Source of the DNA: Bacteroidales bacterium | GTDB taxonomy: Bacteria > Bacteroidota > Bacteroidia > Bacteroidales > P3 | Direction: 5' to 3' | DNA: 64,000 nt | Assembly (NCBI GenBank): GCA_017480785.1 | Contig: JAFURZ010000007.1 | Span: 62,001 to 126,000 of the forward strand | In this document: piece after piece, positions 1 to 64,000 of the stretch | Position numbering within the stretch: position 1 is the stretch's first letter | Layout of the letters: every line of letters begins with the position of its first letter | Notes under the pieces: generated by a model | Told to the model about the DNA's origin: nothing | The model's input: the letters and a program-made list of their open reading frames with translations, nothing else | The model's database searches: none | Program-made: the position numbers and the translations under genes

Positions 1-23
1 GCATCCGATGGAGCGAGGGGTGT

Positions 24-371
24 GTGGCCGGAGTGAAGATGGCCACGGTGCGCGAGGTTCCGGTGCGCATCCACTACCAGCCGGGGCTGGCTGTGGAGGG
101 TTTCGCCCACTGGGAGAAGGTAGGCTGCAAGATAGTGGACGTGACCAATGCGGACTATGGCTTTGAGCGGTTCTGGGCGCTATACGACTACAAGGTAGGC
201 AACAAGGCGCGAGTGATGAAGAAGTGGAACCTGCTGCCGGAGGGCGACAGGATCCTGGCGCTCGGAGCCATACCGAGATACAAACGCTTTGCCGAGGGCA
301 AGCGCATCGACCGCGTCTATCCGGAGACCTATATAGACCAGCGGCGCTGGGAAAACGAATACACCAACTAA
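24..371 (+). CDS. hypothetical phage protein, possibly cut by the window edge
   Basis: The frame stays open to the left edge, so the GTG at 24 may be internal and the N-terminus may lie outside the window. The C-terminal part reads as a basic helical segment ending in a TYIDQRRWENEY motif. Similar Trp-rich tails occur on small phage DNA-replication or DnaD-like proteins, but that link is only a resemblance. The stop lies 12 bases before the lysozyme start, so it is probably the last early or middle gene before the lysis block. Confidence 0.6.
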   Translation: MAGVKMATVREVPVRIHYQPGLAVEGFAHWEKVGCKIVDVTNADYGFERFWALYDYKVGNKARVMKKWNLLPEGDRILALGAIPRYKRFAEGKRIDRVYPETYIDQRRWENEYTN

Positions 372-383
372 ACACCGGAGGAT

Positions 384-842
384 ATGAACACAAGCAAAGA
401 AGGCATAGAGATGCTGAAACGGTTTGAAGGCATTGGCGGTAAGCCGGTGCTGAAGGCCTACTGGGACTACAAAGGCTACAGTATAGGCTACGGGCACCTC
501 GGAGCGCAGAAGGGGCAGACGATCACCGCCGAGGAGGCGGAGCGGCTGCTGGTGGCCGACGTGAAGGCCGCGGAGCGTGAGGTGAACGGTATGCAGGTGG
601 AGCTGGAGCAGTGCCAGTTTGACGCTTTGGTGAGCCTGGTGTACAACATAGGCAGCGGGCAGTTCAGGAGCAGCACCGTGCGGAGGCTGGTGAGGGAGAG
701 CCGGGAGGCGAGAGAGGCGCTGGAGAAAGCCTGGTTTATGTGGGTGAAGGTGAGAGACCCGAAGAGCCACACATTAAAGACCAGCGTGGCGCTGAGCGCG
801 CGGAGAGCCCAAGAGTGGGATATGTACAAAGGCCAGAAATAA
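384..842 (+). CDS. phage lysozyme (endolysin), glycoside hydrolase family 24
   Basis: A 152-residue muramidase expected to cleave the MurNAc-GlcNAc bond of peptidoglycan at lysis. The catalytic Glu is seen in LKRFEG near residue 15. The T4-type Asp and Thr region appears as YWDYKGYSIGYGH, with Ser in place of the usual Thr. The C-terminal helical half carries the family's FDALVSLVYNIG-type motif. No signal peptide or N-terminal membrane anchor is visible, so export must rely on a holin, and no clear holin is present next to it except perhaps the 37-residue membrane peptide at 1724. An ACCGGAGGA sequence precedes the ATG. Confidence 0.93.
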   Translation: MNTSKEGIEMLKRFEGIGGKPVLKAYWDYKGYSIGYGHLGAQKGQTITAEEAERLLVADVKAAEREVNGMQVELEQCQFDALVSLVYNIGSGQFRSSTVRRLVRESREAREALEKAWFMWVKVRDPKSHTLKTSVALSARRAQEWDMYKGQK

Positions 843-876
843 ACGACGATTAAAAACCCTTTAAACCCCAGACGAA

Positions 877-1086
877 ATGGCAAAAGAAATGAACTTACAG
901 ATGGAGCGCAAGACCTGCGTGCCCCAGGGCAACAGAGGCGGGCTCGAGAGCCGCCAGCAGATGGACATTGTCAGCAGCCGATGCGGGACCACCGCACGCT
1001 ATAGCTGCAAGTTATGGCACGACGACGCCGGCAGCACAACCCCGAAGGAGACGCCGCGCGAGATGTATCCTGGATATATCGGATAG
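877..1086 (+). CDS. hypothetical small phage protein (69 aa)
   Basis: Starts with MAKEMNLQMERK at an ATG 35 bases after the lysozyme stop. The frame ends in TAG 11 bases before the next gene, which gives a tidy, non-overlapping layout. The product is polar, with three Cys and many Arg, and has no recognisable domain. It is preferred to the overlapping frame on the same strand because that frame would need a long overlap with this gene and with the next one. The call rests on spacing and composition only. Confidence 0.5.
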   Translation: MAKEMNLQMERKTCVPQGNRGGLESRQQMDIVSSRCGTTARYSCKLWHDDAGSTTPKETPREMYPGYIG

Positions 1087-1097
1087 AGCCGCAGACG

Positions 1098-1472
1098 ATG
1101 AAAGTGAAGCTGAAACTGAACCGGGACCAGTACAAGGGCGTTGCGACGATAGCTATGAATTGTTGCAATGCCCTCGCTGGTACCACATTCCCAGAGGTGC
1201 AGTACCGGGATGCCCTGTGGAAGCTGCAGACGCGCATAGCCGTGAAGGTACCGACGCTGAAGAAGAAGGGGAACACCTTGACGCTTGGGGAGGTGGAGAG
1301 CCTGGCCCTGTTCGAGGTTATGGGCGACCTGGTGCACGGCTTCCAGTCTTACGAGCTCGGGCTGGGCTACTGGATCCTGGCGGAGATTGACCGGCAGAGA
1401 CAGGAGTATGTGGCCCTGATGAGAGCGAACCTGACAGCGAACCTGACGATAAACCAACAACTGCTGAAGTGA
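1098..1472 (+). CDS. hypothetical phage protein (124 aa)
   Basis: The ATG at 1098 gives MKVKLKLNRDQYKGV and keeps the gene clear of its neighbour. A longer frame back to 1014 exists but overlaps the 877 gene. The product is mostly helical, with a TFPEVQYRDALWKLQTR segment and a Gln/Asn-rich end, and no membrane segment. Its position between lysozyme and terminase matches the small accessory genes of Mu-like phages. The function is not recognised. Confidence 0.65.
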   Translation: MKVKLKLNRDQYKGVATIAMNCCNALAGTTFPEVQYRDALWKLQTRIAVKVPTLKKKGNTLTLGEVESLALFEVMGDLVHGFQSYELGLGYWILAEIDRQRQEYVALMRANLTANLTINQQLLK

Positions 1473-1476
1473 GGAT

Positions 1477-1722
1477 ATGGCATACAACCGCGTGAACATA
1501 CTACGACACTACAAGGCCATTGTAGAAAAGACCGGGGAGCACTACGACCCGGACGTCACCACCTACAAAGGGGTGTGGCGGAAGTATATCTACCCGGTGT
1601 ACCATATCAGCTACCAGCAGTATATGAAAATCATCAACACGCCCAACCTGGAGGGGAAGCTGGAGGCCGAGGAGAAGGAACACGGCAAATGGAAAGACCC
1701 GAGGCAGGGCAAACTGTTTTAG
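1477..1722 (+). CDS. hypothetical small phage protein (81 aa)
   Basis: Tyr-rich and basic (YNRVNILRHYKAIVEKTGEHYDP), starting 5 bases after the previous stop and ending in TAG. Similar short DNA-binding-like proteins are common before terminase genes in Bacteroidota phages, but no domain can be named. The use of TAG as a stop here argues against amber recoding across the phage. Confidence 0.6.
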   Translation: MAYNRVNILRHYKAIVEKTGEHYDPDVTTYKGVWRKYIYPVYHISYQQYMKIINTPNLEGKLEAEEKEHGKWKDPRQGKLF

Positions 1723-1723
1723 A

Positions 1724-1837
1724 ATGGAGAAGAAGATGGACCCAGAAAACGAAGAGAGCCGCTGGTATGACGGCCTGATAGAGATAATCTGCGGTATAGC
1801 GATATTTGCGGCGCTGATCTATGCGCACTGCGGATAG
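1724..1837 (+). CDS. 37-residue single-span membrane peptide
   Basis: The ATG lies one base after the stop of the previous gene. The peptide has an acidic N-terminal half (MEKKMDPENEESRW) and one hydrophobic segment, LIEIICGIAIFAALIYA, near the C-terminus. It is followed at once by a strong terminator. Its place at the end of the lysozyme block makes a holin-like or lysis-accessory role possible, but one span with no positively charged tail is weak evidence. Confidence 0.5.
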   Translation: MEKKMDPENEESRWYDGLIEIICGIAIFAALIYAHCG

Positions 1838-1867
1838 AGAAGGAGGCCTGGATGCCGAAGAAGAGGA

Positions 1868-1891
1868 GGGGCGACCGAAATCGGTCGCCCC
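1868..1891. terminator. bidirectional terminator between convergent phage blocks
   Basis: An 11-bp perfect stem, GGGGCGACCGA with TCGGTCGCCCC, has an AA loop and is followed by TTT. It lies between the rightward lysis block and the end of the leftward head block, so it can stop transcripts from both sides. Confidence 0.85.
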
Positions 1892-1895
1892 TTTG

Positions 1896-2357
1896 TCATT
1901 GTTCCAGGAGAGAGTCGAGGTAGCGGTCCACATTCTCGGTGATGATCTCCACGACCGCGCGGTCCACTGCCGGGTGGTCGCCGATGAACTGGCGCTGTGG
2001 TATCTCGATGTAAGAGCCGACGCGCATTTTGCCGATAGCCTCATAGACGGACTTGTGTGTCTCCTTGTACTTGTGCCAGGCCCAGGCTTTCATACGGGCG
2101 GTGACCTGTATGCGTCCGCCCTCGTTATGGATAGCCGCATAGGGTGCGTCGGAGGATATCTCGACGTGGTCGGAGTGGGCGGTGCCGGTGATGCTCTCGC
2201 GGAGGTCGCCGGAGTCGATGAGGCCGTGTGGCGAGGGTTTCCACTTTTTATCAAAGAAAGCCTTGCGCTCGAAATTGCGCTTGAACTCGTCCTCGAGCTC
2301 GACGGCGATATCGGAGAGGATGTCGCGGATGAGGTTGTTGTGGGTTTGTTTGGGCAT
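1896..2357 (-). CDS. virion morphogenesis protein, Mu gpG-like
   Basis: A 153-residue protein of the phage virion morphogenesis (tail completion) family. Visible features are a helical N-terminus, the family pattern of a short GLIDSGDLRESI segment followed by VEISSDAPYAAIHNEGG, and RQFIGDHPAVDRAV near the C-terminus. It is the last gene of the leftward head block and ends just before the bidirectional terminator. In Mu the homologous gene follows the head morphogenesis gene, as here. The ATG at 2357 is supported by the repeat-type leader immediately upstream. Confidence 0.85.
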   Translation of the reverse strand: MPKQTHNNLIRDILSDIAVELEDEFKRNFERKAFFDKKWKPSPHGLIDSGDLRESITGTAHSDHVEISSDAPYAAIHNEGGRIQVTARMKAWAWHKYKETHKSVYEAIGKMRVGSYIEIPQRQFIGDHPAVDRAVVEIITENVDRYLDSLLEQ

Positions 2358-2392
2358 AATGGGGCTAATGGGTTTGATAGGTTTGATGGGTT
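2358..2392 (-). repeat. 9-base repeat leader before the gpG-like gene
   Basis: Read on the minus strand, the leader is four copies of an imperfect 9-mer of the form AACCYATYA running up to the ATG. Related leaders stand before the portal (5089-5125), terminase (7203-7230) and 86-residue gene (7477-7512) starts. See the finding on 9-base leaders. Confidence 0.7.
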
Positions 2393-2393
2393 A

Positions 2394-2412
2394 GCCGTGG
2401 CGGTGCCACGGC
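2394..2412. repeat. palindrome GCCGTGGC-GGT-GCCACGGC
   Basis: Perfect 8-bp stem with a GGT loop. A second copy at 3849-3867 has A:T instead of T:A at one stem position, a compensated change. Both copies are followed by a CTACGC or TTACGC tail on the plus strand. This suggests a small conserved element that acts as a hairpin. Confidence 0.7.
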
Positions 2413-2459
2413 CTACGCTTGATAGGAGTTGATAGTTTTTGAAAAATTTACAAGTTTTT

Positions 2460-2490
2460 TTTGTCAGTTTAAAAAATAGTTGTATTTTTG
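2460..2490 (+). promoter_or_regulatory. Bacteroidota-type promoter
   Basis: TTTG at 2460-2463 and TATTTTTG at 2483-2490, followed by C, with 19 bp between them. This matches the Bacteroidota consensus. It points rightward, against the flanking leftward genes, straight into the large hairpin at 2499-2555. Confidence 0.65.
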
Positions 2491-2493
2491 CAG

Positions 2494-2560
2494 TCCGAAA
2501 CAGCTGAGAACAACCCACGCAAGCTTTAGCCCGTGGCCGCCTGTTCTCAGCTGTTTATTT
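2494..2560 (+). ncRNA. candidate small RNA with 14-bp hairpin
   Basis: Directly downstream of the promoter is a perfect 14-bp stem (2499-2512 with 2542-2555) enclosing an inner 5-bp stem, CCACG/CGTGG (2515-2519 with 2532-2536), then a T-rich run. No reading frame fits. The stem touches the stop codon of the leftward head gene, so it could instead serve as that gene's 3' end structure. The promoter on the same strand is what favours a small RNA. Confidence 0.4.
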
Positions 2561-3844
2561 ATATGGGATTGCGGTGCTTCTCAGCGTTTTAGTTATTGAG
2601 TAAAGGCGGAAGAAATGACGTCCTGTTTTCTTGACGAGGTTCTCTTCAACAGCCAAATAAAACACCTCGTTTCCTTCTTTACATTCAAAATAATAGTAGT
2701 GTCTGGCCGATGGCTTCTCGAGAGTTTTTGTGTTTGGCTCGTGGGCCACAAGAGGAGCCTGCTTGAGGATATGCTGAAGCTTTGCCGAGAGATCCTTCCA
2801 GAGGAAGTTCTTGTTGATGGCGATATCGTTGGCGATGTGACTTGTTGTCTTGGAGTCGAACAGCACGGCCACCTCTTCCCCGTTGATGATTTTGGAGACA
2901 GGCGGCTTGGACCGGAACACCTTAAGGTTCTCGACAGCCGTTTTGCGCAGAGTTTTGTTGGCTGCAACCTTTTCGACGGCGGTGGTGATGGTCTGCCGGT
3001 CGGCCTGCGGAACCTTGTAGTAGGGGTGGCGAGGAGGGAAGAGTGTTTCCTGGGCGCCGGGGTTGAAGCGGAAGATGGCGGCGCGGTTGTTGCCGTGCTT
3101 GTCGATGGAGGTGGTGGCACGTTCGCCTGCAGCCATAGCCTTGTCGTGGTCGGAGGGAGTGTATTTGGAGCGGCGGACGCGGACGGCCGTGCAGCGGCAG
3201 TTCCAGCCGTTGGGCGGGAAATATTCAGCCCAGAAGGGATCGTCGAACGGCAGGGTGATATCGTGGAGCGGGCGGTGGTCCTCGCGGACGCGCTCGTCGC
3301 CTGCAGTGCGGTACTGGAGATAGTAGCGGTCAGCGTCCTTCGAGAAGCGCTCCCAGAGGGCTGCAGAACGTGAGGAGTGGACCGCGAAGTTGTACTCAGC
3401 GCGGAGATAGTTGACATTGTAGTCCCGGTTGATAGCCTTGACCTCGCGCATAAAGGTGTCGAAGGGTGTCTTGACGCCATCCTTGGAGAGGAGGCGCGAT
3501 ACTGCCGACAGTTCGGCGTGGGTCTTGAAGCCGGAGAAGATGAAGGTGCTGCGCTCGAGCTTAGCGCGCATAGCCGCCGGCATATCAGACTGGCGGACGG
3601 TGTTGCCGATAGCGCCCGAGAGGGCGGCCATAGTCTCGGAGACGAGAGGAGAGATGTCGGGGTCGGAGAGCATAGAGGGGTCGTAGGAGCCGCGGGCGTG
3701 GACAGCTGCCGAGGCGCGGTCGAAAGCCTTGGATATGCGTTCCAGTGCCGAGTCGTCGAGCGAGAGCTGGGCCGCCGTGCCGTCGGGTGCCGACAGTTGA
3801 CGCTGTTCCCATTCAGCGTAAAGGAAATGCAGGGCGTAGTCAAT
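2555..3844 (-). CDS. phage head morphogenesis protein (Mu gpF / SPP1 gp7-like) with C-terminal nuclease-like domain
   Basis: The N-terminal two thirds match the minor head protein family: the pattern NVNYLRAEYNFAVHSSRSAALWERF, then YRTAGDERVREDHRPLHD and GWNCRCTAVRV with its Cys-x-Cys. About 130 further residues follow (EEVAVLFDSKTTSHIAND to the end) that the core family does not need. They resemble the phage barnase/EndoU/colicin/RelE-type nuclease (PBECR) domains often fused there. Residues before the first ATG (3673) still look coding back to IDYALHFLYAEWEQRQ, but no ATG, GTG or TTG exists in that stretch. An ATT at 3844 right after a hairpin is the best candidate start; otherwise the 5' end is damaged. 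Confidence 0.8.
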   Translation of the reverse strand: MDYALHFLYAEWEQRQLSAPDGTAAQLSLDDSALERISKAFDRASAAVHARGSYDPSMLSDPDISPLVSETMAALSGAIGNTVRQSDMPAAMRAKLERSTFIFSGFKTHAELSAVSRLLSKDGVKTPFDTFMREVKAINRDYNVNYLRAEYNFAVHSSRSAALWERFSKDADRYYLQYRTAGDERVREDHRPLHDITLPFDDPFWAEYFPPNGWNCRCTAVRVRRSKYTPSDHDKAMAAGERATTSIDKHGNNRAAIFRFNPGAQETLFPPRHPYYKVPQADRQTITTAVEKVAANKTLRKTAVENLKVFRSKPPVSKIINGEEVAVLFDSKTTSHIANDIAINKNFLWKDLSAKLQHILKQAPLVAHEPNTKTLEKPSARHYYYFECKEGNEVFYLAVEENLVKKTGRHFFRLYSITKTLRSTAIPYK

Positions 3845-3848
3845 GGGT

Positions 3849-3867
3849 GCCGAGGCGGTGCCTCGGC
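3849..3867. repeat. palindrome GCCGAGGC-GGT-GCCTCGGC
   Basis: Second copy of the palindrome at 2394-2412, with a compensated base-pair change. It fills the gap between the portal stop (3868) and the probable start of the head morphogenesis gene. Confidence 0.7.
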
Positions 3868-5088
3868 TTACGCGAAAAAATCGGAAACGTCGGTACTGCG
3901 GTAGCCGAGGAGGTTTTCACGGCGTGGGTTGTCCTTATCGAGCGGCGTGCCATAGAAATTTTCGATATAGGCAGGGTCGAGGTTGTAGCCGGCGTTGAGG
4001 AGTGCCTGGTCGATGGTGATTTTCTCGCGGGGCGATATCACCTCGCGGTCCTGAGCTGCGAAAACATAACCCTCGGGGATATCGAAGCCGTGGATGCGGA
4101 GCACCGGGAAGAGGGTATCGTTCACCCAGTCGGTGAGTTCGGTGAGGTCGGAGGCGTGGACCTCCTTGAGCACCTTTTCGTGGACTTGAGCCTGGGAGAG
4201 CGAGGAGCCGTCCTCCATAGTCATAGTCTGGCCGAGGATGCGTTTGGAAATCTCGCGGTTGGCGGCGTTGACTTTCTCGAGGTAGATGTGGTAGGCGTCG
4301 GAGCGGTTGGACTCCTTAATCTCGATATCGGTCTGCTTGTCGAGGATGGCATAGGCGGCTGTGCCCATCGTCTCGAGCCACTGCTGGATATCATCCTTGT
4401 GTTCCTTGGTGTTGATAGCCGTGCGGGCGATGCGGATGGGGAGGCCGAAGATCTGCTCGAACTCGTCCCAGGAGGCCCAGGAGTGGCGCTTGTAGATGGT
4501 CAGCGGGGCCACAGACTCGATGAGACCCACGGTGTCGGCGCCGAGGGAGGCATAGAGGAAATAGGCGGGGAACTGCCGGTAGTCGATAGACTTGCCGGTG
4601 AGGTCGAGCGGGTTGTTCAGGATAAGGCCGAGTTCCGGCACCACGTTCTCACGGTGCACGTTGAGGATGGTGCGGGAGGGAGAGGCCAGGTTGTCCACAA
4701 AGATGAGCGAGTAACCATAGAAAACAGAGAGGAGCGCCTGGCGGAGGATGTCGCGGAACCACTTGCCCTGGATGAGGAGGGAGCGCTGCTCGTCGGTTTT
4801 GCCGTTGGGGTCGCGGATGATAAACTCCTTGTTGACGATGGGGAGGATGCGCTGCGTGTCGATGGCGCCCGCCAGGTGGTTGTCGAGGAGAGCATCCTTG
4901 TAGAGCTGCTGCTGGTAGTAGGTGATGGGGCGGAAGGGGTCGCGGCGAGCTGTGCGCGCGTTGATCCAGTCGTCGATCTCCTTGCGGAGGAGATTTTCAT
5001 AGAGGTGGAAATAGTCGATTGTGATGTGGTGCTCCTGCTGCTGGTTCTGCTGCGGGAGAAACTCGGGTTTTTTGTTTTTCTTGCTCAT
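3868..5088 (-). CDS. portal protein, Mu gp29-like (DUF935)
   Basis: A 406-residue protein forming the DNA-entry ring of the head. Family features are the early ITIDYFHLYENLLRKEIDDW segment, a central region with FYGYSLIFVDN and SWASWDEFEQIFGLPIRIA, and a C-terminal part with REKITIDQALLNAGYNLDPAYIENFYG. Length agrees with short Bacteroidota versions of the family. It lies between the gp36-like connector and the head morphogenesis gene. The ATG at 5088 is preceded by the 9-base repeat leader. Confidence 0.92.
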   Translation of the reverse strand: MSKKNKKPEFLPQQNQQQEHHITIDYFHLYENLLRKEIDDWINARTARRDPFRPITYYQQQLYKDALLDNHLAGAIDTQRILPIVNKEFIIRDPNGKTDEQRSLLIQGKWFRDILRQALLSVFYGYSLIFVDNLASPSRTILNVHRENVVPELGLILNNPLDLTGKSIDYRQFPAYFLYASLGADTVGLIESVAPLTIYKRHSWASWDEFEQIFGLPIRIARTAINTKEHKDDIQQWLETMGTAAYAILDKQTDIEIKESNRSDAYHIYLEKVNAANREISKRILGQTMTMEDGSSLSQAQVHEKVLKEVHASDLTELTDWVNDTLFPVLRIHGFDIPEGYVFAAQDREVISPREKITIDQALLNAGYNLDPAYIENFYGTPLDKDNPRRENLLGYRSTDVSDFFA

Positions 5089-5128
5089 TGTGATATGGGG
5101 TTAATGGGGTTAATGGGTTTTATGGGTG

Positions 5129-5557
5129 TCAGTAGCGTGACTGGTACTGGGTGTTGGAGCCGAAGCGGACGTCGCCGGAGGAGGCCTCCTGGCCTTCAGG
5201 GGTTATGGCCGGTGGCAGCGTGTCGTCGGCCAGGGAGCCGTCGTTAAGGCTCTCGAGCCATTTGATTGCCGCCTCGTAGCGACGGCCTGCCACCTCGTTT
5301 TCCTCACGGGTGAGGCGGTCGTAGATCTCGAAAATCACTATATCCTTCAGATATTTGAGGACAGTGAGATGGCGTGCGTTGCCGGTGGCGGAGAAGATGG
5401 CGTCGGTGTTGTAGCGGCGAGAGAGGTAGGAGCGCATAACAGCTATCGACTCGTCGATGATCTGCTCCACCACAAAATCGTTGCCGTTGGTGATTTTCTC
5501 GATGGTCGGCATAGCCGCCACCGTTTTGAGCTCTTCCTTGGAGAGAAAACTATTCAT
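5129..5557 (-). CDS. head-tail connector-like protein, Mu gp36-like (DUF1320)
   Basis: A 142-residue protein with FLSKEELKTVAAMPTIEKI at the start and ESIAVMRSYLSRRYNTDAIF, the typical Tyr/Arg helix of gp36-type proteins, followed by LKYLKDIVIFEIYDRLT. In Mu this gene lies further downstream among head-tail joining genes. Here it sits between terminase and portal, so gene order has changed. It probably plugs or completes the neck. Confidence 0.8.
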   Translation of the reverse strand: MNSFLSKEELKTVAAMPTIEKITNGNDFVVEQIIDESIAVMRSYLSRRYNTDAIFSATGNARHLTVLKYLKDIVIFEIYDRLTREENEVAGRRYEAAIKWLESLNDGSLADDTLPPAITPEGQEASSGDVRFGSNTQYQSRY

Positions 5558-5579
5558 AAGACTTGCGGGTTTTAACTGG

Positions 5580-7202
5580 TTAATACTTGCTACGTTTACG
5601 TTTGGCGATCACCGGCTTGAACTGCGGAGAGATGTCGACGATGTGCTGTTTGGCGAGTCCGATAGCCTCGGCGAGCGCGTCGGGCCAGTCGTCGTTGATA
5701 CGCGAGCCCTTCTCGAAGCCGAAGAACTGGAAAGCCGCCTCGTCCCAGTCGGGGTTATTCTTTATAGCCTCGTCGAAATACAGGGTGCCGTTGAAGAGAG
5801 AGGCGCCGATGATAGTGGCTATCTTGACATATTTGTCGGTAGTGTTGTGGGTAGGCACCGGGATATAGGCCGAGTGGTAGCGTGCCGCCGCCTCTGCCAG
5901 CACAGGCTCGTAGATGGCCTGCTGTGCGACGTTGGCGTCGTAGTAGGCGACATAGGAGGCATTGCGACGTACCACGTCGATAGAGCCGGTGAAGTGTTCC
6001 TGCAGGGCGGCCTCGATGTCGCAGCGGCGGCAGAAGAGTCCGATGAGGGTGAGCTTGTTGCCGCGAGCGCCGATGCGAGCCATAGCCTTGGTGTCGCCGG
6101 TGCGTGTATAGGAGAAGTCCCAGAAATCGAGGATGAGGTCGTAAGAGGAGAGCGGGGCGTGTTTAACCCAGCGGATGTGCTCGGGCTTGAAGAGGCGGCC
6201 CACCTTGACAGGGGTGTTGTAGTACTCGTTAGAGAGCGTGGCGAGGTCGTGTGCGTAGTCCTCGACCTTGCGGAGGCAGTATTCCCGGCTGAAGCGGTCC
6301 CAGGAGGGGTGCCAGTCGGGGTTGTCGGGAGCGACCTCGTTATAGTAGCGGTCGGTGAGGTTGATCTGGTAGAGCTTCGAGCGTCCCTTAGTGATGATGT
6401 TATTGTGGCGCGTGTCCACGTTTTTCATATCGAAGCCCTTGCGTTTGAGCAGCTCGCCGATAAAGCCCTTTTCGACAAAATAGTTGTTGTTGATGATGGT
6501 GCGCTCGGAGTTGATGGAGAAAGCCGCCTGGATGTCGCCGGTGACCTTGTTGGCATATTCGATGCAGAGGTCGGTGTTAAGTGCGCGCTTAGGGTCTTCG
6601 ATGTCGTCCACAGACACATACTCGAGTCGGATGCCGTTGGCGCGGAGGCCTCGGGCGGGCTGGTCGATGCCGAGCGACATAAAGGTGCAGCGGTCGGTGG
6701 TCTGAAACAGTCCGTCGGCCCAGTCGCCGACAGACTTTTGAGGTCCGAAGTCGGCGATGATGCGCGGGTTGGCCTCGAGCTGCAGCTGCAGATCCTGGAG
6801 CAGCATAGCGGCGCGTTCCTCGTTGGCGCCCACCACGAGGAAGAACTTGCATTTGCCGGTCTGTTTGAGCGCGAGGGGGTATCCGAGGTTTGCGTGGGTT
6901 GATTTGGCGCCGCCACGGAATAGGGCGTTGAAGATGGTGATGTAGTTGTTCTGGTAGAGGTCGCGGTAGATATCGACGTGGAAAGGCGCCGAGATGTGGT
7001 CGGCGAGCGGCAGTGCCGAGGAGGGCCCGAAGTAGTAGTCGAAAAAGAGGGCGTAGTTTTCCGGCTGCAGGAGCCGGTTGATGCGTGCCTCCTGTTCGGC
7101 CGGCGACTCACGTATCAGGTCGTCGACAGAGGCCGAGCGTATCTGTGCGGAGCGTTCCTCGTAACGCTGCCGGAGGTTGTCGAGTTCTTTTTTGGAGAGC
7201 AT
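5580..7202 (-). CDS. terminase large subunit
   Basis: A 540-residue packaging motor. The ATPase half shows a Walker A variant, FRGGAKST, near residue 90, and a Walker B, LEYVSVDDIED, near residue 210. The nuclease half shows acidic residues in LILDFWDFSYTRTGD, YVAYYDAN and NDDWPDALAEA, fitting an RNase H-like fold that cuts host-linked phage DNA during headful packaging. The N-terminal 70 residues are helical. It stands directly downstream of the small subunit and an 86-residue gene. Confidence 0.94.
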   Translation of the reverse strand: MLSKKELDNLRQRYEERSAQIRSASVDDLIRESPAEQEARINRLLQPENYALFFDYYFGPSSALPLADHISAPFHVDIYRDLYQNNYITIFNALFRGGAKSTHANLGYPLALKQTGKCKFFLVVGANEERAAMLLQDLQLQLEANPRIIADFGPQKSVGDWADGLFQTTDRCTFMSLGIDQPARGLRANGIRLEYVSVDDIEDPKRALNTDLCIEYANKVTGDIQAAFSINSERTIINNNYFVEKGFIGELLKRKGFDMKNVDTRHNNIITKGRSKLYQINLTDRYYNEVAPDNPDWHPSWDRFSREYCLRKVEDYAHDLATLSNEYYNTPVKVGRLFKPEHIRWVKHAPLSSYDLILDFWDFSYTRTGDTKAMARIGARGNKLTLIGLFCRRCDIEAALQEHFTGSIDVVRRNASYVAYYDANVAQQAIYEPVLAEAAARYHSAYIPVPTHNTTDKYVKIATIIGASLFNGTLYFDEAIKNNPDWDEAAFQFFGFEKGSRINDDWPDALAEAIGLAKQHIVDISPQFKPVIAKRKRSKY

Positions 7203-7215
7203 AGGGTTAATGGGT

Positions 7216-7476
7216 TTAGTGGGTTGGTTTATCGGGTTTGACGGTGAAGACAGAGATGTCCTTCAGCTGGACCGCCGTGAAGTTCTTAGGGAAGACGCCC
7301 TTGGAGCGGAGCTCCTTGAAATAATCCTTGGTGAGGAGTGCGGGGCGGCCGTTGATTTTGACGCAGAACACCTGGCAGCCGAGGCGGTTGGCGAGGGACT
7401 GTGCGTTGCGCCGAGCGCGGCGATAATTGAGCACCGTGATATGGTGCCGGATGTCGTTGAGAAAATTTTTAAACAT
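7216..7476 (-). CDS. hypothetical small phage protein (86 aa) between terminase genes
   Basis: Basic, with a helical start (MFKNFLNDIRHHITVLNYRRARRNAQSLAN) and then a short beta-like part, CQVFCVKINGRPALLTKDYFKEL. No membrane span or named motif. Its last codons lie inside the 9-base repeat that leads into the terminase gene. A role in packaging is likely only from position. Confidence 0.65.
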   Translation of the reverse strand: MFKNFLNDIRHHITVLNYRRARRNAQSLANRLGCQVFCVKINGRPALLTKDYFKELRSKGVFPKNFTAVQLKDISVFTVKPDKPTH

Positions 7477-7499
7477 TGGTTAAACTGGGTTTAATGGGT

Positions 7500-7985
7500 T
7501 TAATGGGTTTGATTGACCTGGTCGGAGGTAGCGCGGGCTATGACCTCGTCGGTGGCGGTGCGGACCATTTTGAGGAAGTTTAGTGCCGCTTCCTTCTCCT
7601 TGCGGGAGCGAGCCTCCTCGACCTGGCGTGCGAGGTGGTCGGTGAGCATCTCGTAGGCCTCGAAGAGGTAGGGCAGCAGTTTGCGGCGGTCGGACAGCTT
7701 CTCGAAAGCCGCGGCGAGCTTGGAGGCTGCGTCGGGGTTGACCTTCGGGGCGCGGCCGTTCTGGAGGTCGACGAAGGCGTCGAGGATGGTGCGTCGCATC
7801 TGGGAGACCGAGAGGGTGGCGACGGCCCGGGCAGAGTCATAGTCGTCGTCCTTGGCCCAGCGGCGAAGGGTGACGATAGAGATGCCGATGATCTCGGCGA
7901 TGGTGTCGAGGGAGATGCCCTTGACGAAAAGCTCCTTGGCTTGTGCGCGCTTCTTTGCGGCGTCGTTTTTTGACAGTTTTGGCAT
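7500..7985 (-). CDS. terminase small subunit
   Basis: The ATG at 7985 gives MPKLSKNDAAKKRAQ, a better start than the upstream frame extension, because the promoter lies at 8002-8010. Residues 10-50 form a helix-turn-helix, with FVKGISLDTIAEIIGISIVTLRRWAK as the DNA-contact part. A long helical domain follows. This is the layout of small terminase subunits that recognise phage DNA ends. It is the first gene of the leftward block. Confidence 0.85.
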   Translation of the reverse strand: MPKLSKNDAAKKRAQAKELFVKGISLDTIAEIIGISIVTLRRWAKDDDYDSARAVATLSVSQMRRTILDAFVDLQNGRAPKVNPDAASKLAAAFEKLSDRRKLLPYLFEAYEMLTDHLARQVEEARSRKEKEAALNFLKMVRTATDEVIARATSDQVNQTH

Positions 7986-8001
7986 ATCTAATAAAATTTG
8001 T

Positions 8002-8010
8002 GCAAAAGTA
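8002..8010 (-). promoter_or_regulatory. -7 element of the leftward packaging operon
   Basis: On the minus strand the element reads TACTTTTGC, the Bacteroidota -7 consensus, 17 bases before the terminase small subunit ATG. The -33 TTTG is weak (TTTCG about 22 bases upstream), so it may need a phage activator. Confidence 0.6.
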
Positions 8011-8103
8011 CAAAGAAAGCCGTCTGCGGCGGCGAAAGGAGACAAGGGAAACTACAACAGTGCGAAGGGTAAGACTTTTTCGGTCCGTGGAAAAAAAAGC
8101 CGT

Positions 8104-8112
8104 TAATTTTGC
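8104..8112 (+). promoter_or_regulatory. -7 element of the rightward structural operon
   Basis: TAATTTTGC, 19 bases before the ATG at 8132, with a T-run (8076-8080) in the -33 area instead of a clean TTTG. It is back to back with the leftward promoter about 100 bases away, so one short region could switch on both late operons together. Confidence 0.6.
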
Positions 8113-8131
8113 AAAAAATTTCGAGAACGAG

Positions 8132-9142
8132 ATGACAAAGAACAAACGAGAACTGCCAGAGAAGCTGGCGATAGATTTTGTGATCTGCGACAACACGCTG
8201 AACCGTTACCGGTGGAGGCTGCTTGTCGAAGGCATAGACCTCGAGGGGTTCCTAAAAAACCCCGTGGCCTGTGTGCAGCACGACACGTGGAGAATGCCCG
8301 TCGGCCGCTGGGAGAATGTAAGAGTAGAGAACGGTGAGCTGCGAGGCACCTGTGTGTTCGACCCGAACGACGAGGAGGCCGTGAAGCTATACTGGAAGTA
8401 CAGAGACGGCTATATGAACGCTGTGAGCCTCCATATCCGTCCGCTGGAAGAGAGCGACGACGCCTCGGTGCTGGTGGAGGGTCAGAAATACCCGACCGTG
8501 ACGAAGAGCGAGCTGATAGAGGTGAGCCTGGTGACCGTGCCCGGCCAGAAGAACGCCGTGAAGCTGATGAACGACGACGGCAGCGATTACAAATTAGGAG
8601 TATTGAACCCGGAAACCGCCGCGGGGATGCTGGCGGGTAAACAAAACGATAAAAAAATGAACAAAGAGACAGACAAGCCGGAGAAGACCGGCGGAGAGCT
8701 GGAGGAGCAGAACCGCCAGCTGCAGGCGCAGCTCGAGGAGAGCCGCAAACTGAATGCCAAGAACCTCGTGGCGTTGCACGTGCAGCGTGGCGTGGTTTGC
8801 GCGGGCGAAGTGGAGAGCCTCGAGAAGCTCGCCCTGAAGGACTACGAGGAAGTGTCGAAGATGCTGGACGCCCGTGAGGTCCCCAGCAAAGGCGAAGGCG
8901 AAGACAAACCAAAGCCCGAAGACCCGAAGACCGAGCAAGGCAAGACGCTCGCCGCCCAGCTGCAGGAGATGCAGGGCGGAGCCTCCAAGGCAGAGGACGA
9001 GCGCAAGAGCTGGGACTACCTGGAGTGGACCAAGAAAGACCCGCGCGGCCTCGCCGCTATGGAAGCCAACGAGCCGGACCGCTTCAAGAAGCTGTGTGCG
9101 GACTTTGAGGCCGCCAGCCGAGACAAAGGCCTTGCCCTCTAA
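8132..9142 (+). CDS. prohead protease fused to scaffold
   Basis: A 336-residue protein. The first 165 residues fit the HK97-type prohead protease fold: LLVEGIDLEGFLKNPVACVQHD holds a candidate catalytic His, and SELIEVSLVTVPGQKNAVKL a candidate catalytic Ser. The second half is charged and helical (GELEEQNRQLQAQLEESRKLN), as expected for a scaffold. The start at 8132 is chosen because the frame upstream crosses the promoter. An A-rich leader and an in-frame ATG at 8657 suggest that the scaffold is also made separately, as Mu does with its protease and scaffold genes. Confidence 0.82.
   Translation: MTKNKRELPEKLAIDFVICDNTLNRYRWRLLVEGIDLEGFLKNPVACVQHDTWRMPVGRWENVRVENGELRGTCVFDPNDEEAVKLYWKYRDGYMNAVSLHIRPLEESDDASVLVEGQKYPTVTKSELIEVSLVTVPGQKNAVKLMNDDGSDYKLGVLNPETAAGMLAGKQNDKKMNKETDKPEKTGGELEEQNRQLQAQLEESRKLNAKNLVALHVQRGVVCAGEVESLEKLALKDYEEVSKMLDAREVPSKGEGEDKPKPEDPKTEQGKTLAAQLQEMQGGASKAEDERKSWDYLEWTKKDPRGLAAMEANEPDRFKKLCADFEAASRDKGLAL
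8657..9142 (+). CDS. internal start: separate scaffold protein
   Basis: Within the protease gene, an A-rich stretch (AAACGATAAAAAA) comes directly before the in-frame ATG of MNKETDKPEKTGG. In Bacteroidota such A-rich leaders stand in for a Shine-Dalgarno sequence. The resulting 161-residue product is the helical scaffold half alone. Mu makes its scaffold from an internal start of the protease gene in the same way. Confidence 0.55.
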   Translation: MNKETDKPEKTGGELEEQNRQLQAQLEESRKLNAKNLVALHVQRGVVCAGEVESLEKLALKDYEEVSKMLDAREVPSKGEGEDKPKPEDPKTEQGKTLAAQLQEMQGGASKAEDERKSWDYLEWTKKDPRGLAAMEANEPDRFKKLCADFEAASRDKGLAL

Positions 9143-9178
9143 AGAGAAGTTTAACAACCAACAGAAAGGATAAAAAAG

Positions 9179-10200
9179 ATGAAGAAATTTGCAATGCTGA
9201 TTGCCCTGGCCGTGGTTGCCGTGGGCTGTGTGCTGGGTGCCGACGCCCAGCTGGACGTTCCTGAAGGTGTCATCCTGGCCATTGCGCCGCTGGCCACCCA
9301 GAAGGCCGTGTTCCTCAATTCGCTGAAGGAGGAATACGAGAAAATCGACACGTGGCTGGCGAACGCCGAAGACCTGAGTGCCTTTGTTGTCGATGGCCAG
9401 ACCATCAAGTTCCCCGAAGGAGGCGCGGACCCCGCTGTGTACAAGAACCGCACGACCGACGTGGACGCTGTGGAGCCGACCGAGACCGTCTATAGCGAAG
9501 ACCTGGATGTGTATGACTCGCAGAACTACAAGATCCGCAATATCTACCTCCACGCCCTACCCTTCGACAAAGTGCAGTTCTACACCCGCAAGAGTGCGGA
9601 CAGCATCGTGAAGAAAGAGATTGCCGACGCTGCCTATGCCTTTGCCCGCTGCAAGCCGGTACCAAGAGTATCGTGATGGCCACCACCGGAGACGCTGCCG
9701 ACGGCTTCAAGATGCTCACCCTTGCCGACGTGCTCACCCTTGCCCGCACGGCCGACCGTATGCAGATGCCTGAAGGCAACCGAAACCTGGTGCTTCCGAG
9801 TGACTGGTGGTGGGACCTTGTGAACAACAACGAAATCCTGAAGGGACAGCTGAAGTATCAGCAGAACACCGGCGTGATTGATCCGAAGATTGTGAACTAC
9901 TACGGTATCAACATCCACAAGAGCCTTGGTGACAAGCTGGGTCTGGGTTATGACACGAACACCAGCAAGAAGGCCGCCCAGGGTGCTGCCATTACCGGCA
10001 CCGTGTGCCCCGCCGCCCTGTTCTTCTGCGGCCAGGAGGTGTACCGCGCCGGCGGCCAGTTCGAGATGTTCTACAAGGACAAATCGGTGAACACCGACGG
10101 CCGAGCCTATGAGTTCGGCTTCCAGCACCGCTTCAAAGCCGGTCACCAGATGAGCGGCGACCGCTACTGTGGCCTGCTTTACAAGGCAAAGGTAAGCTAA
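9179..10200 (+). CDS. major capsid protein gene with a one-base frameshift
   Basis: Two overlapping frames, 9179-9676 and 9673-10200, join into one capsid-like protein of about 340 residues. The first holds NIYLHALPFDKVQFYTRK. The second holds RNLVLPSDWWWDLVNNNEI and a basic C-terminus. The break is near 9645: one extra C in the CCC at 9645-9647 would give FAPLQAGTKSIVMATTG without interruption. The N-terminus (MKKFAMLIALAVVAVGCVLGADAQ, residues 1-24) looks like a signal peptide, which is strange for a capsid subunit. Position after the protease/scaffold gene supports the assignment. The break could be a sequencing error, a real mutation or, less likely, a programmed shift. Confidence 0.75.
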
Positions 10201-10225
10201 ACCCCCTCAAAAGAAAGAGACAGCT

Positions 10226-10714
10226 ATGGGAGTCAGAAGGGGCATATATGAGAGCCTGAAGGGGCGGCTGGCCAAGGAGCTGCCCTGGCTTAGGCTGATA
10301 GACCTGGACAAAGGACAGGTAGGCCGCGGGGAGCGGAACTACCCGGTGCCCCTTCCGGCTGCCTACATTCGAGTTGGTCGCATAGACTGGGAGAGCCGTA
10401 CAGGTATCCAGGAAGGCGACGCAACGGTGTCCGTCGCGCTGGTGTTGGAGCACGTGCAAGACACCTATGACGGAGCCGAAGCCGAGGAGGAGGAGCTGCT
10501 GGAGCTGGACCGCGAGGAAGCGGTTTATGAGGCCCTGGAGGGCTACAGCAGCCCTGTCCTCAGCGGTATGGACAGACGCGCGACCCTGCCTGTCGAGTAT
10601 GGCGGGAAGTGGGTGCGCCTGGAGAGTGAGTGGCGCTGCCACGTGGTGCAGAGCAAGCCGAGAGGCCGGGAGGCCGAGCTGGTGACACTCACAGTAAGAA
10701 CCGATAACGAATAA
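10226..10714 (+). CDS. putative head-tail joining or tail terminator protein
   Basis: A 162-residue protein with an early helix (RRGIYESLKGRLAKELPWL), a strand-rich middle (DATVSVALVLEHVQDTY) and an acidic loop (AEAEEEELLELDREE). Size and place, between capsid and sheath, fit Mu gp37-type proteins that close the tail top. No catalytic motif is seen, so the role is inferred from order. Confidence 0.6.
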   Translation: MGVRRGIYESLKGRLAKELPWLRLIDLDKGQVGRGERNYPVPLPAAYIRVGRIDWESRTGIQEGDATVSVALVLEHVQDTYDGAEAEEEELLELDREEAVYEALEGYSSPVLSGMDRRATLPVEYGGKWVRLESEWRCHVVQSKPRGREAELVTLTVRTDNE

Positions 10715-10721
10715 CAAAATT

Positions 10722-11117
10722 ATGAGCAAGAAAGAACAGAACAAAAAGACCCAGGAGCAACCCGGCAAGGAGACCCAGGAGCAGCTGCAGGAGCAGCCGA
10801 CCGAGCAGCCCAAGGAGCAGCCGACCGAGCAGCCCAAGGAGCAGCCGACCGAGCAGCCCAAGGAGCAGCCGACCGAGCAGCCGACCGAGCAGCCCAAAGA
10901 GCAACCCAAAGAGCAATCCAAGGAGCAGCCCAAGAATAGCAACAAGCCTGCAGGCAAGAGCGGCGACGCCGTGGTTGCCAAGCAGCTGATGGCCAAGCTG
11001 GGTGTGGATAAGATCTACAAAGCCGGCAGCTATTGGTTCAAGAGCCGTGACGACGCCGAGTCGTGGGCCAAGCAGCAGCGCTGCGAGGTTGAAGAGTACG
11101 GCGGAGCCAAAAAGTAA
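10722..11117 (+). CDS. repeat-rich phage protein with short C-terminal domain
   Basis: 131 residues. Residues 15-68 are tandem EQPTEQPK-type octapeptides, an extended acidic/proline-rich linker. Residues 85-125 form a compact piece, VAKQLMAKLGVDKIYKAGSYWFKSRDDAESWAKQQ, like the small domains found on Mu-like gp38 proteins. The linker could vary in length by recombination of its 24-base repeats. Confidence 0.65.
   Translation: MSKKEQNKKTQEQPGKETQEQLQEQPTEQPKEQPTEQPKEQPTEQPKEQPTEQPTEQPKEQPKEQSKEQPKNSNKPAGKSGDAVVAKQLMAKLGVDKIYKAGSYWFKSRDDAESWAKQQRCEVEEYGGAKK
10791..10932 (+). repeat. in-frame tandem 24-base coding repeats
   Basis: About five copies of GAGCAGCCGACCGAGCAGCC plus CAAG, with shortened and diverged copies at the end. 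All units are multiples of three, so gain or loss keeps the frame. It is a direct repeat array with no spacers, so it is not a CRISPR array. Confidence 0.85.
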
Positions 11118-11137
11118 CAACGTAAAACCGGAGAAGG

Positions 11138-11671
11138 ATGCCAGAATGGTTGAGGATAGTGATTGAGGCGCTGCTGACCGGCGGCCTGATAGTGACGCTG
11201 GTGACGCTGCGTGCCACACGGCGCAGGGCTATGGCCGAGGCGGCGGGGGTGGAGCGCGACAACCAAAGCAAGGATATGAACCTTGGGAAGCAGTATGTGG
11301 CCGCATTCACAGAAAACATTGTCGAGCCGCTGAAAGAGGAGCTGGCCGCCCTCAAGCAGGAGGTGTCCGACCTGAAGGAAGAGGTAAAAGAACTAAAAGA
11401 TGCAGTACAGAAAGCTAATACTTGTCCTCACGTTGACGAGTGCCCTGTTTTGCACCGGCTGCAGAAGCACCAAGGAAACAACGCGCGAGCAGTCCGCGGC
11501 AACGGAGGGTCGCGTATCCGGGGAGACCCTGACGGAGGCGAGCGGCGAAACCGAAGAGGAGACAGAATGGAACGACACGACGCGGACGGTGAGTCCGACG
11601 GGGGACACGACCACGACCATAAAGAGTGGGCGGAAGACGACCCAGCGGAGGGCGAAAGCGAGCGTCAGTGA
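11138..11671 (+). CDS. inner-membrane coiled-coil protein, i-spanin-like, overlapping the next gene
   Basis: It has one N-terminal membrane span (LRIVIEALLTGGLIVTLVTL), then a coiled coil (EPLKEELAALKQEVSDLKEEVKELKDAV) and a CPHVDECPVL cysteine pair. This is the form of an inner-membrane spanin or of the small Mu gp25-like proteins. From 11400 on it overlaps the lipoprotein gene in another frame for 272 bases, and its tail there is a low-complexity Arg/Asp/Gly sequence. Nested or overlapping genes are typical of spanin pairs. Confidence 0.6.
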   Translation: MPEWLRIVIEALLTGGLIVTLVTLRATRRRAMAEAAGVERDNQSKDMNLGKQYVAAFTENIVEPLKEELAALKQEVSDLKEEVKELKDAVQKANTCPHVDECPVLHRLQKHQGNNARAVRGNGGSRIRGDPDGGERRNRRGDRMERHDADGESDGGHDHDHKEWAEDDPAEGESERQ

Positions 11672-11882
11672 GCAGCGAACCGAGAGTTCCCAGACGGAGA
11701 CGCACGAGAAAGAACAGGCGACAGAGAGCAAAGAGCCCGTCGCCAGGACAACGGGGCAGGCAGGGGAGCCAAGGTGGAAGTGTTGGGTTAGAGATTTTGC
11801 TTCCGGGTTCGTCGCCTGCCTCTTACTTACGACAGGAATCAAGATATACAGTAGAATAAAAAAGCAACAACAAAAAAGATGA
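11400..11882 (+). CDS. lipoprotein with C-terminal membrane span, possible u-spanin
   Basis: 160 residues. The N-terminus is a lipoprotein signal peptide (MQYRKLILVLTLTSALFCTGC) with the lipidated Cys at residue 21. A Thr/Glu/Ser-rich periplasmic linker follows, then a membrane span, FASGFVACLLLTTGIKIY, with a basic tail. An outer-membrane lipid anchor plus an inner-membrane span in one chain is the plan of unimolecular spanins, which fuse the two membranes at lysis. It starts inside the 11138 gene in another frame. The lysozyme lies some 10 kb away, so the lysis functions are split. Confidence 0.65.
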   Translation: MQYRKLILVLTLTSALFCTGCRSTKETTREQSAATEGRVSGETLTEASGETEEETEWNDTTRTVSPTGDTTTTIKSGRKTTQRRAKASVSEQRTESSQTETHEKEQATESKEPVARTTGQAGEPRWKCWVRDFASGFVACLLLTTGIKIYSRIKKQQQKR

Positions 11883-13069
11883 ACAGATTAGAGATAATCA
11901 GAGAGAACGGCGGAATACCGTCAATAGGGGCCAGCAAGGATCCTGTGAGCGGGTTGCTGTTCTATGTGCCGACGGCTGCCTACACGGCCTTGATAGGTAT
12001 GACCGACAGTCCGTTCAGCGCCACGCAGCACATCGTGAAGTTCGGCTATGCCGAGGATGCCGAGTCGGCGGGGTTGACCCAGTCGGCCCAGAACTGGCAC
12101 GTGAAGGTGATAGCCTACCACGTGGCGGAGTTCTTCAGGATGAACCCGAAGGGCACGCTGTATGTGGGCGTGTATGAGCGTCCGACGGGCAGTGTGGCGA
12201 AGACTTACGATGAGCTGGAGCTGCTGCAGGCCTTTGCCAGGGGCGAGCTGCGCCAGGCAGGCGTGTGGGACGGCTCAGCCACAATAGCTGCCACCGACGT
12301 GACGGCGCTGCAGAGCAAGGCCAGCCAGCTGGAGAGCGAGCAGACGCCGATGAGCCTGGTGCTGGTGGGCAAGACCACGAAGGCCTCGGCGTTGACGCTT
12401 GCGCTGCGCCAGGCAGGCAGAAAGAATGTGAGTGTGTGCATAGCACAGGACGGCGACAGCACGCTTTTCACCACCGGCAACAGCGGCAGCGAAGCCGTGG
12501 GCTGTGTGGGTCTGGTGACGGGTATGATGAGCCTGGCCGCCGTGAACGAGAGTGTGGCGTGGGTGGAGAGATTCCCGAGCGGCATTGACAACCCCGCGCT
12601 GGTTGACGGCACGCTGATGAGTGCCCTGACGAAGACCGAGAAAGACACTCTGGACGAGAAGGGTCTGCTGTTCCTGCTGACCTACCCGGCCTATGCGGGG
12701 AGCTACCTGAACGACAGCCACACGCTGGACGTGGAGACGAGCGACTACCGCTATATAGAGCGCGTGCGCACGATGGACAAAGCTGTGCGCGGCGTATATG
12801 CCGCCCTGTTGCCGAAACTGGGCGGGAAGGTGTACGTAAACCCTGACGACGGCACCCTGCGAGCCGACACCCTGGCCGACCTCGAGAACACGGCCAACCA
12901 GCCGCTGCGCGAGATGGAGAAGGCTGGAGAGCTGAGCGGGTTTGTGGCAATGATAGACCCCCAGCAGCCGGTGTTGAGCACCGGCCTGGTGGAAGTGGTG
13001 CTGAAGCAGGTGCCGACAGGCGTGATGCGCACTATCCGAGTGAAGATAGGCTTTGCCACGAGTGTTTAA
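11879..13069 (+). CDS. contractile tail sheath protein
   Basis: A 396-residue protein. Its place immediately before the tube gene and its length fit the Mu gpL / DUF2586-type sheath proteins of Bacteroidota phages. Visible are PSIGASKDPVSGLLFYVPTAAYTALIGM at the start, a central alpha/beta region (TPMSLVLVGKTTKASALTLAL), and a conserved-looking C-terminal domain with NTANQPLREMEKAGELSGF and strands that would wrap neighbouring subunits. Together with baseplate genes further on it shows a myovirus tail. Confidence 0.85.
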   Translation: MNRLEIIRENGGIPSIGASKDPVSGLLFYVPTAAYTALIGMTDSPFSATQHIVKFGYAEDAESAGLTQSAQNWHVKVIAYHVAEFFRMNPKGTLYVGVYERPTGSVAKTYDELELLQAFARGELRQAGVWDGSATIAATDVTALQSKASQLESEQTPMSLVLVGKTTKASALTLALRQAGRKNVSVCIAQDGDSTLFTTGNSGSEAVGCVGLVTGMMSLAAVNESVAWVERFPSGIDNPALVDGTLMSALTKTEKDTLDEKGLLFLLTYPAYAGSYLNDSHTLDVETSDYRYIERVRTMDKAVRGVYAALLPKLGGKVYVNPDDGTLRADTLADLENTANQPLREMEKAGELSGFVAMIDPQQPVLSTGLVEVVLKQVPTGVMRTIRVKIGFATSV

Positions 13070-13104
13070 AGAGTGTTTAACCAACGAAGAAAGGAAGTTG
13101 AAAG

Positions 13105-13554
13105 ATGAGTGATATCATAACCAACGGAGTGCCGCTGATCAACGGGCGGACGTATGACTGGGGAATGGTGAGGGCGAAGATTGGCGGTGTGACCACCGAA
13201 AACTGCGCCGCCATCAACTACCAAGACGACCAGGAGGTGGAAGCCGTGTATGCCGGCGGGCGTTATCCTGTGGGCTACGGCAAAGGCCGCATAGAGGCCA
13301 GCGGCAGCATCACGCTGCTGATGGAGGATGTGGTGGCGCTGCAGGGAGGTGCTCCCGGCGGCCGCCTGCAGGACATAGCGCCCTTCGATATCGTGGTGAG
13401 CTACCTGCACCCGACGACGCAGAAAATCACGACCGACGTGCTGCAGAGCTGCGTGATCAAGACCAACCAGCGCAACTGGACCGAGGGAGACACAAGCCAG
13501 AAGGTCGAGTTGCCGCTGATGATCGGCAAGATACAGTGGGGCACAACCCGATAG
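13105..13554 (+). CDS. tail tube protein
   Basis: 149 residues, next after the sheath, with the beta-rich pattern of tube proteins: YDWGMVRAKIGGV, AVYAGGRYPVGYGKGRIEASGSITLLMED and a C-terminal strand pair. Ends in TAG. A GC-rich hairpin just behind it may reduce read-through to the chaperone genes, in line with the high tube demand. Confidence 0.82.
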   Translation: MSDIITNGVPLINGRTYDWGMVRAKIGGVTTENCAAINYQDDQEVEAVYAGGRYPVGYGKGRIEASGSITLLMEDVVALQGGAPGGRLQDIAPFDIVVSYLHPTTQKITTDVLQSCVIKTNQRNWTEGDTSQKVELPLMIGKIQWGTTR

Positions 13555-13569
13555 ATGAACCGGTAGGTC

Positions 13570-13590
13570 GGGCGCGGGCAAACCGCGCCC
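13570..13590 (+). terminator. hairpin between tube and chaperone genes (attenuator)
   Basis: 8-bp perfect stem GGGCGCGG / CCGCGCCC with loop GCAAA. No T-run follows, so it is more likely a partial terminator or mRNA stabiliser at the end of the tube cistron. Confidence 0.55.
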
Positions 13591-13627
13591 TGCCCTGCCT
13601 AATTGACAATATAAAAAAAGAGTTGCT

Positions 13628-13927
13628 ATGGTAACGCAAGAGCAAATAGAGCGCTGGAAAGCGATACACGGCAAGGTGTTCAAATACACAGCCACGGAGG
13701 GAGAGAAGAAGTGGGAGGGGTATTTCAAGCCCATAACGCCGGAGGTGCTGGACGCCTACGAGAATGCGTCGAGGCGCAGCAAGCTGGCGGGGGATACTGT
13801 GATAATAGAGAACTGCTGGCTGGGAGGCGACGAAGAGGTGAAGAAGAGAGACGACCTGAGCCTGGGTCTGAGAGACTGGCTTGGGCTGCTGCTGGTGAAG
13901 GTGGAGGGAGAGATGGCGGAACTATGA
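13628..13927 (+). CDS. tail assembly chaperone, first protein
   Basis: 99 residues with WEGYFKPITPEVLDAYENASRR and an acidic middle. It sits between tube and tape measure, where Mu-like phages carry the gp41-type chaperone. The stop overlaps the next ATG (ATGA). The second frame is open upstream to 13711 and is -1 relative to this one, which would allow a frameshift fusion as in other phages. No clear X-XXY-YYZ slippery heptamer is seen in the overlap. Confidence 0.7.
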   Translation: MVTQEQIERWKAIHGKVFKYTATEGEKKWEGYFKPITPEVLDAYENASRRSKLAGDTVIIENCWLGGDEEVKKRDDLSLGLRDWLGLLLVKVEGEMAEL

Positions 13928-14130
13928 CGCCTGACGACCTCGTGGCGCTGAAGGGTGCCGGGAGCGTGAAGCGGCGTGTGGAGCTGCTACTTGGGATGTG
14001 GCACAGGGTGAGAGCCGTGGTGAGGGTGATGTGCGGGTACACGCCGGAGGTGTTGAGAGGGATGAGCTGGGAAGAGTATCGTCAGGCATATTCAGACAGT
14101 ATCTATTTCAGAACAAAAATTGACAATTAA
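13924..14130 (+). CDS. tail assembly chaperone, second protein
   Basis: 68 residues from the ATG that overlaps the previous stop: MTPDDLVALKGAGSVKRRVELLLGMWHRV and ends SDSIYFRTKIDN. Size, order and overlap fit the second half of a phage tail chaperone pair that holds the tape measure protein during assembly. Translation is probably coupled. Confidence 0.62.
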   Translation: MTPDDLVALKGAGSVKRRVELLLGMWHRVRAVVRVMCGYTPEVLRGMSWEEYRQAYSDSIYFRTKIDN

Positions 14131-14175
14131 AAACCGATTAACCGGTCATTATTAAAGCTTAAAGTTCAAAGAGGA

Positions 14176-16035
14176 ATGTCGAAGACTGTTGATGTGTTTT
14201 ACAGACTATCGGTGACTGACCGTGCGAGCGCCGGATTCCGGAAGGTTGCCGACGGGAGCCGGGCGGCGCGCAAGGATGTGGAGAAGCTGGAGGGTGCTGC
14301 CGAGGAAGCCGGCGACGCGATCGAGGAAGCCTTTGACGGTGACGCCGTGGAGGGGTTGAGCGAGGAGCTCGACAAAGCGAGACGCAAGACGCGCCAGCTC
14401 GGCGATGAGGCGAAGGGGAGCGGGCGAGGCTTCGAGGGAATGGCGAAGAGTGCGAAGGGAGCGCTGAAGGCCATAGCTGCGGCTGAGGTGACGAAATTCT
14501 TTGTGAAGCAAGGGAAGGCGGCGGTGGCTGCTGCTGCGGACATAGAGAGCTACCAGGCGACACTGGAGACGATGCTGGGGAGCACCCAGGCGGCGCGAGA
14601 CCGGATGGAGGAGTACAAAGACATTGCGAAGATCACCCCCTTCGGGTTGAGCGATGTGGTGGAGGGTGGCAACCAGCTGCAGGCCATCGGGCGGTACTCG
14701 AGGCAGAACCTGGAGATGCTGGGAGACCTGGCGGCTGCCACGAACAAACCGATGGAGCAGGTGATGAACGCCTATGCCAAGCTGGCGACGGGCCAGAAGG
14801 GCGAGGCGGCGCGGATGTTCCAGGACCTGCTGATCAGCCGGAACGATTGGATAGAAGCCACCGGGAAGGGGGTGAGCAAAAGCGGGGAGCTGCTGGCGAG
14901 CACAGAGGAGATGATGGCGGCGCTGCCGAAGATAATGCAGAGCAAAGGATTCTTCGGTATGATGGCCAAACAGGCGGAGAAAGCGAACGGTATGTTCAGC
15001 AACTTGGAGGACTCAGTGTTCAGTCTGCGTGCGGCCCTTGGTGAGCGGATGATGCCGACGGTTAAGAATGTAACAACCGGCTTGACGAAGATGGCCGAGA
15101 GTATGGAACGTGCGGTGAGGATACCGCTGGAGCAGAAAATAAGAGATGAGAAAATAGGATTGAACCTATTGGTGGGTGCTTTACAGCGCTCTTGGAGCGA
15201 AGAAGACGAGAGAAACAGACTGATATCAGAAATAACATCCAAGTACCCAGAATTTCTAAAAGGGATTGACTTAGAGAAAGAGGGGTTGCAGGGTGTGAAG
15301 GACAAACTAATAGAGGTTAATGCGGAGTATGACAAAAAGATAAAAAAAGCAATCGCAGAGGAAAAATTGGAGAGATGGAAAGAGAAGTATGATGACGTGA
15401 AAACAGAGTTAGACAAGGCAGAGATGGCCGACGAGGCAATTGCCAGAAGAAGGGCCATCGTAGAGACTGCAATGGGAGAAGAGGGTGCCGCAATAGTTAA
15501 TCCCAAAGCTGTGGATATAACTGGGGCCAGGAAAGATAGAAAGGGGCAATATTTTGTCAAAGTCTTAATGAATGATAAGTTAGGCCGTACCAAGAGTGTG
15601 AAGGTACCTCTGCCTGGGCTGACAGATGAGATGTTGAAAGACTATAGATCTTTGTACAAATATACTACCGCGTATCGGACGGATGCAGGTAAGAAAAAAA
15701 TGACTGCCAAAGCCGAGGAAGCCAAGCGCGAGCAAGATTTGATAATGGAGTTGGCCGGACTAAAAGAAGAGGATAAAGCCAACCCCGGCGGCACGAATCC
15801 GGACGAAAAGAAAGCCGATACCAGCGGTACCACCGGTGAGACGACAGTCGGCGGGACTACGTACAGTGGTGGCGGCAGTGGTTCCAGTGGCGGCAGCGGG
15901 AAGACGGTGACGACGAATATAGGGACCCTGGTGGGGACGATAGAGATACATACGACGACCCTGCAGGAGGGTGCCGCGGAGGTGAAGCGGCTGGTGACTC
16001 AGGCGCTGCTGGAGGCAGTGCCGAGTGACCTCTGA
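14176..16035 (+). CDS. tape measure protein
   Basis: 619 residues, the longest tail gene. N-terminus has VDVFYRLSVTDRASAGFRKVADGSRAA, then Ala/Lys helices, an internal tape-measure motif (ESYQATLETMLGSTQAARDRMEEYKDIAKITPFGLSDVVEG) and a Gly/Ser-rich stretch near residue 560. The length sets tail length, so the tail should be short. Bases about 15,130-15,780 are clearly richer in A+T, with different codon use from both flanks, which suggests that this module was exchanged with another phage. Confidence 0.88.
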   Translation: MSKTVDVFYRLSVTDRASAGFRKVADGSRAARKDVEKLEGAAEEAGDAIEEAFDGDAVEGLSEELDKARRKTRQLGDEAKGSGRGFEGMAKSAKGALKAIAAAEVTKFFVKQGKAAVAAAADIESYQATLETMLGSTQAARDRMEEYKDIAKITPFGLSDVVEGGNQLQAIGRYSRQNLEMLGDLAAATNKPMEQVMNAYAKLATGQKGEAARMFQDLLISRNDWIEATGKGVSKSGELLASTEEMMAALPKIMQSKGFFGMMAKQAEKANGMFSNLEDSVFSLRAALGERMMPTVKNVTTGLTKMAESMERAVRIPLEQKIRDEKIGLNLLVGALQRSWSEEDERNRLISEITSKYPEFLKGIDLEKEGLQGVKDKLIEVNAEYDKKIKKAIAEEKLERWKEKYDDVKTELDKAEMADEAIARRRAIVETAMGEEGAAIVNPKAVDITGARKDRKGQYFVKVLMNDKLGRTKSVKVPLPGLTDEMLKDYRSLYKYTTAYRTDAGKKKMTAKAEEAKREQDLIMELAGLKEEDKANPGGTNPDEKKADTSGTTGETTVGGTTYSGGGSGSSGGSGKTVTTNIGTLVGTIEIHTTTLQEGAAEVKRLVTQALLEAVPSDL

Positions 16036-16072
16036 GAATTGAAAATTGAGAATTGAAAATTGAAAAACAAAG
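16036..16072 (+). repeat. heptamer-period leader
   Basis: Units GAAAATT, GAGAATT, GAAAATT, GAAAAAC in strict 7-base register between the tape measure stop and the next ATG. Purine-rich leaders promote translation in Bacteroidota. The same heptamer occurs inside host birA. Confidence 0.75.
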
Positions 16073-16573
16073 ATGCCGGGAGGTAAGTCGATATACGAAG
16101 CAATCAGAATGATAGCCAAGGGTGACGGACAGGCGCTGTGCGACACAGGCGTGGCGCGCAATGTGGACGCCGACCACGGTGTGTGTGACGTGGAGATAGA
16201 AGGCAAAGCTCCTGCTGAAGGCGCATTGATAGGCAACGCAGAAAGCGGAGTGATGGTGGTGCCGAAGGACGGCAGCGTGGTGGCTGTGGTGTGGGTGAGC
16301 AAGACGACAGCCGTGGTGGTGATGGTGGCCGAGGTGGAGGAGATCAGGCTGATGGGCGGCCAGCTTGGCGGCCTGGTGAAGGTGGAGGAGCTGGTGAAGA
16401 AGCTGAACGCCGTGGAGAAAGACCTGAACAGCCTGAAGCAGGTGTTTCAAGGCTGGGTGACGGTGCCGCAGGACGGCGGCGCGGCGCTGAAGGCGGCGGC
16501 GACGACGTGGGCCACCCAGCAGCTGACAGAGACGCAGAAGAGCGACATTGAAAACGAAAAAGTGAAACAATGA
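16073..16573 (+). CDS. putative baseplate spike protein, gp45/V-like
   Basis: 166 residues. An OB-fold-like beta segment, AIRMIAKGDGQALCDTGVARNVDADHGVCDVEIEG, and strands with SGVMVVPKDGSVVAVVW fit the N-terminal domain of spike proteins. The C-terminus is a helix (LVKKLNAVEKDLNSLKQVF) and a short tail rather than a long beta-helix. Its place between tape measure and hub differs slightly from Mu order. The assignment is by fold pattern and context. Confidence 0.6.
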   Translation: MPGGKSIYEAIRMIAKGDGQALCDTGVARNVDADHGVCDVEIEGKAPAEGALIGNAESGVMVVPKDGSVVAVVWVSKTTAVVVMVAEVEEIRLMGGQLGGLVKVEELVKKLNAVEKDLNSLKQVFQGWVTVPQDGGAALKAAATTWATQQLTETQKSDIENEKVKQ

Positions 16574-17139
16574 ACGGACAGATAGATACCTATGGGCTGG
16601 CGGCAACCAGCCAGCTGGCGGAGGAGACTGTAATGACCGGCCGGAAGCTGCGCTACAGCATACTCGGCGGCCGAAAGGAGCAGCCGGGGGCGAAGAGTGT
16701 GCTGGACGGCAATGCCAGCCTGGCGAGAGGCGTGAATCCGGAGGAGGACGAGGTAATGGATGATATGATACTCGGCAACCATTATCTGGAGCACGTGACA
16801 ATAGACTGTACAATGAGCAAGCGGGTGGTGACCACCGCGATCAACGGGCGCCCGGGCACGGTGAAGGAATGGGTGAGCGACGGAGATGTGGTGATAACAG
16901 TTGTCGCCAAAGTGATGGGCAAAGGCGGATATCCGAAGGACGAAGTGACAAGGATATTGGATGAGCTGAAGCGTCCGGAGGTGCTGGAGGTGACGAACGA
17001 GCTGCTGAACGATGTGTGGAAAGTGGAGCGCGTGGTGGTGACGAGCGTGAGTGTGACCAACCACACGGAGCGGAACTGGGAAGAGGTGACGATAGGGATG
17101 CTGAGCGACGAGGAGTATCTGGTGGAGGAGGAGAATTGA
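16570..17139 (+). CDS. baseplate-associated protein (DUF6046-like)
   Basis: 189 residues starting at an ATG overlapping the previous stop. Includes LGNHYLEHVTIDCTMSKRVVTTAINGRPGTVKEWVSDGDVVITV, a beta-rich pattern seen in Bacteroidota phage proteins that replace Mu gp43, and ends in Glu. It probably links tube end and hub. Its stop codon lies inside the heptamer repeats of the following leader. Confidence 0.6.
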   Translation: MNGQIDTYGLAATSQLAEETVMTGRKLRYSILGGRKEQPGAKSVLDGNASLARGVNPEEDEVMDDMILGNHYLEHVTIDCTMSKRVVTTAINGRPGTVKEWVSDGDVVITVVAKVMGKGGYPKDEVTRILDELKRPEVLEVTNELLNDVWKVERVVVTSVSVTNHTERNWEEVTIGMLSDEEYLVEEEN

Positions 17140-17170
17140 AAGTTGAAAATTGAAAGTTGAAAATTGAGAG
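17131..17170 (+). repeat. heptamer-period leader
   Basis: GAGAATT, GAAAGTT, GAAAATT, GAAAGTT, GAAAATT in exact 7-base steps leading to the ATG at 17171. The first unit contains the stop codon of the previous gene. Confidence 0.78.
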
Positions 17171-18157
17171 ATGCGAAGACTTAGCTGCAGGATAGAGATA
17201 GAGCGCAAATGGACCACGGAGGAGGGTGCGAACCTGAGCCGGAGGTGGACGGTGGAGCGTGTGGCCGGGGTGAAGATCACCGGCGACACGTCGAGCCTGC
17301 AGGACACCTGTGTGGTGAGCCTGGCGCGCAACACCAAGTGGGAAGGAGAACCGAGGATACCGGTGAGGCGTGGCGACGAGGTGAAGGTGTGGCTGGGATA
17401 CGACGGGAAGCTGAAGCTGAGGTTTATCGGCCAGGTGCAGGAGGTAAGTGCGAAGACGCCGACGACGCTGACCTGCATTGACGGAATGATGAAGCTGCAG
17501 CACACGCCGAGCACGAAAAGCAGCTATAGAAGCTGTGATGTGCGGAAGCTGCTGGGAGAGCAGATACACGGTGTTGTGGAGTGGGAGCTGAGCGGGGAGG
17601 TGAATATAGGCCAGTACAGAGTGACGGCCACCACTGTGGCCGGTGTGCTGAGAGACCTGAAAGAGAACTATGGCGTGACGAGCGCCTTTGTGGTAGAAAA
17701 CGAAAAGGCCCTGCTGAAGGTGTGGACTGTGCGCCCGGGTATGAGAAAAATGGCCGGGAAGTTTGAGGATGGGCTGAATATGATAGAGAACCAGCTGACC
17801 TATAGAAGGGCGGCAGACATACAGGTGAAGGTGAAGGGCGTGTCGATCCAGGCTGACGGCAGCCGTATCAGCTACGAGGAGGGAGAAGGAGAGCAGCGGG
17901 AGATATACCGCTACGGGCTGAGTATGGCGGAGCTGAAGGCGGCCGTGAAAGACGAGATAGAGCGCCTGAAGTGGGACGGCCTGAGCGGCAGCTTCACCAC
18001 CTTCGGGGAGCCGCAGGTGGAGAAGACCGACGTGGTGGAAGTGAAGACCGAGAGTGTGGAACGCGGGCGGTACCAGGTGAAGGGAGTGAATGTGAATTTT
18101 GGCACGGGAGGCTACCGGCAGACGGTAGAGCTCGGCAGACGAATAACAGAAAACTAA
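17171..18157 (+). CDS. baseplate hub protein, gp44 / late control D-like
   Basis: 328 residues. A strand-rich N-terminus ends in VWLGYDGKLKLRFIGQVQEV, typical of hub proteins. The middle has YRSCDVRKLLGEQ and the C-terminal part resembles the gpD fold (MIENQLTYRRAADIQVKVKGVS). It would bind the spike at the tail end. It overlaps the next gene by one base (TAATG). Confidence 0.75.
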   Translation: MRRLSCRIEIERKWTTEEGANLSRRWTVERVAGVKITGDTSSLQDTCVVSLARNTKWEGEPRIPVRRGDEVKVWLGYDGKLKLRFIGQVQEVSAKTPTTLTCIDGMMKLQHTPSTKSSYRSCDVRKLLGEQIHGVVEWELSGEVNIGQYRVTATTVAGVLRDLKENYGVTSAFVVENEKALLKVWTVRPGMRKMAGKFEDGLNMIENQLTYRRAADIQVKVKGVSIQADGSRISYEEGEGEQREIYRYGLSMAELKAAVKDEIERLKWDGLSGSFTTFGEPQVEKTDVVEVKTESVERGRYQVKGVNVNFGTGGYRQTVELGRRITEN

Positions 18158-18447
18158 TGAAAGACATAATACTGAATGACGATTTTGACCTGGAGGCCAC
18201 GGCCGGAGAGCTGAGCTGCGGGGAGAGCGACGAGCAGACGCTGGCGCTGCTGATGGAGACCGTGCCCGGGGAGTGGAAGTGGAGCGCCGAGGACGGCGTG
18301 GGGCTGATGCGATATGCCGGAGCGCCCGGCAGCGAGATGCGGCGACTGAAACGGCACATCCAGGAGTGTATGAAGAGGAACGGGATCGAGTGGGAGCGCA
18401 TCGAGGTGGAGGGTGGCGTGCTGACAGTGGAGATGAAGACACGATAA
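18157..18447 (+). CDS. baseplate wedge protein, gp25/W-like
   Basis: 96 residues: MKDIILNDDFDLEATAGELSCGES, then ALLMETVPGEWKWSAEDGVGL and a C-terminal strand pair, WERIEVEGGVLTVEMKTR. This is the typical pattern and length of gp25/Mu gp46 lysozyme-like wedge proteins. Its start codon shares a base with the stop of the hub gene. Confidence 0.75.
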   Translation: MKDIILNDDFDLEATAGELSCGESDEQTLALLMETVPGEWKWSAEDGVGLMRYAGAPGSEMRRLKRHIQECMKRNGIEWERIEVEGGVLTVEMKTR

Positions 18448-18466
18448 ACCAAAAAAAAGCACAGAT

Positions 18467-19273
18467 ATGGCAACAAGTAGAAGAGAAATAGAAGAAGACC
18501 TGCAGCGCCGGTGGATGGAGAATGCCGGAGTGGCGCAGCTGTTTGGCTTCACCGCCGGCGCGAGCTTTGACGACGTCTATGCCCGTGTGAGCGTGGTGAG
18601 GATGCTGCTGTGGGTGGTGAGCTATGTGATAGCCGCCAAGGAAACCGCCTACGAAGACTGGGAGGAGGAGGTGCGAGCCGTGGCCGACGCGACGCACTAC
18701 GGGACAGAGGCGTGGTGGGTGGAGGCTGCGAAAGCCTGGCAGGAAGGCGATGCGCTGAGTGTGACCGACGGGCGAGTGGGATACAGTACGGTGGACCCCT
18801 CGCACAGGGTGGTGACCGCTGCGGCCATAACGACCGAAGGGCGCACACTGAGGCTGAAGGTAGCCAAAGGGTCGGTAGGGTCGCTCCAGGCGCTGACAGC
18901 CGCCCAGCTGGAGGCCTTCCAGGGATACGTGGAGGCGGTGAAGCCTGTGGGGCTTCACGTGACAGCCACGAGCGGGAATGCCAATGTGGTGGGTATGACG
19001 GGAACGGTGCGCTATGCTGCCGAGCTGAACCGGAGCGACGTGCGCTCGGCGGTGCGGGAGGCCCTGACGGCCGCTATGGGCGAGCTGCAGTTTGGCGGGC
19101 GCCTGTATGCCGGCCGCCTGACAGCCGCTATGATGGCCGTGCCCGGCGTGGAAGATGTACACCTGACGCTGCTGACAATCGACGGAGCGGAATGGAGCGA
19201 CTGGACAGAACCAAGCGCCGGGTATTGCGTGCCAGGCGCGGACACGTTTGGCTATGAAGGGGTGACGAGATGA
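18467..19273 (+). CDS. baseplate protein J-like
   Basis: 268 residues. It has a helical N-terminus with VRMLLWVVSYVIAAKETAYEDWEEEV, a mixed central domain (VGLHVTATSGNANVVGMTGTVRY) and a C-terminal gpJ-type part, FGGRLYAGRLTAAMMAVPGVEDVHLTLLTI. Gene order W-J-I as in Mu and P2. It forms the wedge ring that triggers sheath contraction. Confidence 0.78.
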   Translation: MATSRREIEEDLQRRWMENAGVAQLFGFTAGASFDDVYARVSVVRMLLWVVSYVIAAKETAYEDWEEEVRAVADATHYGTEAWWVEAAKAWQEGDALSVTDGRVGYSTVDPSHRVVTAAAITTEGRTLRLKVAKGSVGSLQALTAAQLEAFQGYVEAVKPVGLHVTATSGNANVVGMTGTVRYAAELNRSDVRSAVREALTAAMGELQFGGRLYAGRLTAAMMAVPGVEDVHLTLLTIDGAEWSDWTEPSAGYCVPGADTFGYEGVTR

Positions 19274-19740
19274 GGAACTGGAACAACACAATAGGGCTGC
19301 TGATGCCGGTGAAACTCCAGCGATCGGTGAAGCTGCGGAGGCTGCTGCAGATGCTGCTGAGCAGGACTGTAGACGACGCCCTGAAGGCGGAGTCGAGAAA
19401 GGAAGAGATAAAAGCCGAGCACCGGCATATAGGGCAAGGTGCCGTGCTGCTGCAGCTGCTGCGCGAGCGCTTTGGCAACACGGTGACGATGAGCGGACAG
19501 GAAGACGGGCTGGTTGTCCTGGTCGGGGCGAGAGACGGAGACCCGCAATATTGGAAATTCGCCTCGGCCTCGAGGGTGGCCACCGATGCGCTGATAGTTC
19601 CGAGCGTGGCCAACAGCGACGTGGGAGTGGACTTTGTGGTGACGGTGGATGCCGGGACAGATGTGGCAGCCGTGAAGGCGCTGATAAAGCGATATGTGTT
19701 TGCCGGCGTCGGCTTCAGGGTTGACGAGCGCGAGGGGTGA
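19270..19740 (+). CDS. baseplate protein I-like (Mu gp48 position)
   Basis: 156 residues beginning with an ATGA overlap. A helical N-terminus (VKLRRLLQMLLSRTVDDALK) and a C-terminal ferredoxin-like half (VDFVVTVDAGTDVAAVKALIKRYVFAGVGFRV). It sits where Mu gp48/P2 I lies. The sequence itself is not diagnostic. Confidence 0.6.
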   Translation: MRNWNNTIGLLMPVKLQRSVKLRRLLQMLLSRTVDDALKAESRKEEIKAEHRHIGQGAVLLQLLRERFGNTVTMSGQEDGLVVLVGARDGDPQYWKFASASRVATDALIVPSVANSDVGVDFVVTVDAGTDVAAVKALIKRYVFAGVGFRVDEREG

Positions 19741-19770
19741 TTAAACAACAATTAAACAACAATAAAAGAG

Positions 19771-20319
19771 ATGAACGTAATAGGAACAGAAGGCAACAAT
19801 GTGCGGCAGATAGTGCCCGCGGAGTTCAATTTTTTGAGTGCGGCCGACCGGCAGGTGGTGGCTGCGCTGCAGGGGGTGGTGAAGGCGATGTACGGGCTGG
19901 AGTCCGGGCAGGCGGTGGTAGTGGAAGGAATGGGTGCTACCTGGGAGAACACCACAACCGGTATCGACGCGAGTTTGCGGCTGACGCAGAGGGTGACACT
20001 GGCCCCCGGCGTGGTGATGTGGAACGGCGGCCTGTGGGAATTTGGAGGCGCGACAATAGAAGGCCTCGGGCGGCTGCAGGCGCTAAACGGCGACGAGTGG
20101 GTGCTGGTGATGAGCGAGCAGGTGGCGCCGCCGAGTCCGGTGTATGGGGCAACCATAGCGCTGGATGTGTCGCCGCACAAGCGGCTGGTGTGCACGCTGG
20201 CGAGCGCCGAAGACGCCGCCGGAGAGACGCAGAAGGTGACGCTGGGCAATGTGATGAGGATCCGCAGTGGCGGAGTGAGTGTCCCTGTGTCTGCGATGGG
20301 CTTTGAAGTGTTGATATGA
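19771..20319 (+). CDS. tail fibre-proximal protein (182 aa)
   Basis: Beta-rich, with LTQRVTLAPGVVMWNGGLWEFGGATIEGL, a pattern found in proteins that attach fibres to the baseplate. It precedes a LysM-like protein and the fibre genes and overlaps the next gene by four bases. The function is inferred from position. Confidence 0.55.
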   Translation: MNVIGTEGNNVRQIVPAEFNFLSAADRQVVAALQGVVKAMYGLESGQAVVVEGMGATWENTTTGIDASLRLTQRVTLAPGVVMWNGGLWEFGGATIEGLGRLQALNGDEWVLVMSEQVAPPSPVYGATIALDVSPHKRLVCTLASAEDAAGETQKVTLGNVMRIRSGGVSVPVSAMGFEVLI

Positions 20320-20618
20320 GACGAAACAACCAGAAGGCTATGAGAACCGTGACAGCAAGAAAAGGGCAGAGCCTGATAGACCTGGCGCTGCAGCACTGCG
20401 GGAGTGCAGACTGGGGGGAGGATGTCGCAAAGCAGAACAATCTGAGCCCCGACTATGTGTGTTCCGGCGGTGAGGTTCTGGAGGTGCCCGACGGGGTGGA
20501 GGCCGAGCGGAAGCGCATAGCCTCGGCCGGTGTGGTGCCGGTAACCGGGCTTGACGTGTCCGGCTGGACCCTCCAAGGCGTGGGGTTGAGTATGGTGGGA
20601 GAGATGAGTGTGAGATAA
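20316..20618 (+). CDS. LysM / tail protein X-like
   Basis: 100 residues (alternative start MRTVTARKG at 20340). TVTARKGQSLIDLALQHCGSADWGEDVAKQNNLSPDYVCSGGEVLEVP is a LysM-like pattern, as in P2 gpX, which can bind peptidoglycan or sit in the baseplate. Remaining residues form a short beta tail. Confidence 0.65.
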   Translation: MRRNNQKAMRTVTARKGQSLIDLALQHCGSADWGEDVAKQNNLSPDYVCSGGEVLEVPDGVEAERKRIASAGVVPVTGLDVSGWTLQGVGLSMVGEMSVR

Positions 20619-20642
20619 ACAACAATTAAAAAAAATACAAAT

Positions 20643-21017
20643 ATGACTGCAAGAGCAAGAAATTGGTTAAAAAACGCATTCCGGCAGGGGGCGTGGCCGC
20701 AGGCTACGGACTACTCGGACCTGATCGACAGTTTTGCGCTGGTTGGCGAGATACCGGGAGGTGGAGGAAGTGTGGGCCGCCAGCAGGTGGTAAATGTGCC
20801 TGCCGGCACCGTCGGTACCGGGGAGGCATACAAGATAGCCCACACACTGGGGAAGCTGCCGTGTGTGGATGTCTATGTGAAAAGCGGGGACAAAGAACTG
20901 TATAGGGTCAACGACGTGTCGGTCACCCTTATCGGAACGACAGAGGTGGTTGTTAATGTGAACGACCGGACGATACCCGACGTGAGAGATACCGGAATGA
21001 CCATAGTGTTGAACTAA
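20643..21017 (+). CDS. hypothetical fibre-region protein (124 aa)
   Basis: The start is helical and basic (ARNWLKNAFRQGAWPQATDYSDLIDSF), followed by a Gly-rich hinge and a beta domain with VDVYVKSGDKELYRVND. A short helical attachment part plus a beta head is common in fibre-associated proteins of these phages. No named family is recognised. Confidence 0.55.
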   Translation: MTARARNWLKNAFRQGAWPQATDYSDLIDSFALVGEIPGGGGSVGRQQVVNVPAGTVGTGEAYKIAHTLGKLPCVDVYVKSGDKELYRVNDVSVTLIGTTEVVVNVNDRTIPDVRDTGMTIVLN

Positions 21018-21034
21018 AACAGACGGAGGGAACG

Positions 21035-21697
21035 ATGAAAGCAGTAAGATACACAGAAGGCGACGATGTGAAGCTGCGGGTGAAAGTGGGCTGCGGCTGC
21101 GAGGGCGACGAAGGAGTCGCCGTGCCTTTCGAGATAGAGGTGCGGACAGAGTGGCCGGAACCCGTGCTGAAGTGCGGATGGGACGGCGAGAAGTGCTGGG
21201 GCGGGCTGACGCTGGAGGACGGCGTGGCTGTGGCGAGCTGGGACCATCCGGGCCTGAGGAGCGGCACGCTGAGCGGCCGTCTGACCTACATAGTGCCCGA
21301 TGAGACGATGCCCGACGGGGAGCGGAGGCGGACGGTGAAGATAGATATGGCGCGGAGTGTGGTGCGCGGACACTGCCATCCGGAAGGAGAGGACGACGGT
21401 GGCTGTGGCTGCGGGGTGCCGGTAGCCGGGAAGAGTGCGTACCAGATAGCCGTGGCCCACGGGTACGAGGGTACGGAGGAAGAGTGGCTGGAGAGCCTGA
21501 AGGGCGCCGACGGCCGCGACGGTACCGATGGAAGAGACGGCGTGGACGGAAGAGACGGCACGTGTGTGACGGCCACCTACGAGGTGGACGCCGCCGGAGT
21601 GCTGTGGTGCGACACGCACACGGACAGCGCGGACGACGTGCCGCTGGAGCTTGACGAAGAGGGAAACCTTGTGTTAATCATCAATACAGGAGAATAA
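21035..21697 (+). CDS. fibre protein with collagen-like triplets
   Basis: 220 residues. It has Cys-rich beta parts (GCGCEGDEG, then GCGCGVP), and then KSAYQIAVAHGYEGTEEEWLESLKG, a module that often precedes collagen-like repeats in phage fibres. Triplets GADGRDGTDGRDGVDGRDGT and a short beta end follow. The triplets should trimerise the fibre. Confidence 0.72.
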   Translation: MKAVRYTEGDDVKLRVKVGCGCEGDEGVAVPFEIEVRTEWPEPVLKCGWDGEKCWGGLTLEDGVAVASWDHPGLRSGTLSGRLTYIVPDETMPDGERRRTVKIDMARSVVRGHCHPEGEDDGGCGCGVPVAGKSAYQIAVAHGYEGTEEEWLESLKGADGRDGTDGRDGVDGRDGTCVTATYEVDAAGVLWCDTHTDSADDVPLELDEEGNLVLIINTGE

Positions 21698-21701
21698 AAA
21701 A

Positions 21702-22451
21702 ATGGGACAGAAAGTTAAATTAGGAAAGGTGGTGCTGACACTGGGCGGCGACTGGACGGAGAGCGAGAGCTATTCGGAGCTGACCTATGTGACCCACAAC
21801 GGCGACGGCTGGATATCGCTGGTGCCGAATATAGACACGGAGCCCGGCAGCGACGACACGAAGTGGCGCAAGGCCACGGACGTGCAGCGCTATGTGGAGG
21901 CTATGCAGGCAGCCACACGGGCCGCAGAAAGACTCAATGAGCAGATGGGCCAGGCTGAGCAGGAGAGAGCGCAAGCCGAAGGCCAAAGAGCCCAGGCCGA
22001 GCAGGCGAGAGCCCAGGCCGAGGGGTTGCGTGCCGACGCCGAGTCGGGCCGTGGTAACGCCGAGCTGGCGAGAGCTCAGGCCGAGAGACTGAGAGACCAG
22101 GCCGAGCAGCTAAGAGCCCAAGCAGAACAACAGAGGGGGCAAGCAGAAGCGCAGCGAAGGGAGGCGGTGGATACTGCCGTGCGGCTGACCAGCAACGCCG
22201 TGAGAGCGAACCAAGAGGCCACGCAGCGGGCAAACAGCGCCGCCAGCAATGCGGACGCGAAAGCCGGCGAGGCTGCGACGGCCGCACAAAATGCCCGAGA
22301 CGCCGCCGCATCGGTGGACCAGAAGGTGATAGAGGCCTACACATTGCCCGAGTTCAGCATCGACGAAGAGACGATGGAGCTGCAGGCCGACGTGGTGCCG
22401 ATTACAGACCAATTCAGCCTGGAGAACGGCAACCTGACAGTAGAGTTTTAA
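21702..22451 (+). CDS. coiled-coil tail fibre protein
   Basis: 249 residues. N-terminal beta domain (MGQKVKLGKVVLTLGGDWTESESY), then about 110 residues of QAEQERAQAEGQRAQAE-type heptads that form a long coiled coil, and a beta C-terminus (LPEFSIDEETMELQADVV). It is a fibre shaft or adaptor placed just before the receptor-binding genes. Confidence 0.72.
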   Translation: MGQKVKLGKVVLTLGGDWTESESYSELTYVTHNGDGWISLVPNIDTEPGSDDTKWRKATDVQRYVEAMQAATRAAERLNEQMGQAEQERAQAEGQRAQAEQARAQAEGLRADAESGRGNAELARAQAERLRDQAEQLRAQAEQQRGQAEAQRREAVDTAVRLTSNAVRANQEATQRANSAASNADAKAGEAATAAQNARDAAASVDQKVIEAYTLPEFSIDEETMELQADVVPITDQFSLENGNLTVEF

Positions 22452-22470
22452 CCAAAAAAAACAGAATGAT

Positions 22471-24198
22471 ATGAGCAAGAAAAATTTAGGCAGAGTTGGA
22501 TTTGTGGACCGTGGCCCGTGGGCAGCCGGCACCGAGTATTCAAAGTTCGACGTGGTGTCGGTAGCCAACTACGGCTCCTACTATTCCAGAATCAACGAAA
22601 ACACAGGCCACAACCCCGTGGGTGACGCCGTGAACTGGGCCCCTGTTGCCGCTGGCGATTATGCCAAGCAGCAGGGCGACTACGCCAAGCAGCAGGGTGA
22701 CTACGCCCACGGCCAGGCTGAGCAGATAGCCGCCAAAGCCAACACTGCAGACCTGCAGTCGGGCGCCCTGGTGCCCAAAAAGGCAGAGACGGCAGAAAAC
22801 CTCGAGTCGTGGGAGGGTGCCGACCTAATGACCGACGACACCCAGGGCGAGGTTGTTTTCACCACCGGCGGCGACGAGTCGATTGACTCGAGAGTGCCGG
22901 CCGAGTTCGAGATGCTGAGCGCAAAGACCGATTTTGCAGCCACGAGCCTGGTGTGTTCGGGAAAGAACCTGCTGCGCCTGTTGAGCAACAACGGCGTGGC
23001 TGTGGCTGTGGGCGCGGGTTATTATTTCCCGGTACCGGCGCTTGCGTTCGGTACCATCAACACGGCCGAGCAGCCCAACGGGGTGCTGTTTACGGACCAG
23101 AACGGCAACAATCTGCGTCCGACGGTGCGCTTCAAACCGTACAGCGACGGAGTGCCCACGAGCGTGAACGACGGAACCGCCTGCGCCTATACAGACGCAA
23201 CCACCGGTGGGAAGAGCTACCGCTTCTACACCACCAGCAGAGGCGGGTATATGATTGTCAGCGGCATTACGTGGGCGAATACCTGCGCCAGGATTGCCTG
23301 GAGCGGCGTCGGTTTCCCTTATGACACCTTTGTCAGCCCCACGGACGAGAACGATGCCGGCACCATTATCCCGCTGGCGGCCACCATCAATGCCGCCCAT
23401 AGCTTCGGCAAGCTGCTGACGGTTGGCGGAGTGAGCGACCGCATTGAGCGCGAAGACGACACCCACCTGCGCTGGACGACACCCGTGGACAGAGTGCAGC
23501 CCGAGTGGACGAGCACCCTGCAGGAGGACGAGACGACCTATCTCCACACGGCCACCATTGGAGCTATGAAGAGAGGCGGTGCGGCGGAGTTCGAGACGCA
23601 GAACCAGGTGCTGCAGGTCGACGGCAACACAATCAGCTATAGCGACTCCAATGCCACGGCGCTGACTGACTACGTGAAGTACGAGAAGGCGACAGCCGGC
23701 ACCGGGCTGCAGACTGTGAACACCACCAAACCCTCGGTGGAGGACTATGGCATTATTGCCATTGTCGGAGCCACCGGGCAGGCTTACACCACCTTCTCCT
23801 ACGCCCAGGGCATTCCGGACAACCTGCGAGCCATTGCATCGGCCAAGATGCAGGCATATCTGATGGTTGTTGCCGAGGCGCTGGGCGTCCTGTTCTATGA
23901 CGGCGAGACGATGCGCCGAAACCTGCAAGGCGAGAACGGCCAGCGGATAAACCTGGTGCTCGGCGAGGTGGATGCCACGAGCCTGCGCCGTATGGGCTTC
24001 CCGATGGAGATACAGGGCGCCGGGACGCCGAGTGCCGATGTGGTACCGAGCGACTGGGAGAAGCTGTGCCCGGGCGTGGCGTGGACAGGCGTGCCGTTCG
24101 CCCCGGGAATGATGTACTATGACAGCGCGAACAACCATTGGTACAAGGCCAAGCTGGTGCTGACCGGCTCGGTGAACGACTGGGTGCCGCTGTTTTGA
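22471..24198 (+). CDS. tail fibre protein
   Basis: 575 residues. N-terminal module MSKKNLGRVGFVDRGPWAAGTEYSKFDVV is a carbohydrate-binding-like head seen at the start of many tail fibres. YAKQQGDYAKQQGDYA repeats and long beta-rich domains follow. It carries no template-like variable region, so it is probably a constant fibre that supports or works beside the variable protein next to it. Confidence 0.75.
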   Translation: MSKKNLGRVGFVDRGPWAAGTEYSKFDVVSVANYGSYYSRINENTGHNPVGDAVNWAPVAAGDYAKQQGDYAKQQGDYAHGQAEQIAAKANTADLQSGALVPKKAETAENLESWEGADLMTDDTQGEVVFTTGGDESIDSRVPAEFEMLSAKTDFAATSLVCSGKNLLRLLSNNGVAVAVGAGYYFPVPALAFGTINTAEQPNGVLFTDQNGNNLRPTVRFKPYSDGVPTSVNDGTACAYTDATTGGKSYRFYTTSRGGYMIVSGITWANTCARIAWSGVGFPYDTFVSPTDENDAGTIIPLAATINAAHSFGKLLTVGGVSDRIEREDDTHLRWTTPVDRVQPEWTSTLQEDETTYLHTATIGAMKRGGAAEFETQNQVLQVDGNTISYSDSNATALTDYVKYEKATAGTGLQTVNTTKPSVEDYGIIAIVGATGQAYTTFSYAQGIPDNLRAIASAKMQAYLMVVAEALGVLFYDGETMRRNLQGENGQRINLVLGEVDATSLRRMGFPMEIQGAGTPSADVVPSDWEKLCPGVAWTGVPFAPGMMYYDSANNHWYKAKLVLTGSVNDWVPLF

Positions 24199-24225
24199 TG
24201 TCTAACCTTAAAAGCGAGTTAAAGA

Positions 24226-25515
24226 ATGATTAAAACTTATCCAGACCAGAGCGCGTATGCCGCAGCGGGGCTGCCGATGCGCGAAACGAGAGTTGCCAAC
24301 ATTACGGAGGGCAACCTGACCAAGGTGGACGGCGTGAATGTCGAGAAGAATGTGGCCAGATGGGGCGACGCTATCTTTACAGACTCCACCGGCAAAAACC
24401 GCATTATCGACCGCGACACACTGAAGATGTCGCTGATACCGAGCAACTGGACCTATGTGGGCCCGTATCTGTTCCAATGGGACAATGACACGATGACTGT
24501 GTGGAAAGGCAACTACGCCAGCCTGCCGAGCTTGAAGTTTTTGGATGTGTGCCAGTATGCTATCACGGCGATCACCGGCACCTCGCTCAGCATTAACCTC
24601 AGGATGAGCCCCGACTACAGTGTGAACACCGCGGTGACCGTTACGCTGACCTCGGCCGCAATCAGCGCCGCCACCGCCCAGGAGATCAGCCAGGCTGTAG
24701 CAGCCAAAGCCACCGAGGTGGGAGACACGAAGGCGTGGTGGGCCTACCTGGCAGACGCCAACGGCAACAAGGTGGATGATGATGGAACGCAGATTATTAT
24801 CCAGTGCGACACCTGTGTGGACTACCGCTTCTACAACTGCTCTATGACGGGCGGCACCATTGCCCTTTATTCGTGGCGCGATATGCCTGCTACCGACAAC
24901 TATTGGAAGGCCAACGGGCGGCTGACGAACCACCGCGGCCTGATGCACATTGGAGGCGGCGCGAGCTATTGGGCAACCAACGGCCGCACGTTGACCGCCG
25001 CCGTAGCGGTGCACAGCGAGGCCGGCAATACCGACCCGATGAAGAAGTCGGAGTATCTGACCTCTGAATATGCCGCCGCCATCCGAGCCTATTATCCTAC
25101 GTATGAGGACTATCTGCGTGGGGAGTTCGGCGTTATGTGGCCACAGAAAAAAGGCGTTTTCGCGCTGCCTAACGGCAAGGAACTGACCGAGAAATACGGC
25201 CCGATGATGGCCCCAACGAAAGCCGGAGGAACGAAAGCAATGTATCCGGCATTGAACTGGGCCTATCTGCAGGGCGGCCACCTGTGGGACGTGGACGAAG
25301 GCACGTTAATGATGGAAGATGAGCGACTTGCAATCCTAAACGCCACGCAGCAAAAAGCCGGGAAGGTGACGTTGGGAAGCGGCACGCACCGGTGGTTTGC
25401 TGAGAGGTGCAGCGTGTACATCGCTTGGCTCTTCTACGGCACGCACCGCTCCCTCGGCAACTACTACGTGTGCCTCGCGGGTCAGGTCGGGGCGGTCACG
25501 CTTTTGAAAAAATGA
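24226..25515 (+). CDS. DGR variable protein (receptor-binding tip)
   Basis: 429 residues. The last about 42 residues are encoded by the variable repeat (VR, 25380-25505). The C-terminus around it (PALNWAYLQGGHLWDVDE, then GTHRWFAER and GQVGAVTLLKK) fits the C-type-lectin-like fold used by DGR target proteins. Sixteen VR codons differ from the template and each difference changes the amino acid. It is the last structural gene, where a tail tip that meets host receptors is expected. A hairpin follows the stop by 16 bases. Confidence 0.9.
   Translation: MIKTYPDQSAYAAAGLPMRETRVANITEGNLTKVDGVNVEKNVARWGDAIFTDSTGKNRIIDRDTLKMSLIPSNWTYVGPYLFQWDNDTMTVWKGNYASLPSLKFLDVCQYAITAITGTSLSINLRMSPDYSVNTAVTVTLTSAAISAATAQEISQAVAAKATEVGDTKAWWAYLADANGNKVDDDGTQIIIQCDTCVDYRFYNCSMTGGTIALYSWRDMPATDNYWKANGRLTNHRGLMHIGGGASYWATNGRTLTAAVAVHSEAGNTDPMKKSEYLTSEYAAAIRAYYPTYEDYLRGEFGVMWPQKKGVFALPNGKELTEKYGPMMAPTKAGGTKAMYPALNWAYLQGGHLWDVDEGTLMMEDERLAILNATQQKAGKVTLGSGTHRWFAERCSVYIAWLFYGTHRSLGNYYVCLAGQVGAVTLLKK
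25380..25505 (+). repeat. DGR variable repeat (VR)
   Basis: Aligned without gaps to the template at 26174-26299: 21 differences, all at template adenines, none at C, G or T. The 3' part TCAGGTCGGGGCGGTCACG is identical in both copies and probably holds the initiation-of-mutagenic-homing site. VR ends 8 bases before the stop codon. Confidence 0.96.
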
Positions 25516-25531
25516 TTAAAAATTAAACAGT

Positions 25532-25560
25532 CCACTTGCATCCCGTGAGGGTGCAAGTGG
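25532..25560 (+). promoter_or_regulatory. hairpin downstream of VR
   Basis: CCACTTGCA pairs with TGCAAGTGG. A bulged T separates this from CCC/GGG around a GTGA tetraloop. It lies 27 bases after VR. Hairpin or cruciform structures just behind VR increase homing in the known Bordetella phage DGR, so this is a likely target-recognition element. Confidence 0.7.
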
Positions 25561-25570
25561 CGTTAAAAAA

Positions 25571-25624
25571 ATGCTTGATTACAGTAAGTTCAAAGACTAC
25601 GGCGAGTACCTGGACTATTGCTAG
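25571..25624 (+). other. 17-codon frame ending in UAG, in frame with avd
   Basis: ATG at 25571 encodes MLDYSKFKDYGEYLDYC and stops at TAG (25622-25624). The frame then runs on through GAGGAGCAATACAACAAG into avd with no further stop. The TAG overlaps an AGGAGGAG sequence that could serve avd. It could be a leader peptide, a suppressed stop or the disabled natural start of avd. Confidence 0.5.
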
Positions 25625-25642
25625 GAGGAGCAATACAACAAG

Positions 25643-26125
25643 GTGATGGCCGCACGAAAAAAGGAAGAAAAGGAAAAAAGGATGAAAACCAGAGGAAACA
25701 AGGCGAAACGAGACAAAGACAGTATCTTGGCCGACACCAAGAATTTGCTCAAAATTCTGCATCCGATAATTCAGCCGATGCCCAAGGTTGAACGCATCGA
25801 GGGTGCACCGGTGGAGATGAAGAATGCCTGCTACAATATTATCCGGTATTTCAACCAGGCCAAAGAGTGCCAGGAGGTGCGCCAGGAGAATATCCGCAGG
25901 ATGTTTGGCGAGTTCGGTGTGCTGCTGGCAGCCTTTGAACTCTGTATCAGCTATGGCTTGATAAAGGAGCACGACAGACTGGCAATAGCCGTGCAATTGG
26001 AACGGATTGAGGAAGGAGTTAGGAAATGGCGCAACGCAACGCGGTCGCCTAAGAGTCAGGACCAGCAGACGGTCACGGGCGAGGAAATGATGCCTGCAGA
26101 AGCTGCTGGCAGTTACGAAGGGTAA
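25643..26125 (+). CDS. avd: DGR accessory variability determinant (Avd)
   Basis: About 159 residues from ATG 25646 (a GTG lies just before). The start is lysine/glutamate-rich. Residues 35-140 show four helices with the features of the Avd bundle: ADTKNLLKILHPIIQPMPKVERIEGAPVEM, ACYNIIRYFNQAKECQ, VLLAAFELCISYGLIKE. Avd forms a positively charged pentameric barrel that binds the reverse transcriptase and template RNA. Position between VR and TR is the usual one. Confidence 0.88.
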   Translation: MMAARKKEEKEKRMKTRGNKAKRDKDSILADTKNLLKILHPIIQPMPKVERIEGAPVEMKNACYNIIRYFNQAKECQEVRQENIRRMFGEFGVLLAAFELCISYGLIKEHDRLAIAVQLERIEEGVRKWRNATRSPKSQDQQTVTGEEMMPAEAAGSYEG

Positions 26126-26173
26126 AAGGGAGTGCTACTATCATTTATAGTATTCAGACTAATGCGCTCGGAC

Positions 26174-26299
26174 CGGCACGAACCGGTGGTTTGCTGAGAG
26201 GTACAACGTGAACAACGCTTGGATCTTCAACGGCACGAACCGCTACCTCAACAACAACAACGTGAACAACGCGAATCAGGTCGGGGCGGTCACGAATTT
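26174..26299 (+). ncRNA. DGR template repeat (TR) and template RNA
   Basis: 126 bases, no reading frame of its own. Read in VR frame it has 14 AAC/AAT codons, so nearly every mutagenised site starts from Asn, the codon that can change to the widest set without stops. The template RNA probably extends through the flanks (26126-26323), which form the rest of the gap between avd and the reverse transcriptase. Confidence 0.95.
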
Positions 26300-26323
26300 A
26301 CCAATAAGTATATTATACGCTAA

Positions 26324-27550
26324 ATGACTGAAGAAGAGTTTTTCTCATTTTTAATCGACATAATGTTTGAAGCACGCAAAAACAAGCGCTTCGGACGGGA
26401 CTGGGCCGAGTTTGAGCGCCGATGGGCGCCGCTCCTCGTCGTAATGATGTGGGAGATGTATGAGAAAACCTATCGTGTTGACCATAACTACTCCTTTCTC
26501 ACCTCCGTGCCAAAGTGGCGCGAGATATTTGCCACCATTGCGCAAGGCCGTATGACGGACCTGGTTGTCTGCAGTCCACTGTCCCCATATATCGAGGCGA
26601 AGCTACACCCGCGGACCTTCAACAACAGGAAAAAGAAGGGTGCCACGGCGGCCATAGACCAGACGATAGAGGACATTTGCGAGGTGACACAGGGGTACAC
26701 CAAACCCGCAAGGGTTATTAAGTGGGACTTAAAAGGTTGTTTTCCCAACGCATTGTGTGACTATATCGAGCGGTGCTACTACGAAGTGATTGACGAGAAT
26801 GCCGACGACCTGATGCGGCGTTTCGGGCCCGAGATGCCCGGTTTCTTAAAATGGCTTGCAATGGTGTCGGTCCATTGCTACCCGGCACAACACTGCGAGC
26901 TGAGGACTCCAAAAATATTGTGGGAAGAGCATATTGAACCATCAAAATCTCTGTTTAACGCCGAGCCGGGAGTGGGTGTACCTATCGGCCGCCAGATATC
27001 ACAGACGGGTATGGGTTTGTATATGAACCCGGAGGTGATATGGTTAAACGAAGAGTGCGGTATCCGCTCGACGCTATTTATGGACGACTGTCTTATGGTC
27101 GTGCCGGAGGAAATGCACGAGTATGCGCTTGGTTTATTCCCGGTGTTGAGAGAACGCCTCGCAGCCAAAGGGATGCGGCTAAACGAAAAGAAGTTTTACG
27201 ACCAGCCATATCAGCACGGCTACGAGTTCCTTGGCAGTCATATAAAACCCTACCGCCTCCATATAAACAACCCAACCTATGGCAGGGCTATGGAGAGGGT
27301 GACGGAGTATAACCAAGAGCGGGAGAAGTATGCGTATATCGACCGATTTATGTCGTCGATCAACAGTTACCTGGGCCTAATGAAGACGCGCACGGACTAC
27401 CGGCGTCTCGAGCACCTTGTGGAGAGTATTGCCACCGAGTGGTGGGAATACTTTGATTATGACCAGCAGCGGCGCTGTATTAACTGCAAGCCGGAATACT
27501 CAATAAAGAGTAGATTAAACAACAAGTATCATTTACGTTTAAAAAAGTAA
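26324..27550 (+). CDS. DGR reverse transcriptase
   Basis: 408 residues. Motif A-like VIKWDLKGCFPNA holds one catalytic Asp, and FMDDCLMV is the active-site motif with the other two, with Phe replacing the usual Tyr of YxDD. The DGR-type GVPIGRQISQ (for the GxxxSQ motif) and a C-terminal thumb with GYEFLGSHIKPYRLHINN are present. It copies TR RNA with errors at A and makes the cDNA that replaces VR. No other RT-associated domain is fused. Confidence 0.94.
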   Translation: MTEEEFFSFLIDIMFEARKNKRFGRDWAEFERRWAPLLVVMMWEMYEKTYRVDHNYSFLTSVPKWREIFATIAQGRMTDLVVCSPLSPYIEAKLHPRTFNNRKKKGATAAIDQTIEDICEVTQGYTKPARVIKWDLKGCFPNALCDYIERCYYEVIDENADDLMRRFGPEMPGFLKWLAMVSVHCYPAQHCELRTPKILWEEHIEPSKSLFNAEPGVGVPIGRQISQTGMGLYMNPEVIWLNEECGIRSTLFMDDCLMVVPEEMHEYALGLFPVLRERLAAKGMRLNEKKFYDQPYQHGYEFLGSHIKPYRLHINNPTYGRAMERVTEYNQEREKYAYIDRFMSSINSYLGLMKTRTDYRRLEHLVESIATEWWEYFDYDQQRRCINCKPEYSIKSRLNNKYHLRLKK

Positions 27551-27555
27551 GAATT

Positions 27556-27810
27556 ATGACAAAGATTGAGATCCAGGAGCTCGTGAACGAGCAACAGAGC
27601 ATCATTGCCGATCGAGAGGCAAAACTGAAGGCTACCGACTATGTCGCCCTTAAAATTGCCGAGGGGAAAGCCACAAAAACACAGTATGCGGACACGCTCG
27701 CACAACGCCAGCAGTGGCGTGACGAGATAAACGCCGCACAGGCGGAGATTGAGCGCCTTCAGGCAATGGAGCCAGAAGAGCCGGAGGACAGAGAGGAGGT
27801 GGAAGCGTGA
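27556..27810 (+). CDS. small coiled-coil phage protein (84 aa)
   Basis: Predicted all-helical: IEIQELVNEQQSIIADREAKLKAT and QRQQWRDEINAAQAEIERLQ, with an acidic end. It starts 5 bases after the RT stop and its stop overlaps the methyltransferase start (GTGA). No domain recognised. Confidence 0.55.
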   Translation: MTKIEIQELVNEQQSIIADREAKLKATDYVALKIAEGKATKTQYADTLAQRQQWRDEINAAQAEIERLQAMEPEEPEDREEVEA

Positions 27811-28622
27811 AAAAGTACACAGGTGCACCCTTGCCTTTCCAGGGACAGAAGAGAAGGTTTGTCCACCAGCTCGAGGAGCTGGCCGTCCGCCTCGGGGGGG
27901 GGGGGGCTACATTTGTAGACCTCTTCGGCGGCAGTGGCTTGGTGAGCCACGTCCTTAAATACACGTGTCCGCACTGCCGGGTGGTGTATAACGACTACGA
28001 CCACTACAGCGAGCGCCTGGCAAACGTCGGACGCACCAACGAGATGCTGCGCGCCTTGCGGCCTATCGTGTCCGGCGTGACGCGTACACGGCGCATAGAC
28101 GAGCCCGTGAGGTCGCAGGTGGTGGCTGAGGTGGAGCGATGGGCCAAGAGCGGATACGTGGACTGGTTTTCACTTTCGAGCAATCTGCTGTTCACAATGA
28201 ACTACGCACACAGCCTCGAGGAGTTCGCCGGACAGACGCTATACAACCGGATACGCCAGGACGACTATAATGTGGAGGGGTATCTGGAGGGTGTAGAGGT
28301 GGTGTCGATGGACTACCGCCAGCTCTTTGATCAGTTCCGGCTGGTGTCCGATGTGGTTTTTGTGCTCGATCCGCCGTATTTATCGACGGATTGCGGTATG
28401 TACAAGAGCGACAGCTATTGGCGGCTGACGGATTATTTGGACGTTTTGAAGTGCCTGCAGGGGACGCGCTTTGTTTATTTCACAAGCTCGAAGAGTGCCA
28501 TCATTGAGCTGGCTGATTGGATGGGCCGGAACCAGGCCATCGGCAACCCGTTCGATGGTGCCAAAGTCGTCGGTGGCATTGCTCTAAACTATGACGATAT
28601 AATGCTTGTCAAAGCCATTTGA
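27807..28622 (+). CDS. D12-class DNA adenine N6-methyltransferase with in-frame G13 run
   Basis: 271 residues, GTG start overlapping the previous stop. Family motifs: PFQGQKRRF near the N-terminus, FVDLFGGSGLVSHVL (SAM binding, motif I), and VLDPPYLST (catalytic DPPY, motif IV). It methylates adenine, probably to protect phage DNA or regulate expression. Bases 27894-27906 are 13 consecutive G that encode RLGGGGAT just before motif I. The gene is in frame with 13 G. Adding or losing one G would truncate it, so it is a candidate phase-variable gene. Confidence 0.9.
   Translation: MKKYTGAPLPFQGQKRRFVHQLEELAVRLGGGGATFVDLFGGSGLVSHVLKYTCPHCRVVYNDYDHYSERLANVGRTNEMLRALRPIVSGVTRTRRIDEPVRSQVVAEVERWAKSGYVDWFSLSSNLLFTMNYAHSLEEFAGQTLYNRIRQDDYNVEGYLEGVEVVSMDYRQLFDQFRLVSDVVFVLDPPYLSTDCGMYKSDSYWRLTDYLDVLKCLQGTRFVYFTSSKSAIIELADWMGRNQAIGNPFDGAKVVGGIALNYDDIMLVKAI
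27894..27906 (+). repeat. poly-G tract (13 G) inside methyltransferase gene
   Basis: Runs of this length are prone to slipped-strand mispairing. The tract falls within the first 15% of the coding sequence, so any change of length other than a multiple of three removes the whole catalytic part. Run length from assembly alone can be off by one. Confidence 0.9.
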
Positions 28623-28646
28623 ACAGTAGTTAAACGGCAATTAAAA

Positions 28647-28680
28647 AGGCGTTGCGGTTGATTTGCAACGCCTTTTTTTT
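28647..28680 (+). terminator. terminator after the last phage gene
   Basis: AGGCGTTGC pairs with GCAACGCCT around GGTTGATTT, followed by seven further T. It ends the late operon. Confidence 0.9.
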
Positions 28681-28685
28681 GTGCG

Positions 28686-28742
28686 ATTTTGGGGACGTTT
28701 TTATTTCAGAATTGGAGACGATTTAATAAAAATTTGGGGACA
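28686..28742 (+). mobile_element. right end of the Mu-like prophage with three repeats
   Basis: Three related elements, TTTGGGGACG, ATTGGAGACG and TTTGGGGACA, with cores starting at 28689, 28712 and 28734, so 22-23 bases apart. Transposase-binding sites of Mu-type ends have this spacing. The last one ends in ...GGGGACA; read inward the end is TGTCCCC, as expected for a TG...CA boundary. The left end is outside the window. Confidence 0.65.
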
Positions 28743-28837
28743 TTCCAAAGCGGCGATTATAAAACAACTGCCGATGAAGCATAGCGCATAGATTAGTATG
28801 CACATCATAGAATAGAAAAAAGCGAAGTAGCTTATCT

Positions 28838-28961
28838 GGTATTCCTGAACTTCGACAACTCAAGAATACAAGTCCAGATGAAAGCGACCGAGCCGCGCGT
28901 TCAGCGTGGAATTGCTCGTAATAGTTGGACTTGTATAGGTAGTCGAAGACCTGGGAATACC
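28838..28961 (+). ncRNA. candidate structured RNA (nested helices)
   Basis: Perfect nested pairings: 28838-28845 with 28954-28961 (8 bp), 28850-28856 with 28942-28948 (7 bp), 28866-28876 with 28926-28936 (11 bp) and 28889-28893 with 28914-28918 (5 bp). A 124-base rod with internal loops results, just outside the phage end. It resembles no RNA family I can name. A partial second copy of the inner ATGAAAGCGA segment follows at 28963. Confidence 0.5.
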
Positions 28962-29045
28962 AATGAAAGCGAATGGTACCACGCTCTTTTTATGTGCATA
29001 TTGTTTCGGTACTATTTACAATTACAAATCAAAAAAAACATACAT

Positions 29046-29459
29046 ATGGCAAAGCATATCATCAAAGACAAGGACGGTCATTACATTGAACTCAGCGATG
29101 AGGAATACAAAAGTCGCAAAAGAAGAAATGGCTGCTTAGGTATTATAGGCCTTGGCGTCATGGCTCTTATTGCCACAATTGGTGGTGGCGACAATGATAG
29201 TAAGAAAGATGAGGGCAATCATTCTGCATCATCTGTAAAGAAAGAAGTAAAAGCAATCGACAAATCCGCCTCAATTCAACAAGAGAATAAGACAGCCACA
29301 GCGACAATTGATTTTACTGGATACAATAGCGTCATTAAGGACGATGATGAATCTGCAGAAAACACCACTTGGCAGAACGATAATTATGAGACAGACTATC
29401 ATATCATTGAATCCGATAATGAAGAAGAACCTCCCAGTACCCTTTCAAATGAACTGTAA
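29046..29459 (+). CDS. small membrane protein, unknown (137 aa)
   Basis: ATG at 29046 follows an A-rich leader (AAATCAAAAAAAACATACAT). Residues 1-30 are polar (MAKHIIKDKDGHYIELSDEEYKSRKRRN). One span follows (CLGIIGLGVMALIATIG), then a long Ser/Asp/Glu tail. The DNA is much richer in A+T than its surroundings, which suggests later arrival. A longer in-frame extension upstream crosses the structured RNA and is not preferred. Confidence 0.6.
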   Translation: MAKHIIKDKDGHYIELSDEEYKSRKRRNGCLGIIGLGVMALIATIGGGDNDSKKDEGNHSASSVKKEVKAIDKSASIQQENKTATATIDFTGYNSVIKDDDESAENTTWQNDNYETDYHIIESDNEEEPPSTLSNEL

Positions 29460-29555
29460 TCATCCGAAGAGCGACATCTGGCGGACGCCCTGCTGGCAGT
29501 AGTACTGGTAGGGGCAGGCGTAGGGTTCGAGGCAATGCCGACCCGTTGGGGTGTC
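29460..29555 (-). pseudogene. fragment: 3' end of a nuclease gene, copy of 31718 region
   Basis: Minus strand encodes HCLEPYACPYQYYCQQGVRQ then MSLFG-stop, nearly identical to the C-terminus of the nuclease at 31718-32374. The match runs over about 88 bases from 29466 with only a handful of changes, in the same orientation. The rest of the gene is absent. It marks an old duplication or insertion next to the prophage. Confidence 0.8.
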
Positions 29556-29636
29556 CGCTTCCTTTGTATCCTGGATAAAAATTGTCCCTCCACAATTGCC
29601 ATATCCTTAGGGTTTTCGACTACAGTTCAACTTGAG

Positions 29637-29702
29637 TTTTACGGTAGTATTACGCTTTTTCTAAAAGAACAGTAAAAGAACAACCGTAATACTACCGTAA
29701 AA
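29637..29702. repeat. palindromic element, ACGGTAGTATTACG family, short copy
   Basis: 18-bp perfect arms, TTTTACGGTAGTATTACG and its complement, around a 30-base loop that contains CTAAAAGAACAGTAAAAGAA. Same arm sequence as the larger elements at 55242 and 61546; the loop is shared instead with the palindrome at 42877. Confidence 0.85.
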
Positions 29703-29802
29703 ATGGCAGAGGGCACGGGGCGCGGAGAGGGGTGAAATACGGCCTCCCAGAGGGTTGTGCCACAGCGATTCATGATGCGGATATACTGACAGGTACATGT
29801 GT

Positions 29803-29836
29803 TTTGTCCGTCAATAAAAAAAAAGTCGTATCTTTG
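29803..29836 (+). promoter_or_regulatory. promoter of the glycosyltransferase gene
   Basis: TTTG at 29803 and TATCTTTG at 29829-29836 (22 bp apart), only 5 bases from the ATG. The mRNA must be almost leaderless. Confidence 0.7.
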
Positions 29837-29840
29837 CACC

Positions 29841-31721
29841 ATGAAACGCAACAGAAACACTTTACTCTCTTTCCTTCAAAGGCTCACTTCAAGTCCCGGA
29901 ATTCTCGCCTGTATCCTGATTGTTGTCGGGGCCGCCCTACGGGTAGGGAGCATGTTCGGGCCACTGACGCACGACGAACTCAGCGCCATCTGCCGGCTGC
30001 AATACAGCAATCTGTCCGATGTGCTGACCTACGGTGTCAAGCTGGGCGACACCCACCCCGGCGGCGTCCAGGTGCTGATGTGGTTGTGGTCGCAACTGTT
30101 TGGAACGTCGGCCATCGCCATAAGGCTGCCGTTCGTGCTGATGGGCATCGCCACCCTGCCGCTCGTCTACGCCATCGGCCGCCGCTGGTATGGCGAATGG
30201 AGCGCCTTGCTGCCACTGGCTGTGATGGCAGTGAGCCAATACACGGTCTACTATTCCGTCTTGGCACGTCCCTATTGTGCCGGACTGTTCTTTGTCCTCT
30301 GCGCCCTTTATGTGCTGACGCTTATGGTGCGTGAAGACCGCTTCTCGCTTCCGCGGATTGCCCTTTTCGCTGTATTTGAAGCCTGTTGCGCCTACACCCA
30401 CTATTTCTGTTCCCTGACCGCCTTGCTGATGGCCTGCGGGGCCCTCTTCTTTGTCGGGCGGCGCCACATGCTGCGCTACCTGGCCGCCTGCATCGGGGCG
30501 GTGCTGCTATTCGCGCCACATCTGGGTATCACGCTCTACCAACTGTTTGAGTACAAAGGCGTCGGAGGTTGGCTGGGAGCCCCCACTCCGGTCTTTGCCT
30601 TGGATTTCCTCCAGTACCTCACACACCATTCGCTGCCGGCCGCCCTAGTTGCCGTGGCGGCGTATGCCCTGCTGTTCCGCCGGGCCAGCGTGCGGCGGCA
30701 CTGGAAGCTGATGGTGGCGGCACTGGCGGTGGGATTGCTGCCGATGGTGATTGGCTATGTCTATTCTGTGGCGGTAAATCCGCTGCTTCAGTTCTCCGGC
30801 CTTGTCTTCGCCTTCCCGTTTTTCCTGCTGGCCCTTGCCGGAGGCGTCAGCGAGAAGCCATGGGGGTGGCGTACGGCCGCCATCACCGCGGTGTACGTGC
30901 TCGTAAAGGTCACCACATTGTTTTTTACCCGCCGGCATTTCGTCATGCTCCAAAAGGAATGGGTGCAGGCTGCCGTGGAGTTGGCTCACGATGCCCGCAG
31001 CCGCTATGGCAACGACCGGGTGGCCTGCCTCTTCGGCCTCTCGCCCGACAAGGTGGAATACTATGATTCCTCTCTGCATATCATGCCGCCGGAGGTGATG
31101 AGCGACGCGGCACGTCTGGACAGCGCACTGGCCCACTGCGATGCTCCGTATATAGCCACCGCCGGCATTATGGACCCCACCATAATGCACCTCGTCCACC
31201 AGCATTACCCGTCGCTTCTACAGGTACGCCCTTGCGTGGTTGCCGAAGCCTGCCTGTTTGGGCGCCAGGTCTCGGACAAGACGATTGACATCGACGCCCT
31301 GGCCACGTTCAATGTCGAACGGCCGATGAGGACTCTTGACGGCGAGTTCCAGGATATTCTCGACACAACACTGGGTTGCCTGGTCGACAACCGCTTCGCC
31401 TATGTGGAGACCGAGGTCACCTTCATCCGGACCGACACGAGCGACAAAAGACTGTTTTTGGTAAACCAACTGGTGCGCAGAGGCAAGAGCGTCGACTGGC
31501 GCGAGACGCACACCCCGATTCGTGTCTCTGACAGCCTCTATGTCTACTCTTTGCCTATTCGTATCGAGAACGCAGTGAAGCACCATCGCCACCTGAGGCA
31601 TACCAAACTGGCAATATATCTGTGGAATCCCGACGGAGCCATAGGCATCCAGCCCATCTCATGCCATATACGGGTGATTCCCACCACCCCATGGCCCTAC
31701 TCTGTGCTTGAGGAGCTCTAG
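29841..31721 (+). CDS. GT-C family membrane glycosyltransferase (ArnT/PMT-like)
   Basis: 626 residues from ATG 29841. The first 370 residues contain about ten membrane spans. The first periplasmic loop holds FGPLTHDELSAICRL, with the acidic Asp-Glu typical of GT-C enzymes that use polyprenyl-phosphate sugars, and HPGGVQVLMWLWSQLFG fits PMT_2. The last 250 residues are soluble. It probably adds a sugar to a lipid, glycan or protein on the outer face of the inner membrane. Its stop overlaps the stop of the convergent nuclease gene by four bases. Confidence 0.8.
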   Translation: MKRNRNTLLSFLQRLTSSPGILACILIVVGAALRVGSMFGPLTHDELSAICRLQYSNLSDVLTYGVKLGDTHPGGVQVLMWLWSQLFGTSAIAIRLPFVLMGIATLPLVYAIGRRWYGEWSALLPLAVMAVSQYTVYYSVLARPYCAGLFFVLCALYVLTLMVREDRFSLPRIALFAVFEACCAYTHYFCSLTALLMACGALFFVGRRHMLRYLAACIGAVLLFAPHLGITLYQLFEYKGVGGWLGAPTPVFALDFLQYLTHHSLPAALVAVAAYALLFRRASVRRHWKLMVAALAVGLLPMVIGYVYSVAVNPLLQFSGLVFAFPFFLLALAGGVSEKPWGWRTAAITAVYVLVKVTTLFFTRRHFVMLQKEWVQAAVELAHDARSRYGNDRVACLFGLSPDKVEYYDSSLHIMPPEVMSDAARLDSALAHCDAPYIATAGIMDPTIMHLVHQHYPSLLQVRPCVVAEACLFGRQVSDKTIDIDALATFNVERPMRTLDGEFQDILDTTLGCLVDNRFAYVETEVTFIRTDTSDKRLFLVNQLVRRGKSVDWRETHTPIRVSDSLYVYSLPIRIENAVKHHRHLRHTKLAIYLWNPDGAIGIQPISCHIRVIPTTPWPYSVLEEL

Positions 31722-32374
31722 AAGAGCGACATCTGGCGGACGCCTTGCTGGCAGTAGTGCTGGTAGGGGCAGGCGTAGGGTTCGAGGCAGTGCTGACCCG
31801 TGGGGGTGGCGGGCTCGCCGTGGGCAAGGATGTCCTTCATGGCGGCGATGTTGGCGGCCACGGTGTCGGCCTGGGCGGCGAGGTCTTCCGTCAGGTCGAC
31901 GGTTTGGAAACCGCTCTCGTTGTAAACAATGTTGAAAGTATGGATGCGGCGGCAATGTGAGATGACGTAGTGCTGGACGGCAGCATCTTTGCGATAGGTG
32001 TCGCTGAGCTGGCTGCCGGACTTGACCTCGTAGATGTCTAACGAGCCGTCCTCGCGCTGGCAGACCACGTCGGCAAGGACCAGCACGTCGTCGTATTGGA
32101 AGCCGGCCTCGAAGAGGACGGCGGCGGGGTTCTCGTCCAGCAGGGCGACCGTGCGCTCGGGATAGGCGTCGACTTTGCGGCCGAGCTCGGCGCTGAGGTC
32201 GAGGGCAGCGGGGAAGGTGGACTTGAAGGCGTACTCGAAGTCGCGGCCGGCATCGAAGCGGCGCATCTGCTCGCGGGTGTAGCGCGCCAGGCGCGGCTGA
32301 TAGACGTCGAGCCACAGGGCCCGCTCGCACTGCAGGCCTCGGATGTATTTGCTCTTGCTCAGCAGATGGCTCAT
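31718..32374 (-). CDS. PD-(D/E)XK nuclease, Cas4/DUF2779-like
   Basis: 218 residues from MSHLLSKSKYIRGLQCERALWL. Nuclease residues are VLVLADVVCQ and LDIYEVKSG (Asp...Glu-x-Lys), followed by AAVQHYV. An early Cys (LQCERALWL) and three Cys at the C-terminus (CLEPYACPYQHYC) could bind an iron-sulfur cluster, as in Cas4 and AddB. No CRISPR genes are nearby. It probably acts on DNA ends. A truncated second copy of its 3' end is at 29460. Confidence 0.75.
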   Translation of the reverse strand: MSHLLSKSKYIRGLQCERALWLDVYQPRLARYTREQMRRFDAGRDFEYAFKSTFPAALDLSAELGRKVDAYPERTVALLDENPAAVLFEAGFQYDDVLVLADVVCQREDGSLDIYEVKSGSQLSDTYRKDAAVQHYVISHCRRIHTFNIVYNESGFQTVDLTEDLAAQADTVAANIAAMKDILAHGEPATPTGQHCLEPYACPYQHYCQQGVRQMSLF

Positions 32375-32387
32375 ACTTTCTTTTTTC

Positions 32388-32474
32388 CTCAATCAGAACT
32401 AAAAGAACAAAAAGAAATTCTAATTGTTCTGATTGAGATTAAAACTTCTGATAGTTCTTTTAGTTCTGATTGAG
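32388..32474. repeat. palindrome overlapping the end of the LOG-family gene
   Basis: 21-bp perfect arms beginning CTCAATCAGAACTAAAAG, at 32388-32408 and 32454-32474, with a third related GTTCTGATTGAG inside the loop. The right arm contains the last codons and stop of the LOG gene, so the repeat looks like a copy of the gene's own tail. Confidence 0.8.
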
Positions 32475-32996
32475 AATATCAAAGAGTTCTTCTACAGAAG
32501 CCACCGTGTGCAGGGCGGTCTCGGCGTCGTGGCGGACGAAGCCGGCGTCGTGCATCACGCGGAGCTGGGCGAGGAAGGGGTCGTAGAAGTCGTCCAAGTT
32601 GAGCAGCACCATCGGTTTATTGAGGTGCTGGAGCTGGTTGGCCACCATGACTTCGGAGACCTCGTCGAGGGTGCCGATACCGCCGGGGAGGGCGACGAAA
32701 GCGTCGCTGTGGGCGATGAGGTATTCCTTGCGCTCGGCCATGGTGCTGACGCGGACGAGTTCGGTGACGGGCTGCGAGCGGATGACGGCCTCGCTGAAGA
32801 TGGTGGGGATGACGGCGACGACGGTGCCGCCGCGCTCCATGGCGGCGCCGCTGACCTCACCCATGAGGCCGAGGTTGCTGCCGCCGTAGAGGAGGGTGTG
32901 GCCCTCGTCGGCGAGGCGGCGGCCGAGGGCACGCGCCACGGCGGCGTATTCTTCGTTCTTCGGGCTCGACGACCCGCAAAAGACTGAAATATTCAT
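32460..32996 (-). CDS. LOG-family nucleotide 5'-monophosphate phosphoribohydrolase
   Basis: 178 residues with a Rossmann-like fold. FCGSSSPKN at the start, GGSNLGLMGEVSGAA and the signature PGGIGTLDEV that binds the ribose-phosphate of AMP. The family (TIGR00730) releases the base from nucleotide monophosphates and is often annotated as cytokinin-activating or lysine decarboxylase-like. In bacteria its role is purine salvage or stress. Confidence 0.9.
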   Translation of the reverse strand: MNISVFCGSSSPKNEEYAAVARALGRRLADEGHTLLYGGSNLGLMGEVSGAAMERGGTVVAVIPTIFSEAVIRSQPVTELVRVSTMAERKEYLIAHSDAFVALPGGIGTLDEVSEVMVANQLQHLNKPMVLLNLDDFYDPFLAQLRVMHDAGFVRHDAETALHTVASVEELFDILNQN

Positions 32997-33101
32997 ATCA
33001 TTGATAACGCGGAAGCGGGGAAATTATTGCCCCGAGAGGCGACGTAGTGCACTTTTTCACCGCCAAATACAAATATATTTGCCCACCTCGAAGAAAAGTA
33101 G

Positions 33102-33110
33102 TAATTTTGC
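33102..33110 (+). promoter_or_regulatory. -7 element of the HSDR_N-domain gene
   Basis: TAATTTTGC 8 bases before the ATG at 33119, giving a very short leader. Confidence 0.6.
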
Positions 33111-33118
33111 AATCGATT

Positions 33119-33565
33119 ATGGATACAACCAATATACAGGTACGCGAACAGCCCGACGGACGATGCGAGGTACTCGACCCCGTGCGGAAACGGTGGGTGG
33201 CGCTGACGCCCGAAGAGGAGGTGCGCCAACAGACCATCCGCCTGCTCCACCACCGCTACGGCTATCCCCTGGAACTCATGCAGGTGGAGGGAGCCATTAC
33301 CGTCAACGGGCAGACGCGCCGCTGCGACATCGTGGTCTACTCCACCAGTGGCCAGCCACGCCTCATCGTGGAGTGCAAACGACCCGACGTACCCATCAAC
33401 CAGAAAGTATGCGACCAAGCCTGTCGCTACAATACAGTGCTCCAGGTGCCACTCCTGCTGCTCACCAACGGCAGACAACAGATAATCATAGAGATAGACT
33501 ACCACAAGCGTTCCCTACGCCAACTTGCCGACCTGCCTTTTTTCTTAAATAATGTTAACGGCTGA
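33119..33565 (+). CDS. stand-alone HSDR_N-type nuclease domain protein
   Basis: 148 residues. The core is RCDIVVYSTSGQPRLIVECKRPD, with Asp and Glu-x-Lys of a PD-(D/E)XK fold, as in the N-terminal domain of type I restriction R subunits. QVEGAITVNGQTRR precedes it. No helicase or methylase is present beside it, so it is an orphan domain, common in Bacteroidales. Start chosen at MDTTNIQV because of the promoter. Confidence 0.8.
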   Translation: MDTTNIQVREQPDGRCEVLDPVRKRWVALTPEEEVRQQTIRLLHHRYGYPLELMQVEGAITVNGQTRRCDIVVYSTSGQPRLIVECKRPDVPINQKVCDQACRYNTVLQVPLLLLTNGRQQIIIEIDYHKRSLRQLADLPFFLNNVNG

Positions 33566-33597
33566 GCCAAATGGGCCTCCTTCTACGTCTATAGGCC

Positions 33598-34059
33598 ATG
33601 AAAGCAGCACGCAAGCGGCACATCCTGGAAGAGCACTACCTTGACTTCTACAGCCGGGCAGTTACCATCCTCAACGACGAGGATGACGCCAAGGATGCGG
33701 TGCAGGAGGCTGTGGTGAAGACGCTGGTGCATGTGGGGGTGCGCGATATGGTGGCCTATTGCTATCGTGCCACCGAACGCGAATGCATCAACATCCTGCG
33801 CTACAAGAGCCGGCTGCAGGAGTACGACGAGCAAACGACTCCCGCCAGCCACTCCCAGGACGCCGCACTGCACCGCCAGATGAGCGAATGCCGCAGGCTG
33901 CTGCTGCCCATGGAACAGCGGGTGCTGGAGCTGCGACACGACCACGGCTACACCATCCACGAGACCGCCGCGCAGGTAAGCCTCAGTCCCGCCACCGTCA
34001 AGCGGCTGCAGGCCAGCGCCGAAAAGAAATTGAAGTACAACATGACACACGAGATATGA
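33598..34059 (+). CDS. ECF-type RNA polymerase sigma factor
   Basis: 153 residues. Region 2 is at the N-terminus (YLDFYSRAVTILNDEDDAKDAVQEAVVKTL), with region 4 helix-turn-helix at HDHGYTIHETAAQVSLSPATVKRLQASAEKKLK. It heads a three-gene operon with ATGA overlaps, the usual Bacteroidota layout of sigma, anti-sigma and secreted protein. Confidence 0.9.
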   Translation: MKAARKRHILEEHYLDFYSRAVTILNDEDDAKDAVQEAVVKTLVHVGVRDMVAYCYRATERECINILRYKSRLQEYDEQTTPASHSQDAALHRQMSECRRLLLPMEQRVLELRHDHGYTIHETAAQVSLSPATVKRLQASAEKKLKYNMTHEI

Positions 34060-34526
34060 AGAATCCTGAAATAGAACAACTGCTGACCCGCTATCGCGAG
34101 GGGTCGCTGAGCGACAGCGAGCTGGCCGAGCTCAACCGCCTGACCGGCCGCGACACCCTGATGGACAACGCCTGCCGACGGGCCGACGGCATCATACGCC
34201 GTCGCCGGGCCTCCCTCTTCACCGTCGCAGGCCTGCTGGTGGCAGGAGCCACCACATGGACCCTCCTCAACCCGCAGCACAGCGAGGCAACCATGGTGGC
34301 CGAAGCCGTAGTGCCCGAGGTGGTGCTGCCGGCCGCTCCCGAGCCGGCCGTGGAGCAGGCGGCACAAGTCAAAGCCACCGAGCACAAACCCGTCGCCACC
34401 ACACAGCCACGGCGCACAGACACACAACCACTCCCCGCCATGGCCGACGAGCCGGTGGTGGTGTGCAACAACCAGTGCGAAGCCGACTCCGTCATCAGCG
34501 ACATCTGGAAATTCCTCACGGTATGA
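34056..34526 (+). CDS. probable anti-sigma factor, single membrane span
   Basis: 156 residues from the ATG overlapping the sigma stop. The N-terminal 50 residues are cytoplasmic and helical (IEQLLTRYREGSLSDSELAELNRL, the short anti-sigma pattern). One span is ASLFTVAGLLVAGATTWTLL. The periplasmic part is Pro/Ala/Thr-rich. It would hold the sigma factor until a signal arrives. Translational coupling supports the pairing. Confidence 0.78.
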   Translation: MKNPEIEQLLTRYREGSLSDSELAELNRLTGRDTLMDNACRRADGIIRRRRASLFTVAGLLVAGATTWTLLNPQHSEATMVAEAVVPEVVLPAAPEPAVEQAAQVKATEHKPVATTQPRRTDTQPLPAMADEPVVVCNNQCEADSVISDIWKFLTV

Positions 34527-34990
34527 GAAACTTTTGCATCCTCATGATAATGGTACTGGCGGCGACGCAAAGCGTCGCCGCACAGACCGAACTCTACCAG
34601 CGCTATGCCGCGCAGCCCGACGTCAAGGTGGCCTCGGTGAGCAACTTCGCCCTCGACAGCACGTCGAAGGTCGACGTCACCGTCATCGCTGCCGAGGACG
34701 ACGAGGGCTGGGAGTGGATGAGGCGCGAGTTCCACATCGGCGAACTGGCCCCCGAGCAGCAGGCCAGCCTGCGCGAGGGCAGCGACGTGGTGCTCTTCGC
34801 CCGCCGCAGCCGCAACAATCCGCGTGACAACGCACCCATCCGGGGCGAGAACATCGACATCGCCGCCAGCTGCTACATGGGCATCTCCTACCTCAGCCGC
34901 GCAGTCTACGTCTTCTGCGCCGACAGCGAGGAGGAATACGACGCCGTGGTGGCACTCCTCATCAAGAAGATAATGCACCAAAACCGCTGA
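34523..34990 (+). CDS. secreted protein, DUF4252-like
   Basis: 155 residues from the ATG overlapping the previous stop. Signal peptide MRNFCILMIMVLAATQSVAA, then TELYQRYAAQPDVKVASVSN, the early pattern of DUF4252 proteins that accompany ECF operons in Bacteroidetes. Two Cys lie in the C-terminal half. Role unknown, probably the sensed or regulated envelope component. Confidence 0.72.
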   Translation: MRNFCILMIMVLAATQSVAAQTELYQRYAAQPDVKVASVSNFALDSTSKVDVTVIAAEDDEGWEWMRREFHIGELAPEQQASLREGSDVVLFARRSRNNPRDNAPIRGENIDIAASCYMGISYLSRAVYVFCADSEEEYDAVVALLIKKIMHQNR

Positions 34991-35001
34991 CGCGGCGGCG
35001 C

Positions 35002-35717
35002 TTAAAGAAATACAATTTCTTTCATGCCGCACGAGAGGTAGCGCCCGTCGGAGGCCGTGAGCAGCAGGCGACCGTGCGGGTCGACGCCAGTGATGGTGGC
35101 CTCCAGCGTCTCTTCTTTGTAGATATACCGCGCGGGAACACCCAGGTTCATCAGGCGTTCCAGGTACTCCGCCTCGGGGTCGAGACCCGCCCGCAGATCG
35201 TCATACCTCTTTTCGATGCAATCCAACAGCCTGACCAGCAACGGTTCCAATTCATATAAACGCCCGGTCAGCAGGCTGAGCGAGGTAGGGTTGGGCACCC
35301 ACGAAGGGAACTCCCTCTGGTTGACATTGAGTCCGATGCCGCAGACGGCAGAAGCGATGGTGTCACCCTGCAGACGGGTGCTGACCAGCGTGCCGCAAAG
35401 CTTCTTCCCGCCGACATAAATATCGTTGGGCCACTTAATGCGAATTGAAAATTGAAAATTGAAAGGAAGTCTACCAAGGCCAGCGAGAGGGCCTCCGTCA
35501 GGCGGAACTGGCGGTCGGCCGGCAGGAACGCGGGGTGCAGCACCAGGCTGAAGGTGAGGTTCTGCCCCGGGGCTGCCTCCCAGTGATTGCCACGCTGCCC
35601 TATGCCCGCCGTCTGCTCCAGCGCCCAATAGCAAGTGAAGTCCTCCACCTCTGCCAGGTCGAGGGCTTCACAATAGCGGTTGGTCGACTCCAGCGAGTCG
35701 AACTTCTCGATTTTCAT
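35002..35717 (-). pseudogene. birA: biotin-[acetyl-CoA-carboxylase] ligase gene, broken in a heptamer repeat
   Basis: The N-terminal part (35717 down to about 35465) reads KIEKFDSLESTNRYCEALD, LEQTAGIGQRGNHWEAAPGQNL. The C-terminal part in another frame reads IKWPNDIYVGGKKLCGTLVSTRLQGD and GIGLNVNQ. These are the biotin ligase motifs in order, without an N-terminal DNA-binding domain. The two frames meet at GAATT-GAAAATT-GAAAATT (plus strand 35442-35460). One more 7-base unit, or two fewer, would restore a full gene of about 240 residues. As written the enzyme cannot be made, yet it is normally essential. Confidence 0.85.
35442..35464. repeat. GAAAATT heptamer repeat inside birA
   Basis: Same unit as the leaders at 16036 and 17131. 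Each unit changes the birA frame by one. Confidence 0.85.
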
Positions 35718-35794
35718 ATTCCTTCATCTCCCGCCTTCGGCGTAATCCATAAAACCAATCGGGTTTCCGGATTTCCGCGGAGCGGGGAGAAAAA

Positions 35795-36358
35795 TCAGAT
35801 GGACATGATTTCTTTCTCCTTGGCGGCGTAGATTTTGTCGCACTCGGCGATGTTCTTGTCGGTGATGTCCTGCAGTTCCTTCTCCACCTGCTTCACTTCG
35901 TCCTCGGGCACCGACTTGTCCTTCAGCTTCTTCACCTCGTCCATCACCTTGCGACGCACGTTGCGCACGTTCACCTTGGCGTTCTCCACCTCGGTCTTGG
36001 CCTGCTTGCATAGCTCTTTGCGGCGCTCTTCGGTGAGCGGCGGGATGACGATGCGCAGGATGTCGCCCTCATGGCGCGGGGTGAAACCCAGGTTGGCATC
36101 GAGGATGGCCTTGTTGATGGCGCCCACAAGGGTTTTCTCCCACGGCTGGATGACGATACTGCGGGCGTCGGGGGTGTTGATGTTGGCCACCTGGCTGATT
36201 TCGGTCATGGTGCCGTAGTAGTCCACCTTCACGCCGTCGAGCATGCCGGGGTTGGCCTTGCCGGCACGGATTTTGGCCAGCTCCTTGTCGAGGAAGCTGA
36301 GCGAGCTCTTCATGCTGTTCTTTGCCTCGTCGAGGCAGGCTTTCGATAAATCGTTCAT
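35795..36358 (-). CDS. frr: ribosome recycling factor
   Basis: 187 residues, usual length 185. KIRAGKANPGMLDGVKVDYYGTMTEISQVANI and RHEGDILRIVIPPLTEERRKEL are the conserved parts. It splits the post-termination ribosome together with EF-G. It lies downstream of pyrH on the same strand; the pair is a widespread translation/nucleotide operon. Confidence 0.97.
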   Translation of the reverse strand: MNDLSKACLDEAKNSMKSSLSFLDKELAKIRAGKANPGMLDGVKVDYYGTMTEISQVANINTPDARSIVIQPWEKTLVGAINKAILDANLGFTPRHEGDILRIVIPPLTEERRKELCKQAKTEVENAKVNVRNVRRKVMDEVKKLKDKSVPEDEVKQVEKELQDITDKNIAECDKIYAAKEKEIMSI

Positions 36359-36365
36359 ATTCTTG

Positions 36366-36405
36366 ATATTTTAATTTTCAACTTTCCACTTTCATCTCTC
36401 AACAA
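36366..36405 (-). repeat. heptamer-period leader before frr
   Basis: On the minus strand the leader approaching the frr ATG contains GAAAGTG, GAAAGTT, GAAAATT-type units in 7-base register, like the phage leaders. Confidence 0.6.
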
Positions 36406-37110
36406 TCAACACACCAGGGTGCCGATTTCCTCGCCCTCGGCCACGCGCAGCAGGTTGCCCGGCTGGTTCATGTCGAAGACATAGATGGGCAGGTGGTTGT
36501 CCTCGGCCAGGGCGAAGGCGGTGAGGTCCATGATTTTGAGTTTCTTCTCCAAGGCCTCGCCGTAGCTCAGACGCTGATACTTTGTGGCCGTGGGGTCTTT
36601 CTCGGGGTCGGCGGTGTAGACGCCGTCCACGCGGGTGCCCTTCAGAATGACGTCGGCCTGCACCTCGACGGCGCGGAGGGTCGAGGCGGTGTCGGTGGTG
36701 AAGAAGGGGTTGCCCGTGCCGCCGCCGATGATGACGACGCGCCCGTCCTGCATGGCCTCCACCGCACGGCGGCGGCTCATGGCCTTGCAGATGGGCTCGA
36801 TGGCGAGGCCGCCCAGCAGCTCGGTGCGCAGGCCCTGCTTCTCCAACTCGGCCTGCAGGGCCATACTGTTGATGAGAGTGGCCATCATGCCCATGTAGTC
36901 GCCCTGCACACGGTCCATGCCCTTCGAGGCACCGCTCAGGCCGCGGAAGATGTTGCCGCCGCCGATGACAATGGCCACCTGGCAGCCGCGTTCCACCACC
37001 GTCTTGATGTCGGTGGCATACTGTGTCAGCATCTGCGGGTCGATGCCGTAGCTTTGGGTACCCATGAGCGACTCGCCGCTCAATTTCAACAATACTCGGT
37101 TGTATTTCAT
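36406..37110 (-). CDS. pyrH: UMP kinase
   Basis: 234 residues, standard length. [11 protein letters not shown] at the start, [24 protein letters not shown] and the C-terminal [13 protein letters not shown] belong to the amino-acid-kinase fold family of bacterial UMP kinases. It makes UDP for RNA and for envelope sugars. Transcribed toward frr. Confidence 0.97.
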
Positions 37111-37608
37111 TGCGTTTATTTATTTATCATTCAGTCGTTTCGCCGAAACCTTCAGTCGAATTCAACCATGCGAAAATAGGAAAAATATTTCATACCTGCA
37201 AGAAAAAAGTGCACCCCCTCCACACGAGCGCCGACCGAGGGGTGCCGGATAAACAATTACCTCGCACACGATATACTTTTTATCTTCCCCTACTCTTCTC
37301 CTACTCGAGTAAAAGTTGAGAAGGCGATGAGTAGGCGTTGGGTAGGAGATGAGTAGGAGATGGTCCGGATTATCTACTGAATATCAGTAGATTAAACTAC
37401 ACTTTATTCTATTGCACTGGATTACACGTACTTATGGTGTTTCGAGGTGGTTGTTCAGGTGAGCGGGATGCGGCGGGGAGGAGGGCGAAAGGGTGGGGTC
37501 CGGGGAGAGGACGGCGGGAGGGCGGTTTCCTAATTAAATCGCGCACGACCTATTTTATTTGCTTCCTCACACAATAAAAACGGCAGGGAAAACGTTAGGC
37601 GGAACACT
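37111..37608. other. 500-base gene-free gap
   Basis: Divergent region between pyrH and the PqqD-like gene. It holds GCACCCC/GGGGTGC arms (37211-37217 with 37239-37245), an inverted CTCCTACTC/GAGTAGGAG pair in a GAGTAGG-rich stretch (about 37300-37360) and a CTACTGA-ATA-TCAGTAG palindrome (37374-37390). No convincing gene or clean -7/-33 promoter is seen. Confidence 0.6.
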
Positions 37609-37878
37609 ATGAGAATTGACAGCAGAAAGAAGATTCGCCACGTGTCGGGCGAGAACATCATCCTGATGCAGGCCGACGGCATGGCCGACATGACACAGGT
37701 GGTGGCGTTCAACGAGAGCGCACTGGAGCTATACAACCAGCTGAACGGACGCGAGTTCGGCGACGAGGACGTGGTGCGGGCCATCACGGACACCTACGGC
37801 GTGGACGAGGCGACGGCACGGGCCGACGCCGCCGCATGGGTGAAAAGCATGCGTGAACAGAAACTTATTCTCGACTGA
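37609..37878 (+). CDS. PqqD-family protein
   Basis: 89 residues: MRIDSRKKIRHVSGENIILMQADG, then ALELYNQLNGREFGDEDVVRAITDTYGVDEATARADAAAWVKSMREQKLI. This is a winged-helix peptide-recognition domain (RRE) as used to bind RiPP precursor peptides. Next to an HprK-like kinase and a peptidase-type protein. No precursor peptide or radical SAM protein was found nearby. It overlaps the next start by one base. Confidence 0.8.
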   Translation: MRIDSRKKIRHVSGENIILMQADGMADMTQVVAFNESALELYNQLNGREFGDEDVVRAITDTYGVDEATARADAAAWVKSMREQKLILD

Positions 37879-38738
37879 TGGGCACTGCGACACTCGGCAT
37901 CGGAGGCATCACCCTGACGCTCGACGGGGACACGTCCCTGGCGCGGGCGTTGGCGCTGCCGGGCATGCGCGAGTTTATGGCTGTCGGCACCGAGGCTGAC
38001 TGCATAGAGGTGAGGCTCGACCGGCCGCTGGCGCTGCCGCCATACCGCTGGCTGCACCGCTTCGACATAGCCGACGGGACGGCGGAATGCCGCTTCGGCA
38101 TCGACGCCGAGGGGGTGTACCACTTCACCTTCGGCGACAGCGGACTGTTGCAGTTCGACCCGCGGCAGCCCGACACCGTATGCCTCAACACCATTGACGA
38201 CCCCAACTTGCTGCGCTTCGCGATGTGGACGGCCTACGCCATGGCGGGGCTGTGGCGCGGGGCGGTGCCGGTGCATGCGTCGGCGGTGGTGTGGCGCGGC
38301 CAGGCCGTGCTGTGCCTCGGCGAGAGCGGCACGGGCAAGAGCACGCACACGCACCTCTGGACCACCCACTTCGACGGGGCCTGGCTGCTCAACGACGACA
38401 GCCCCATCGTGAGGCTCAGGGAGGGCCGCGTGTGGGCCTACGGCTCGCCCTGGAGCGGCAAGAGTCCCTGCTTCCACCGCGAGGGGGTGCCCGTGGCGGC
38501 GCTGATACGCCTTGAACAGAGGCCGGCGAACAGCATCCGCCGGCTCGGCACCATCGAGGCCTTCACCGCCCTGCATCCAAGCTGTCCGCCGGCGCTGGCG
38601 CACGACGAGCGCTGCACCGACCTGATGGTCGACTTCGTCGGCGGCGTGATAGGCAACGTGCCGCTGTTCCGCCTCGGCTGCCGCCCCGACCGCGAGGCCG
38701 CCGAGCTGAGCCGCAACACTATATTCCCGGAAACATGA
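37878..38738 (+). CDS. HPr-kinase-like P-loop protein
   Basis: 286 residues. CLGESGTGKSTHTHLW is a Walker A of the HprK/serine kinase type. AGLWRGAVPVHASAVVWRGQAV and LLNDDSPIVRLREG (acidic pair) follow the family order. Such proteins, paired with PqqD-like partners, appear in modification clusters of small peptides, where they phosphorylate a Ser. The substrate is unknown here. Confidence 0.78.
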   Translation: MGTATLGIGGITLTLDGDTSLARALALPGMREFMAVGTEADCIEVRLDRPLALPPYRWLHRFDIADGTAECRFGIDAEGVYHFTFGDSGLLQFDPRQPDTVCLNTIDDPNLLRFAMWTAYAMAGLWRGAVPVHASAVVWRGQAVLCLGESGTGKSTHTHLWTTHFDGAWLLNDDSPIVRLREGRVWAYGSPWSGKSPCFHREGVPVAALIRLEQRPANSIRRLGTIEAFTALHPSCPPALAHDERCTDLMVDFVGGVIGNVPLFRLGCRPDREAAELSRNTIFPET

Positions 38739-39505
38739 CTGTCGACAACACCCTGTTTTTCGCCCTCGTCGAGGAGCAACTGGCCGGGCAGCCGCAGGTG
38801 CGGCTCACGCTGCGGGGCACGAGTATGTTGCCCACGCTGCACGACGGCGACACGCTGACCCTGAGCCGTCCCGCGGGACGGCCGGCAGTGGGCGACGTGG
38901 TGCTCTTCCGCTACCGCGGGGGGCATCTGCTGCACCGTGTGGTGCAGCGCGACGGCGACCGCTACCGCATGCAGGGCGACAACTGCTACACCCGCGAGGA
39001 GGCCACGGCAGAGGACATCGTGGCCGTGTTGACGGGCGCGACCCGTGAGGGCGCCGAGGTGGACTGGCGCGGGGGCGGACGGAGGGTGCTTCGCCGCGCG
39101 GCGGCGAAGCACCTCGCACACCGCTGGCTGGGCCGCGACGGGCGCCGCAGGCTGCGGCCCTGGTACTTCGCGCTGCTGGCTGTCCTCATGTGGGCCCCGC
39201 TCAACGGACTCGGCATCCCTCTCGACAACTACATCCTCGGCCTGCGGGCCGACCACCTGCTGCACGCCTCGGTCTACCTGCTCTGTCCGCTGTTCCTGTA
39301 CGACCTCTACGGGCGGCTGGGAAAGCGCGGCCAATGGTGGGCGGTGTGGGCCACCGCCGTCGCCGTGGGACTGCTGACCGAAGGGGTGCAGTACCTCCTC
39401 CCCTACCGCGGCTTCGACGTGAACGACCTCGTGGCCAACACCCTCGGCGCCACCCTCGGCTGGGTGACCTTGCTATTCTTCTTGCATTATAAATCAGTAC
39501 GATAG
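38735..39505 (+). CDS. fusion: S24/S26 peptidase-like domain with VanZ-like membrane domain
   Basis: 256 residues, start overlaps previous stop. Residues 1-110: LRGTSMLPTLHDGDTLTLSR (Ser of the signal-peptidase type), VGDVVLFRYRGGHLLHRVV and QGDNCYTREEA. Residues 140-256: VanZ-type spans with WAPLNGLGIPLDNYI, LRADHLLHASVYLL and VQYLLPYRGFDVNDLVANTLGATLGW. The usual Lys of signal peptidases is not obvious, so peptidase activity is not certain. It probably finishes or exports the product of the cassette. Confidence 0.75.
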   Translation: MTVDNTLFFALVEEQLAGQPQVRLTLRGTSMLPTLHDGDTLTLSRPAGRPAVGDVVLFRYRGGHLLHRVVQRDGDRYRMQGDNCYTREEATAEDIVAVLTGATREGAEVDWRGGGRRVLRRAAAKHLAHRWLGRDGRRRLRPWYFALLAVLMWAPLNGLGIPLDNYILGLRADHLLHASVYLLCPLFLYDLYGRLGKRGQWWAVWATAVAVGLLTEGVQYLLPYRGFDVNDLVANTLGATLGWVTLLFFLHYKSVR

Positions 39506-39513
39506 AAAAAAGA

Positions 39514-39545
39514 TTTGGTAGTATGGGTTTTATTTCCTACCTTTG
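39514..39545 (+). promoter_or_regulatory. promoter of iorAB
   Basis: TTTG at 39514 and TACCTTTG at 39538-39545, 20 bp apart, followed by an A-rich leader to the ATG at 39590. Confidence 0.75.
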
Positions 39546-39589
39546 CACCCACAATCATTGTAATTAATTAATAACAAAAACATACAATT

Positions 39590-41176
39590 ATGTCAAAACT
39601 CCTTTTACTGGGCGACGAGGCAATAGCACAGGCCTTTATTGACGCTGGCGGTAGCGCCATCAACAGCTACCCCGGCACGCCCTCGACCCAGATTACCGAA
39701 TATGTGATGAAGAGCAAACAGGCCAAGGAACAGGGCGTGGTGGCCAACTGGTGCGCCAACGAGAAGACCGCCCTCGAGGCCTCGATCGGCGTGGCCTACA
39801 GCGGCAAACGCGCCATGACCTGCATGAAGCACGTGGGCCTGAACGTCTGCGGCGATCCCTTCATGAACGCCTCCATCATTGGCACCAAGGGTGTCATCAT
39901 CGTGGTGGCCGACGACCCCTCGATGTTCTCCAGCCAGGACGAGCAGGACAGCCGCTACTACGGCCACTGGGCCATGATACCCATGCTCGAGCCGAGCAAC
40001 CAGCAGGAGGCCTACGACATGGTCTTCGCCGGCTACGACCTCAGCGAGCAGCTGGGCACCCCCGTCCTGATGCGCATCCCCACCCGTCTGGCCCACAGCC
40101 GCGCCGGCGTGGAGCGCAAGCCCGTGCGCGCACAGAACCCCCTCAGCAGTCCCAGCGACCCCAAAAGCTACGTGCTGCTGCCGGTGAACGCCAAGCGTCT
40201 CTACCGCGACCTGATTGACAAGCAGCCCCAGTTCACCAAGATGAGCGAGGAGTGCGGCTTCAACCAGTACATCCCCGGCGAGGACAAGAGCCGCGGCATC
40301 ATCACCACCGGCATCGCCATCAACTACCTGCAGGAGAACTTCCCCGGCGGCAAGTGCCCCTATCCCGTGGTGAAGATTGCGCAGTATCCCCTGCCCTTCA
40401 ACATGCTGAACAAGCTCTATGACGAGGTGGACGAAATCCTCGTGCTCGAGGACGGCCAGCCTTTTGTCGAGGAGCACATCAAAGGCTTCCTGGGCAAAGG
40501 CAAGCCCGTGCACGGCCGTCTGGACGAGACCATCCGCCGCGACGGCGAGCTGAACGCCGAGAAGGTGGCCATCGCCCTCGGCAAGCCCATGCCCAAGGGT
40601 CCGGCCGTGCCCGAGGTGGTCACCAACCGCCCGCCGGCACTCTGCGTCGGATGCCCCCACATCGACAGCTACCAGGCTGTGGTCGACGTGATGAAGAAGT
40701 ACCCCAACGGTCGCGTCTTCGGCGACATCGGATGCTACACCCTGGGCTTCAACATGGGTGCCATCGACACCACCGTCTGCATGGGCGCCTCGGTCACCAT
40801 GGCCAAGGGAGCCTCCGAGATGGGCATTTTCCCCGCCATCGGTGTCATCGGCGACGGCACCTTCGGCCATAGCGGCATGACCGGTCTGCTGGACTGCGTC
40901 AACGAGAAGGCCAACGTCGTCATTATGATTCTCGACAACGACATCACGGCCATGACCGGCGGCCAGCCCTCGAGTGCCAACCAGAAACTCTTCAACATCT
41001 GCAAGGGCCTCGGCGTCGACCCCGACCACATCCGCACCATTGTGCCGCTGCCCAAGAACCACGACGAGTTCATGAAGATACTCGAAGAGGAGATAGCCTA
41101 CAACGGCGTGAGCGTCATCATCCCGCAGCGCGTCTGCATCGTCGAGAACAAGAAACGTATTGCAGCGAATAAATAA
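39590..41176 (+). CDS. iorA: indolepyruvate:ferredoxin oxidoreductase, alpha subunit
   Basis: 528 residues. It oxidises arylpyruvates to aryl-acetyl-CoA with reduction of ferredoxin, using thiamine diphosphate. Visible are the pyrimidine-binding half (INSYPGTPSTQITEYVMK), and the TPP motif GDIGCYTLGFNMGAI to GDGTFGHSGMTGLLDCVNEKANVVIMILDN in the C-terminal half. ALCVGCPHIDS carries Cys. The C-terminal double 4Fe-4S ferredoxin domain of longer homologues is missing, so electrons must go to a separate carrier. Its partner iorB follows. Confidence 0.93.
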   Translation: MSKLLLLGDEAIAQAFIDAGGSAINSYPGTPSTQITEYVMKSKQAKEQGVVANWCANEKTALEASIGVAYSGKRAMTCMKHVGLNVCGDPFMNASIIGTKGVIIVVADDPSMFSSQDEQDSRYYGHWAMIPMLEPSNQQEAYDMVFAGYDLSEQLGTPVLMRIPTRLAHSRAGVERKPVRAQNPLSSPSDPKSYVLLPVNAKRLYRDLIDKQPQFTKMSEECGFNQYIPGEDKSRGIITTGIAINYLQENFPGGKCPYPVVKIAQYPLPFNMLNKLYDEVDEILVLEDGQPFVEEHIKGFLGKGKPVHGRLDETIRRDGELNAEKVAIALGKPMPKGPAVPEVVTNRPPALCVGCPHIDSYQAVVDVMKKYPNGRVFGDIGCYTLGFNMGAIDTTVCMGASVTMAKGASEMGIFPAIGVIGDGTFGHSGMTGLLDCVNEKANVVIMILDNDITAMTGGQPSSANQKLFNICKGLGVDPDHIRTIVPLPKNHDEFMKILEEEIAYNGVSVIIPQRVCIVENKKRIAANK

Positions 41177-41180
41177 ATTA

Positions 41181-41248
41181 GTGAATAGTGAATAGAGGAA
41201 AGTGAATTGGGAGAGGCAACCCCTTTCTATTCACAATCCACCATTCAC
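41181..41248. repeat. inverted heptamer arrays between iorA and iorB
   Basis: Left array GTGAATA, GTGAATA, GAGGAAA, GTGAATT; right array TATTCAC, AATCCAC, CATTCAC in 7-base steps. GTGAATA and TATTCAC are complementary, so a hairpin can form in the iorAB mRNA. Confidence 0.8.
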
Positions 41249-41265
41249 AAAAAACCAAGAGAACA

Positions 41266-41829
41266 ATGAAGAAAGACATCATACTTTGCGGCGTAGGCGG
41301 CGACGGCATCGTCTCCGTGGCCAAGATAATCAGCGACGCCGCCCTCAACCTGGGGCTCAACGTCAAGCAGAGCGAGATTCACGGCATGAGCCAGCGCGGC
41401 GGCTCGGTGTTCAGCCACCTCCGCATCAGCTCGGAGCCCATCTTCGCCGACGTCATCCCCGAAGGCAAGGCCGACATCATCCTCAGCTCGGAGCCCATGG
41501 AAGCCCTGCGCTACCTCACCTTCCTGGCCCCCGACGGCGTGGTCATCACCAACAGCGACCCCTTCGTCAACATCAAGAACTATCCCGACATTGAGAAGGT
41601 CTATGCCGAACTGAAGAAGCTGCCCCGCCTGGTGTGCTTCAACGCCAATGCCATCGCCAAGGAACTCAACGCCCGCGGCAACATGGTGCTGCTCGGCGCA
41701 GCGGCTCCCTATCTGGAGATTGCCTTCGACGAGTTGGAGAAAGCCATCAAGGCCATCTTCGGCCGCAAGGGCGACGCCGTGGTGGAGACCAACATCAAGG
41801 CCATCCGCGCCGGTCGCGACGCCAAGTAA
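41266..41829 (+). CDS. iorB: indolepyruvate:ferredoxin oxidoreductase, beta subunit
   Basis: 187 residues, pyruvate/ketoisovalerate oxidoreductase gamma-type fold: CGVGGDGIVSVAKIISDAAL, SEIHGMSQRGGSVFSHLRI and ADIILSSEPMEALRYLTFL. Forms the IorAB complex with the upstream gene; the pair sits in one operon ended by a strong terminator. Confidence 0.93.
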   Translation: MKKDIILCGVGGDGIVSVAKIISDAALNLGLNVKQSEIHGMSQRGGSVFSHLRISSEPIFADVIPEGKADIILSSEPMEALRYLTFLAPDGVVITNSDPFVNIKNYPDIEKVYAELKKLPRLVCFNANAIAKELNARGNMVLLGAAAPYLEIAFDELEKAIKAIFGRKGDAVVETNIKAIRAGRDAK

Positions 41830-41852
41830 ACGAAGGTTATACTGTTGACAAA

Positions 41853-41881
41853 ACGAGGGCGCCCCTGCGGGGCGCCCTCGT
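41853..41881. terminator. terminator between iorB and the FMN-binding gene
   Basis: Arms ACGAGGGCGCCCC and GGGGCGCCCTCGT with a TGC loop. It sits between convergent genes and works in both directions. Confidence 0.9.
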
Positions 41882-41885
41882 TATA

Positions 41886-42464
41886 TCAGAGTGCCTCCAA
41901 GGCAGCCTGGACGCTCTGTGCCACGGCACGCGAAGTAAAGGTGGCTCCACTGACGGTATCCACCGTCTTCTTCTTCGCCTTCTTGATGGTCAAGCCATTC
42001 CAGCTGTCATAGAAACCCGCCTCCTGCACGCGCTGGGCGAAGCGCGGTGTCTCGGCATTGGGCAAAGCATAGACGCCCATAATCACCTTCTTGGGAGCGA
42101 GGGTGATGAGCACCGGCGTCTCCCCGTTGTACCCCTTGATGCCATCGCTGGCAGGCCTGCTGTACACTCCATAGCCCAGCAGTTTGCCATCCTTGTCGTA
42201 GACCATGGTCCACTTTCCCTCCTTCTTCACGCTCTTGGCCGCTGGGAAAGCAGCGGCAAGGGTCGTCTCGATACCGTCGGCGTTATACCGCAGCGTATCT
42301 ACCACATTGGCCTTGTGGGGACCGTGCGGACCACCATGATGGTGTCCGCCGTCATGCTGATGGTGGTGCTCGTGAGGATGGCTTGGTTGCTGCACAGGCT
42401 GCTGTGCACAGGCACTGCCCACTGCAAACAAGGCCGCTACGGCCATTGCAATCATATGTTTCAT
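41886..42464 (-). CDS. secreted FMN-binding domain protein with His-rich segment
   Basis: 192 residues (a second ATG lies one codon upstream). Signal peptide KHMIAMAVAALFAVGSACA, then a His-rich stretch, HPHEHHHQHDGGHHHGGPHGPH without its last residues counted, that could bind metal. The FMN-binding domain follows with GVYSRPASDGIKGYNG, and VSGATFTSRAV, whose Thr is the covalent FMN site in RnfG/NqrC-type proteins. Probably an envelope electron carrier. Confidence 0.82.
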   Translation of the reverse strand: MKHMIAMAVAALFAVGSACAQQPVQQPSHPHEHHHQHDGGHHHGGPHGPHKANVVDTLRYNADGIETTLAAAFPAAKSVKKEGKWTMVYDKDGKLLGYGVYSRPASDGIKGYNGETPVLITLAPKKVIMGVYALPNAETPRFAQRVQEAGFYDSWNGLTIKKAKKKTVDTVSGATFTSRAVAQSVQAALEAL

Positions 42465-42505
42465 CATCGTTACATTACTATTGGTTTTACTTCGTATTTT
42501 GGACT

Positions 42506-42514
42506 GCAAAAATA
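42506..42514 (-). promoter_or_regulatory. -7 element of the FMN-binding gene
   Basis: TATTTTTGC on the minus strand, about 40 bases before the ATG. Confidence 0.65.
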
Positions 42515-42619
42515 CAAAATAAAATCCAATTAGCGCCATCCCCAATTATGGCCATTCACTCAACATCGAAACAGAACCACCTACATAACAACCCATTACA
42601 ACATATTTCAAAAAAATAT

Positions 42620-42650
42620 TTTGCCAATTTACAAAATGTTCGTACTTTTG
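42620..42650 (+). promoter_or_regulatory. tRNA-His promoter
   Basis: TTTG at 42620 and TACTTTTG at 42643-42650 with 19 bp between. The whole block is nearly repeated before tRNA-Asp (43125-43165) and before the methyltransferase leader (51278-51308). Confidence 0.8.
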
Positions 42651-42682
42651 CACCCGATTTTGAGAGAGCCAAAATCTACATG

Positions 42683-42756
42683 GTGGGCGTAGTTCAGCTG
42701 GTTAGAGCGCCAGATTGTGGATCTGGAGGTCGTGGGTTCGAACCCCACCTCCCACC
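42683..42756 (+). tRNA. tRNA-His (GTG)
   Basis: Cloverleaf: acceptor GTGGGCG/CTCCCAC with one C-T mismatch, D arm GTTC...GAGC, anticodon stem CCAGA/TCTGG with loop TTGTGGA (anticodon GTG), T arm GTGGG-TTCGAAC-CCCAC. The base before position 1 is G, the extra G-1 of tRNA-His. CCA is not encoded. Confidence 0.95.
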
Positions 42757-42760
42757 CCGA

Positions 42761-42795
42761 AGAGAGACCGACAAAACGGTCTCTCTTTGTTTTTG
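42761..42795 (+). terminator. terminator after tRNA-His
   Basis: AGAGAGACCG pairs with CGGTCTCTCT around ACAAAA, followed by TTGTTTTTG. Confidence 0.88.
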
Positions 42796-42876
42796 TCTTC
42801 CCCATCCCGATTCGAGGGCCGACGGACGGCCGGGGAAAGACCTCATTCCGAGTCATTTTCGCCCGCTGCCCTTTTG

Positions 42877-42915
42877 CTGTTCTTTTACTGTTCTTTTAGA
42901 AAAGTAAAAGAACAG
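42877..42915. repeat. palindrome with AAAAGAACAG motif
   Basis: 12-bp arms CTGTTCTTTTAC and GTAAAAGAACAG. Shares its core with the loop of the element at 29637. The surrounding 42796-43100 contains no gene. Confidence 0.75.
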
Positions 42916-43148
42916 AGGCTAAACAACTGAAACACACTACAGAAAAAGCGGTTCCGCCCCACCCGCCTCCGCCGAGCATAATCTGCCCAAAATCGCTGCG
43001 ACCTAGGGGTGAAAGGACTGTTTTTTCCGAGTGTTCCTGCTCTGTCTACCTTATTTTTTACATGGACTAATTTTCTGCAAATCAACACACACAGAAAATT
43101 ATTCCACATAATAGCAAAAAAAAATTTTGCCAGTTTCAAAAATGTTCG

Positions 43149-43157
43149 TACTTTTGC
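43149..43157 (+). promoter_or_regulatory. -7 element of the tRNA-Asp unit
   Basis: TACTTTTGC with a TTTTGCC about 20 bases upstream; near-copy of the tRNA-His promoter block. Confidence 0.75.
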
Positions 43158-43198
43158 ACCCGCTTTCGAGAGAGGAAGCAAGTCTGAAAAGAAGGATT

Positions 43199-43276
43199 GG
43201 TCCGGTAGTTCAGTTTGGTTAGAATACATGCCTGTCACGCATGGGGTCGCGAGTTCGAGTCTCGTCCGGACCGCCA
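43199..43276 (+). tRNA. tRNA-Asp (GTC)
   Basis: Acceptor GGTCCGG/CCGGACC, D arm with AGTTTGGTTAGAAT, anticodon loop containing CTGTCAC (anticodon GTC), T arm GCGAG-TTCGAGT-CTCGT. Discriminator G is followed by an encoded CCA. Confidence 0.95.
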
Positions 43277-43290
43277 AACAAATCCAAAAA

Positions 43291-43315
43291 CAGCGCTCAA
43301 TAGAGCGCTGTTTTT
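43291..43315 (+). terminator. terminator between tRNA-Asp and tmRNA
   Basis: CAGCGCTC-AATA-GAGCGCTG followed by TTTTT. It ends only three bases before the tmRNA 5' end, so the tmRNA must come from read-through or an unrecognised promoter. Confidence 0.88.
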
Positions 43316-43318
43316 ATC

Positions 43319-43710
43319 GGGGCTGCTTGGTTTTGACAGCAGGGATAATGGGTTTGTAAGCATGCAGGCCGACGCGCCAGAGGCCTTGAAAACAGACGCA
43401 AAACAATAATTGGCGAAAACAACTACGCTCTCGCTGCCTAACCGAAGCACAGTAAGTTCGGCTTAATTCCCGCGCCAGGCGCGGGAACGAGACATCTCCC
43501 AGCCGCCCCGACCGTCGGCTGCTGACCAGGAGGTGCAGGGAAAGACGGGATAGCCGGTGCGACACCTCTACACGCCGGCGAAACCACAGAGGCTAAGGGT
43601 GGCCTTGGGTGCCGACGTCCGGAGCCACCCCGACAACCAACCATCGGATAAGCATGTAGAAAGCACACTTGTTAACTGTTTGGACGAGGGTTCGACTCCC
43701 TCCAGCTCCA
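43319..43710 (+). ncRNA. ssrA: transfer-messenger RNA
   Basis: 5' end GGGGCTGCTTGGTTTTGACA and 3' end with the T arm GAGGG-TTCGACT-CCCTC and CAGCTCCA form the alanyl tRNA-like domain (GGGGCTG pairs with CAGCTCC). The tag frame GGC GAA AAC AAC TAC GCT CTC GCT GCC TAA (43412-43441) encodes GENNYALAA, the tag type known from Bacteroidales. CCA is not encoded. It rescues ribosomes stalled on broken mRNA. Confidence 0.96.
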
Positions 43711-43717
43711 CAAAAAA

Positions 43718-43743
43718 AAGAGACCCTCTCCGGGTCTCTTTTC
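43718..43743. terminator. terminator after tmRNA
   Basis: AAGAGACCC-TCTCC-GGGTCTCTT preceded by A-run and followed by TT, so it can act from both sides; the next gene converges on it. Confidence 0.85.
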
Positions 43744-43761
43744 GTTCATGTGACAAGGGTT

Positions 43762-44451
43762 TTACTTCAGCGCCATGCCGCTGTGCCAGGCTTTGCCCAC
43801 GCTGTCGGCGAGGGTGATGTAGTTGAGGCTGGAGGCGTCCCAGGCCACGGGGTCGAGCTTCTTGATGTCGATCTTGCCGTCGGTGAGGATGGCGGGGTCG
43901 GCCACGGCGTTGACGATTTCGCCCACGACGAAGGCACCGCCGTTGCCGCGGTCAATCATTTCAACCACCTTGCACTCCATGGCCAGCGGGTATTCGTCGA
44001 TGATGGGGGCGTTGACGTTCTGGCTCTTGGTGCAATGGAAGCCCACGTGGGCCACCTTGTCCTTCACGTCGCGGCCGCTGGCGATGCCGAAGTAGTCGCT
44101 CTCGGCCACTGTGCGGGCGTCAGCATAGCTGAGGGTGAAGGCCTTGTTGAGGCGCAGGTTGTCGGTGGTCTGGTGGCTGCTGAGCTGGAAGCAGACCTGG
44201 TTGCCTTCGTACTGGCCACCCCAGGCGGCCATCATCACGTCGGGGTTGCCCTCGGCATCGTAGGTGGCAATCATCAGCGCCGGCTGTGGCGTGACATACA
44301 GTTTCGCGCCCATATTGACGCGCTCGTTCACGTTCTTAAGTTCCATAGTTGCTGTGTTTTGAGTCTGCTCCTCGTTGTTGGTTTCCTGTTTGTTGCAGCA
44401 AGCGGAGAAGAGCACAACCGCCGCGGCCAGGGTGAATAGGGTTTGTTTCAT
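43762..44451 (-). CDS. lipoprotein flavin reductase (flavoredoxin-like)
   Basis: 229 residues from MKQTLFTLAAAVVLFSACCNK, a lipoprotein signal peptide with Cys at about 18 or 19. The mature part is the split-barrel flavin reductase fold: ALMIATYDAEGNPDVMMAAWGG and SYADARTVAESDYFGIASGRDVKDK. Such enzymes are usually cytoplasmic, so a lipid-anchored version is unusual. With the FMN-binding protein nearby it hints at envelope flavin chemistry. Confidence 0.8.
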   Translation of the reverse strand: MKQTLFTLAAAVVLFSACCNKQETNNEEQTQNTATMELKNVNERVNMGAKLYVTPQPALMIATYDAEGNPDVMMAAWGGQYEGNQVCFQLSSHQTTDNLRLNKAFTLSYADARTVAESDYFGIASGRDVKDKVAHVGFHCTKSQNVNAPIIDEYPLAMECKVVEMIDRGNGGAFVVGEIVNAVADPAILTDGKIDIKKLDPVAWDASSLNYITLADSVGKAWHSGMALK

Positions 44452-44533
44452 TTTCGTTGATATTTTGTCCATATTAACGATGTGAAGACTGTTTTATTGT
44501 GTTCTAGCGACAAATAATAATGCCGTAGGTTCC

Positions 44534-44585
44534 GTACAGAAAAACGATTTTTTCTCGTTTATCTGTACACGATTTTGTACATTTG
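44534..44585 (+). promoter_or_regulatory. promoter with inverted-repeat operator
   Basis: GTACAGA...AACGA mirrors TCGTTT...TCTGTAC (44534-44568). TACATTTG at 44578-44585 is a -7 element just behind. The operator covers the -33 area, so a repressor or activator site is likely. The only downstream frame is a short remnant. Confidence 0.5.
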
Positions 44586-44604
44586 CATTATCCAACAGGC
44601 ATAA

Positions 44605-44700
44605 GCCGACGTTCTGCCCTTCATCAAGAATCCCCACGAATTGGACATCTGGAGCAACGACTATTTCCTCCAGTTAGCCGGGATGATACGGCTTGAATAA
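44605..44700 (+). pseudogene. 31-codon gene remnant
   Basis: Reads ADVLPFIKNPHELDIWSNDYF and ends LQLAGMIRLE-stop, well-formed protein sequence but without a start; a TAA lies just upstream in the same frame. Looks like the C-terminus of a lost gene once driven by the promoter at 44534. The rest of 44701-45092 holds only repeated GATATACTC/GAGTATATC elements (about 44960-45040). Confidence 0.45.
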
Positions 44701-45092
44701 CCCCGCCGCAGAGCGTTTGTGTGTTCCTCCTGCCCAAGCCGCCAGCCTTCTTTGTGGTGACTTCGATCCTTCTTGGTGGGTTCTATGTGGGTCTTCCGAA
44801 GGCGTTGAAAACCAATGCAACCCGCAAATTGCCACACAAAGACGCCAAAAATACTGATTTCCAGTATTATCACATCGTAGTCTCTCGGCGACCCTTCGGC
44901 GGTGTGCCGACGGTTGTCTTATGTCTTTTCCCAAGCATATTTGACCACTCCAGATAAGATAGATATACTCATCTACGCAAAAAGAGTATATCTTCTTGCA
45001 CGAAAGATATACTCTTCTCGAGGGAAAAATATACTTTTTTTGTCATTTAACTAGACATGCACGTGTGCGTAGTCAGCGGTACTTTACAATGC

Positions 45093-45739
45093 TTATTTCT
45101 TTGCCATTTTCTCCTTTATATGGAAACGAGCCATCTCTTCCGCAGAAAAGCGCCACTTACTGTCGCGATTGGCAAGTACCTTGTATGTCAAGAAACCGAT
45201 GACGAGACCCGCAGCGAGGATGGCATACACGCCCCCCATATCCAGTCGCCAGTGGTTGCCAACCCGTTGTGAGCCACGAACCAGCAGTAGTAGATGCCTA
45301 TAGGATAGTGCAGCAGCACCACTGCACCCAACCCGGGATTGTAGAAACTGCGAAGACGGATGTTTGTGGCTATTCCGTGCACAATGAACTGCATGAATCC
45401 CATGAACATCGGTGCCAGACCCAACCATATCACGTTGGGGAAGAACACGGGCAGCAGATATACTGTGTAGGCAATCACCACGTTGGTGAGCATCGCCGAG
45501 AAACGGTTTAGTGGGTAGTGGTCAGGAATGTCGCTTCCCTGGAGGACAATGTTCATAATGGCAGGTTCACCGCCGGGCCAGCCGTATTCCTCAAACTGAT
45601 GTACTAGGATGGCAATAAAGCTCATCAGTTGCAAGCGTACCAAAACGCTTAATCCGTCCCATGCGGTGACTAAATAAACCAGGGTTGCGGAAGCGACAAC
45701 GCCTCCTACCCAATACCAGTTTTTACAGAACCATTTCAT
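45093..45739 (-). pseudogene. HXXEE-domain membrane protein gene, frameshifted in a G run
   Basis: From 45739: spans with VGGVVASATLVYLVTAWDG, then LVHQFEEYGWPGG (the HxxEE motif) and further spans, to GDWIWG. The frame then goes wrong at a run of six G (plus-strand C 45232-45237). In the other frame the protein goes on VYAILAAGLVIGFLTYKV to MARFHIKEKMAKK. One more G gives an unbroken protein of about 215 residues. The gene may be phase-variable, dead, or affected by a read error. It is divergent from the AraC regulator. Confidence 0.75.
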
Positions 45740-45788
45740 AATTTGATTGTGTTTTTAAGTTAAACATTTTTTTGCCTTGAAATTTTTT

Positions 45789-45797
45789 GCAAAAATA
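45789..45797 (-). promoter_or_regulatory. -7 element of the HXXEE gene
   Basis: TATTTTTGC on the minus strand, 50 bases from the ATG, in the gap shared with the divergent AraC gene. Confidence 0.6.
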
Positions 45798-45906
45798 CAC
45801 TCAAATTCCCGCAGCCTGTTAAACATTTTCGCTGATTTTTGGGCAAATCCTATCGTGATGCAATTATTTGCAAAAAAAAGCGTTATAATACCAAATATTT
45901 CATCAG

Positions 45907-46791
45907 ATGGCAAACAGAGATAGAAACACAGTCTTCAGCACGCTGACGATGCCAGATAATCACGTTGAACTGAATGCGATAAGTGTATTCAACCATATCG
46001 CACCGGAGCTAGTGCTTATCACCGACTCGGAACAGGCTCCTGTCTCCTGGGTTCCTGTAGGGCAACCAATGATGACCAACGAGGGGCGCGTATTAGTTAT
46101 CACTGGAGGTTCAATTGACTACGAAATAAACCTTCTGCCCTTCCACGCCACTTGCGGGCAAGTATTGGTGTTTCCCATCGGAGCCATTATCGAGCTGAAA
46201 GGGTATAGCGATGATTTCCAATTCAAGTGTTTCGTATTCCGCGACATGCCACTACCCGACAGCCTTCGCAACCCTGTGCTTGTCGATGCTGCGGAGCCAC
46301 AGCGGGAACGGCTAGACGGATACCTGCAATCACTTCTTCTGCTCACCAAAGAACATCCGCTGAATATGGATGCGGTAAGGCATCTGCAACAGGCTTTCAT
46401 CGCCGACCTCGCCGTCACCGCAGCGAAGCAGGCCGACGAATGGCAACACAGGAAAGGCGACTACCGCGAACGTCTTTTCATACGCTTCATAGAACTCCTA
46501 AACCAGCACGGCACCAACGAACACGCCATACCTTTTTACGCCAACCAGCTTTGCCTATCGCCCAACCGCTTGTCGGCAGTCATCAAGGAATACAGTGGTC
46601 AGACCGTGATGCAGTGGATCAACCGCCGCCTCGTCTTGCAGGCCAAAGTGCTTCTGCGAGGCGGCACAGCCCCTATTGGCGACATCGCCTTTGCTCTCGG
46701 CTTCGACGAGCAGGGTGCTTTCGCCCGCTTCTTCAAGCGAGAAACAGGCATGACCCCCACGGAGTACCGAAACAAAGAGGAAGAAACGTGA
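45907..46791 (+). CDS. AraC-family transcriptional regulator
   Basis: 294 residues. N-terminal cupin-like sensor (LLPFHATCGQVLVFPIGAIIELKGYS), helical linker, then the two helix-turn-helix units: LCLSPNRLSAVIKEYSGQTVMQWINRRLV and PIGDIAFALGFDEQGAFARFFKRETGMTPTEYR. Position suggests that it controls the divergent HXXEE gene, and itself. Confidence 0.9.
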   Translation: MANRDRNTVFSTLTMPDNHVELNAISVFNHIAPELVLITDSEQAPVSWVPVGQPMMTNEGRVLVITGGSIDYEINLLPFHATCGQVLVFPIGAIIELKGYSDDFQFKCFVFRDMPLPDSLRNPVLVDAAEPQRERLDGYLQSLLLLTKEHPLNMDAVRHLQQAFIADLAVTAAKQADEWQHRKGDYRERLFIRFIELLNQHGTNEHAIPFYANQLCLSPNRLSAVIKEYSGQTVMQWINRRLVLQAKVLLRGGTAPIGDIAFALGFDEQGAFARFFKRETGMTPTEYRNKEEET

Positions 46792-46873
46792 TTACATTTT
46801 ATTGTCCTCCCCCCAAACATTTTTCTTCCGTCCTTAGAAAAAATCCTCGCCGGAAGTTGTATTAATTTCACAA

Positions 46874-46955
46874 TGCAAAGATACACATTACTTTCCACAT
46901 GGCAAAAAGAAAATGCCTCCGGCAGAGAAAAAAAACTGCCGGAGGCGATGGGGTG
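46874..46955. repeat. direct repeat R1 flanking the DUF1016 gene
   Basis: Begins TGCAAAGATACACATTAC and contains CATGGCAAAAAGAAAATGCC and a terminator-like stem TGCCTCCGGCAG/CTGCCGGAGGC. Over 80 bases it matches R2 (48340-48419) nearly base for base. The rest of 46792-47091 holds no gene. Confidence 0.85.
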
Positions 46956-47091
46956 AGATGCATGAAGTCCGACGGACTTGCCGTGTAGGATTACCGTATT
47001 TGCTGCGGTGTTAGAACGGAGATACCCAGTATTTGATTAGAGTTTGAGTAAAGGGGGAGTAAAACCTATAGATAGGCAATGCATAAGATAA

Positions 47092-48294
47092 TTATTCTAT
47101 CAGTCGTTTCATCTCTTCCTCTGGTGGGAGCAGTTCTTTCAGCCGGTTCTGCATTTGCTGATAGGTGGCAACACCCATCGGCTTCACATAGTCCTGTAGA
47201 ACATATTCCACATACGCTTTGTCGGCTTTCTTGCAGAGGATAATGCCGACAGAGGGATTCTCGTCGGGCAATCTTTCTTCGTCATCAAGAATACGCAAAT
47301 ATGCCGCCAGTTGGCCGAGGTATGACGGTTTGAACTGTCCCTTCTTCAACTCGACCACCACCAGGGATTTCAGTTCCCGATTGTAGAACAAGAGGTCTAT
47401 CCAATGGTCGTGTCCCAACTTGTCGTAATGGACTTGATGCCCTTTGTAGGTGAACGATTTGCCAAAGGTCATGATGAAGTTTTTGATGTTCATCACTATC
47501 TTGCTCTCCATTACACGTTCGTCGACGTCCATTGGGTCCGAAACATCAATATCTTCCACATTGATATAGTCGAGCAGATAGGAGTCCTTGAACATCTGTA
47601 CTGTTCGCATCGCCAAGGCTTTGTCAGGTATTGTTTTGAAAAAGTTGTTCGGCAATGATTCGCGGTTGTCATAGGTGTGGGCCTTGATCATCTCTTCCAA
47701 ATCGTCCACCTTCAGCCGCTGATTGTAAGCCAGCTGAATATAGTATTTCCGCTCGTCATAAGTCTTGGCATAACGGAATATGGCCACATGATGCGAGAAT
47801 GAGATATTCAAGAATGCCGTAATGGGGAAACCATCATCGTTGGTCAGTTGCAGTTGACGTATAGAATCGGATTCAGAATCAGACTTTTGTAATTCGGTAG
47901 TTCCGACTACCGAATTTGACGACAACTGTGGAGTGGTGGCTTGGGGAATTTCGGTAGACGCGACTACCGAATTTGTCTCGATATCTTTCCATGCCTCATA
48001 GAACCGGCGCATCAGCTTGATATTCTCTTCCGAAAAGCCTTTCAGCCCAGGCAACTCCGCTTTCAATTGTTTGCTGATTCTTGCTATGGCTCCTGTTCCC
48101 CAATAACCATCACGTGTATGTTCCGAAATATAGCGACCGATGCCGTAGTATAAAGACAGTTGCTCATGGTTGACCATCTGTGTCGCCCTAGCCTGGCTTT
48201 TCAGAATGGCAGCCTTGATTGACTGCACAGCCTCCCGGATGTCTGTCTGGTCAGCACCATTGGTTATCTTCCCGATTTCTATAATGTCACTCAT
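47092..48294 (-). CDS. DUF1016 / YhcG-type PD-(D/E)XK nuclease
   Basis: 400 residues from MSDIIEIGK. N-terminal helical DUF1016_N domain (QARATQMVNHEQLSLYYGIGRYI, GFSEENIKLMRRFYEAW). A linker that contains two NSVV-TTE/STE units follows, then the C-terminal nuclease domain with DHWIDLLFYNRELKSLVVVELKKG (Asp and Glu-x-Lys) and YLGQLAAYL. Often found with restriction or mobile genes. It lies between two direct repeats, which suggests that it arrived as a cassette. Confidence 0.85.
   Translation of the reverse strand: MSDIIEIGKITNGADQTDIREAVQSIKAAILKSQARATQMVNHEQLSLYYGIGRYISEHTRDGYWGTGAIARISKQLKAELPGLKGFSEENIKLMRRFYEAWKDIETNSVVASTEIPQATTPQLSSNSVVGTTELQKSDSESDSIRQLQLTNDDGFPITAFLNISFSHHVAIFRYAKTYDERKYYIQLAYNQRLKVDDLEEMIKAHTYDNRESLPNNFFKTIPDKALAMRTVQMFKDSYLLDYINVEDIDVSDPMDVDERVMESKIVMNIKNFIMTFGKSFTYKGHQVHYDKLGHDHWIDLLFYNRELKSLVVVELKKGQFKPSYLGQLAAYLRILDDEERLPDENPSVGIILCKKADKAYVEYVLQDYVKPMGVATYQQMQNRLKELLPPEEEMKRLIE
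47891..47973. repeat. two short palindromes within the DUF1016 linker
   Basis: AATTCGGTAG-TTCC-GACTACCGAATT and a second TTCGGTAG...CTACCGAA about 55 bases later. Both keep the reading frame and encode the NSVV-type linker repeats. Confidence 0.75.
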
Positions 48295-48339
48295 GGTTAA
48301 ATGTCGTAAGATTCCTAAACAGTTCAAATCTTTTCACGG

Positions 48340-48419
48340 TGCAAAGATACGCATTATTTTCCACATGGCAAAAAGAAAATGCCTCCGGCCGGGAAAATAC
48401 AGCCGGAGGCAATGGGTTG
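48340..48419. repeat. direct repeat R2 (htpG terminator and DUF1016 promoter)
   Basis: Copy of R1. Contains TATCTTTGC on the minus strand (48341-48349), which is the promoter -7 for the DUF1016 gene, and the stem GCCTCCGGC/GCCGGAGGC that ends htpG transcription. Confidence 0.85.
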
Positions 48420-48438
48420 GTAACTATAAAGAGTGGTC

Positions 48439-50334
48439 TCAAATCATCTCCACCGAGCGCTTGAGGAAGCGGCTGAGGGCTTCGCCTTTCAGGAGGCCGT
48501 TGCCGAGGAGGGCGAGGTCGGTCAGCTGGTGGACGAGCTCCTTCTGCTTGTCGGCGTCGGTCTCGTTGAGGACACGGCCGATGAGGGGGTGGTTGATGTT
48601 GACCACGAGGTTGTAGCTCTCGGGCATCTCGCCGTAGAAGCCCATACCACCGCCGGAGGTCTGCGCCATCTCGCGGTAGCGGCGCATGAACTCGCTCTGC
48701 GTCACCTGCATGGGGGCGTCGTCGCTCTCGAGGCTCTCCAGCTGCACGGTGAACCGCTGCTTGTCGACGGCCTCCTCGATGATGGGTTGCAGATTCTCTT
48801 TCTCCTCCTTCGTGAGCTTCTCGGGGATGTTGTCGTCGTGCGGGATGAGTTTCTCCACGGTGTCGCTGTCGACGCGGACGAAGCGGCTCTTCTCTATCTT
48901 CTGCTCCAGCAGGTTGATGAAGTGGCTCTCCAGCGGGCTGTCCATGAGCAGCACGTCGTAGCCTTTGGCCTTGGCCTTCTCGATGTAGGAGTGTTCCTCC
49001 TCGGCATCGCTGGCGTAGAGGTAGCAGACGGTCTTGTCCTTGTCTGTTTGAAGGGTCTTGATTTTCTCGCGGTAGGAATCCAAAGTGTAGTAGGTGCCGT
49101 CCACACCCTTCAGCAGGTAGAACTTCATGGCACGCTCGCAGAATTTCTCATCCGTCAGCATGCCATACTGGACGAAGATTTTGATGTCATCCCATTTGTC
49201 CTCCAACGCACTCTTCTCTTCACCCTCTTTCTTCTTGCTCATCTCCTCGAGCTTGTCGGCGACCTTCTTGCTGATGTGCTGCGAGATTTTCTTCACGTTG
49301 CCGTCGCTCTGAAGGTAGGAGCGGCTGACGTTCAGCGGGATGTCCGGCGAGTCGAGCACGCCGTGTAGCAGCATCAGGTAGTCGGGCACCACGCCTTCGA
49401 CCTGGTCGGTGACGAAGACCTGGTTGCAATAGAGCTGTATCTTGTTGCGGTTGGGGTCGATGGTCTTGCGCACCTTGGGGAAGTAGAGGATGCCAGAGAG
49501 GTTGAAGGGGTAGTCGACATTCAGGTGTATCTGGAACAGCGGCTCCTCGAAGTTCATGGGGAACAGCTCGTGGTAGAATTTCTTATAGTCCTCGTCGGTC
49601 AACGACGACGGGCTCTTCTTCCACGCCGGGTCGGGATCGTTGATGATGCGGGGCTGCTTCTTCTCTACTCTCTTAGGTTTTCCATCCTTGTCACAATCCG
49701 TCTCGCTGTCCACCCAGACGCTCTCCTCGCCGAAGCGGATGGCCACGGGCATGAAGCGGCAGTACTTCTTCAGCAGCTGCAGGATGGTGCCCTCCTCGAG
49801 GAACTCCTTGCAGTCGTCGGCGATGTGCAGCACGATGTCGGAGCCGCGGTCGGTGTGCTTGCTGTCCTCCTCCATGCTGAACTCCGGGTTGCCCTCGCAG
49901 CTCCAGTGCTGTGCCGGCACGTCCTTCCAGCTCTTGGTGAATATCTCCACTTTGTCGCTGACCATGAAGGCCGAGTAGAAGCCGAGGCCGAAGTGGCCGA
50001 TGAGCGGCTCGTGGCTGTCCTTGTACTTCTCCATGAAGTCGGTCACGCCGCTGAAGGCTATCTGGTTGATGTACTTCTCCACCTCGTCGGCCGTCATGCC
50101 GATGCCTCGGTCGCTGACAGTGAGGGTCTTCTTCTTGGAGTCAATCTTGACGTCGATGGTGAGGTCGCCCAGCTCGCCCTTGAAGTCGCCGCGGGTTGAG
50201 AGTGTCTTCAGCTTCTGCGTGGCGTCGACGGCGTTGCTGATGAGCTCGCGCAGGAAAATCTCATGGTCCGAATAGAGGAACTTCTTGATGACCGGGAAGA
50301 TATTCTCGGTCTGTACATTAAGTTTGCCTTGCAT
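48439..50334 (-). CDS. htpG: molecular chaperone HtpG (Hsp90)
   Basis: 631 residues from MQGKLNVQTENIFPVIKKF. ATPase N-domain motifs SDHEIFLRELISNAVDA, SDRGIGMTADEVEKYI and GHFGLGFYSAFMV. Middle domain with YFPKVRKTIDPNRNKIQLYCNQVFV. The C-domain is full length. ATP-driven folding chaperone in the cytoplasm. Confidence 0.97.
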   Translation of the reverse strand: MQGKLNVQTENIFPVIKKFLYSDHEIFLRELISNAVDATQKLKTLSTRGDFKGELGDLTIDVKIDSKKKTLTVSDRGIGMTADEVEKYINQIAFSGVTDFMEKYKDSHEPLIGHFGLGFYSAFMVSDKVEIFTKSWKDVPAQHWSCEGNPEFSMEEDSKHTDRGSDIVLHIADDCKEFLEEGTILQLLKKYCRFMPVAIRFGEESVWVDSETDCDKDGKPKRVEKKQPRIINDPDPAWKKSPSSLTDEDYKKFYHELFPMNFEEPLFQIHLNVDYPFNLSGILYFPKVRKTIDPNRNKIQLYCNQVFVTDQVEGVVPDYLMLLHGVLDSPDIPLNVSRSYLQSDGNVKKISQHISKKVADKLEEMSKKKEGEEKSALEDKWDDIKIFVQYGMLTDEKFCERAMKFYLLKGVDGTYYTLDSYREKIKTLQTDKDKTVCYLYASDAEEEHSYIEKAKAKGYDVLLMDSPLESHFINLLEQKIEKSRFVRVDSDTVEKLIPHDDNIPEKLTKEEKENLQPIIEEAVDKQRFTVQLESLESDDAPMQVTQSEFMRRYREMAQTSGGGMGFYGEMPESYNLVVNINHPLIGRVLNETDADKQKELVHQLTDLALLGNGLLKGEALSRFLKRSVEMI

Positions 50335-50417
50335 ATTTGTGATGTTTTTTTCAATGTTACACCACAAATACAACAACTATCGTGCCACGCTGGCAGTGGC
50401 TGACAAAATGGCAGACA

Positions 50418-51221
50418 TCATCCGGCATCTGCCATCAGGTCTTTGCGACCGATAAGACTGAAGATGGCAATGTCGTTGTCCTCGTTGAGGATACGCAGTG
50501 TGCGCAGAATCTCGTTGATGGTCGAGCCGCTGGTGGCTACATCGTCGATGACCAATACGTTCTGTTGGCGTATGCTGGCACAGAGTTCCTCGTCGGCCTT
50601 GCTGGCGAATTTGAGGAACTGCATCATATAGGGACGGAAGCGGCTCTTCTTTACATCCTTGGCGATGGTGAAGTAGTCCTTCTTGTGGATAAGGTCGAGC
50701 ATCTGGTTGATCGACAGCCGTACCTCATCCTTCTGTGCCTCGGTGTAGCGTGCTCGACCGTTCTCCAGCACATCGTCGAGGTACTGCTGCTCGAAGGCAT
50801 CCATATCAAAAGAAATGCTTGCAGGCAGAGCCTTCACCAACTCCATCCTACGCAGTGTGGGCTGGGCGAAGCGGTATATATAGCGCAGCAAATACTGGTT
50901 TACCTTGCTCGTCGACTCGGGCATCACCACCAGGTCGTAGTCGTAGAGGTTGATCTGGTGGCTGAGGTTGTCGACAGCCCTCTTGATGAATTGTGCGAGG
51001 TCGGGATTCTCCTGTATCGGTTCGGTGAACTTGACATGCTTAATGAAAGCGCTGCGTGTGGCGCCGTCCACTTGGTCAGTGAACTCGTAGCCATAGTAGA
51101 AGCATCTGCCGAAGGCTTCCACCTGATAACCGGAACCTGTCAGGCTGACAATATCCTCCGCTCCGTCGTGCTCAAAATCAAACACAAACCGCTGCAACAC
51201 GCTGTCGTAAGTGATACCCAT
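50418..51221 (-). CDS. phosphoribosyltransferase-fold protein
   Basis: 267 residues from MGITYDSVLQRF. The C-terminal VLVIDDVATSGSTINEILR is the PRPP-binding signature of type I phosphoribosyltransferases. Upstream parts include IPLYDYDLVVMPESTSK-like LVVMPESTSKVNQYL. The specific base or role is not clear. Promoter TATCTTTGC on the minus strand (51240-51248) lies just upstream. Confidence 0.8.
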   Translation of the reverse strand: MGITYDSVLQRFVFDFEHDGAEDIVSLTGSGYQVEAFGRCFYYGYEFTDQVDGATRSAFIKHVKFTEPIQENPDLAQFIKRAVDNLSHQINLYDYDLVVMPESTSKVNQYLLRYIYRFAQPTLRRMELVKALPASISFDMDAFEQQYLDDVLENGRARYTEAQKDEVRLSINQMLDLIHKKDYFTIAKDVKKSRFRPYMMQFLKFASKADEELCASIRQQNVLVIDDVATSGSTINEILRTLRILNEDNDIAIFSLIGRKDLMADAG

Positions 51222-51277
51222 AACCTTGCTATATTTTTTGCAAAGATACACTTTTTCTTTGGATTGGGGAAAAATAT

Positions 51278-51308
51278 TTTGCCATGTTGGGGAAAATGCG
51301 TACTTTTG
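51278..51308 (+). promoter_or_regulatory. promoter of the methyltransferase transcript
   Basis: TTTG at 51278, TACTTTTG at 51301-51308, spacing 19. Same block as the tRNA promoters. The next gene starts more than 300 bases later. Confidence 0.75.
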
Positions 51309-51367
51309 CAGTCGCTTTCGGGGGAGAAAATCCCGAAGCTACAGATTGAAGCATTTGCTATTATTTC

Positions 51368-51558
51368 GCGTTAAGCCAAAAATGCGTCGGAAACATTTGA
51401 TTGGAATAACAACGCCACTGAAATAATAGAGGATTGGGGGATCTGGAATGATGCCTCTGCAAGTTTGATTAGCAATGCTCACGCAATTCAGCGTGATGCA
51501 CTTGTTAAACTTGCAGGGGTTCCAAAGCATTCCGACGCATTGCCCCTCAGCTTAACGC
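51368..51558 (+). ncRNA. candidate structured leader RNA of the methyltransferase gene
   Basis: Nested perfect pairings: 51368-51376 with 51550-51558 (GCGTTAAGC/GCTTAACGC), 51381-51391 with 51531-51541 (AATGCGTCGGA/TCCGACGCATT), 51457-51466 with 51507-51516 (CTGCAAGTTT/AAACTTGCAG) and 51479-51484 with 51491-51496. An alternative GATGCCTC/GAGGCATC pairing links 51451 to about 51564. A stop-free but startless frame (51375-51617) also crosses it, so a decayed gene is the rival reading. Confidence 0.5.
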
Positions 51559-51639
51559 AACAAGAGGCATCGCGCTTTCTTTTTGCGGTCAGGCGATTGG
51601 TAGTCAAATGCCGGTAACGACAAAAACTATCAATTGGAT

Positions 51640-53952
51640 ATGGCTGAGAATACATTTTCAAAAAAGTATGAGAACGAACTGCAAGGTCAGGTGGACTTCC
51701 TCCAGACCTATCTGCCGCGAGTAGACTCATCGCTCGACATCTCGGATGTTCAAAGGGACTTCAGCGATGGCGTTGTACGCGGCAATCTCCTCGAGTTTAA
51801 GCTGTTGATAGAAAACCTAAACGTGGTGCTTTCGCAGGCAATCAAATACCTTTCCTCCATACGGGTAAAGGGCAAGCCAGTGCCGGCGAATATCGTGCTT
51901 GTCTCGTTGAATAACACGACTGCCTACGTCTATCATTCAGGTGACTATCTTGACGAAATAGAACGAGTGTACGCTGGCGCTGCCTCACGAAACAACGAAA
52001 AGTTCGTGGCTGGTGATTTCGTCCGAAAACTTGACTACAGCAGCCCTGCGGAAGAAGAGGAAATGATTGGCCTACTACGGACGAAGAAACACGCTAAAAT
52101 CCACATTGACGAGAACTGCATTGTCGGCTGGGCAAATGAGTATTACAGGCAGAACCCTAATGCCACCAAGGCAGACTTCATTGGCGACGAAACCGGAGAA
52201 GTGAAGATAATCGGAGAGATTAGAAAGCCCACCCGCTTTCGCGACTATATCTATCCGTACAAAGGAAAAAGTAACGAGAAGTTCCGCTACCTGATGGATC
52301 GCCTGAACGATGTGCTACACAAGAAGAACCTCGGCGCGTTCTACACCCATCCTGTCTATGCCGAGAAGTCTATGGAACTGGTGCGTAAGGCCATTGCACG
52401 TGTACCGGAGGGTAACGACTACGTCATCATCGACCGCTGCGCCGGAACAGGCAACCTCGAAATGGGAATGACAGAAGAGGAGTTGTCGCACACCATAGTG
52501 TCAACATACGAATATTACGAATACAAGGTGCTGTCCGAGACCTTGGGCGACAAAGTAAAGCACATCATCCCGCCGACAGAGAAGACCGACACCTTCAATG
52601 GCGGAATGGTCCGTGGAGCAAACGCACTGAGTATGGAATTTGTGGAGAACGATATTATCAAGCAGTATATAGACGACCCCAAGTGTACCATTATCCTTTT
52701 CGAGAATCCTCCGTTCGCAGACACTACTTCCATTGAGCATCAGAAAAAGAACGTCGGCAAAAAGAGCACCGAGTGGAAGCAGTACGACGTATACAAGGCG
52801 ATGGAGAAAGAGGTAAAGGGTTCGGCCAGAAACGATTTGGGCAATGTCTTTATCTGGTCGGCTTTCAAATACTATCTGCGGCAACCGACAGACAGTTATA
52901 TTGTATTTTCTCCTGTCAAGTACTGGAAAGCACAGCATCTTATAAGCAAGAAGTTTCTCGGTGGCTTTGCATTCAACCGCAAGCACTTCCATACCAATAT
53001 TGCAGCTACCATAATGGTGGCGCTATGGAGCAATGAGGATGATAAAGAATTAGAAAGTTTCAATATTGACGCCTACGATATCAAAGCCGATGGAGAGTTG
53101 GTGGATGGAGATAAGCTACCCGTCAGAAAAATACATACTCAATACAGCGAGTGTTATTTTGATAAACGCAAATTCAAGGATGACAAGGTCGGCGAAGGCA
53201 TCCTATGTAGTAAGGATGGGACAGAGAGATTAGAATCAAATACAATTAGGTTGAAACCAATAACAAATGACAACATAATTGGTTATATGGCTGTTTATAG
53301 TAGTGGTTTTGATAATCCAGATAACATGGCAAGTCTTCTCGTGGCAGGAAGATACGATGGCAACGGCTTCTTCCTCCGCGACGATAACTTCCTTGAAAAG
53401 CTCCCTATGTTCGCTGCCAGCCGATACATTACATACAATCGTGCCTGGACGGAGCGCAGCCGTATTATGAAGTCGGGCGACGGGGCGGATAAGTACCACA
53501 AAGACGTAAAGAGAGGAAAGCTCAATGGCTGGCTCTTAAAGTGCTTGCTCTTCACCGTCCTTGAGCCACAGAACCATATACGAGAGTTCATCGGGTCGGA
53601 TAACCGGCACTACAAGAACCAGCTTTGTCTCGACAACACTAACGGCGAGACGCTGGCCAGCAGGACCCTGGAACAGATGGAGAAGAACGAGGATGAAAAG
53701 ATATTGCTATCGCTGTGGGACAGGATATTGGAGAAAGCAAAACAGACAACGAACTACAATCCCGCGTTCAGCTATGGACTGTACCAAATCAAAACAGAAT
53801 TGAACACCACACATTATGACGAGGATACCGGAAGCAACGTGCCGGATTATCCGGAACTGAACAGCGACATAGAAACACTGGCAAGCCGCCTGAAAGATTA
53901 TTACCTTAGGGAGATTGTGCCTACCTTGTTTGAATACGAATTCTTGAAATAG
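51640..53952 (+). CDS. large N6-adenine DNA methyltransferase (type IIG/Eco57I-like)
   Basis: 770 residues. NLGAFYTHPVYAEKSMELV and IIDRCAGTGNLEMGM (SAM binding), then ILFENPPFADTTS (NPPF catalytic motif) form the methylase core at residues 230-370. A target-recognition part follows. The N-terminal 200 residues (LDISDVQRDFSDGVVRGNLLEFKLLIENLN) are helical and show no clear PD-(D/E)XK motif. No restriction or helicase gene is adjacent, so it may be a lone methylase or the methylase half of a lost system. Base composition is richer in A+T than the neighbours, which suggests transfer. Confidence 0.85.
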   Translation: MAENTFSKKYENELQGQVDFLQTYLPRVDSSLDISDVQRDFSDGVVRGNLLEFKLLIENLNVVLSQAIKYLSSIRVKGKPVPANIVLVSLNNTTAYVYHSGDYLDEIERVYAGAASRNNEKFVAGDFVRKLDYSSPAEEEEMIGLLRTKKHAKIHIDENCIVGWANEYYRQNPNATKADFIGDETGEVKIIGEIRKPTRFRDYIYPYKGKSNEKFRYLMDRLNDVLHKKNLGAFYTHPVYAEKSMELVRKAIARVPEGNDYVIIDRCAGTGNLEMGMTEEELSHTIVSTYEYYEYKVLSETLGDKVKHIIPPTEKTDTFNGGMVRGANALSMEFVENDIIKQYIDDPKCTIILFENPPFADTTSIEHQKKNVGKKSTEWKQYDVYKAMEKEVKGSARNDLGNVFIWSAFKYYLRQPTDSYIVFSPVKYWKAQHLISKKFLGGFAFNRKHFHTNIAATIMVALWSNEDDKELESFNIDAYDIKADGELVDGDKLPVRKIHTQYSECYFDKRKFKDDKVGEGILCSKDGTERLESNTIRLKPITNDNIIGYMAVYSSGFDNPDNMASLLVAGRYDGNGFFLRDDNFLEKLPMFAASRYITYNRAWTERSRIMKSGDGADKYHKDVKRGKLNGWLLKCLLFTVLEPQNHIREFIGSDNRHYKNQLCLDNTNGETLASRTLEQMEKNEDEKILLSLWDRILEKAKQTTNYNPAFSYGLYQIKTELNTTHYDEDTGSNVPDYPELNSDIETLASRLKDYYLREIVPTLFEYEFLK

Positions 53953-53985
53953 GGAGAAAAAGTTCACCGAATGAAAAAAAAGTTG

Positions 53986-53994
53986 TACCTTTGC
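53986..53994 (+). promoter_or_regulatory. -7 element of the zinc-ribbon protein gene
   Basis: TACCTTTGC, 17 bases before the ATG at 54012. Confidence 0.7.
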
Positions 53995-54011
53995 AAAAAA
54001 TTTCAGAGACG

Positions 54012-54431
54012 ATGAAACGTACCATCACCCTATTGACCCTGGCCTTTGCGGCCATGCTTATGCTGACGGCCTCGCAGGGAGCGGGGCTGAAGAACTACCA
54101 GTGCAAGAAGTGCGCCATCGTGGTGCGTGCCGAGCAGGCGCCGTCGGCCTTGGGCTGCCGCGTCGACGGCTCACACCAGTGGCAGGAACTCGGTGCGGTG
54201 GGCATGATGAACTACCACTGCATGAAGTGCCGCGTGAACGTGGAGAACCGCTACGAGCCCAGCCCGAAGAGCTGCCCCAACGGCGGCGACCACCAGTGGA
54301 ACAAGCTCGGCAAGGTGGGTCCCCTGCGCTTCCAGTGCCGCAAGTGCGGCCTCGACATACGCACAGAGGACACCCCCAACCCCATCGGCTGTCCCAATGG
54401 CGGCAACCACCAGTGGTACAAATCGCATTGA
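54012..54431 (+). CDS. secreted protein with three Cys/His repeats
   Basis: 139 residues. Signal peptide MKRTITLLTLAFAAMLMLTASQG, then three tandem units of about 37 residues: YQCKKCAIV...LGCRVDGSHQWQELG, YHCMKCRVN...SCPNGGDHQWNKLG, FQCRKCGLD...GCPNGGNHQWYKSH. Each has CxxC, a third Cys and a His, a likely zinc or metal site. No known family is recognised; it could be a periplasmic metal- or peptide-binding protein. Confidence 0.8.
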   Translation: MKRTITLLTLAFAAMLMLTASQGAGLKNYQCKKCAIVVRAEQAPSALGCRVDGSHQWQELGAVGMMNYHCMKCRVNVENRYEPSPKSCPNGGDHQWNKLGKVGPLRFQCRKCGLDIRTEDTPNPIGCPNGGNHQWYKSH

Positions 54432-54459
54432 CGGCGGCGCCGGCTGAGCCGACCGCCGG

Positions 54460-55185
54460 CTAGAGCTCCTTCGTCAGTCCACCGTAGCTTTCGGCGGCGG
54501 CCGTCAACGCCGCTTCGGTGGTGAATTGTTCATAGTAACTGCACTGGGAGACCAGCGACTGCGGCGAGCAGTGGTCGCCCGCCACGCGCACCAGGGCCCA
54601 CCCCATCATCGGGTCGGCGAACTCCTCCCCTGTCAGCACGACGCATCCGTCGAGAGTCTGCAATGACCTCTGTTTCAGGTCTTCCACCTTGGCGTGCACC
54701 TGCGGCGACCGGCCCTCGACGTGTTGGCGCAGCGAGTAGAAGCGCAGCACCTCGCCCGCGAGCATGTCCTCCTTGCGGAGGTCGGTGCGCAGGGCCGGCG
54801 TGCCCCCGACCTCGCCGAGCCATTCCTTCACCTCCGGCAGCGAGCCGTCGCTCATCGGCATGCCGGGAATCAGCAGCGTGGCGCCCCTCATCCGTGCATC
54901 CAGATAGACCGCCGGCAGCCGGTTGGCCAGCGACGCGAAGCGGGCATAGACGCTCTTGCCGCCCTCGAACATCGGGTCGCACTTGCCCATCAAGCGCCAC
55001 AGCGCCGTGGTGTGGCGCATCTTCATGCGGGCCTCGAACTGCTTCCGCGTGTTGCGGCGAGGCTGCCGTGTGCGGGCCGCACGCACAATGGTTTCTCCCT
55101 TGCGGATGTAGAATGTCACACCCGCCGCCTTCACACTACCGGTCACCAGCAGTCCGCTTTTCATTTTTTCATTTTTCTTCTCCAT
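54460..55185 (-). CDS. conserved hypothetical Bacteroidales-type protein (241 aa)
   Basis: An internal ATG at 55164 is equally possible. SVKAAGVTFYIRKGETIVRAARTRQPRRN, then TRKQFEARMKMRHTTALWRLM: a short beta strand pair and a basic helix. The second half is less ordered. No signal peptide, membrane span or catalytic motif. I cannot assign a function. Confidence 0.7.
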   Translation of the reverse strand: MEKKNEKMKSGLLVTGSVKAAGVTFYIRKGETIVRAARTRQPRRNTRKQFEARMKMRHTTALWRLMGKCDPMFEGGKSVYARFASLANRLPAVYLDARMRGATLLIPGMPMSDGSLPEVKEWLGEVGGTPALRTDLRKEDMLAGEVLRFYSLRQHVEGRSPQVHAKVEDLKQRSLQTLDGCVVLTGEEFADPMMGWALVRVAGDHCSPQSLVSQCSYYEQFTTEAALTAAAESYGGLTKEL

Positions 55186-55241
55186 AGAAATTAAGTTTTC
55201 TTTAACATTTGGTTAACATTTTCCTTGGGTTTCCTCCGCCA

Positions 55242-55332
55242 TTTTTACGGTAGTATTACGCTAGTATTACGGTAGTATTACGCTTTTAAACCGTAATACT
55301 ACCGTAATACTAGCGTAATACTACCGTAAAAA
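55242..55332. repeat. large palindromic element, ACGGTAGTATTACG family
   Basis: 41-bp perfect arms (55242-55282 and 55292-55332), each with three TAGTATTACG units, around the loop CTTTTAAAC. Lies between two leftward genes. Confidence 0.93.
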
Positions 55333-55432
55333 TGACGGAGTTGATGCACCGGTCACCTTCGGGTATCATGGTGCAAATATACGCAATAATTTTGAATTAT
55401 GCAAATAAATCTTCGTCCGGCACCCCGGAGGG

Positions 55433-55888
55433 TCACTCCCCACCCTTGCCGAAGAACTTCTTGATGTAGGGTTCGATGCCCTTGAGGCCCCAGTTGATGA
55501 AGATGATGGCCGCGACCGCGATGAGGGCCTCGCGCCAGAGGCCGTAGCCGCAGATGCACCCCACCGCGGCGGAGCACCAGATGGTGGCTGCCGAGGAGAG
55601 GCCGTGGATGGTGAGGCCGTCTTTCATGATGACGCCCGCGCCGAGGAAGCCGATGCCGGTGACCACCTGGCTCAGCACGCGCAGATTGTCGTTGTTGACG
55701 GGGCCGCCCGAGGCCATGGCACCCATGATGACGCTCTCGCTGAGGAGGATGAAGAGGCAGGCGCCCACGGCCACCAGCGAGTTGGTGGTGAGGCCGGCCT
55801 GCCGCTGGCGCAGCTCGCGCTGGGTGCCGATGATGATGCCTGCCATCAGCGCGCAGGCCAACCTGAAAACGAATATCTTTATGGGCAT
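55433..55888 (-). CDS. MgtC/SapB-family membrane protein
   Basis: 151 residues with four spans. Early RLACALMAGIIIGTQRELRQRQAGLTTN, then VVTGIGFLGAGVIMKDGLTIHGLSSAATIWCSAAVG, both MgtC signatures. Short form without a C-terminal ACT-like domain. Linked to low-Mg or stress growth in other bacteria; here by family only. Confidence 0.92.
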   Translation of the reverse strand: MPIKIFVFRLACALMAGIIIGTQRELRQRQAGLTTNSLVAVGACLFILLSESVIMGAMASGGPVNNDNLRVLSQVVTGIGFLGAGVIMKDGLTIHGLSSAATIWCSAAVGCICGYGLWREALIAVAAIIFINWGLKGIEPYIKKFFGKGGE

Positions 55889-55927
55889 AGCTTTCTTTTT
55901 TTAACGGCGGTTTTTCTTATTCTTTCC

Positions 55928-56065
55928 AACGGCGAATTACTCTAATTATACAAAGCTTGCGCAGTCTGGATTTGAGGCGAATTACTCTAATTCCTGCGCG
56001 GACATTCGGGTAATTAGCTCCCAATTGACCTGCGTGGCTTAGTCTAATTCGTGTAATTCGCCGTT
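55928..56065. repeat. inverted repeat with GGCGAATTAC arms
   Basis: AACGGCGAATTAC (55928-55940) and GTAATTCGCCGTT (56053-56065) are complementary. GGCGAATTACTCTAATT occurs twice in direct order between them. Confidence 0.75.
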
Positions 56066-56067
56066 TC

Positions 56068-56739
56068 CTATTGTTTCCCTGCTACTACTACTACTATCTC
56101 GCCTTTGACTTCTTTCTGGCGGAAGTGGGCGAGCACCTCGGCGAGGGTGCCGCGGACGGTCTCGGCGTGCAGCTTGCTGATTTCGCGACTGACGCTCACC
56201 TGCCGTTCCTCGCCGAGCACGGCGACGAGTTCCTCCAGCAGTTTCACGAGGCGGTAGGGGCTCTCGTAGACGACCATCGTGCGCTGCTCGTCGGCGAGGG
56301 CCTGCAGGGCTGTCTGGCGGCCTTTCTTGTGGGGCAGGAAGCCCATGAAGGTGAACCGGTCGCAGGGCAGGCCGCTGTCGATGAGGGCCGGCACGAAGGC
56401 GGTGGCGCCGGGCAGGCACTCCACCTCGACACCCGCCCGCACGGCTTCGCGCACCAGCAGGAACCCCGGGTCGCTGATGCCGGGGGTGCCGGCATCGGTC
56501 ACCACGGCGATGGTCGCGCCGCCCAGCAGCCGCTCCACCAGCGAGGCCACCGTCTGGTGCTCATTGAAGATGTGGTAGCTCTGCAGGGGCGTGTCGATGC
56601 CGTAGTGCTGCATCAGCACCCGGCTGGTGCGGGTGTCCTCGGCCAGGATGAGGTCGACCGAGCGGAGGACCTCGACGCCACGATAGGTCATGTCGCCGAG
56701 GTTCCCCACGGGGGTCGGTACAAGAAACAGTTTAGACAT
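56068..56739 (-). CDS. rsmI: 16S rRNA (cytidine(1402)-2'-O)-methyltransferase
   Basis: 223 residues. LVPTPVGNLGDMTYRGVEVL, LAEDTRTSRVLMQHY, VTDAGTPGISDPGF and GFLPHKKGRQ are the conserved blocks of the tetrapyrrole-methylase fold. Slightly short because the C-terminal tail is missing, as in several Bacteroidota. Confidence 0.96.
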   Translation of the reverse strand: MSKLFLVPTPVGNLGDMTYRGVEVLRSVDLILAEDTRTSRVLMQHYGIDTPLQSYHIFNEHQTVASLVERLLGGATIAVVTDAGTPGISDPGFLLVREAVRAGVEVECLPGATAFVPALIDSGLPCDRFTFMGFLPHKKGRQTALQALADEQRTMVVYESPYRLVKLLEELVAVLGEERQVSVSREISKLHAETVRGTLAEVLAHFRQKEVKGEIVVVVAGKQ

Positions 56740-56745
56740 TTTTTG

Positions 56746-56825
56746 ATTTCTAAATTCTAATTTCTAAGTGGCTACGCAGTTTGCTGCGCCAGCACACTTA
56801 GAAATCAGAAATCATAGTTTAGAAA
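56746..56825. repeat. inverted heptamer arrays after yebC
   Basis: Left ATTTCTA, AATTCTA, ATTTCTA; right TTAGAAA, TCAGAAA, TCATAGT, TTAGAAA, all in 7-base steps, between yebC and rsmI. Confidence 0.8.
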
Positions 56826-56829
56826 TCGG

Positions 56830-57570
56830 CTACTCTTCCTCGAAGTCGTCGGGGATATCCATGTCGTGGTAGACGTTGGTGACGTCCTCGTCCTCTTCGA
56901 GGATGCCGATGATTTTCATCACCTTGCGGATAGTCTCCTCGTCGACCTGACGGAGGGTGTTGGGGATGCGCTGCAGTTCGGCGCTCTCCACCTCGATACC
57001 CTTCTCCTCGAGCATCTTCACCATGTTGCCGAAGTCCTCGTAGGCGGTGTAGAGGGTGAGGTATTCGTCGTCGACCTCCATCTCCTCGAGGCCGCCGTCG
57101 ATGAGTTCCATTTCCAGTTCTTCGACGTCCATGTCGGCCTTGCGGGGCACCACAAAGACGCCCTTGCGGGTGAAGAGGAAGGCGAGGCTGCCGTTGGTCT
57201 CCAGCGTGCCGCCGTTCTTGTTCATGATGCTCTTCACGTTGGCCACGGTGCGGTTGTTGTTGTCCGAGAGGGCTTCGATGAAGAGGGCGATGCCGTGGTT
57301 GACGTGGCACTCGAAGGTGAGCTCCATCATCTGGGCGGCGTCCTTGTCGTTGGCCTTGTTGATGGTGCGTTGCAGGGTGTCCTTGGGCATGTTGCATCCG
57401 CGGGCGTTCTGGACGAGCAGGCGCAGACGGGGGTTGCTGTCGGGGTCGGGACCGCCTTCGCGCACGGCGATGGCGACCTGCTTCAAGATGTTGCTCCACT
57501 GTTTCGAGCGCTTGGCATCGGCTGCTCCTTTGGCTCTCTTAATCTTAGACCATTTGTTGTGTCCTGACAT
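56830..57570 (-). CDS. yebC: YebC/PmpR-type regulator (translation factor family)
   Basis: 246 residues, usual length 240-250. SGHNKWSKIKRAKGAADAKRSK at the start, GNLPK-equivalent ARGCNMPKDTLQRTINKAN, and the acidic C-terminus. DNA-binding regulator in older annotation; recent work assigns a role in translation of proline stretches. Confidence 0.95.
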   Translation of the reverse strand: MSGHNKWSKIKRAKGAADAKRSKQWSNILKQVAIAVREGGPDPDSNPRLRLLVQNARGCNMPKDTLQRTINKANDKDAAQMMELTFECHVNHGIALFIEALSDNNNRTVANVKSIMNKNGGTLETNGSLAFLFTRKGVFVVPRKADMDVEELEMELIDGGLEEMEVDDEYLTLYTAYEDFGNMVKMLEEKGIEVESAELQRIPNTLRQVDEETIRKVMKIIGILEEDEDVTNVYHDMDIPDDFEEE

Positions 57571-57583
57571 AATGATGAATGTT

Positions 57584-58336
57584 TTATTTGTTTGTTATTG
57601 TTTTATGTTGATTGTTTCTCCATTGGATGTAGGTGATAGGTTTCCCTTCGGCGAGGAACATGCGCTCGTAGAAGGTCTGGGTGAGCTTGGCCTCGCTCAG
57701 AGTGGATAGTGGGTAGTAGGTAGTGGGTAGCACTTGACTCCCCTTGCTATCCACTACACACTCCCCACTATCCACTTTATACAGGTCGTTGGTGCTGACC
57801 AGCACCTCCACGTCGCGCTGCGGAAGCACCTCGCCCAGGGTGTAGTCGTAGAGTTCCTGGCTGTCGGTCTTCAGGTGGATGATGCCTCCTGGGGCGAGGA
57901 AGCGGTCGTAGGTGTCGAGGAAGCGGGGCGCGGTGAGGCGCTTGTTGGGCTTCTTCAGCTGCGGGTCGCAGAAGGTAATCCACACCTCGCCGACCTCGCC
58001 GGGGGCGAAGAAGCGGTCGATGAGCTCGATGCGGGTGCGGATGAAAGCCACATTGGGCAGGGGCTCCTCGACGGCCGTCTTGGCTCCACGCCAGAGGCGG
58101 GCACCCTTGATGTCGACACCGATGTAGTTGCGGTCGGGGTGGATGCGGGCCAAGGCGATGGTGTAGTCGCCCTTGCCGCATCCCAGCTCCAGCGTGATGG
58201 GGTTGCTGTTGCCGAAATGCTCAGCCCATTTGCCCTTCAGGGCAAAGCCTTCCCGCTCCAGTTGCTCGAAGCCCACCTGGAAGAGGTTGGGGAACGTCAG
58301 GTTCTCGGCGAAACGCTGCAGCTTGTGATGACCCAT
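57584..58336 (-). CDS. trmB: tRNA (guanine-N7-)-methyltransferase with an internal repeat insertion
   Basis: 250 residues. ITLELGCGKGDYTIALARIHP (SAM site), VWITFCDPQLKKPNKRL and LKTDSQELYDYTL are TrmB motifs. The C-terminal TFYERMFLAEGKPITYIQW is normal. Between VLVSTNDLYK and this block lie about 25 residues (VDSGECVVDSKGSQVLPTTY...) that homologues do not need. They are encoded by the heptamer element 57702-57775. Frame is kept. Confidence 0.93.
   Translation of the reverse strand: MGHHKLQRFAENLTFPNLFQVGFEQLEREGFALKGKWAEHFGNSNPITLELGCGKGDYTIALARIHPDRNYIGVDIKGARLWRGAKTAVEEPLPNVAFIRTRIELIDRFFAPGEVGEVWITFCDPQLKKPNKRLTAPRFLDTYDRFLAPGGIIHLKTDSQELYDYTLGEVLPQRDVEVLVSTNDLYKVDSGECVVDSKGSQVLPTTYYPLSTLSEAKLTQTFYERMFLAEGKPITYIQWRNNQHKTITNK
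57702..57775. repeat. inverted heptamer arrays inside trmB
   Basis: GTGGATA, GTGGGTA, GTAGGTA, GTGGGTA then TATCCAC, TACACAC, TCCCCAC, TATCCAC in strict 7-base steps. The arms AGTGGATAGTGGG (57701-57713) and CCCACTATCCACT pair perfectly. Confidence 0.9.
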
Positions 58337-58342
58337 ACTATA

Positions 58343-59965
58343 TTACCACTGCTTGATGGCGATGTCGCCGTCGTACCAGCTCTTGATGTGCTTGAACAGG
58401 GCCTCGGCCGCGGTGCGGTTCTTGGCGCTGCCCATGCTGACGTAGTACATGTTGTTCTTCTCGATGATGTAGGCGTCGCTGCCCAGCTCGTGCAGACGGG
58501 CCGTGAGGCGGGCGGCGGTGGCGCGGTCGATGTAGAAGCCGGCGATGATGTCGAAGCCTTGCTTGCTGTCCTGCTCCACGTTGACGCGCACGGGCGTCTC
58601 GTCGGCCTGTGCCGTGGCAGGTTTGGGGGCGGGCTTGGCGACGGGCTGCAGCGCGTCAGCGGCACGCGGTGCGTTGGCATCGGCCTCCAGTCCCAACTCC
58701 TCGACCATCTTCTCCAGCATCGCATCGAGGGTCTTCATGTCGAGCAGCTCGGACTGCACCTTGACGCGCTGGTGCTGGACGAAGACCTGCTGCAGGTAGG
58801 GTTCGTTGTGGCTGTAGATGTAGTCGTCGAACGGGTAGAGACGCTGCACGGCGAAGCGGTCGGCCATCAGGGTACCCAAACGCTCCTGGACATACTGGTG
58901 GACGCGTTCCATCATGGGCTCCATGGCTCCGGCATAGTGGCGGTAGGCAAGGAAGCTGTAGATATAGTCCTTCATGTAGCGGCACACCATGTCACTGTTG
59001 CGGTCGATGTCGCGTTGGGAATAGCTGAGCAGGTCGGTGTTGTAGGTAAGGTCGGTAACAATCTGCACGTCGCCCGCCGGCTGGCTGGGGATGTACTCGG
59101 CCGTGGGCTGCGACGGACGGTAGACCTTGAAGTAGTAGTAGGCGGCACCGCCCAGGAGCAGCAGGAGGAGCAGCAACAGCAGTATCCACCACGAGAAGCG
59201 TTTCTTCTCGCCTTTCTCCTTCTTGGCCTTCTCCTTCTTCTCTTTCTTGGGTTTGGCAGCCGGGGGCTCGTCGAGAACCTCCTTGACGGCAGCAACCGGG
59301 TCGGTGAGTGCTGCCAGTTCGGCCAGCCGCTTCTCCTCGGCCTTGCGTTCTTCGGCGGCCTTGCGCTCGGCCTCGGCGCGTTCCTCTTCAGCCTGGCGTT
59401 CAGCCTCCAGGCGTTCCTCTTCAGCCTTGCGTTCGGCGGCGAGGCGTTCCTGCTCGGCACGGGCGGCGGCTTCGGCCGCTGCCTGCTGGGCTTTCAAGGC
59501 AGCGCTATTGTCAGTGGGAGCGTCAAACTGGGCAAAGGGGTCGTCGTTATCGTTGTGGGCATAGGTCTTCACGCCCTCCAGCGGCTTCTCGTCGCCGGTG
59601 CTCAGGGCCGCCCCCGGGGTGGCGCTGAAGCTGTAGCCCTGCCCGTTGTAGCTCAACGTGCCCAACTCGCCGATGGAGTGGGTGCCTGTGCGCTGCAACT
59701 TGTCGGTCAGCGCGTCGACATAGTTCTTCCACATCTGGCGTGCCACATTCTCGCTCACACACTCGCGCTGGGCCAGCACGCGGACCATGCTGTCGTCGCC
59801 GTTGAGGTGGGTGCTGAAGGTGAGGGTGCGGCGCGAGGGGTAGTAGGTGCCCGTCGCGGGGTCATGGTAGGGGGGCTGCATCTCACTGCCGAAGGTGCCT
59901 ATCTCTGGCAGTTCCACAAGATTGCCTTGTTGCAGCAACTCAACGATAAGGTCTGTTATATTCAT
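58343..59965 (-). CDS. membrane protein with HU-like N-terminal domain and C-terminal SPOR domain
   Basis: 540 residues. Residues 1-110 fit the HU-CCDC81-type domain of Bacteroidetes (IVELLQQGNLVELPEIGTFGSEM, YPSRRTLTFS). A long Ala/Glu/Arg coiled coil lies at 150-215. One membrane span (WWILLLLLLLLLLGGAAYYYF) is near residue 265. The last 80 residues (QGFDIIAGFYIDRATAARLTARLHELGSDAYI) are a SPOR domain that binds denuded septal glycan. Probably a division or envelope protein. Confidence 0.85.
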   Translation of the reverse strand: MNITDLIVELLQQGNLVELPEIGTFGSEMQPPYHDPATGTYYPSRRTLTFSTHLNGDDSMVRVLAQRECVSENVARQMWKNYVDALTDKLQRTGTHSIGELGTLSYNGQGYSFSATPGAALSTGDEKPLEGVKTYAHNDNDDPFAQFDAPTDNSAALKAQQAAAEAAARAEQERLAAERKAEEERLEAERQAEEERAEAERKAAEERKAEEKRLAELAALTDPVAAVKEVLDEPPAAKPKKEKKEKAKKEKGEKKRFSWWILLLLLLLLLLGGAAYYYFKVYRPSQPTAEYIPSQPAGDVQIVTDLTYNTDLLSYSQRDIDRNSDMVCRYMKDYIYSFLAYRHYAGAMEPMMERVHQYVQERLGTLMADRFAVQRLYPFDDYIYSHNEPYLQQVFVQHQRVKVQSELLDMKTLDAMLEKMVEELGLEADANAPRAADALQPVAKPAPKPATAQADETPVRVNVEQDSKQGFDIIAGFYIDRATAARLTARLHELGSDAYIIEKNNMYYVSMGSAKNRTAAEALFKHIKSWYDGDIAIKQW

Positions 59966-60738
59966 AATCGCTTACTTTTTTTCTGTTTCAAATATTGCTC
60001 GGCGGCAGCCAGGTCGTCGGGGGTGTCGATGCCGATATTGGCGTGGTCGGTCAGCTCCACCTGGATGGAGTAGCCCGCCTCGAGCCATCGCAGCTGCTCC
60101 AGCTTCTCGGCCTCTTCCAGCGGACCGGAAGCCAGGCGGCACAGCTCGGGCAGCACGTCGGCGCGGAAGGCGTAGATGCCCACATGCTTGAGGTACTCGA
60201 AGCGGTCGAGCCACTGCTTGGGCTCGGCGCCGCGGCAGAAGGGGATGGGCTGGCGGCTGAAGTAGAGCGCGCGGCCGTCGGCGGCACGCACCACCTTGAC
60301 GTTGTTCTCCGACAGCAGCTCGTCGGCCTTGCGCACGCGGGTGGCCAAGGTGGCAATCTGCACCTCGGGATTGCTGAAGCAGGCCATGAGGGCCTGCAGC
60401 TGGTCGGGTTCGACAAAAGGCTCGTCGCCCTGCACGTTGAGGATGACGTCGTAGCTGTATCCCTGCCGGGCGAGACGGCTCACCACCTCGCCGCAGCGGT
60501 CGGTGCCCGAGCGGTGCTCGTCGGAGGTCATCATCACGGCCCCCTCCTCGGCAAAGGACTCCACATGGTCGCAGATGGATTCGTCGTCGGTGGCCACCAC
60601 CACGTCCTCGATGCCATCGGTGCGGCGCACACGGTGATAGACACGGCTGATGATGCTCTCGCCCGCGAGCTCGGCCAGCGGCTTGCCGGGGAAGCGCGTC
60701 GACGCATAGCGCGCCGGAATGATTGCCAGCACCTTCAT
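59962..60738 (-). CDS. kdsB: 3-deoxy-manno-octulosonate cytidylyltransferase
   Basis: 258 residues. IIPARYASTRFPGKPLAEL at the start, DVILNVQGDEPFVEPDQLQALM (metal and sugar site), RQPIPFCRG and HVGIYAFRADVLPE. Activates Kdo for lipid A core synthesis. Stop overlaps the SPOR-protein start; its own start overlaps the upstream kinase by four bases. Confidence 0.96.
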   Translation of the reverse strand: MKVLAIIPARYASTRFPGKPLAELAGESIISRVYHRVRRTDGIEDVVVATDDESICDHVESFAEEGAVMMTSDEHRSGTDRCGEVVSRLARQGYSYDVILNVQGDEPFVEPDQLQALMACFSNPEVQIATLATRVRKADELLSENNVKVVRAADGRALYFSRQPIPFCRGAEPKQWLDRFEYLKHVGIYAFRADVLPELCRLASGPLEEAEKLEQLRWLEAGYSIQVELTDHANIGIDTPDDLAAAEQYLKQKKSKRL

Positions 60739-61373
60739 TGCGCCACCTCCTCTCCGTGTGAAGCGAACAGGCTGTTGAACTCGGCGTCAATCTTCTCTAT
60801 GATGTGGCCCAGGTCCTCGCGACGCTCCACAAAGTCGAGCTCGTCGGTGTCGACCACCAGCATCTTGCCCTCGTACTGCTCGGCCCACTGCTCGTAGCGG
60901 TTGTTGAGGTTGGTGAGGTAGTCGAGGCGGATGCTGCTTTCCAGCTCGCGGCCGCGCTTCTGTATGTGGCGTATCAGCGTGGGCACGTCGGCGCGCACAT
61001 AGATGAGCAGGTCGGGCTTGGGCAGCAGCGAATAGGTCATCTCGAAGAGCTTGGTGTAGGTGGTCAGGTCGCGGGTGGTCATCAGCCCCATGTTCTGCAG
61101 GTTGGGGGCGAAGATGGCCGCGTCGTCGTAGAGCGAGCGGTCGCGGATGAAGTCCACCCCGGCCGCCTGCAGCTCGGCCAGCTGCTTGATGTTGGCATAG
61201 AGCGTGTGCACCATCATGTTGAATGACCAGCGGCGCATGTCCTCATAGAAACTGTTGAGGTAGGGGTTCTCCTCCGTCGGCCCGTAGATGGCGCGGTAGC
61301 CATAGTGGCGCGACAGCAGCTTGGTCAGCTCCGTCTTCCCTGCTCCTATATTGCCTGCGATTGCTATCTGCAT
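60735..61373 (-). CDS. deoxynucleoside kinase
   Basis: 212 residues. Walker A GNIGAGKTELTK, then EENPYLNSFYEDMRRWSFNMMVHTL (substrate helix), DRSLYDDAAIFA (DRS motif) and a lid RGRELESSIRLDYL. Member of the dNK/dGK/dAK family for nucleotide salvage. First gene of the leftward group with kdsB. Confidence 0.92.
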   Translation of the reverse strand: MQIAIAGNIGAGKTELTKLLSRHYGYRAIYGPTEENPYLNSFYEDMRRWSFNMMVHTLYANIKQLAELQAAGVDFIRDRSLYDDAAIFAPNLQNMGLMTTRDLTTYTKLFEMTYSLLPKPDLLIYVRADVPTLIRHIQKRGRELESSIRLDYLTNLNNRYEQWAEQYEGKMLVVDTDELDFVERREDLGHIIEKIDAEFNSLFASHGEEVAQ

Positions 61374-61545
61374 ATACTTCTTTCTATGCCATCAGGCCCT
61401 TTCCTCTTTGAAAGAGAGCCACATGGCAGTTATACATTCCATGCTTCAAAACGGCAAAATTACAAAATTTTTTTTATATATGAGAAAGAAAATGCATTTT
61501 TTCGTCCGATACCGCCGCCCTGCACCCCTCCTCCCTCCCCTGTCG

Positions 61546-61654
61546 CCTCCGCCATTTTTACGGTAGTATTACGCTAGTATTACGGTAGTATTACGGTTTA
61601 AAAGCGTAATACTACCGTAATACTAGCGTAATACTACCGTAAAAATGGCGGAGG
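61546..61654. repeat. largest palindromic element, ACGGTAGTATTACG family
   Basis: 50-bp perfect arms (61546-61595 and 61605-61654). The loop GTTTAAAAG is the reverse complement of the loop at 55242 apart from one base, so the two elements are in opposite orientation. Lies between the divergent kinase and nadC genes. Confidence 0.94.
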
Positions 61655-61711
61655 ATGTAGGGGGTCGGCGGGAGGGGGACGGGGAGCACCGGCGGGCGAT
61701 TTTTGGCGACA

Positions 61712-61744
61712 GGGGCCACAATTCAAAAAAAAAGCGTATATTTG
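61712..61744 (+). promoter_or_regulatory. nadC promoter
   Basis: TTTG at 61712 and TATATTTG at 61737-61744 with 21 bp between. Leader of about 60 bases to the ATG at 61810. Confidence 0.78.
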
Positions 61745-61809
61745 CAGATTGAACCGGGCCCCGCAGGAGGCCCGAGGTATTGGTGTATATTCAAAATAGC
61801 CAGACAGTT

Positions 61810-62664
61810 ATGATACAGATTGAGAACCTTGACGAGTTGATAAAATCGGCCTTGCGCGAGGATGTGGGCGACGGCGACCACTCCACGCTGGCGTGCATTC
61901 CGCCCACGGCCGAGGGCACGGCCAAGATGGTGGCCAAGCAGGAGGGCATCCTCTGCGGCGCCGAGGTGGGCGAACGGGTGTTCCACCTGGTCGACAGCAC
62001 GCTGCGGGTCACCCTCCTGAAGCACGACGGCGACCGCGTGGCCAAGGGCGACGTGCTGATGACCGTCGAGGGGCACAGCGGCAGCATCCTCACCGCCGAG
62101 CGCACGGCGCTCAACTTCATGCAGCGCCTCTCGGGCATCGCCACCGAGACCCACCGCATGGTGCAGATGCTGGACGGGCTGGAGACCCGGCTGCTCGACA
62201 CCCGCAAGACGACCCCCAACATGCGGCTGCTGGAGAAGTATGCCGTGGCCTGCGGCGGCGGCACCAACCACCGCATAGGCCTCTACGACATGGTGATGCT
62301 CAAGGACAACCACATCGACTTTGCCGGCGGCATCGAGGCTGCCATCGACCGCACGCACCAGTACCTGAAGGACAAGGGCAAGGCGCTGAAGATTGAAATC
62401 GAGGTGCGCGACCTCGACGAGCTGCAGCGCGTGCTGGACCACGGCGGCGTGGACCGCATCATGCTCGACAACTTCGACCTCGCCACCCTCGGCGAGGCCG
62501 TGCGCCGCATCAAGGCCTGGCCCGTGCGCTACGAGACCGAGGCCAGCGGCGGCATCACCGACCAGACCCTCCGCCCCTACGCCGAGACGGGGGTCGACTT
62601 CATCTCCGTGGGCGCCCTGACCCACCACATCAAGAGCCTCGACATATCGCTCGTGAAGAAGTGA
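61810..62664 (+). CDS. nadC: nicotinate-nucleotide pyrophosphorylase (carboxylating)
   Basis: 284 residues from MIQIENLDELIKSAL. EDVGDGDHSTLA, ERTALNFMQRLSGIAT, TRKTTPNMRLLEKYAV and GGGTNHRIGLYDMVMLKDNHI are the signature blocks. Makes nicotinate mononucleotide from quinolinate for NAD. Overlaps the next gene (GTGA). Confidence 0.96.
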   Translation: MIQIENLDELIKSALREDVGDGDHSTLACIPPTAEGTAKMVAKQEGILCGAEVGERVFHLVDSTLRVTLLKHDGDRVAKGDVLMTVEGHSGSILTAERTALNFMQRLSGIATETHRMVQMLDGLETRLLDTRKTTPNMRLLEKYAVACGGGTNHRIGLYDMVMLKDNHIDFAGGIEAAIDRTHQYLKDKGKALKIEIEVRDLDELQRVLDHGGVDRIMLDNFDLATLGEAVRRIKAWPVRYETEASGGITDQTLRPYAETGVDFISVGALTHHIKSLDISLVKK

Positions 62665-63731
62665 AGAATCTGAAGGCATACGTCCGGCTGGCCCTCGTGA
62701 AGCTGAGAGGCTTCCGCCGCAAGGTGCTCTACTGGCGCCCGGTGCGGTCGACGCTCTACTTCCTGCAGCATTTCTCGCTGGCAGGCAGCCAGGGGGTGCC
62801 CCTCTACGACGTGCTGCGCTTCTTCCTGCGAAGCATCTTCAACGGCGACATCAACCAGCGGGCCAAGGGGCTGGCCTACAGCTTTATGACCGCGCTGCCC
62901 CCGTTGTTGATATTCTTCTTCACTCTGGTGGCTTATTTCCCCGTCGACGGCATACAGGACGAGTTGCTCGGCGAGCTGGGCACCATCGTCCCGGCCAAGG
63001 TGATGGGGCCGCTGTCGAACACCGTCAACGACGTGATGGGTCACCGCCACAGCACGCTGCTGTCGATTGGCTTTGTCTCGTCGGTCATCCTGGCGGCCAA
63101 TGGCCTGATGGGTGTCATCTCGAGCCTCAACTTCGCCAACCGCAGCGTGGAGAAGCGCCCCTACGTGCAACGCTACCTGCTGAGCATCATGCTGGTGTTC
63201 CTCATCTATGTGCTCCTGGTGCTGACGATAGCCCTGATGATGGGGCACAAGCTGCTCCTGCAGCTCATCTACGCCCAGGGGTGGCTCACCTTCAGCAAGG
63301 CCAACACGCTGATGTTCAACCTGGGGCGGTGGCTGCTGATTATCGCGGCCATCCTGACGGTGGTGTCGCTCATCTACTACTGGGCGCCGGTGAAGAAGCA
63401 GCGCGTGGGCTTCTTCTCGGCGGGGAGCGTGCTGGCCACGGCCATGTTCCTTGTGCTCAGCTGGGCGCTGGGCATCTACCTGGGCAACTTCAGCCGCTAC
63501 AACCTGCTCTACGGCTCCATCGGCACCCTGCTGATGGTGATGTTCTGGATTTACTTCAACTGCATCGTGCTGCTGGTGGGCTACGAGCTGAACATCAGCA
63601 TCTACAACGGCACTATCATCAAGAAAAACCACGACTCGCGACGCGAGTTCAAACAAAGAATACAAAACCTGCACAATGATAATACAGAAAGAACACGGGA
63701 AAGTGGTGACGGGGACCCCGTCACCGCGTGA
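62661..63731 (+). CDS. YihY/BrkB-family inner-membrane protein
   Basis: 356 residues, GTG start overlapping the nadC stop. Six or so spans; QRAKGLAYSFMTALPPLLIFFFTLVAYFP, LGIYLGNFSRYNLLYGSIGTLLMVMFWIYFNCIVLLVGYELN are the family blocks. Once thought to be RNase BN; now a membrane protein of unknown role. The basic tail ends beyond the start of the next gene. Confidence 0.9.
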   Translation: MKNLKAYVRLALVKLRGFRRKVLYWRPVRSTLYFLQHFSLAGSQGVPLYDVLRFFLRSIFNGDINQRAKGLAYSFMTALPPLLIFFFTLVAYFPVDGIQDELLGELGTIVPAKVMGPLSNTVNDVMGHRHSTLLSIGFVSSVILAANGLMGVISSLNFANRSVEKRPYVQRYLLSIMLVFLIYVLLVLTIALMMGHKLLLQLIYAQGWLTFSKANTLMFNLGRWLLIIAAILTVVSLIYYWAPVKKQRVGFFSAGSVLATAMFLVLSWALGIYLGNFSRYNLLYGSIGTLLMVMFWIYFNCIVLLVGYELNISIYNGTIIKKNHDSRREFKQRIQNLHNDNTERTRESGDGDPVTA

Positions 63732-64000
63732 GAAGTTCAAGATGGTGGCCAAGACGATGGTCAACCTCGAGGAGGTGCTGGCCGACGAGCTGACGGCTCT
63801 GGGGGCCGAGAACGTGACGCCGCTCACCCGCGCCGTCGAGTTCGAGGGCGACATGCGCCTGCTCTACCGCGTCAACTACTGCTGCCGCACGGCGCTGGCC
63901 GTCCTCAAGCCCTTCGCCGAATTCGAGGCCAACAACGACCAGGAGCTCTACGACCAGGTGTACAAGATACGGTGGGAGAAGATACTGGACTGCGACGGCA
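63676..64000 (+). CDS. THUMP-domain class I rRNA methyltransferase (RlmL-type), partial
   Basis: Runs off the right edge. REKFKMVAKTMVNLEEVLADELTALGAENVTPLTRAVEFEGDMRLLYRVNY is the N-terminal THUMP region of the 23S rRNA m2G methyltransferase family. Start at 63676 overlaps the YihY gene by 56 bases; ATG at 63742 is the alternative. The methylase domain lies outside the window. Confidence 0.85.
   Translation, partial: MIIQKEHGKVVTGTPSPREKFKMVAKTMVNLEEVLADELTALGAENVTPLTRAVEFEGDMRLLYRVNYCCRTALAVLKPFAEFEANNDQELYDQVYKIRWEKILDCDG

Follow-up and report, generated by a model that had tools for sequence, protein, structure and literature searches.

A 13-G run as a probable contingency locus in the adenine methyltransferase gene of a Mu-like Bacteroidales prophage

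Within the window, as we call the whole 64-kb stretch of DNA analyzed here, a run of 13 G residues interrupts neither its gene nor its frame: it lies near the start of an intact orphan D12-class N6-adenine DNA methyltransferase gene, the final gene of a prophage carried by an uncultured gut bacterium. Judged from its sequence, the run is probably a poly-G contingency locus, at which slipped-strand mispairing would make a phage modification enzyme phase-variable. We establish the run, the in silico dependence of the reading frame on its length, selection on the protein, the predicted loop position of the encoded residues, and the phage context.

The methyltransferase and its 13-G run

The methyltransferase reading frame occupies positions 27807 to 28622 of the forward strand, begins with GTG, and encodes 271 amino acids. 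A profile search gave 29.8 bits for MethyltransfD12 (PF02086; E value of 6e-7) against a curated cut-off of 22, the protein also matched phrog_56 (E value of 1.5e-25), and the motifs PLPFQGQK, FGGSG, and DPPY were all found, with the latter two invariant in alignments of homologs. An AlphaFold model based on a 38-sequence alignment (mean pLDDT of 90) had E. coli Dam and phage T4 Dam as its best PDB matches; a PDB sequence search with the methyltransferase profile returned no match. Profile score, catalytic motif, and predicted Dam-like fold together place the enzyme in the D12 class. Membership in the Dam family itself was rejected, as TIGR00571 scored 20.8 bits against an NCBIfam cut-off of 114.85; the protein is thus predicted to have a Dam-like fold, yet by this test lies outside the Dam family. 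No restriction or specificity gene was recognized among the seven neighboring ORFs scanned.

The 13-G homopolymer, a putative slippage switch, lies at 27894 to 27906 (forward strand) in the deposited sequence, with a C on each side. It begins 87 bp into the ORF, in frame, and makes up codons 30 to 33 and the first base of codon 34; SAM motif I (FGGSG, residues 40 to 44) begins six residues past its end. Elsewhere in the window, on both strands, no G run exceeds six, and a first-order Markov model predicts only 0.0026 G runs and 0.0007 C runs of at least 13. When lengths from 7 to 19 G were substituted in silico between the run's own flanks, the frame was open at 7, 10, 13, 16, and 19 G (n mod 3 = 1), and every other length left a stub of 35 to 51 codons; truncation fell at 49 and 50 codons for 11 and 14 G, and at 36 and 37 codons for 12 and 15 G. 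The reading frame is thus intact with a long simple repeat in its 5′ portion; in silico, a change of one unit in the repeat abolishes the product, and a change of three is harmless to the frame. An earlier note on this DNA had reported a run of this length in frame just before the SAM motif of an adenine methyltransferase, readable only at 13 (or 10 or 16) G; the run is present as deposited, the protein belongs to a family of such enzymes, and the statement on lengths is right as regards the frame.

In the model, the four glycines encoded by the run (residues 30 to 33) sit between an N-terminal helix (residues 16 to 30) and the first strand (residues 35 to 38), which leads into FGGSG. Among homologs, the loop at this site differs in both sequence and length, and it is longer in phage SuMu and at two homologous loci (L188 and L192); three to five glycines should therefore be tolerated there. 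Ratios of dN to dS were about 0.1 against five of seven relatives and undefined for the other two, values that are rough because dS is near saturation (for the window against L063, the dN/dS values were 0.158/1.68). At columns invariant in all other rows, the window protein showed no departure, either at the 36 such columns of an alignment with 14 homologs (A1) or at the 43 of an alignment with 37 (A2), from which L097, L153, L160, and L134, with its in-frame stop, were omitted. As far as sequence comparison can tell, the methyltransferase protein is under purifying selection. The idea that the gene is decaying was unsupported, given these low ratios, near-saturated as dS is, and the intact invariant columns.

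The Mu-like prophage and its DGR

The methyltransferase gene stands last in a Mu-like prophage, ahead of the probable right end, a location that we take to be the "mom position," where Mu-like phages keep a DNA-modification gene. Downstream of it are a hairpin and T-run (28648 to 28680, forward strand), a probable terminator that was read by eye rather than folded and that resembles hairpins at L066, L068, and L069, and then three TTGGRGACR repeats (28689 to 28757, forward strand). These repeats, spaced 22 to 23 bp apart, are putative transposase sites and mark the probable right end, whose position is taken from relatives. A search of the left flank for the three right-end repeats gave no convincing match, so the length of the prophage is not fixed. 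Genes for a phage-type transposase and a transposition protein lie farther upstream, outside the window (in L253), and tail sheath, tape measure, and baseplate hub genes also precede the DGR; three other ORFs scanned had no match.

The DGR lies on the forward strand upstream of the methyltransferase. Its target protein (24226 to 25515, 429 amino acids, no family match) carries the 126-bp variable repeat (VR; 25380 to 25505) at its C terminus and is followed by the accessory protein Avd (25643 to 26125; phrog_3206, E value of 4e-10), the 126-bp template repeat (TR; 26174 to 26299), and the reverse transcriptase (26324 to 27550; RVT_1, E value of 1e-8; phrog_1423). The VR differs from the TR at 21 sites, every one of them a TR adenine. 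Between the reverse transcriptase and the methyltransferase is an ORF of 84 amino acids (27556 to 27810, forward strand) with no family match and no function assigned by family; its stop codon overlaps the GTG of the methyltransferase, and the two are likely to be translationally coupled. The phage origin proposed in the earlier note is borne out, with transposition genes upstream marking the phage as Mu-like. The note had further placed a DGR a few hundred bases away, varying the receptor-binding protein of the phage. The DGR is real, and its reverse transcriptase ends 344 bp upstream of the run, but the VR is 2.4 kb upstream; the target, lacking a family match, can be called a probable receptor-binding protein from its position.

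Runs in homologs and in the host family

The genome collections searched hold one genome per species, and a scan of viral_contigs for the same phage sequence found none. Relatives at 74 to 78% identity have no G run longer than six in the gene, and L012 and L013 have GGGG at the site of the 13-G run, which suggests that the run is derived, recent, and grown in this lineage. We scanned 179 homologous loci other than the window (at most 159 of them distinct, some partial), comprising 160 homologs (the best 80 of 379 and the best 80 of 245, with 146 distinct gene cores), 11 of 24 further loci (six of which repeat contigs among the 160), and eight phage records. The 13 further loci left out were the window's own (L010), repeats of contigs among the 160, and fragments. 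Inside the gene, G or C runs of at least 9 occur at just two of the 179, and SSRs are thus the exception in this enzyme family. One (L025), with prophage tail and lysis genes nearby, has an in-frame G10; the other (L100) has an in-frame C9 and DGR repeats of its own that are adenine specific (20/20), although its reverse transcriptase match of 26.5 bits is under the Pfam cut-off of 29.6. The G10 and C9 occupy two sites, both different from that of the window's run. As background, 1.36 Mb around the 160 homologs held six G or C runs of at least 9, none longer than 10, and two of these, the one at L100 among them, were in ORFs of 120 codons or more.

Several homologs showed irregularities of other kinds. 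Those at L016, L019, L028, and L031 (in G040, G036, and G031) have short extra inserts that in part carry a repeated motif, and the frames in G036 and G031 contain stops. Five ATCA copies stand 26 bp before the methyltransferase match at L162, possibly as a promoter or leader SSR, and the Faecalibacter macacae homolog (L134) has its in-frame stop near the start.

The host genome (G000) contains G runs of at least 8 as follows: 23 of length 8, eight of 9, four of 10, none of 11 or 12, and two of 13. The second run of 13, its only other run of at least 11, is at 285977 to 285989 of contig C4 (L001), just past a stop codon and, to all appearance, in an intergenic stretch. In the host family, 96 of the 189 genomes have one or more runs of 11 or longer, some of these at contig ends. 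A 13-G run within a gene is rare, though the host family makes long G runs.

For the host genus (g1), 126 runs of at least 11 were listed over 75 genomes, and 100 were fetched; those left out were the run of the window itself, that of G091, and 24 close to a contig start (within 1.4 kb). Eleven of the 100 were less than 150 bp from a contig end, leaving 89 to be scored. A first automatic scoring called two of the 100 intragenic and 87 intergenic or at a boundary, and a second called three open and coding-like, 55 open but low, and 31 without an open frame, with 11 at a contig end in both. These scorings miss Pfam-supported genes (e.g., L316), and the lower tenth of the known-gene control was 0.06. 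Inspection by eye with Pfam found about a dozen plausible genes among the 89, a tally that used frames spanning the run and so undercounts genes that are out of frame. Most of the other runs in the genus look intergenic.

Intragenic G or C runs of 9 to 13 were carried at L309, L342, L316, L371, L343, L326, L285, L034, and L065. The genes included those for a formyltransferase (L309), a hexapeptide acetyltransferase (L342), an HSDR_N protein (L057/L316), an RNA methyltransferase, an ornithine cyclodeaminase-like protein, a PglD-like protein, a DegT aminotransferase, and a type I specificity subunit, as well as an FkbM methyltransferase with G11 (L034) from another genus of the host family. Poly-G genes of this sort resemble known phase-variable classes. 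The product at L298 looks like a membrane protein and had no Pfam match. In four genomes, a family of small secreted proteins carried in-frame runs (G13, G12, and G11) and one out-of-frame G13.

In that secreted family, the members with runs (L340, L341, L346, and L353, in G072, G073, G074, and G082) have the poly-G in the signal peptide; the family is paralogous (L384 to L413) and has a match in 112 of the 189 family genomes. Many intergenic runs of the genus closely precede a similar AT-rich element, by eye, e.g., TGAAAATCAACAAGT or CTGATTATC (L305, L312, L321, L327, L328, L336, L348, L368, and L377).

The main rival to phase variation is that the run is neutral: the host lineage makes long G runs, one of these formed in a loop that tolerates it, the frame is maintained by purifying selection, and slippage is an occasional burden rather than a switch. 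The frequency of long runs in the host family and their mostly intergenic look in the genus fit such an origin, as they may arise by mutation alone, and so do the variable loop and the 177 of 179 scanned loci that lack a G or C run of at least 9. The host also encodes the mismatch-repair genes MutS1 and MutL, whose presence argues against the highest slippage rates. Against neutrality, three homologs, including that of the window, have in-frame runs at three sites where the intragenic background is low. In another phylum, an adenine methyltransferase gene of a prophage has an SSR of a different kind close to its start (PMC4996451). A run placed close to the 5′ end in the gene for a modification enzyme is the classical layout of a contingency locus. 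On balance, we regard a neutral run as unlikely, while granting it an appreciable chance. Loss of mismatch repair, considered as a cause of the run, is unsupported, with both genes present.

A second rival holds that the length of 13 is a sequencing or assembly error and that the true run is shorter or ambiguous. Long G runs are difficult for short-read sequencing, and runs in related assemblies do fall at contig ends, as did 11 of the 100 fetched runs (less than 150 bp from an end), a count made once the 24 near contig starts had been set aside. The window's run is instead internal to a 270-kb contig, and 13 is exactly a length that opens the frame of a conserved protein, as a random length would do one time in three; an error of this kind seems improbable. 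Action at the RNA level, by which polymerase or ribosome slippage would give some full-length enzyme at any DNA length and hence low, steady expression, is the least probable of all, since homopolymers can promote transcriptional slippage but the deposited frame is already open and needs no rescue.

Phase variation and its relation to known systems

Under phase variation, slipped-strand mispairing would add a G to the 13-G run or remove one as the prophage or phage DNA is replicated. At 13 G, and likewise at 10 or 16, translation would give the full adenine methyltransferase with its Dam fold; at the other lengths analyzed, the frame would be lost before SAM motif I and no enzyme would result. 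If the run does slip, methylating and non-methylating prophages would coexist in a lysogen, and a phage population would be mixed in the same way. To judge from its gene position in a Mu-like phage, the enzyme most likely serves to protect phage DNA from host restriction by methylating it. Switching would then be bet-hedging against restriction, setting protection against the cost of methylation, much as bacteria hedge with phase-variable surface genes.

The earlier note had called the gene likely phase-variable. That its frame is set by run length stands, and the comparisons favor SSR phase variation, although, as noted above, mismatch repair speaks against the fastest slippage. Phase variation is favored by the homologs with other in-frame runs, by the poly-G genes of the genus, and by published reports of a (CAAG)12 repeat and of Campylobacter phage poly-G; the title on Campylobacter polyG tracts and the Bibersteinia CAAG repeat make it likelier than the sequence alone would. 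It is weakened by the deposited copy being intact, as in a gene that does not switch, by the scarcity of runs among the scanned homologs and the intergenic look of most genus runs, and by the Bibersteinia enzyme being unexpressed in its host, with the significance of its SSR for that reason unclear to its authors (PMC4996451).

To our knowledge, the established mode in Bacteroidales is DNA inversion and poly-G contingency is unusual there; a true switch here would add slippage as a mode. Among the matches listed in a literature search, which covered titles and the starts of abstracts and few subscription journals, there was no account of this gene or of a poly-G switch in a Bacteroidales phage. 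We tentatively suggest, as a broader possibility that is still short of even, that one temperate phage combines a DGR that rewrites a probable receptor-binding protein with a poly-G switch on a possibly genome-wide adenine methylase, that methylases at the right end of such phages gained SSR switches independently several times, and that the host genus uses poly-G contingency genes.

SSR-controlled DNA methylation is familiar from the type I and III restriction-modification genes of phasevarions; the likeness lies in SSR control of methylation, whereas the window's putative switch is on an orphan phage enzyme of the D12 class. Among Mu-like phages, gene 53 of Haemophilus phage SuMu encodes a methyltransferase 37 to 38% identical to that of the window and likewise lies near the right end, adjoining a gene annotated Com. 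It differs in having no SSR by the scan thresholds, with no DGR annotated in the 4.6-kb stretch; of the Hia5-like adenine methyltransferases of Mu phages, SuMu_53 (38%) was the one compared with the window enzyme. Closer is hankyphage (Bacteroides phage p00, BK010646), which PMC12135933 describes as transposable. It has a DGR and, as its last annotated gene, a methyltransferase 48% identical. Phage p00 has no G run, and a thymidylate synthase gene precedes its methyltransferase, as it does at L068 and L100; in the window, the 84-aa ORF alone separates the reverse transcriptase from the methyltransferase, with no thymidylate synthase.

Campylobacter phages, with hypermutable polyG tracts according to the title of Sorensen et al. 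(2021, Cell Rep, cited in the review PMC11868660), resemble the window in that an SSR or poly-G tract is said to switch a phage gene; there, the gene is for a receptor-binding protein, in another bacterial phylum, and here it is for a DNA methyltransferase. A close parallel is M.Btr192IV (PMC4996451), a prophage m6A methyltransferase of Bibersteinia trehalosi whose (CAAG)12 repeat begins 63 bp after the start codon, against 87 bp in the window. Its authors call it highly similar to Hia5 and report essentially all adenines methylated when it was cloned. Compared by description, M.Btr192IV and M.Btr189ORF5700P (Hia5/M.HindVII-like) differ from the window gene in repeat (12 CAAG units rather than G13), in host (Pasteurellaceae rather than the Bacteroidales host of a Mu-like phage), and in having a promiscuous activity that was shown by cloning, where the window gene encodes a predicted enzyme; they resemble it as prophage orphan m6A methyltransferases with an SSR near the start. 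With G13, G10, and C9 in the loci described here and CAAG12 in that published case, the recurrence of different SSRs among the adenine methylases of prophages would point to a repeated benefit from turning this enzyme off.
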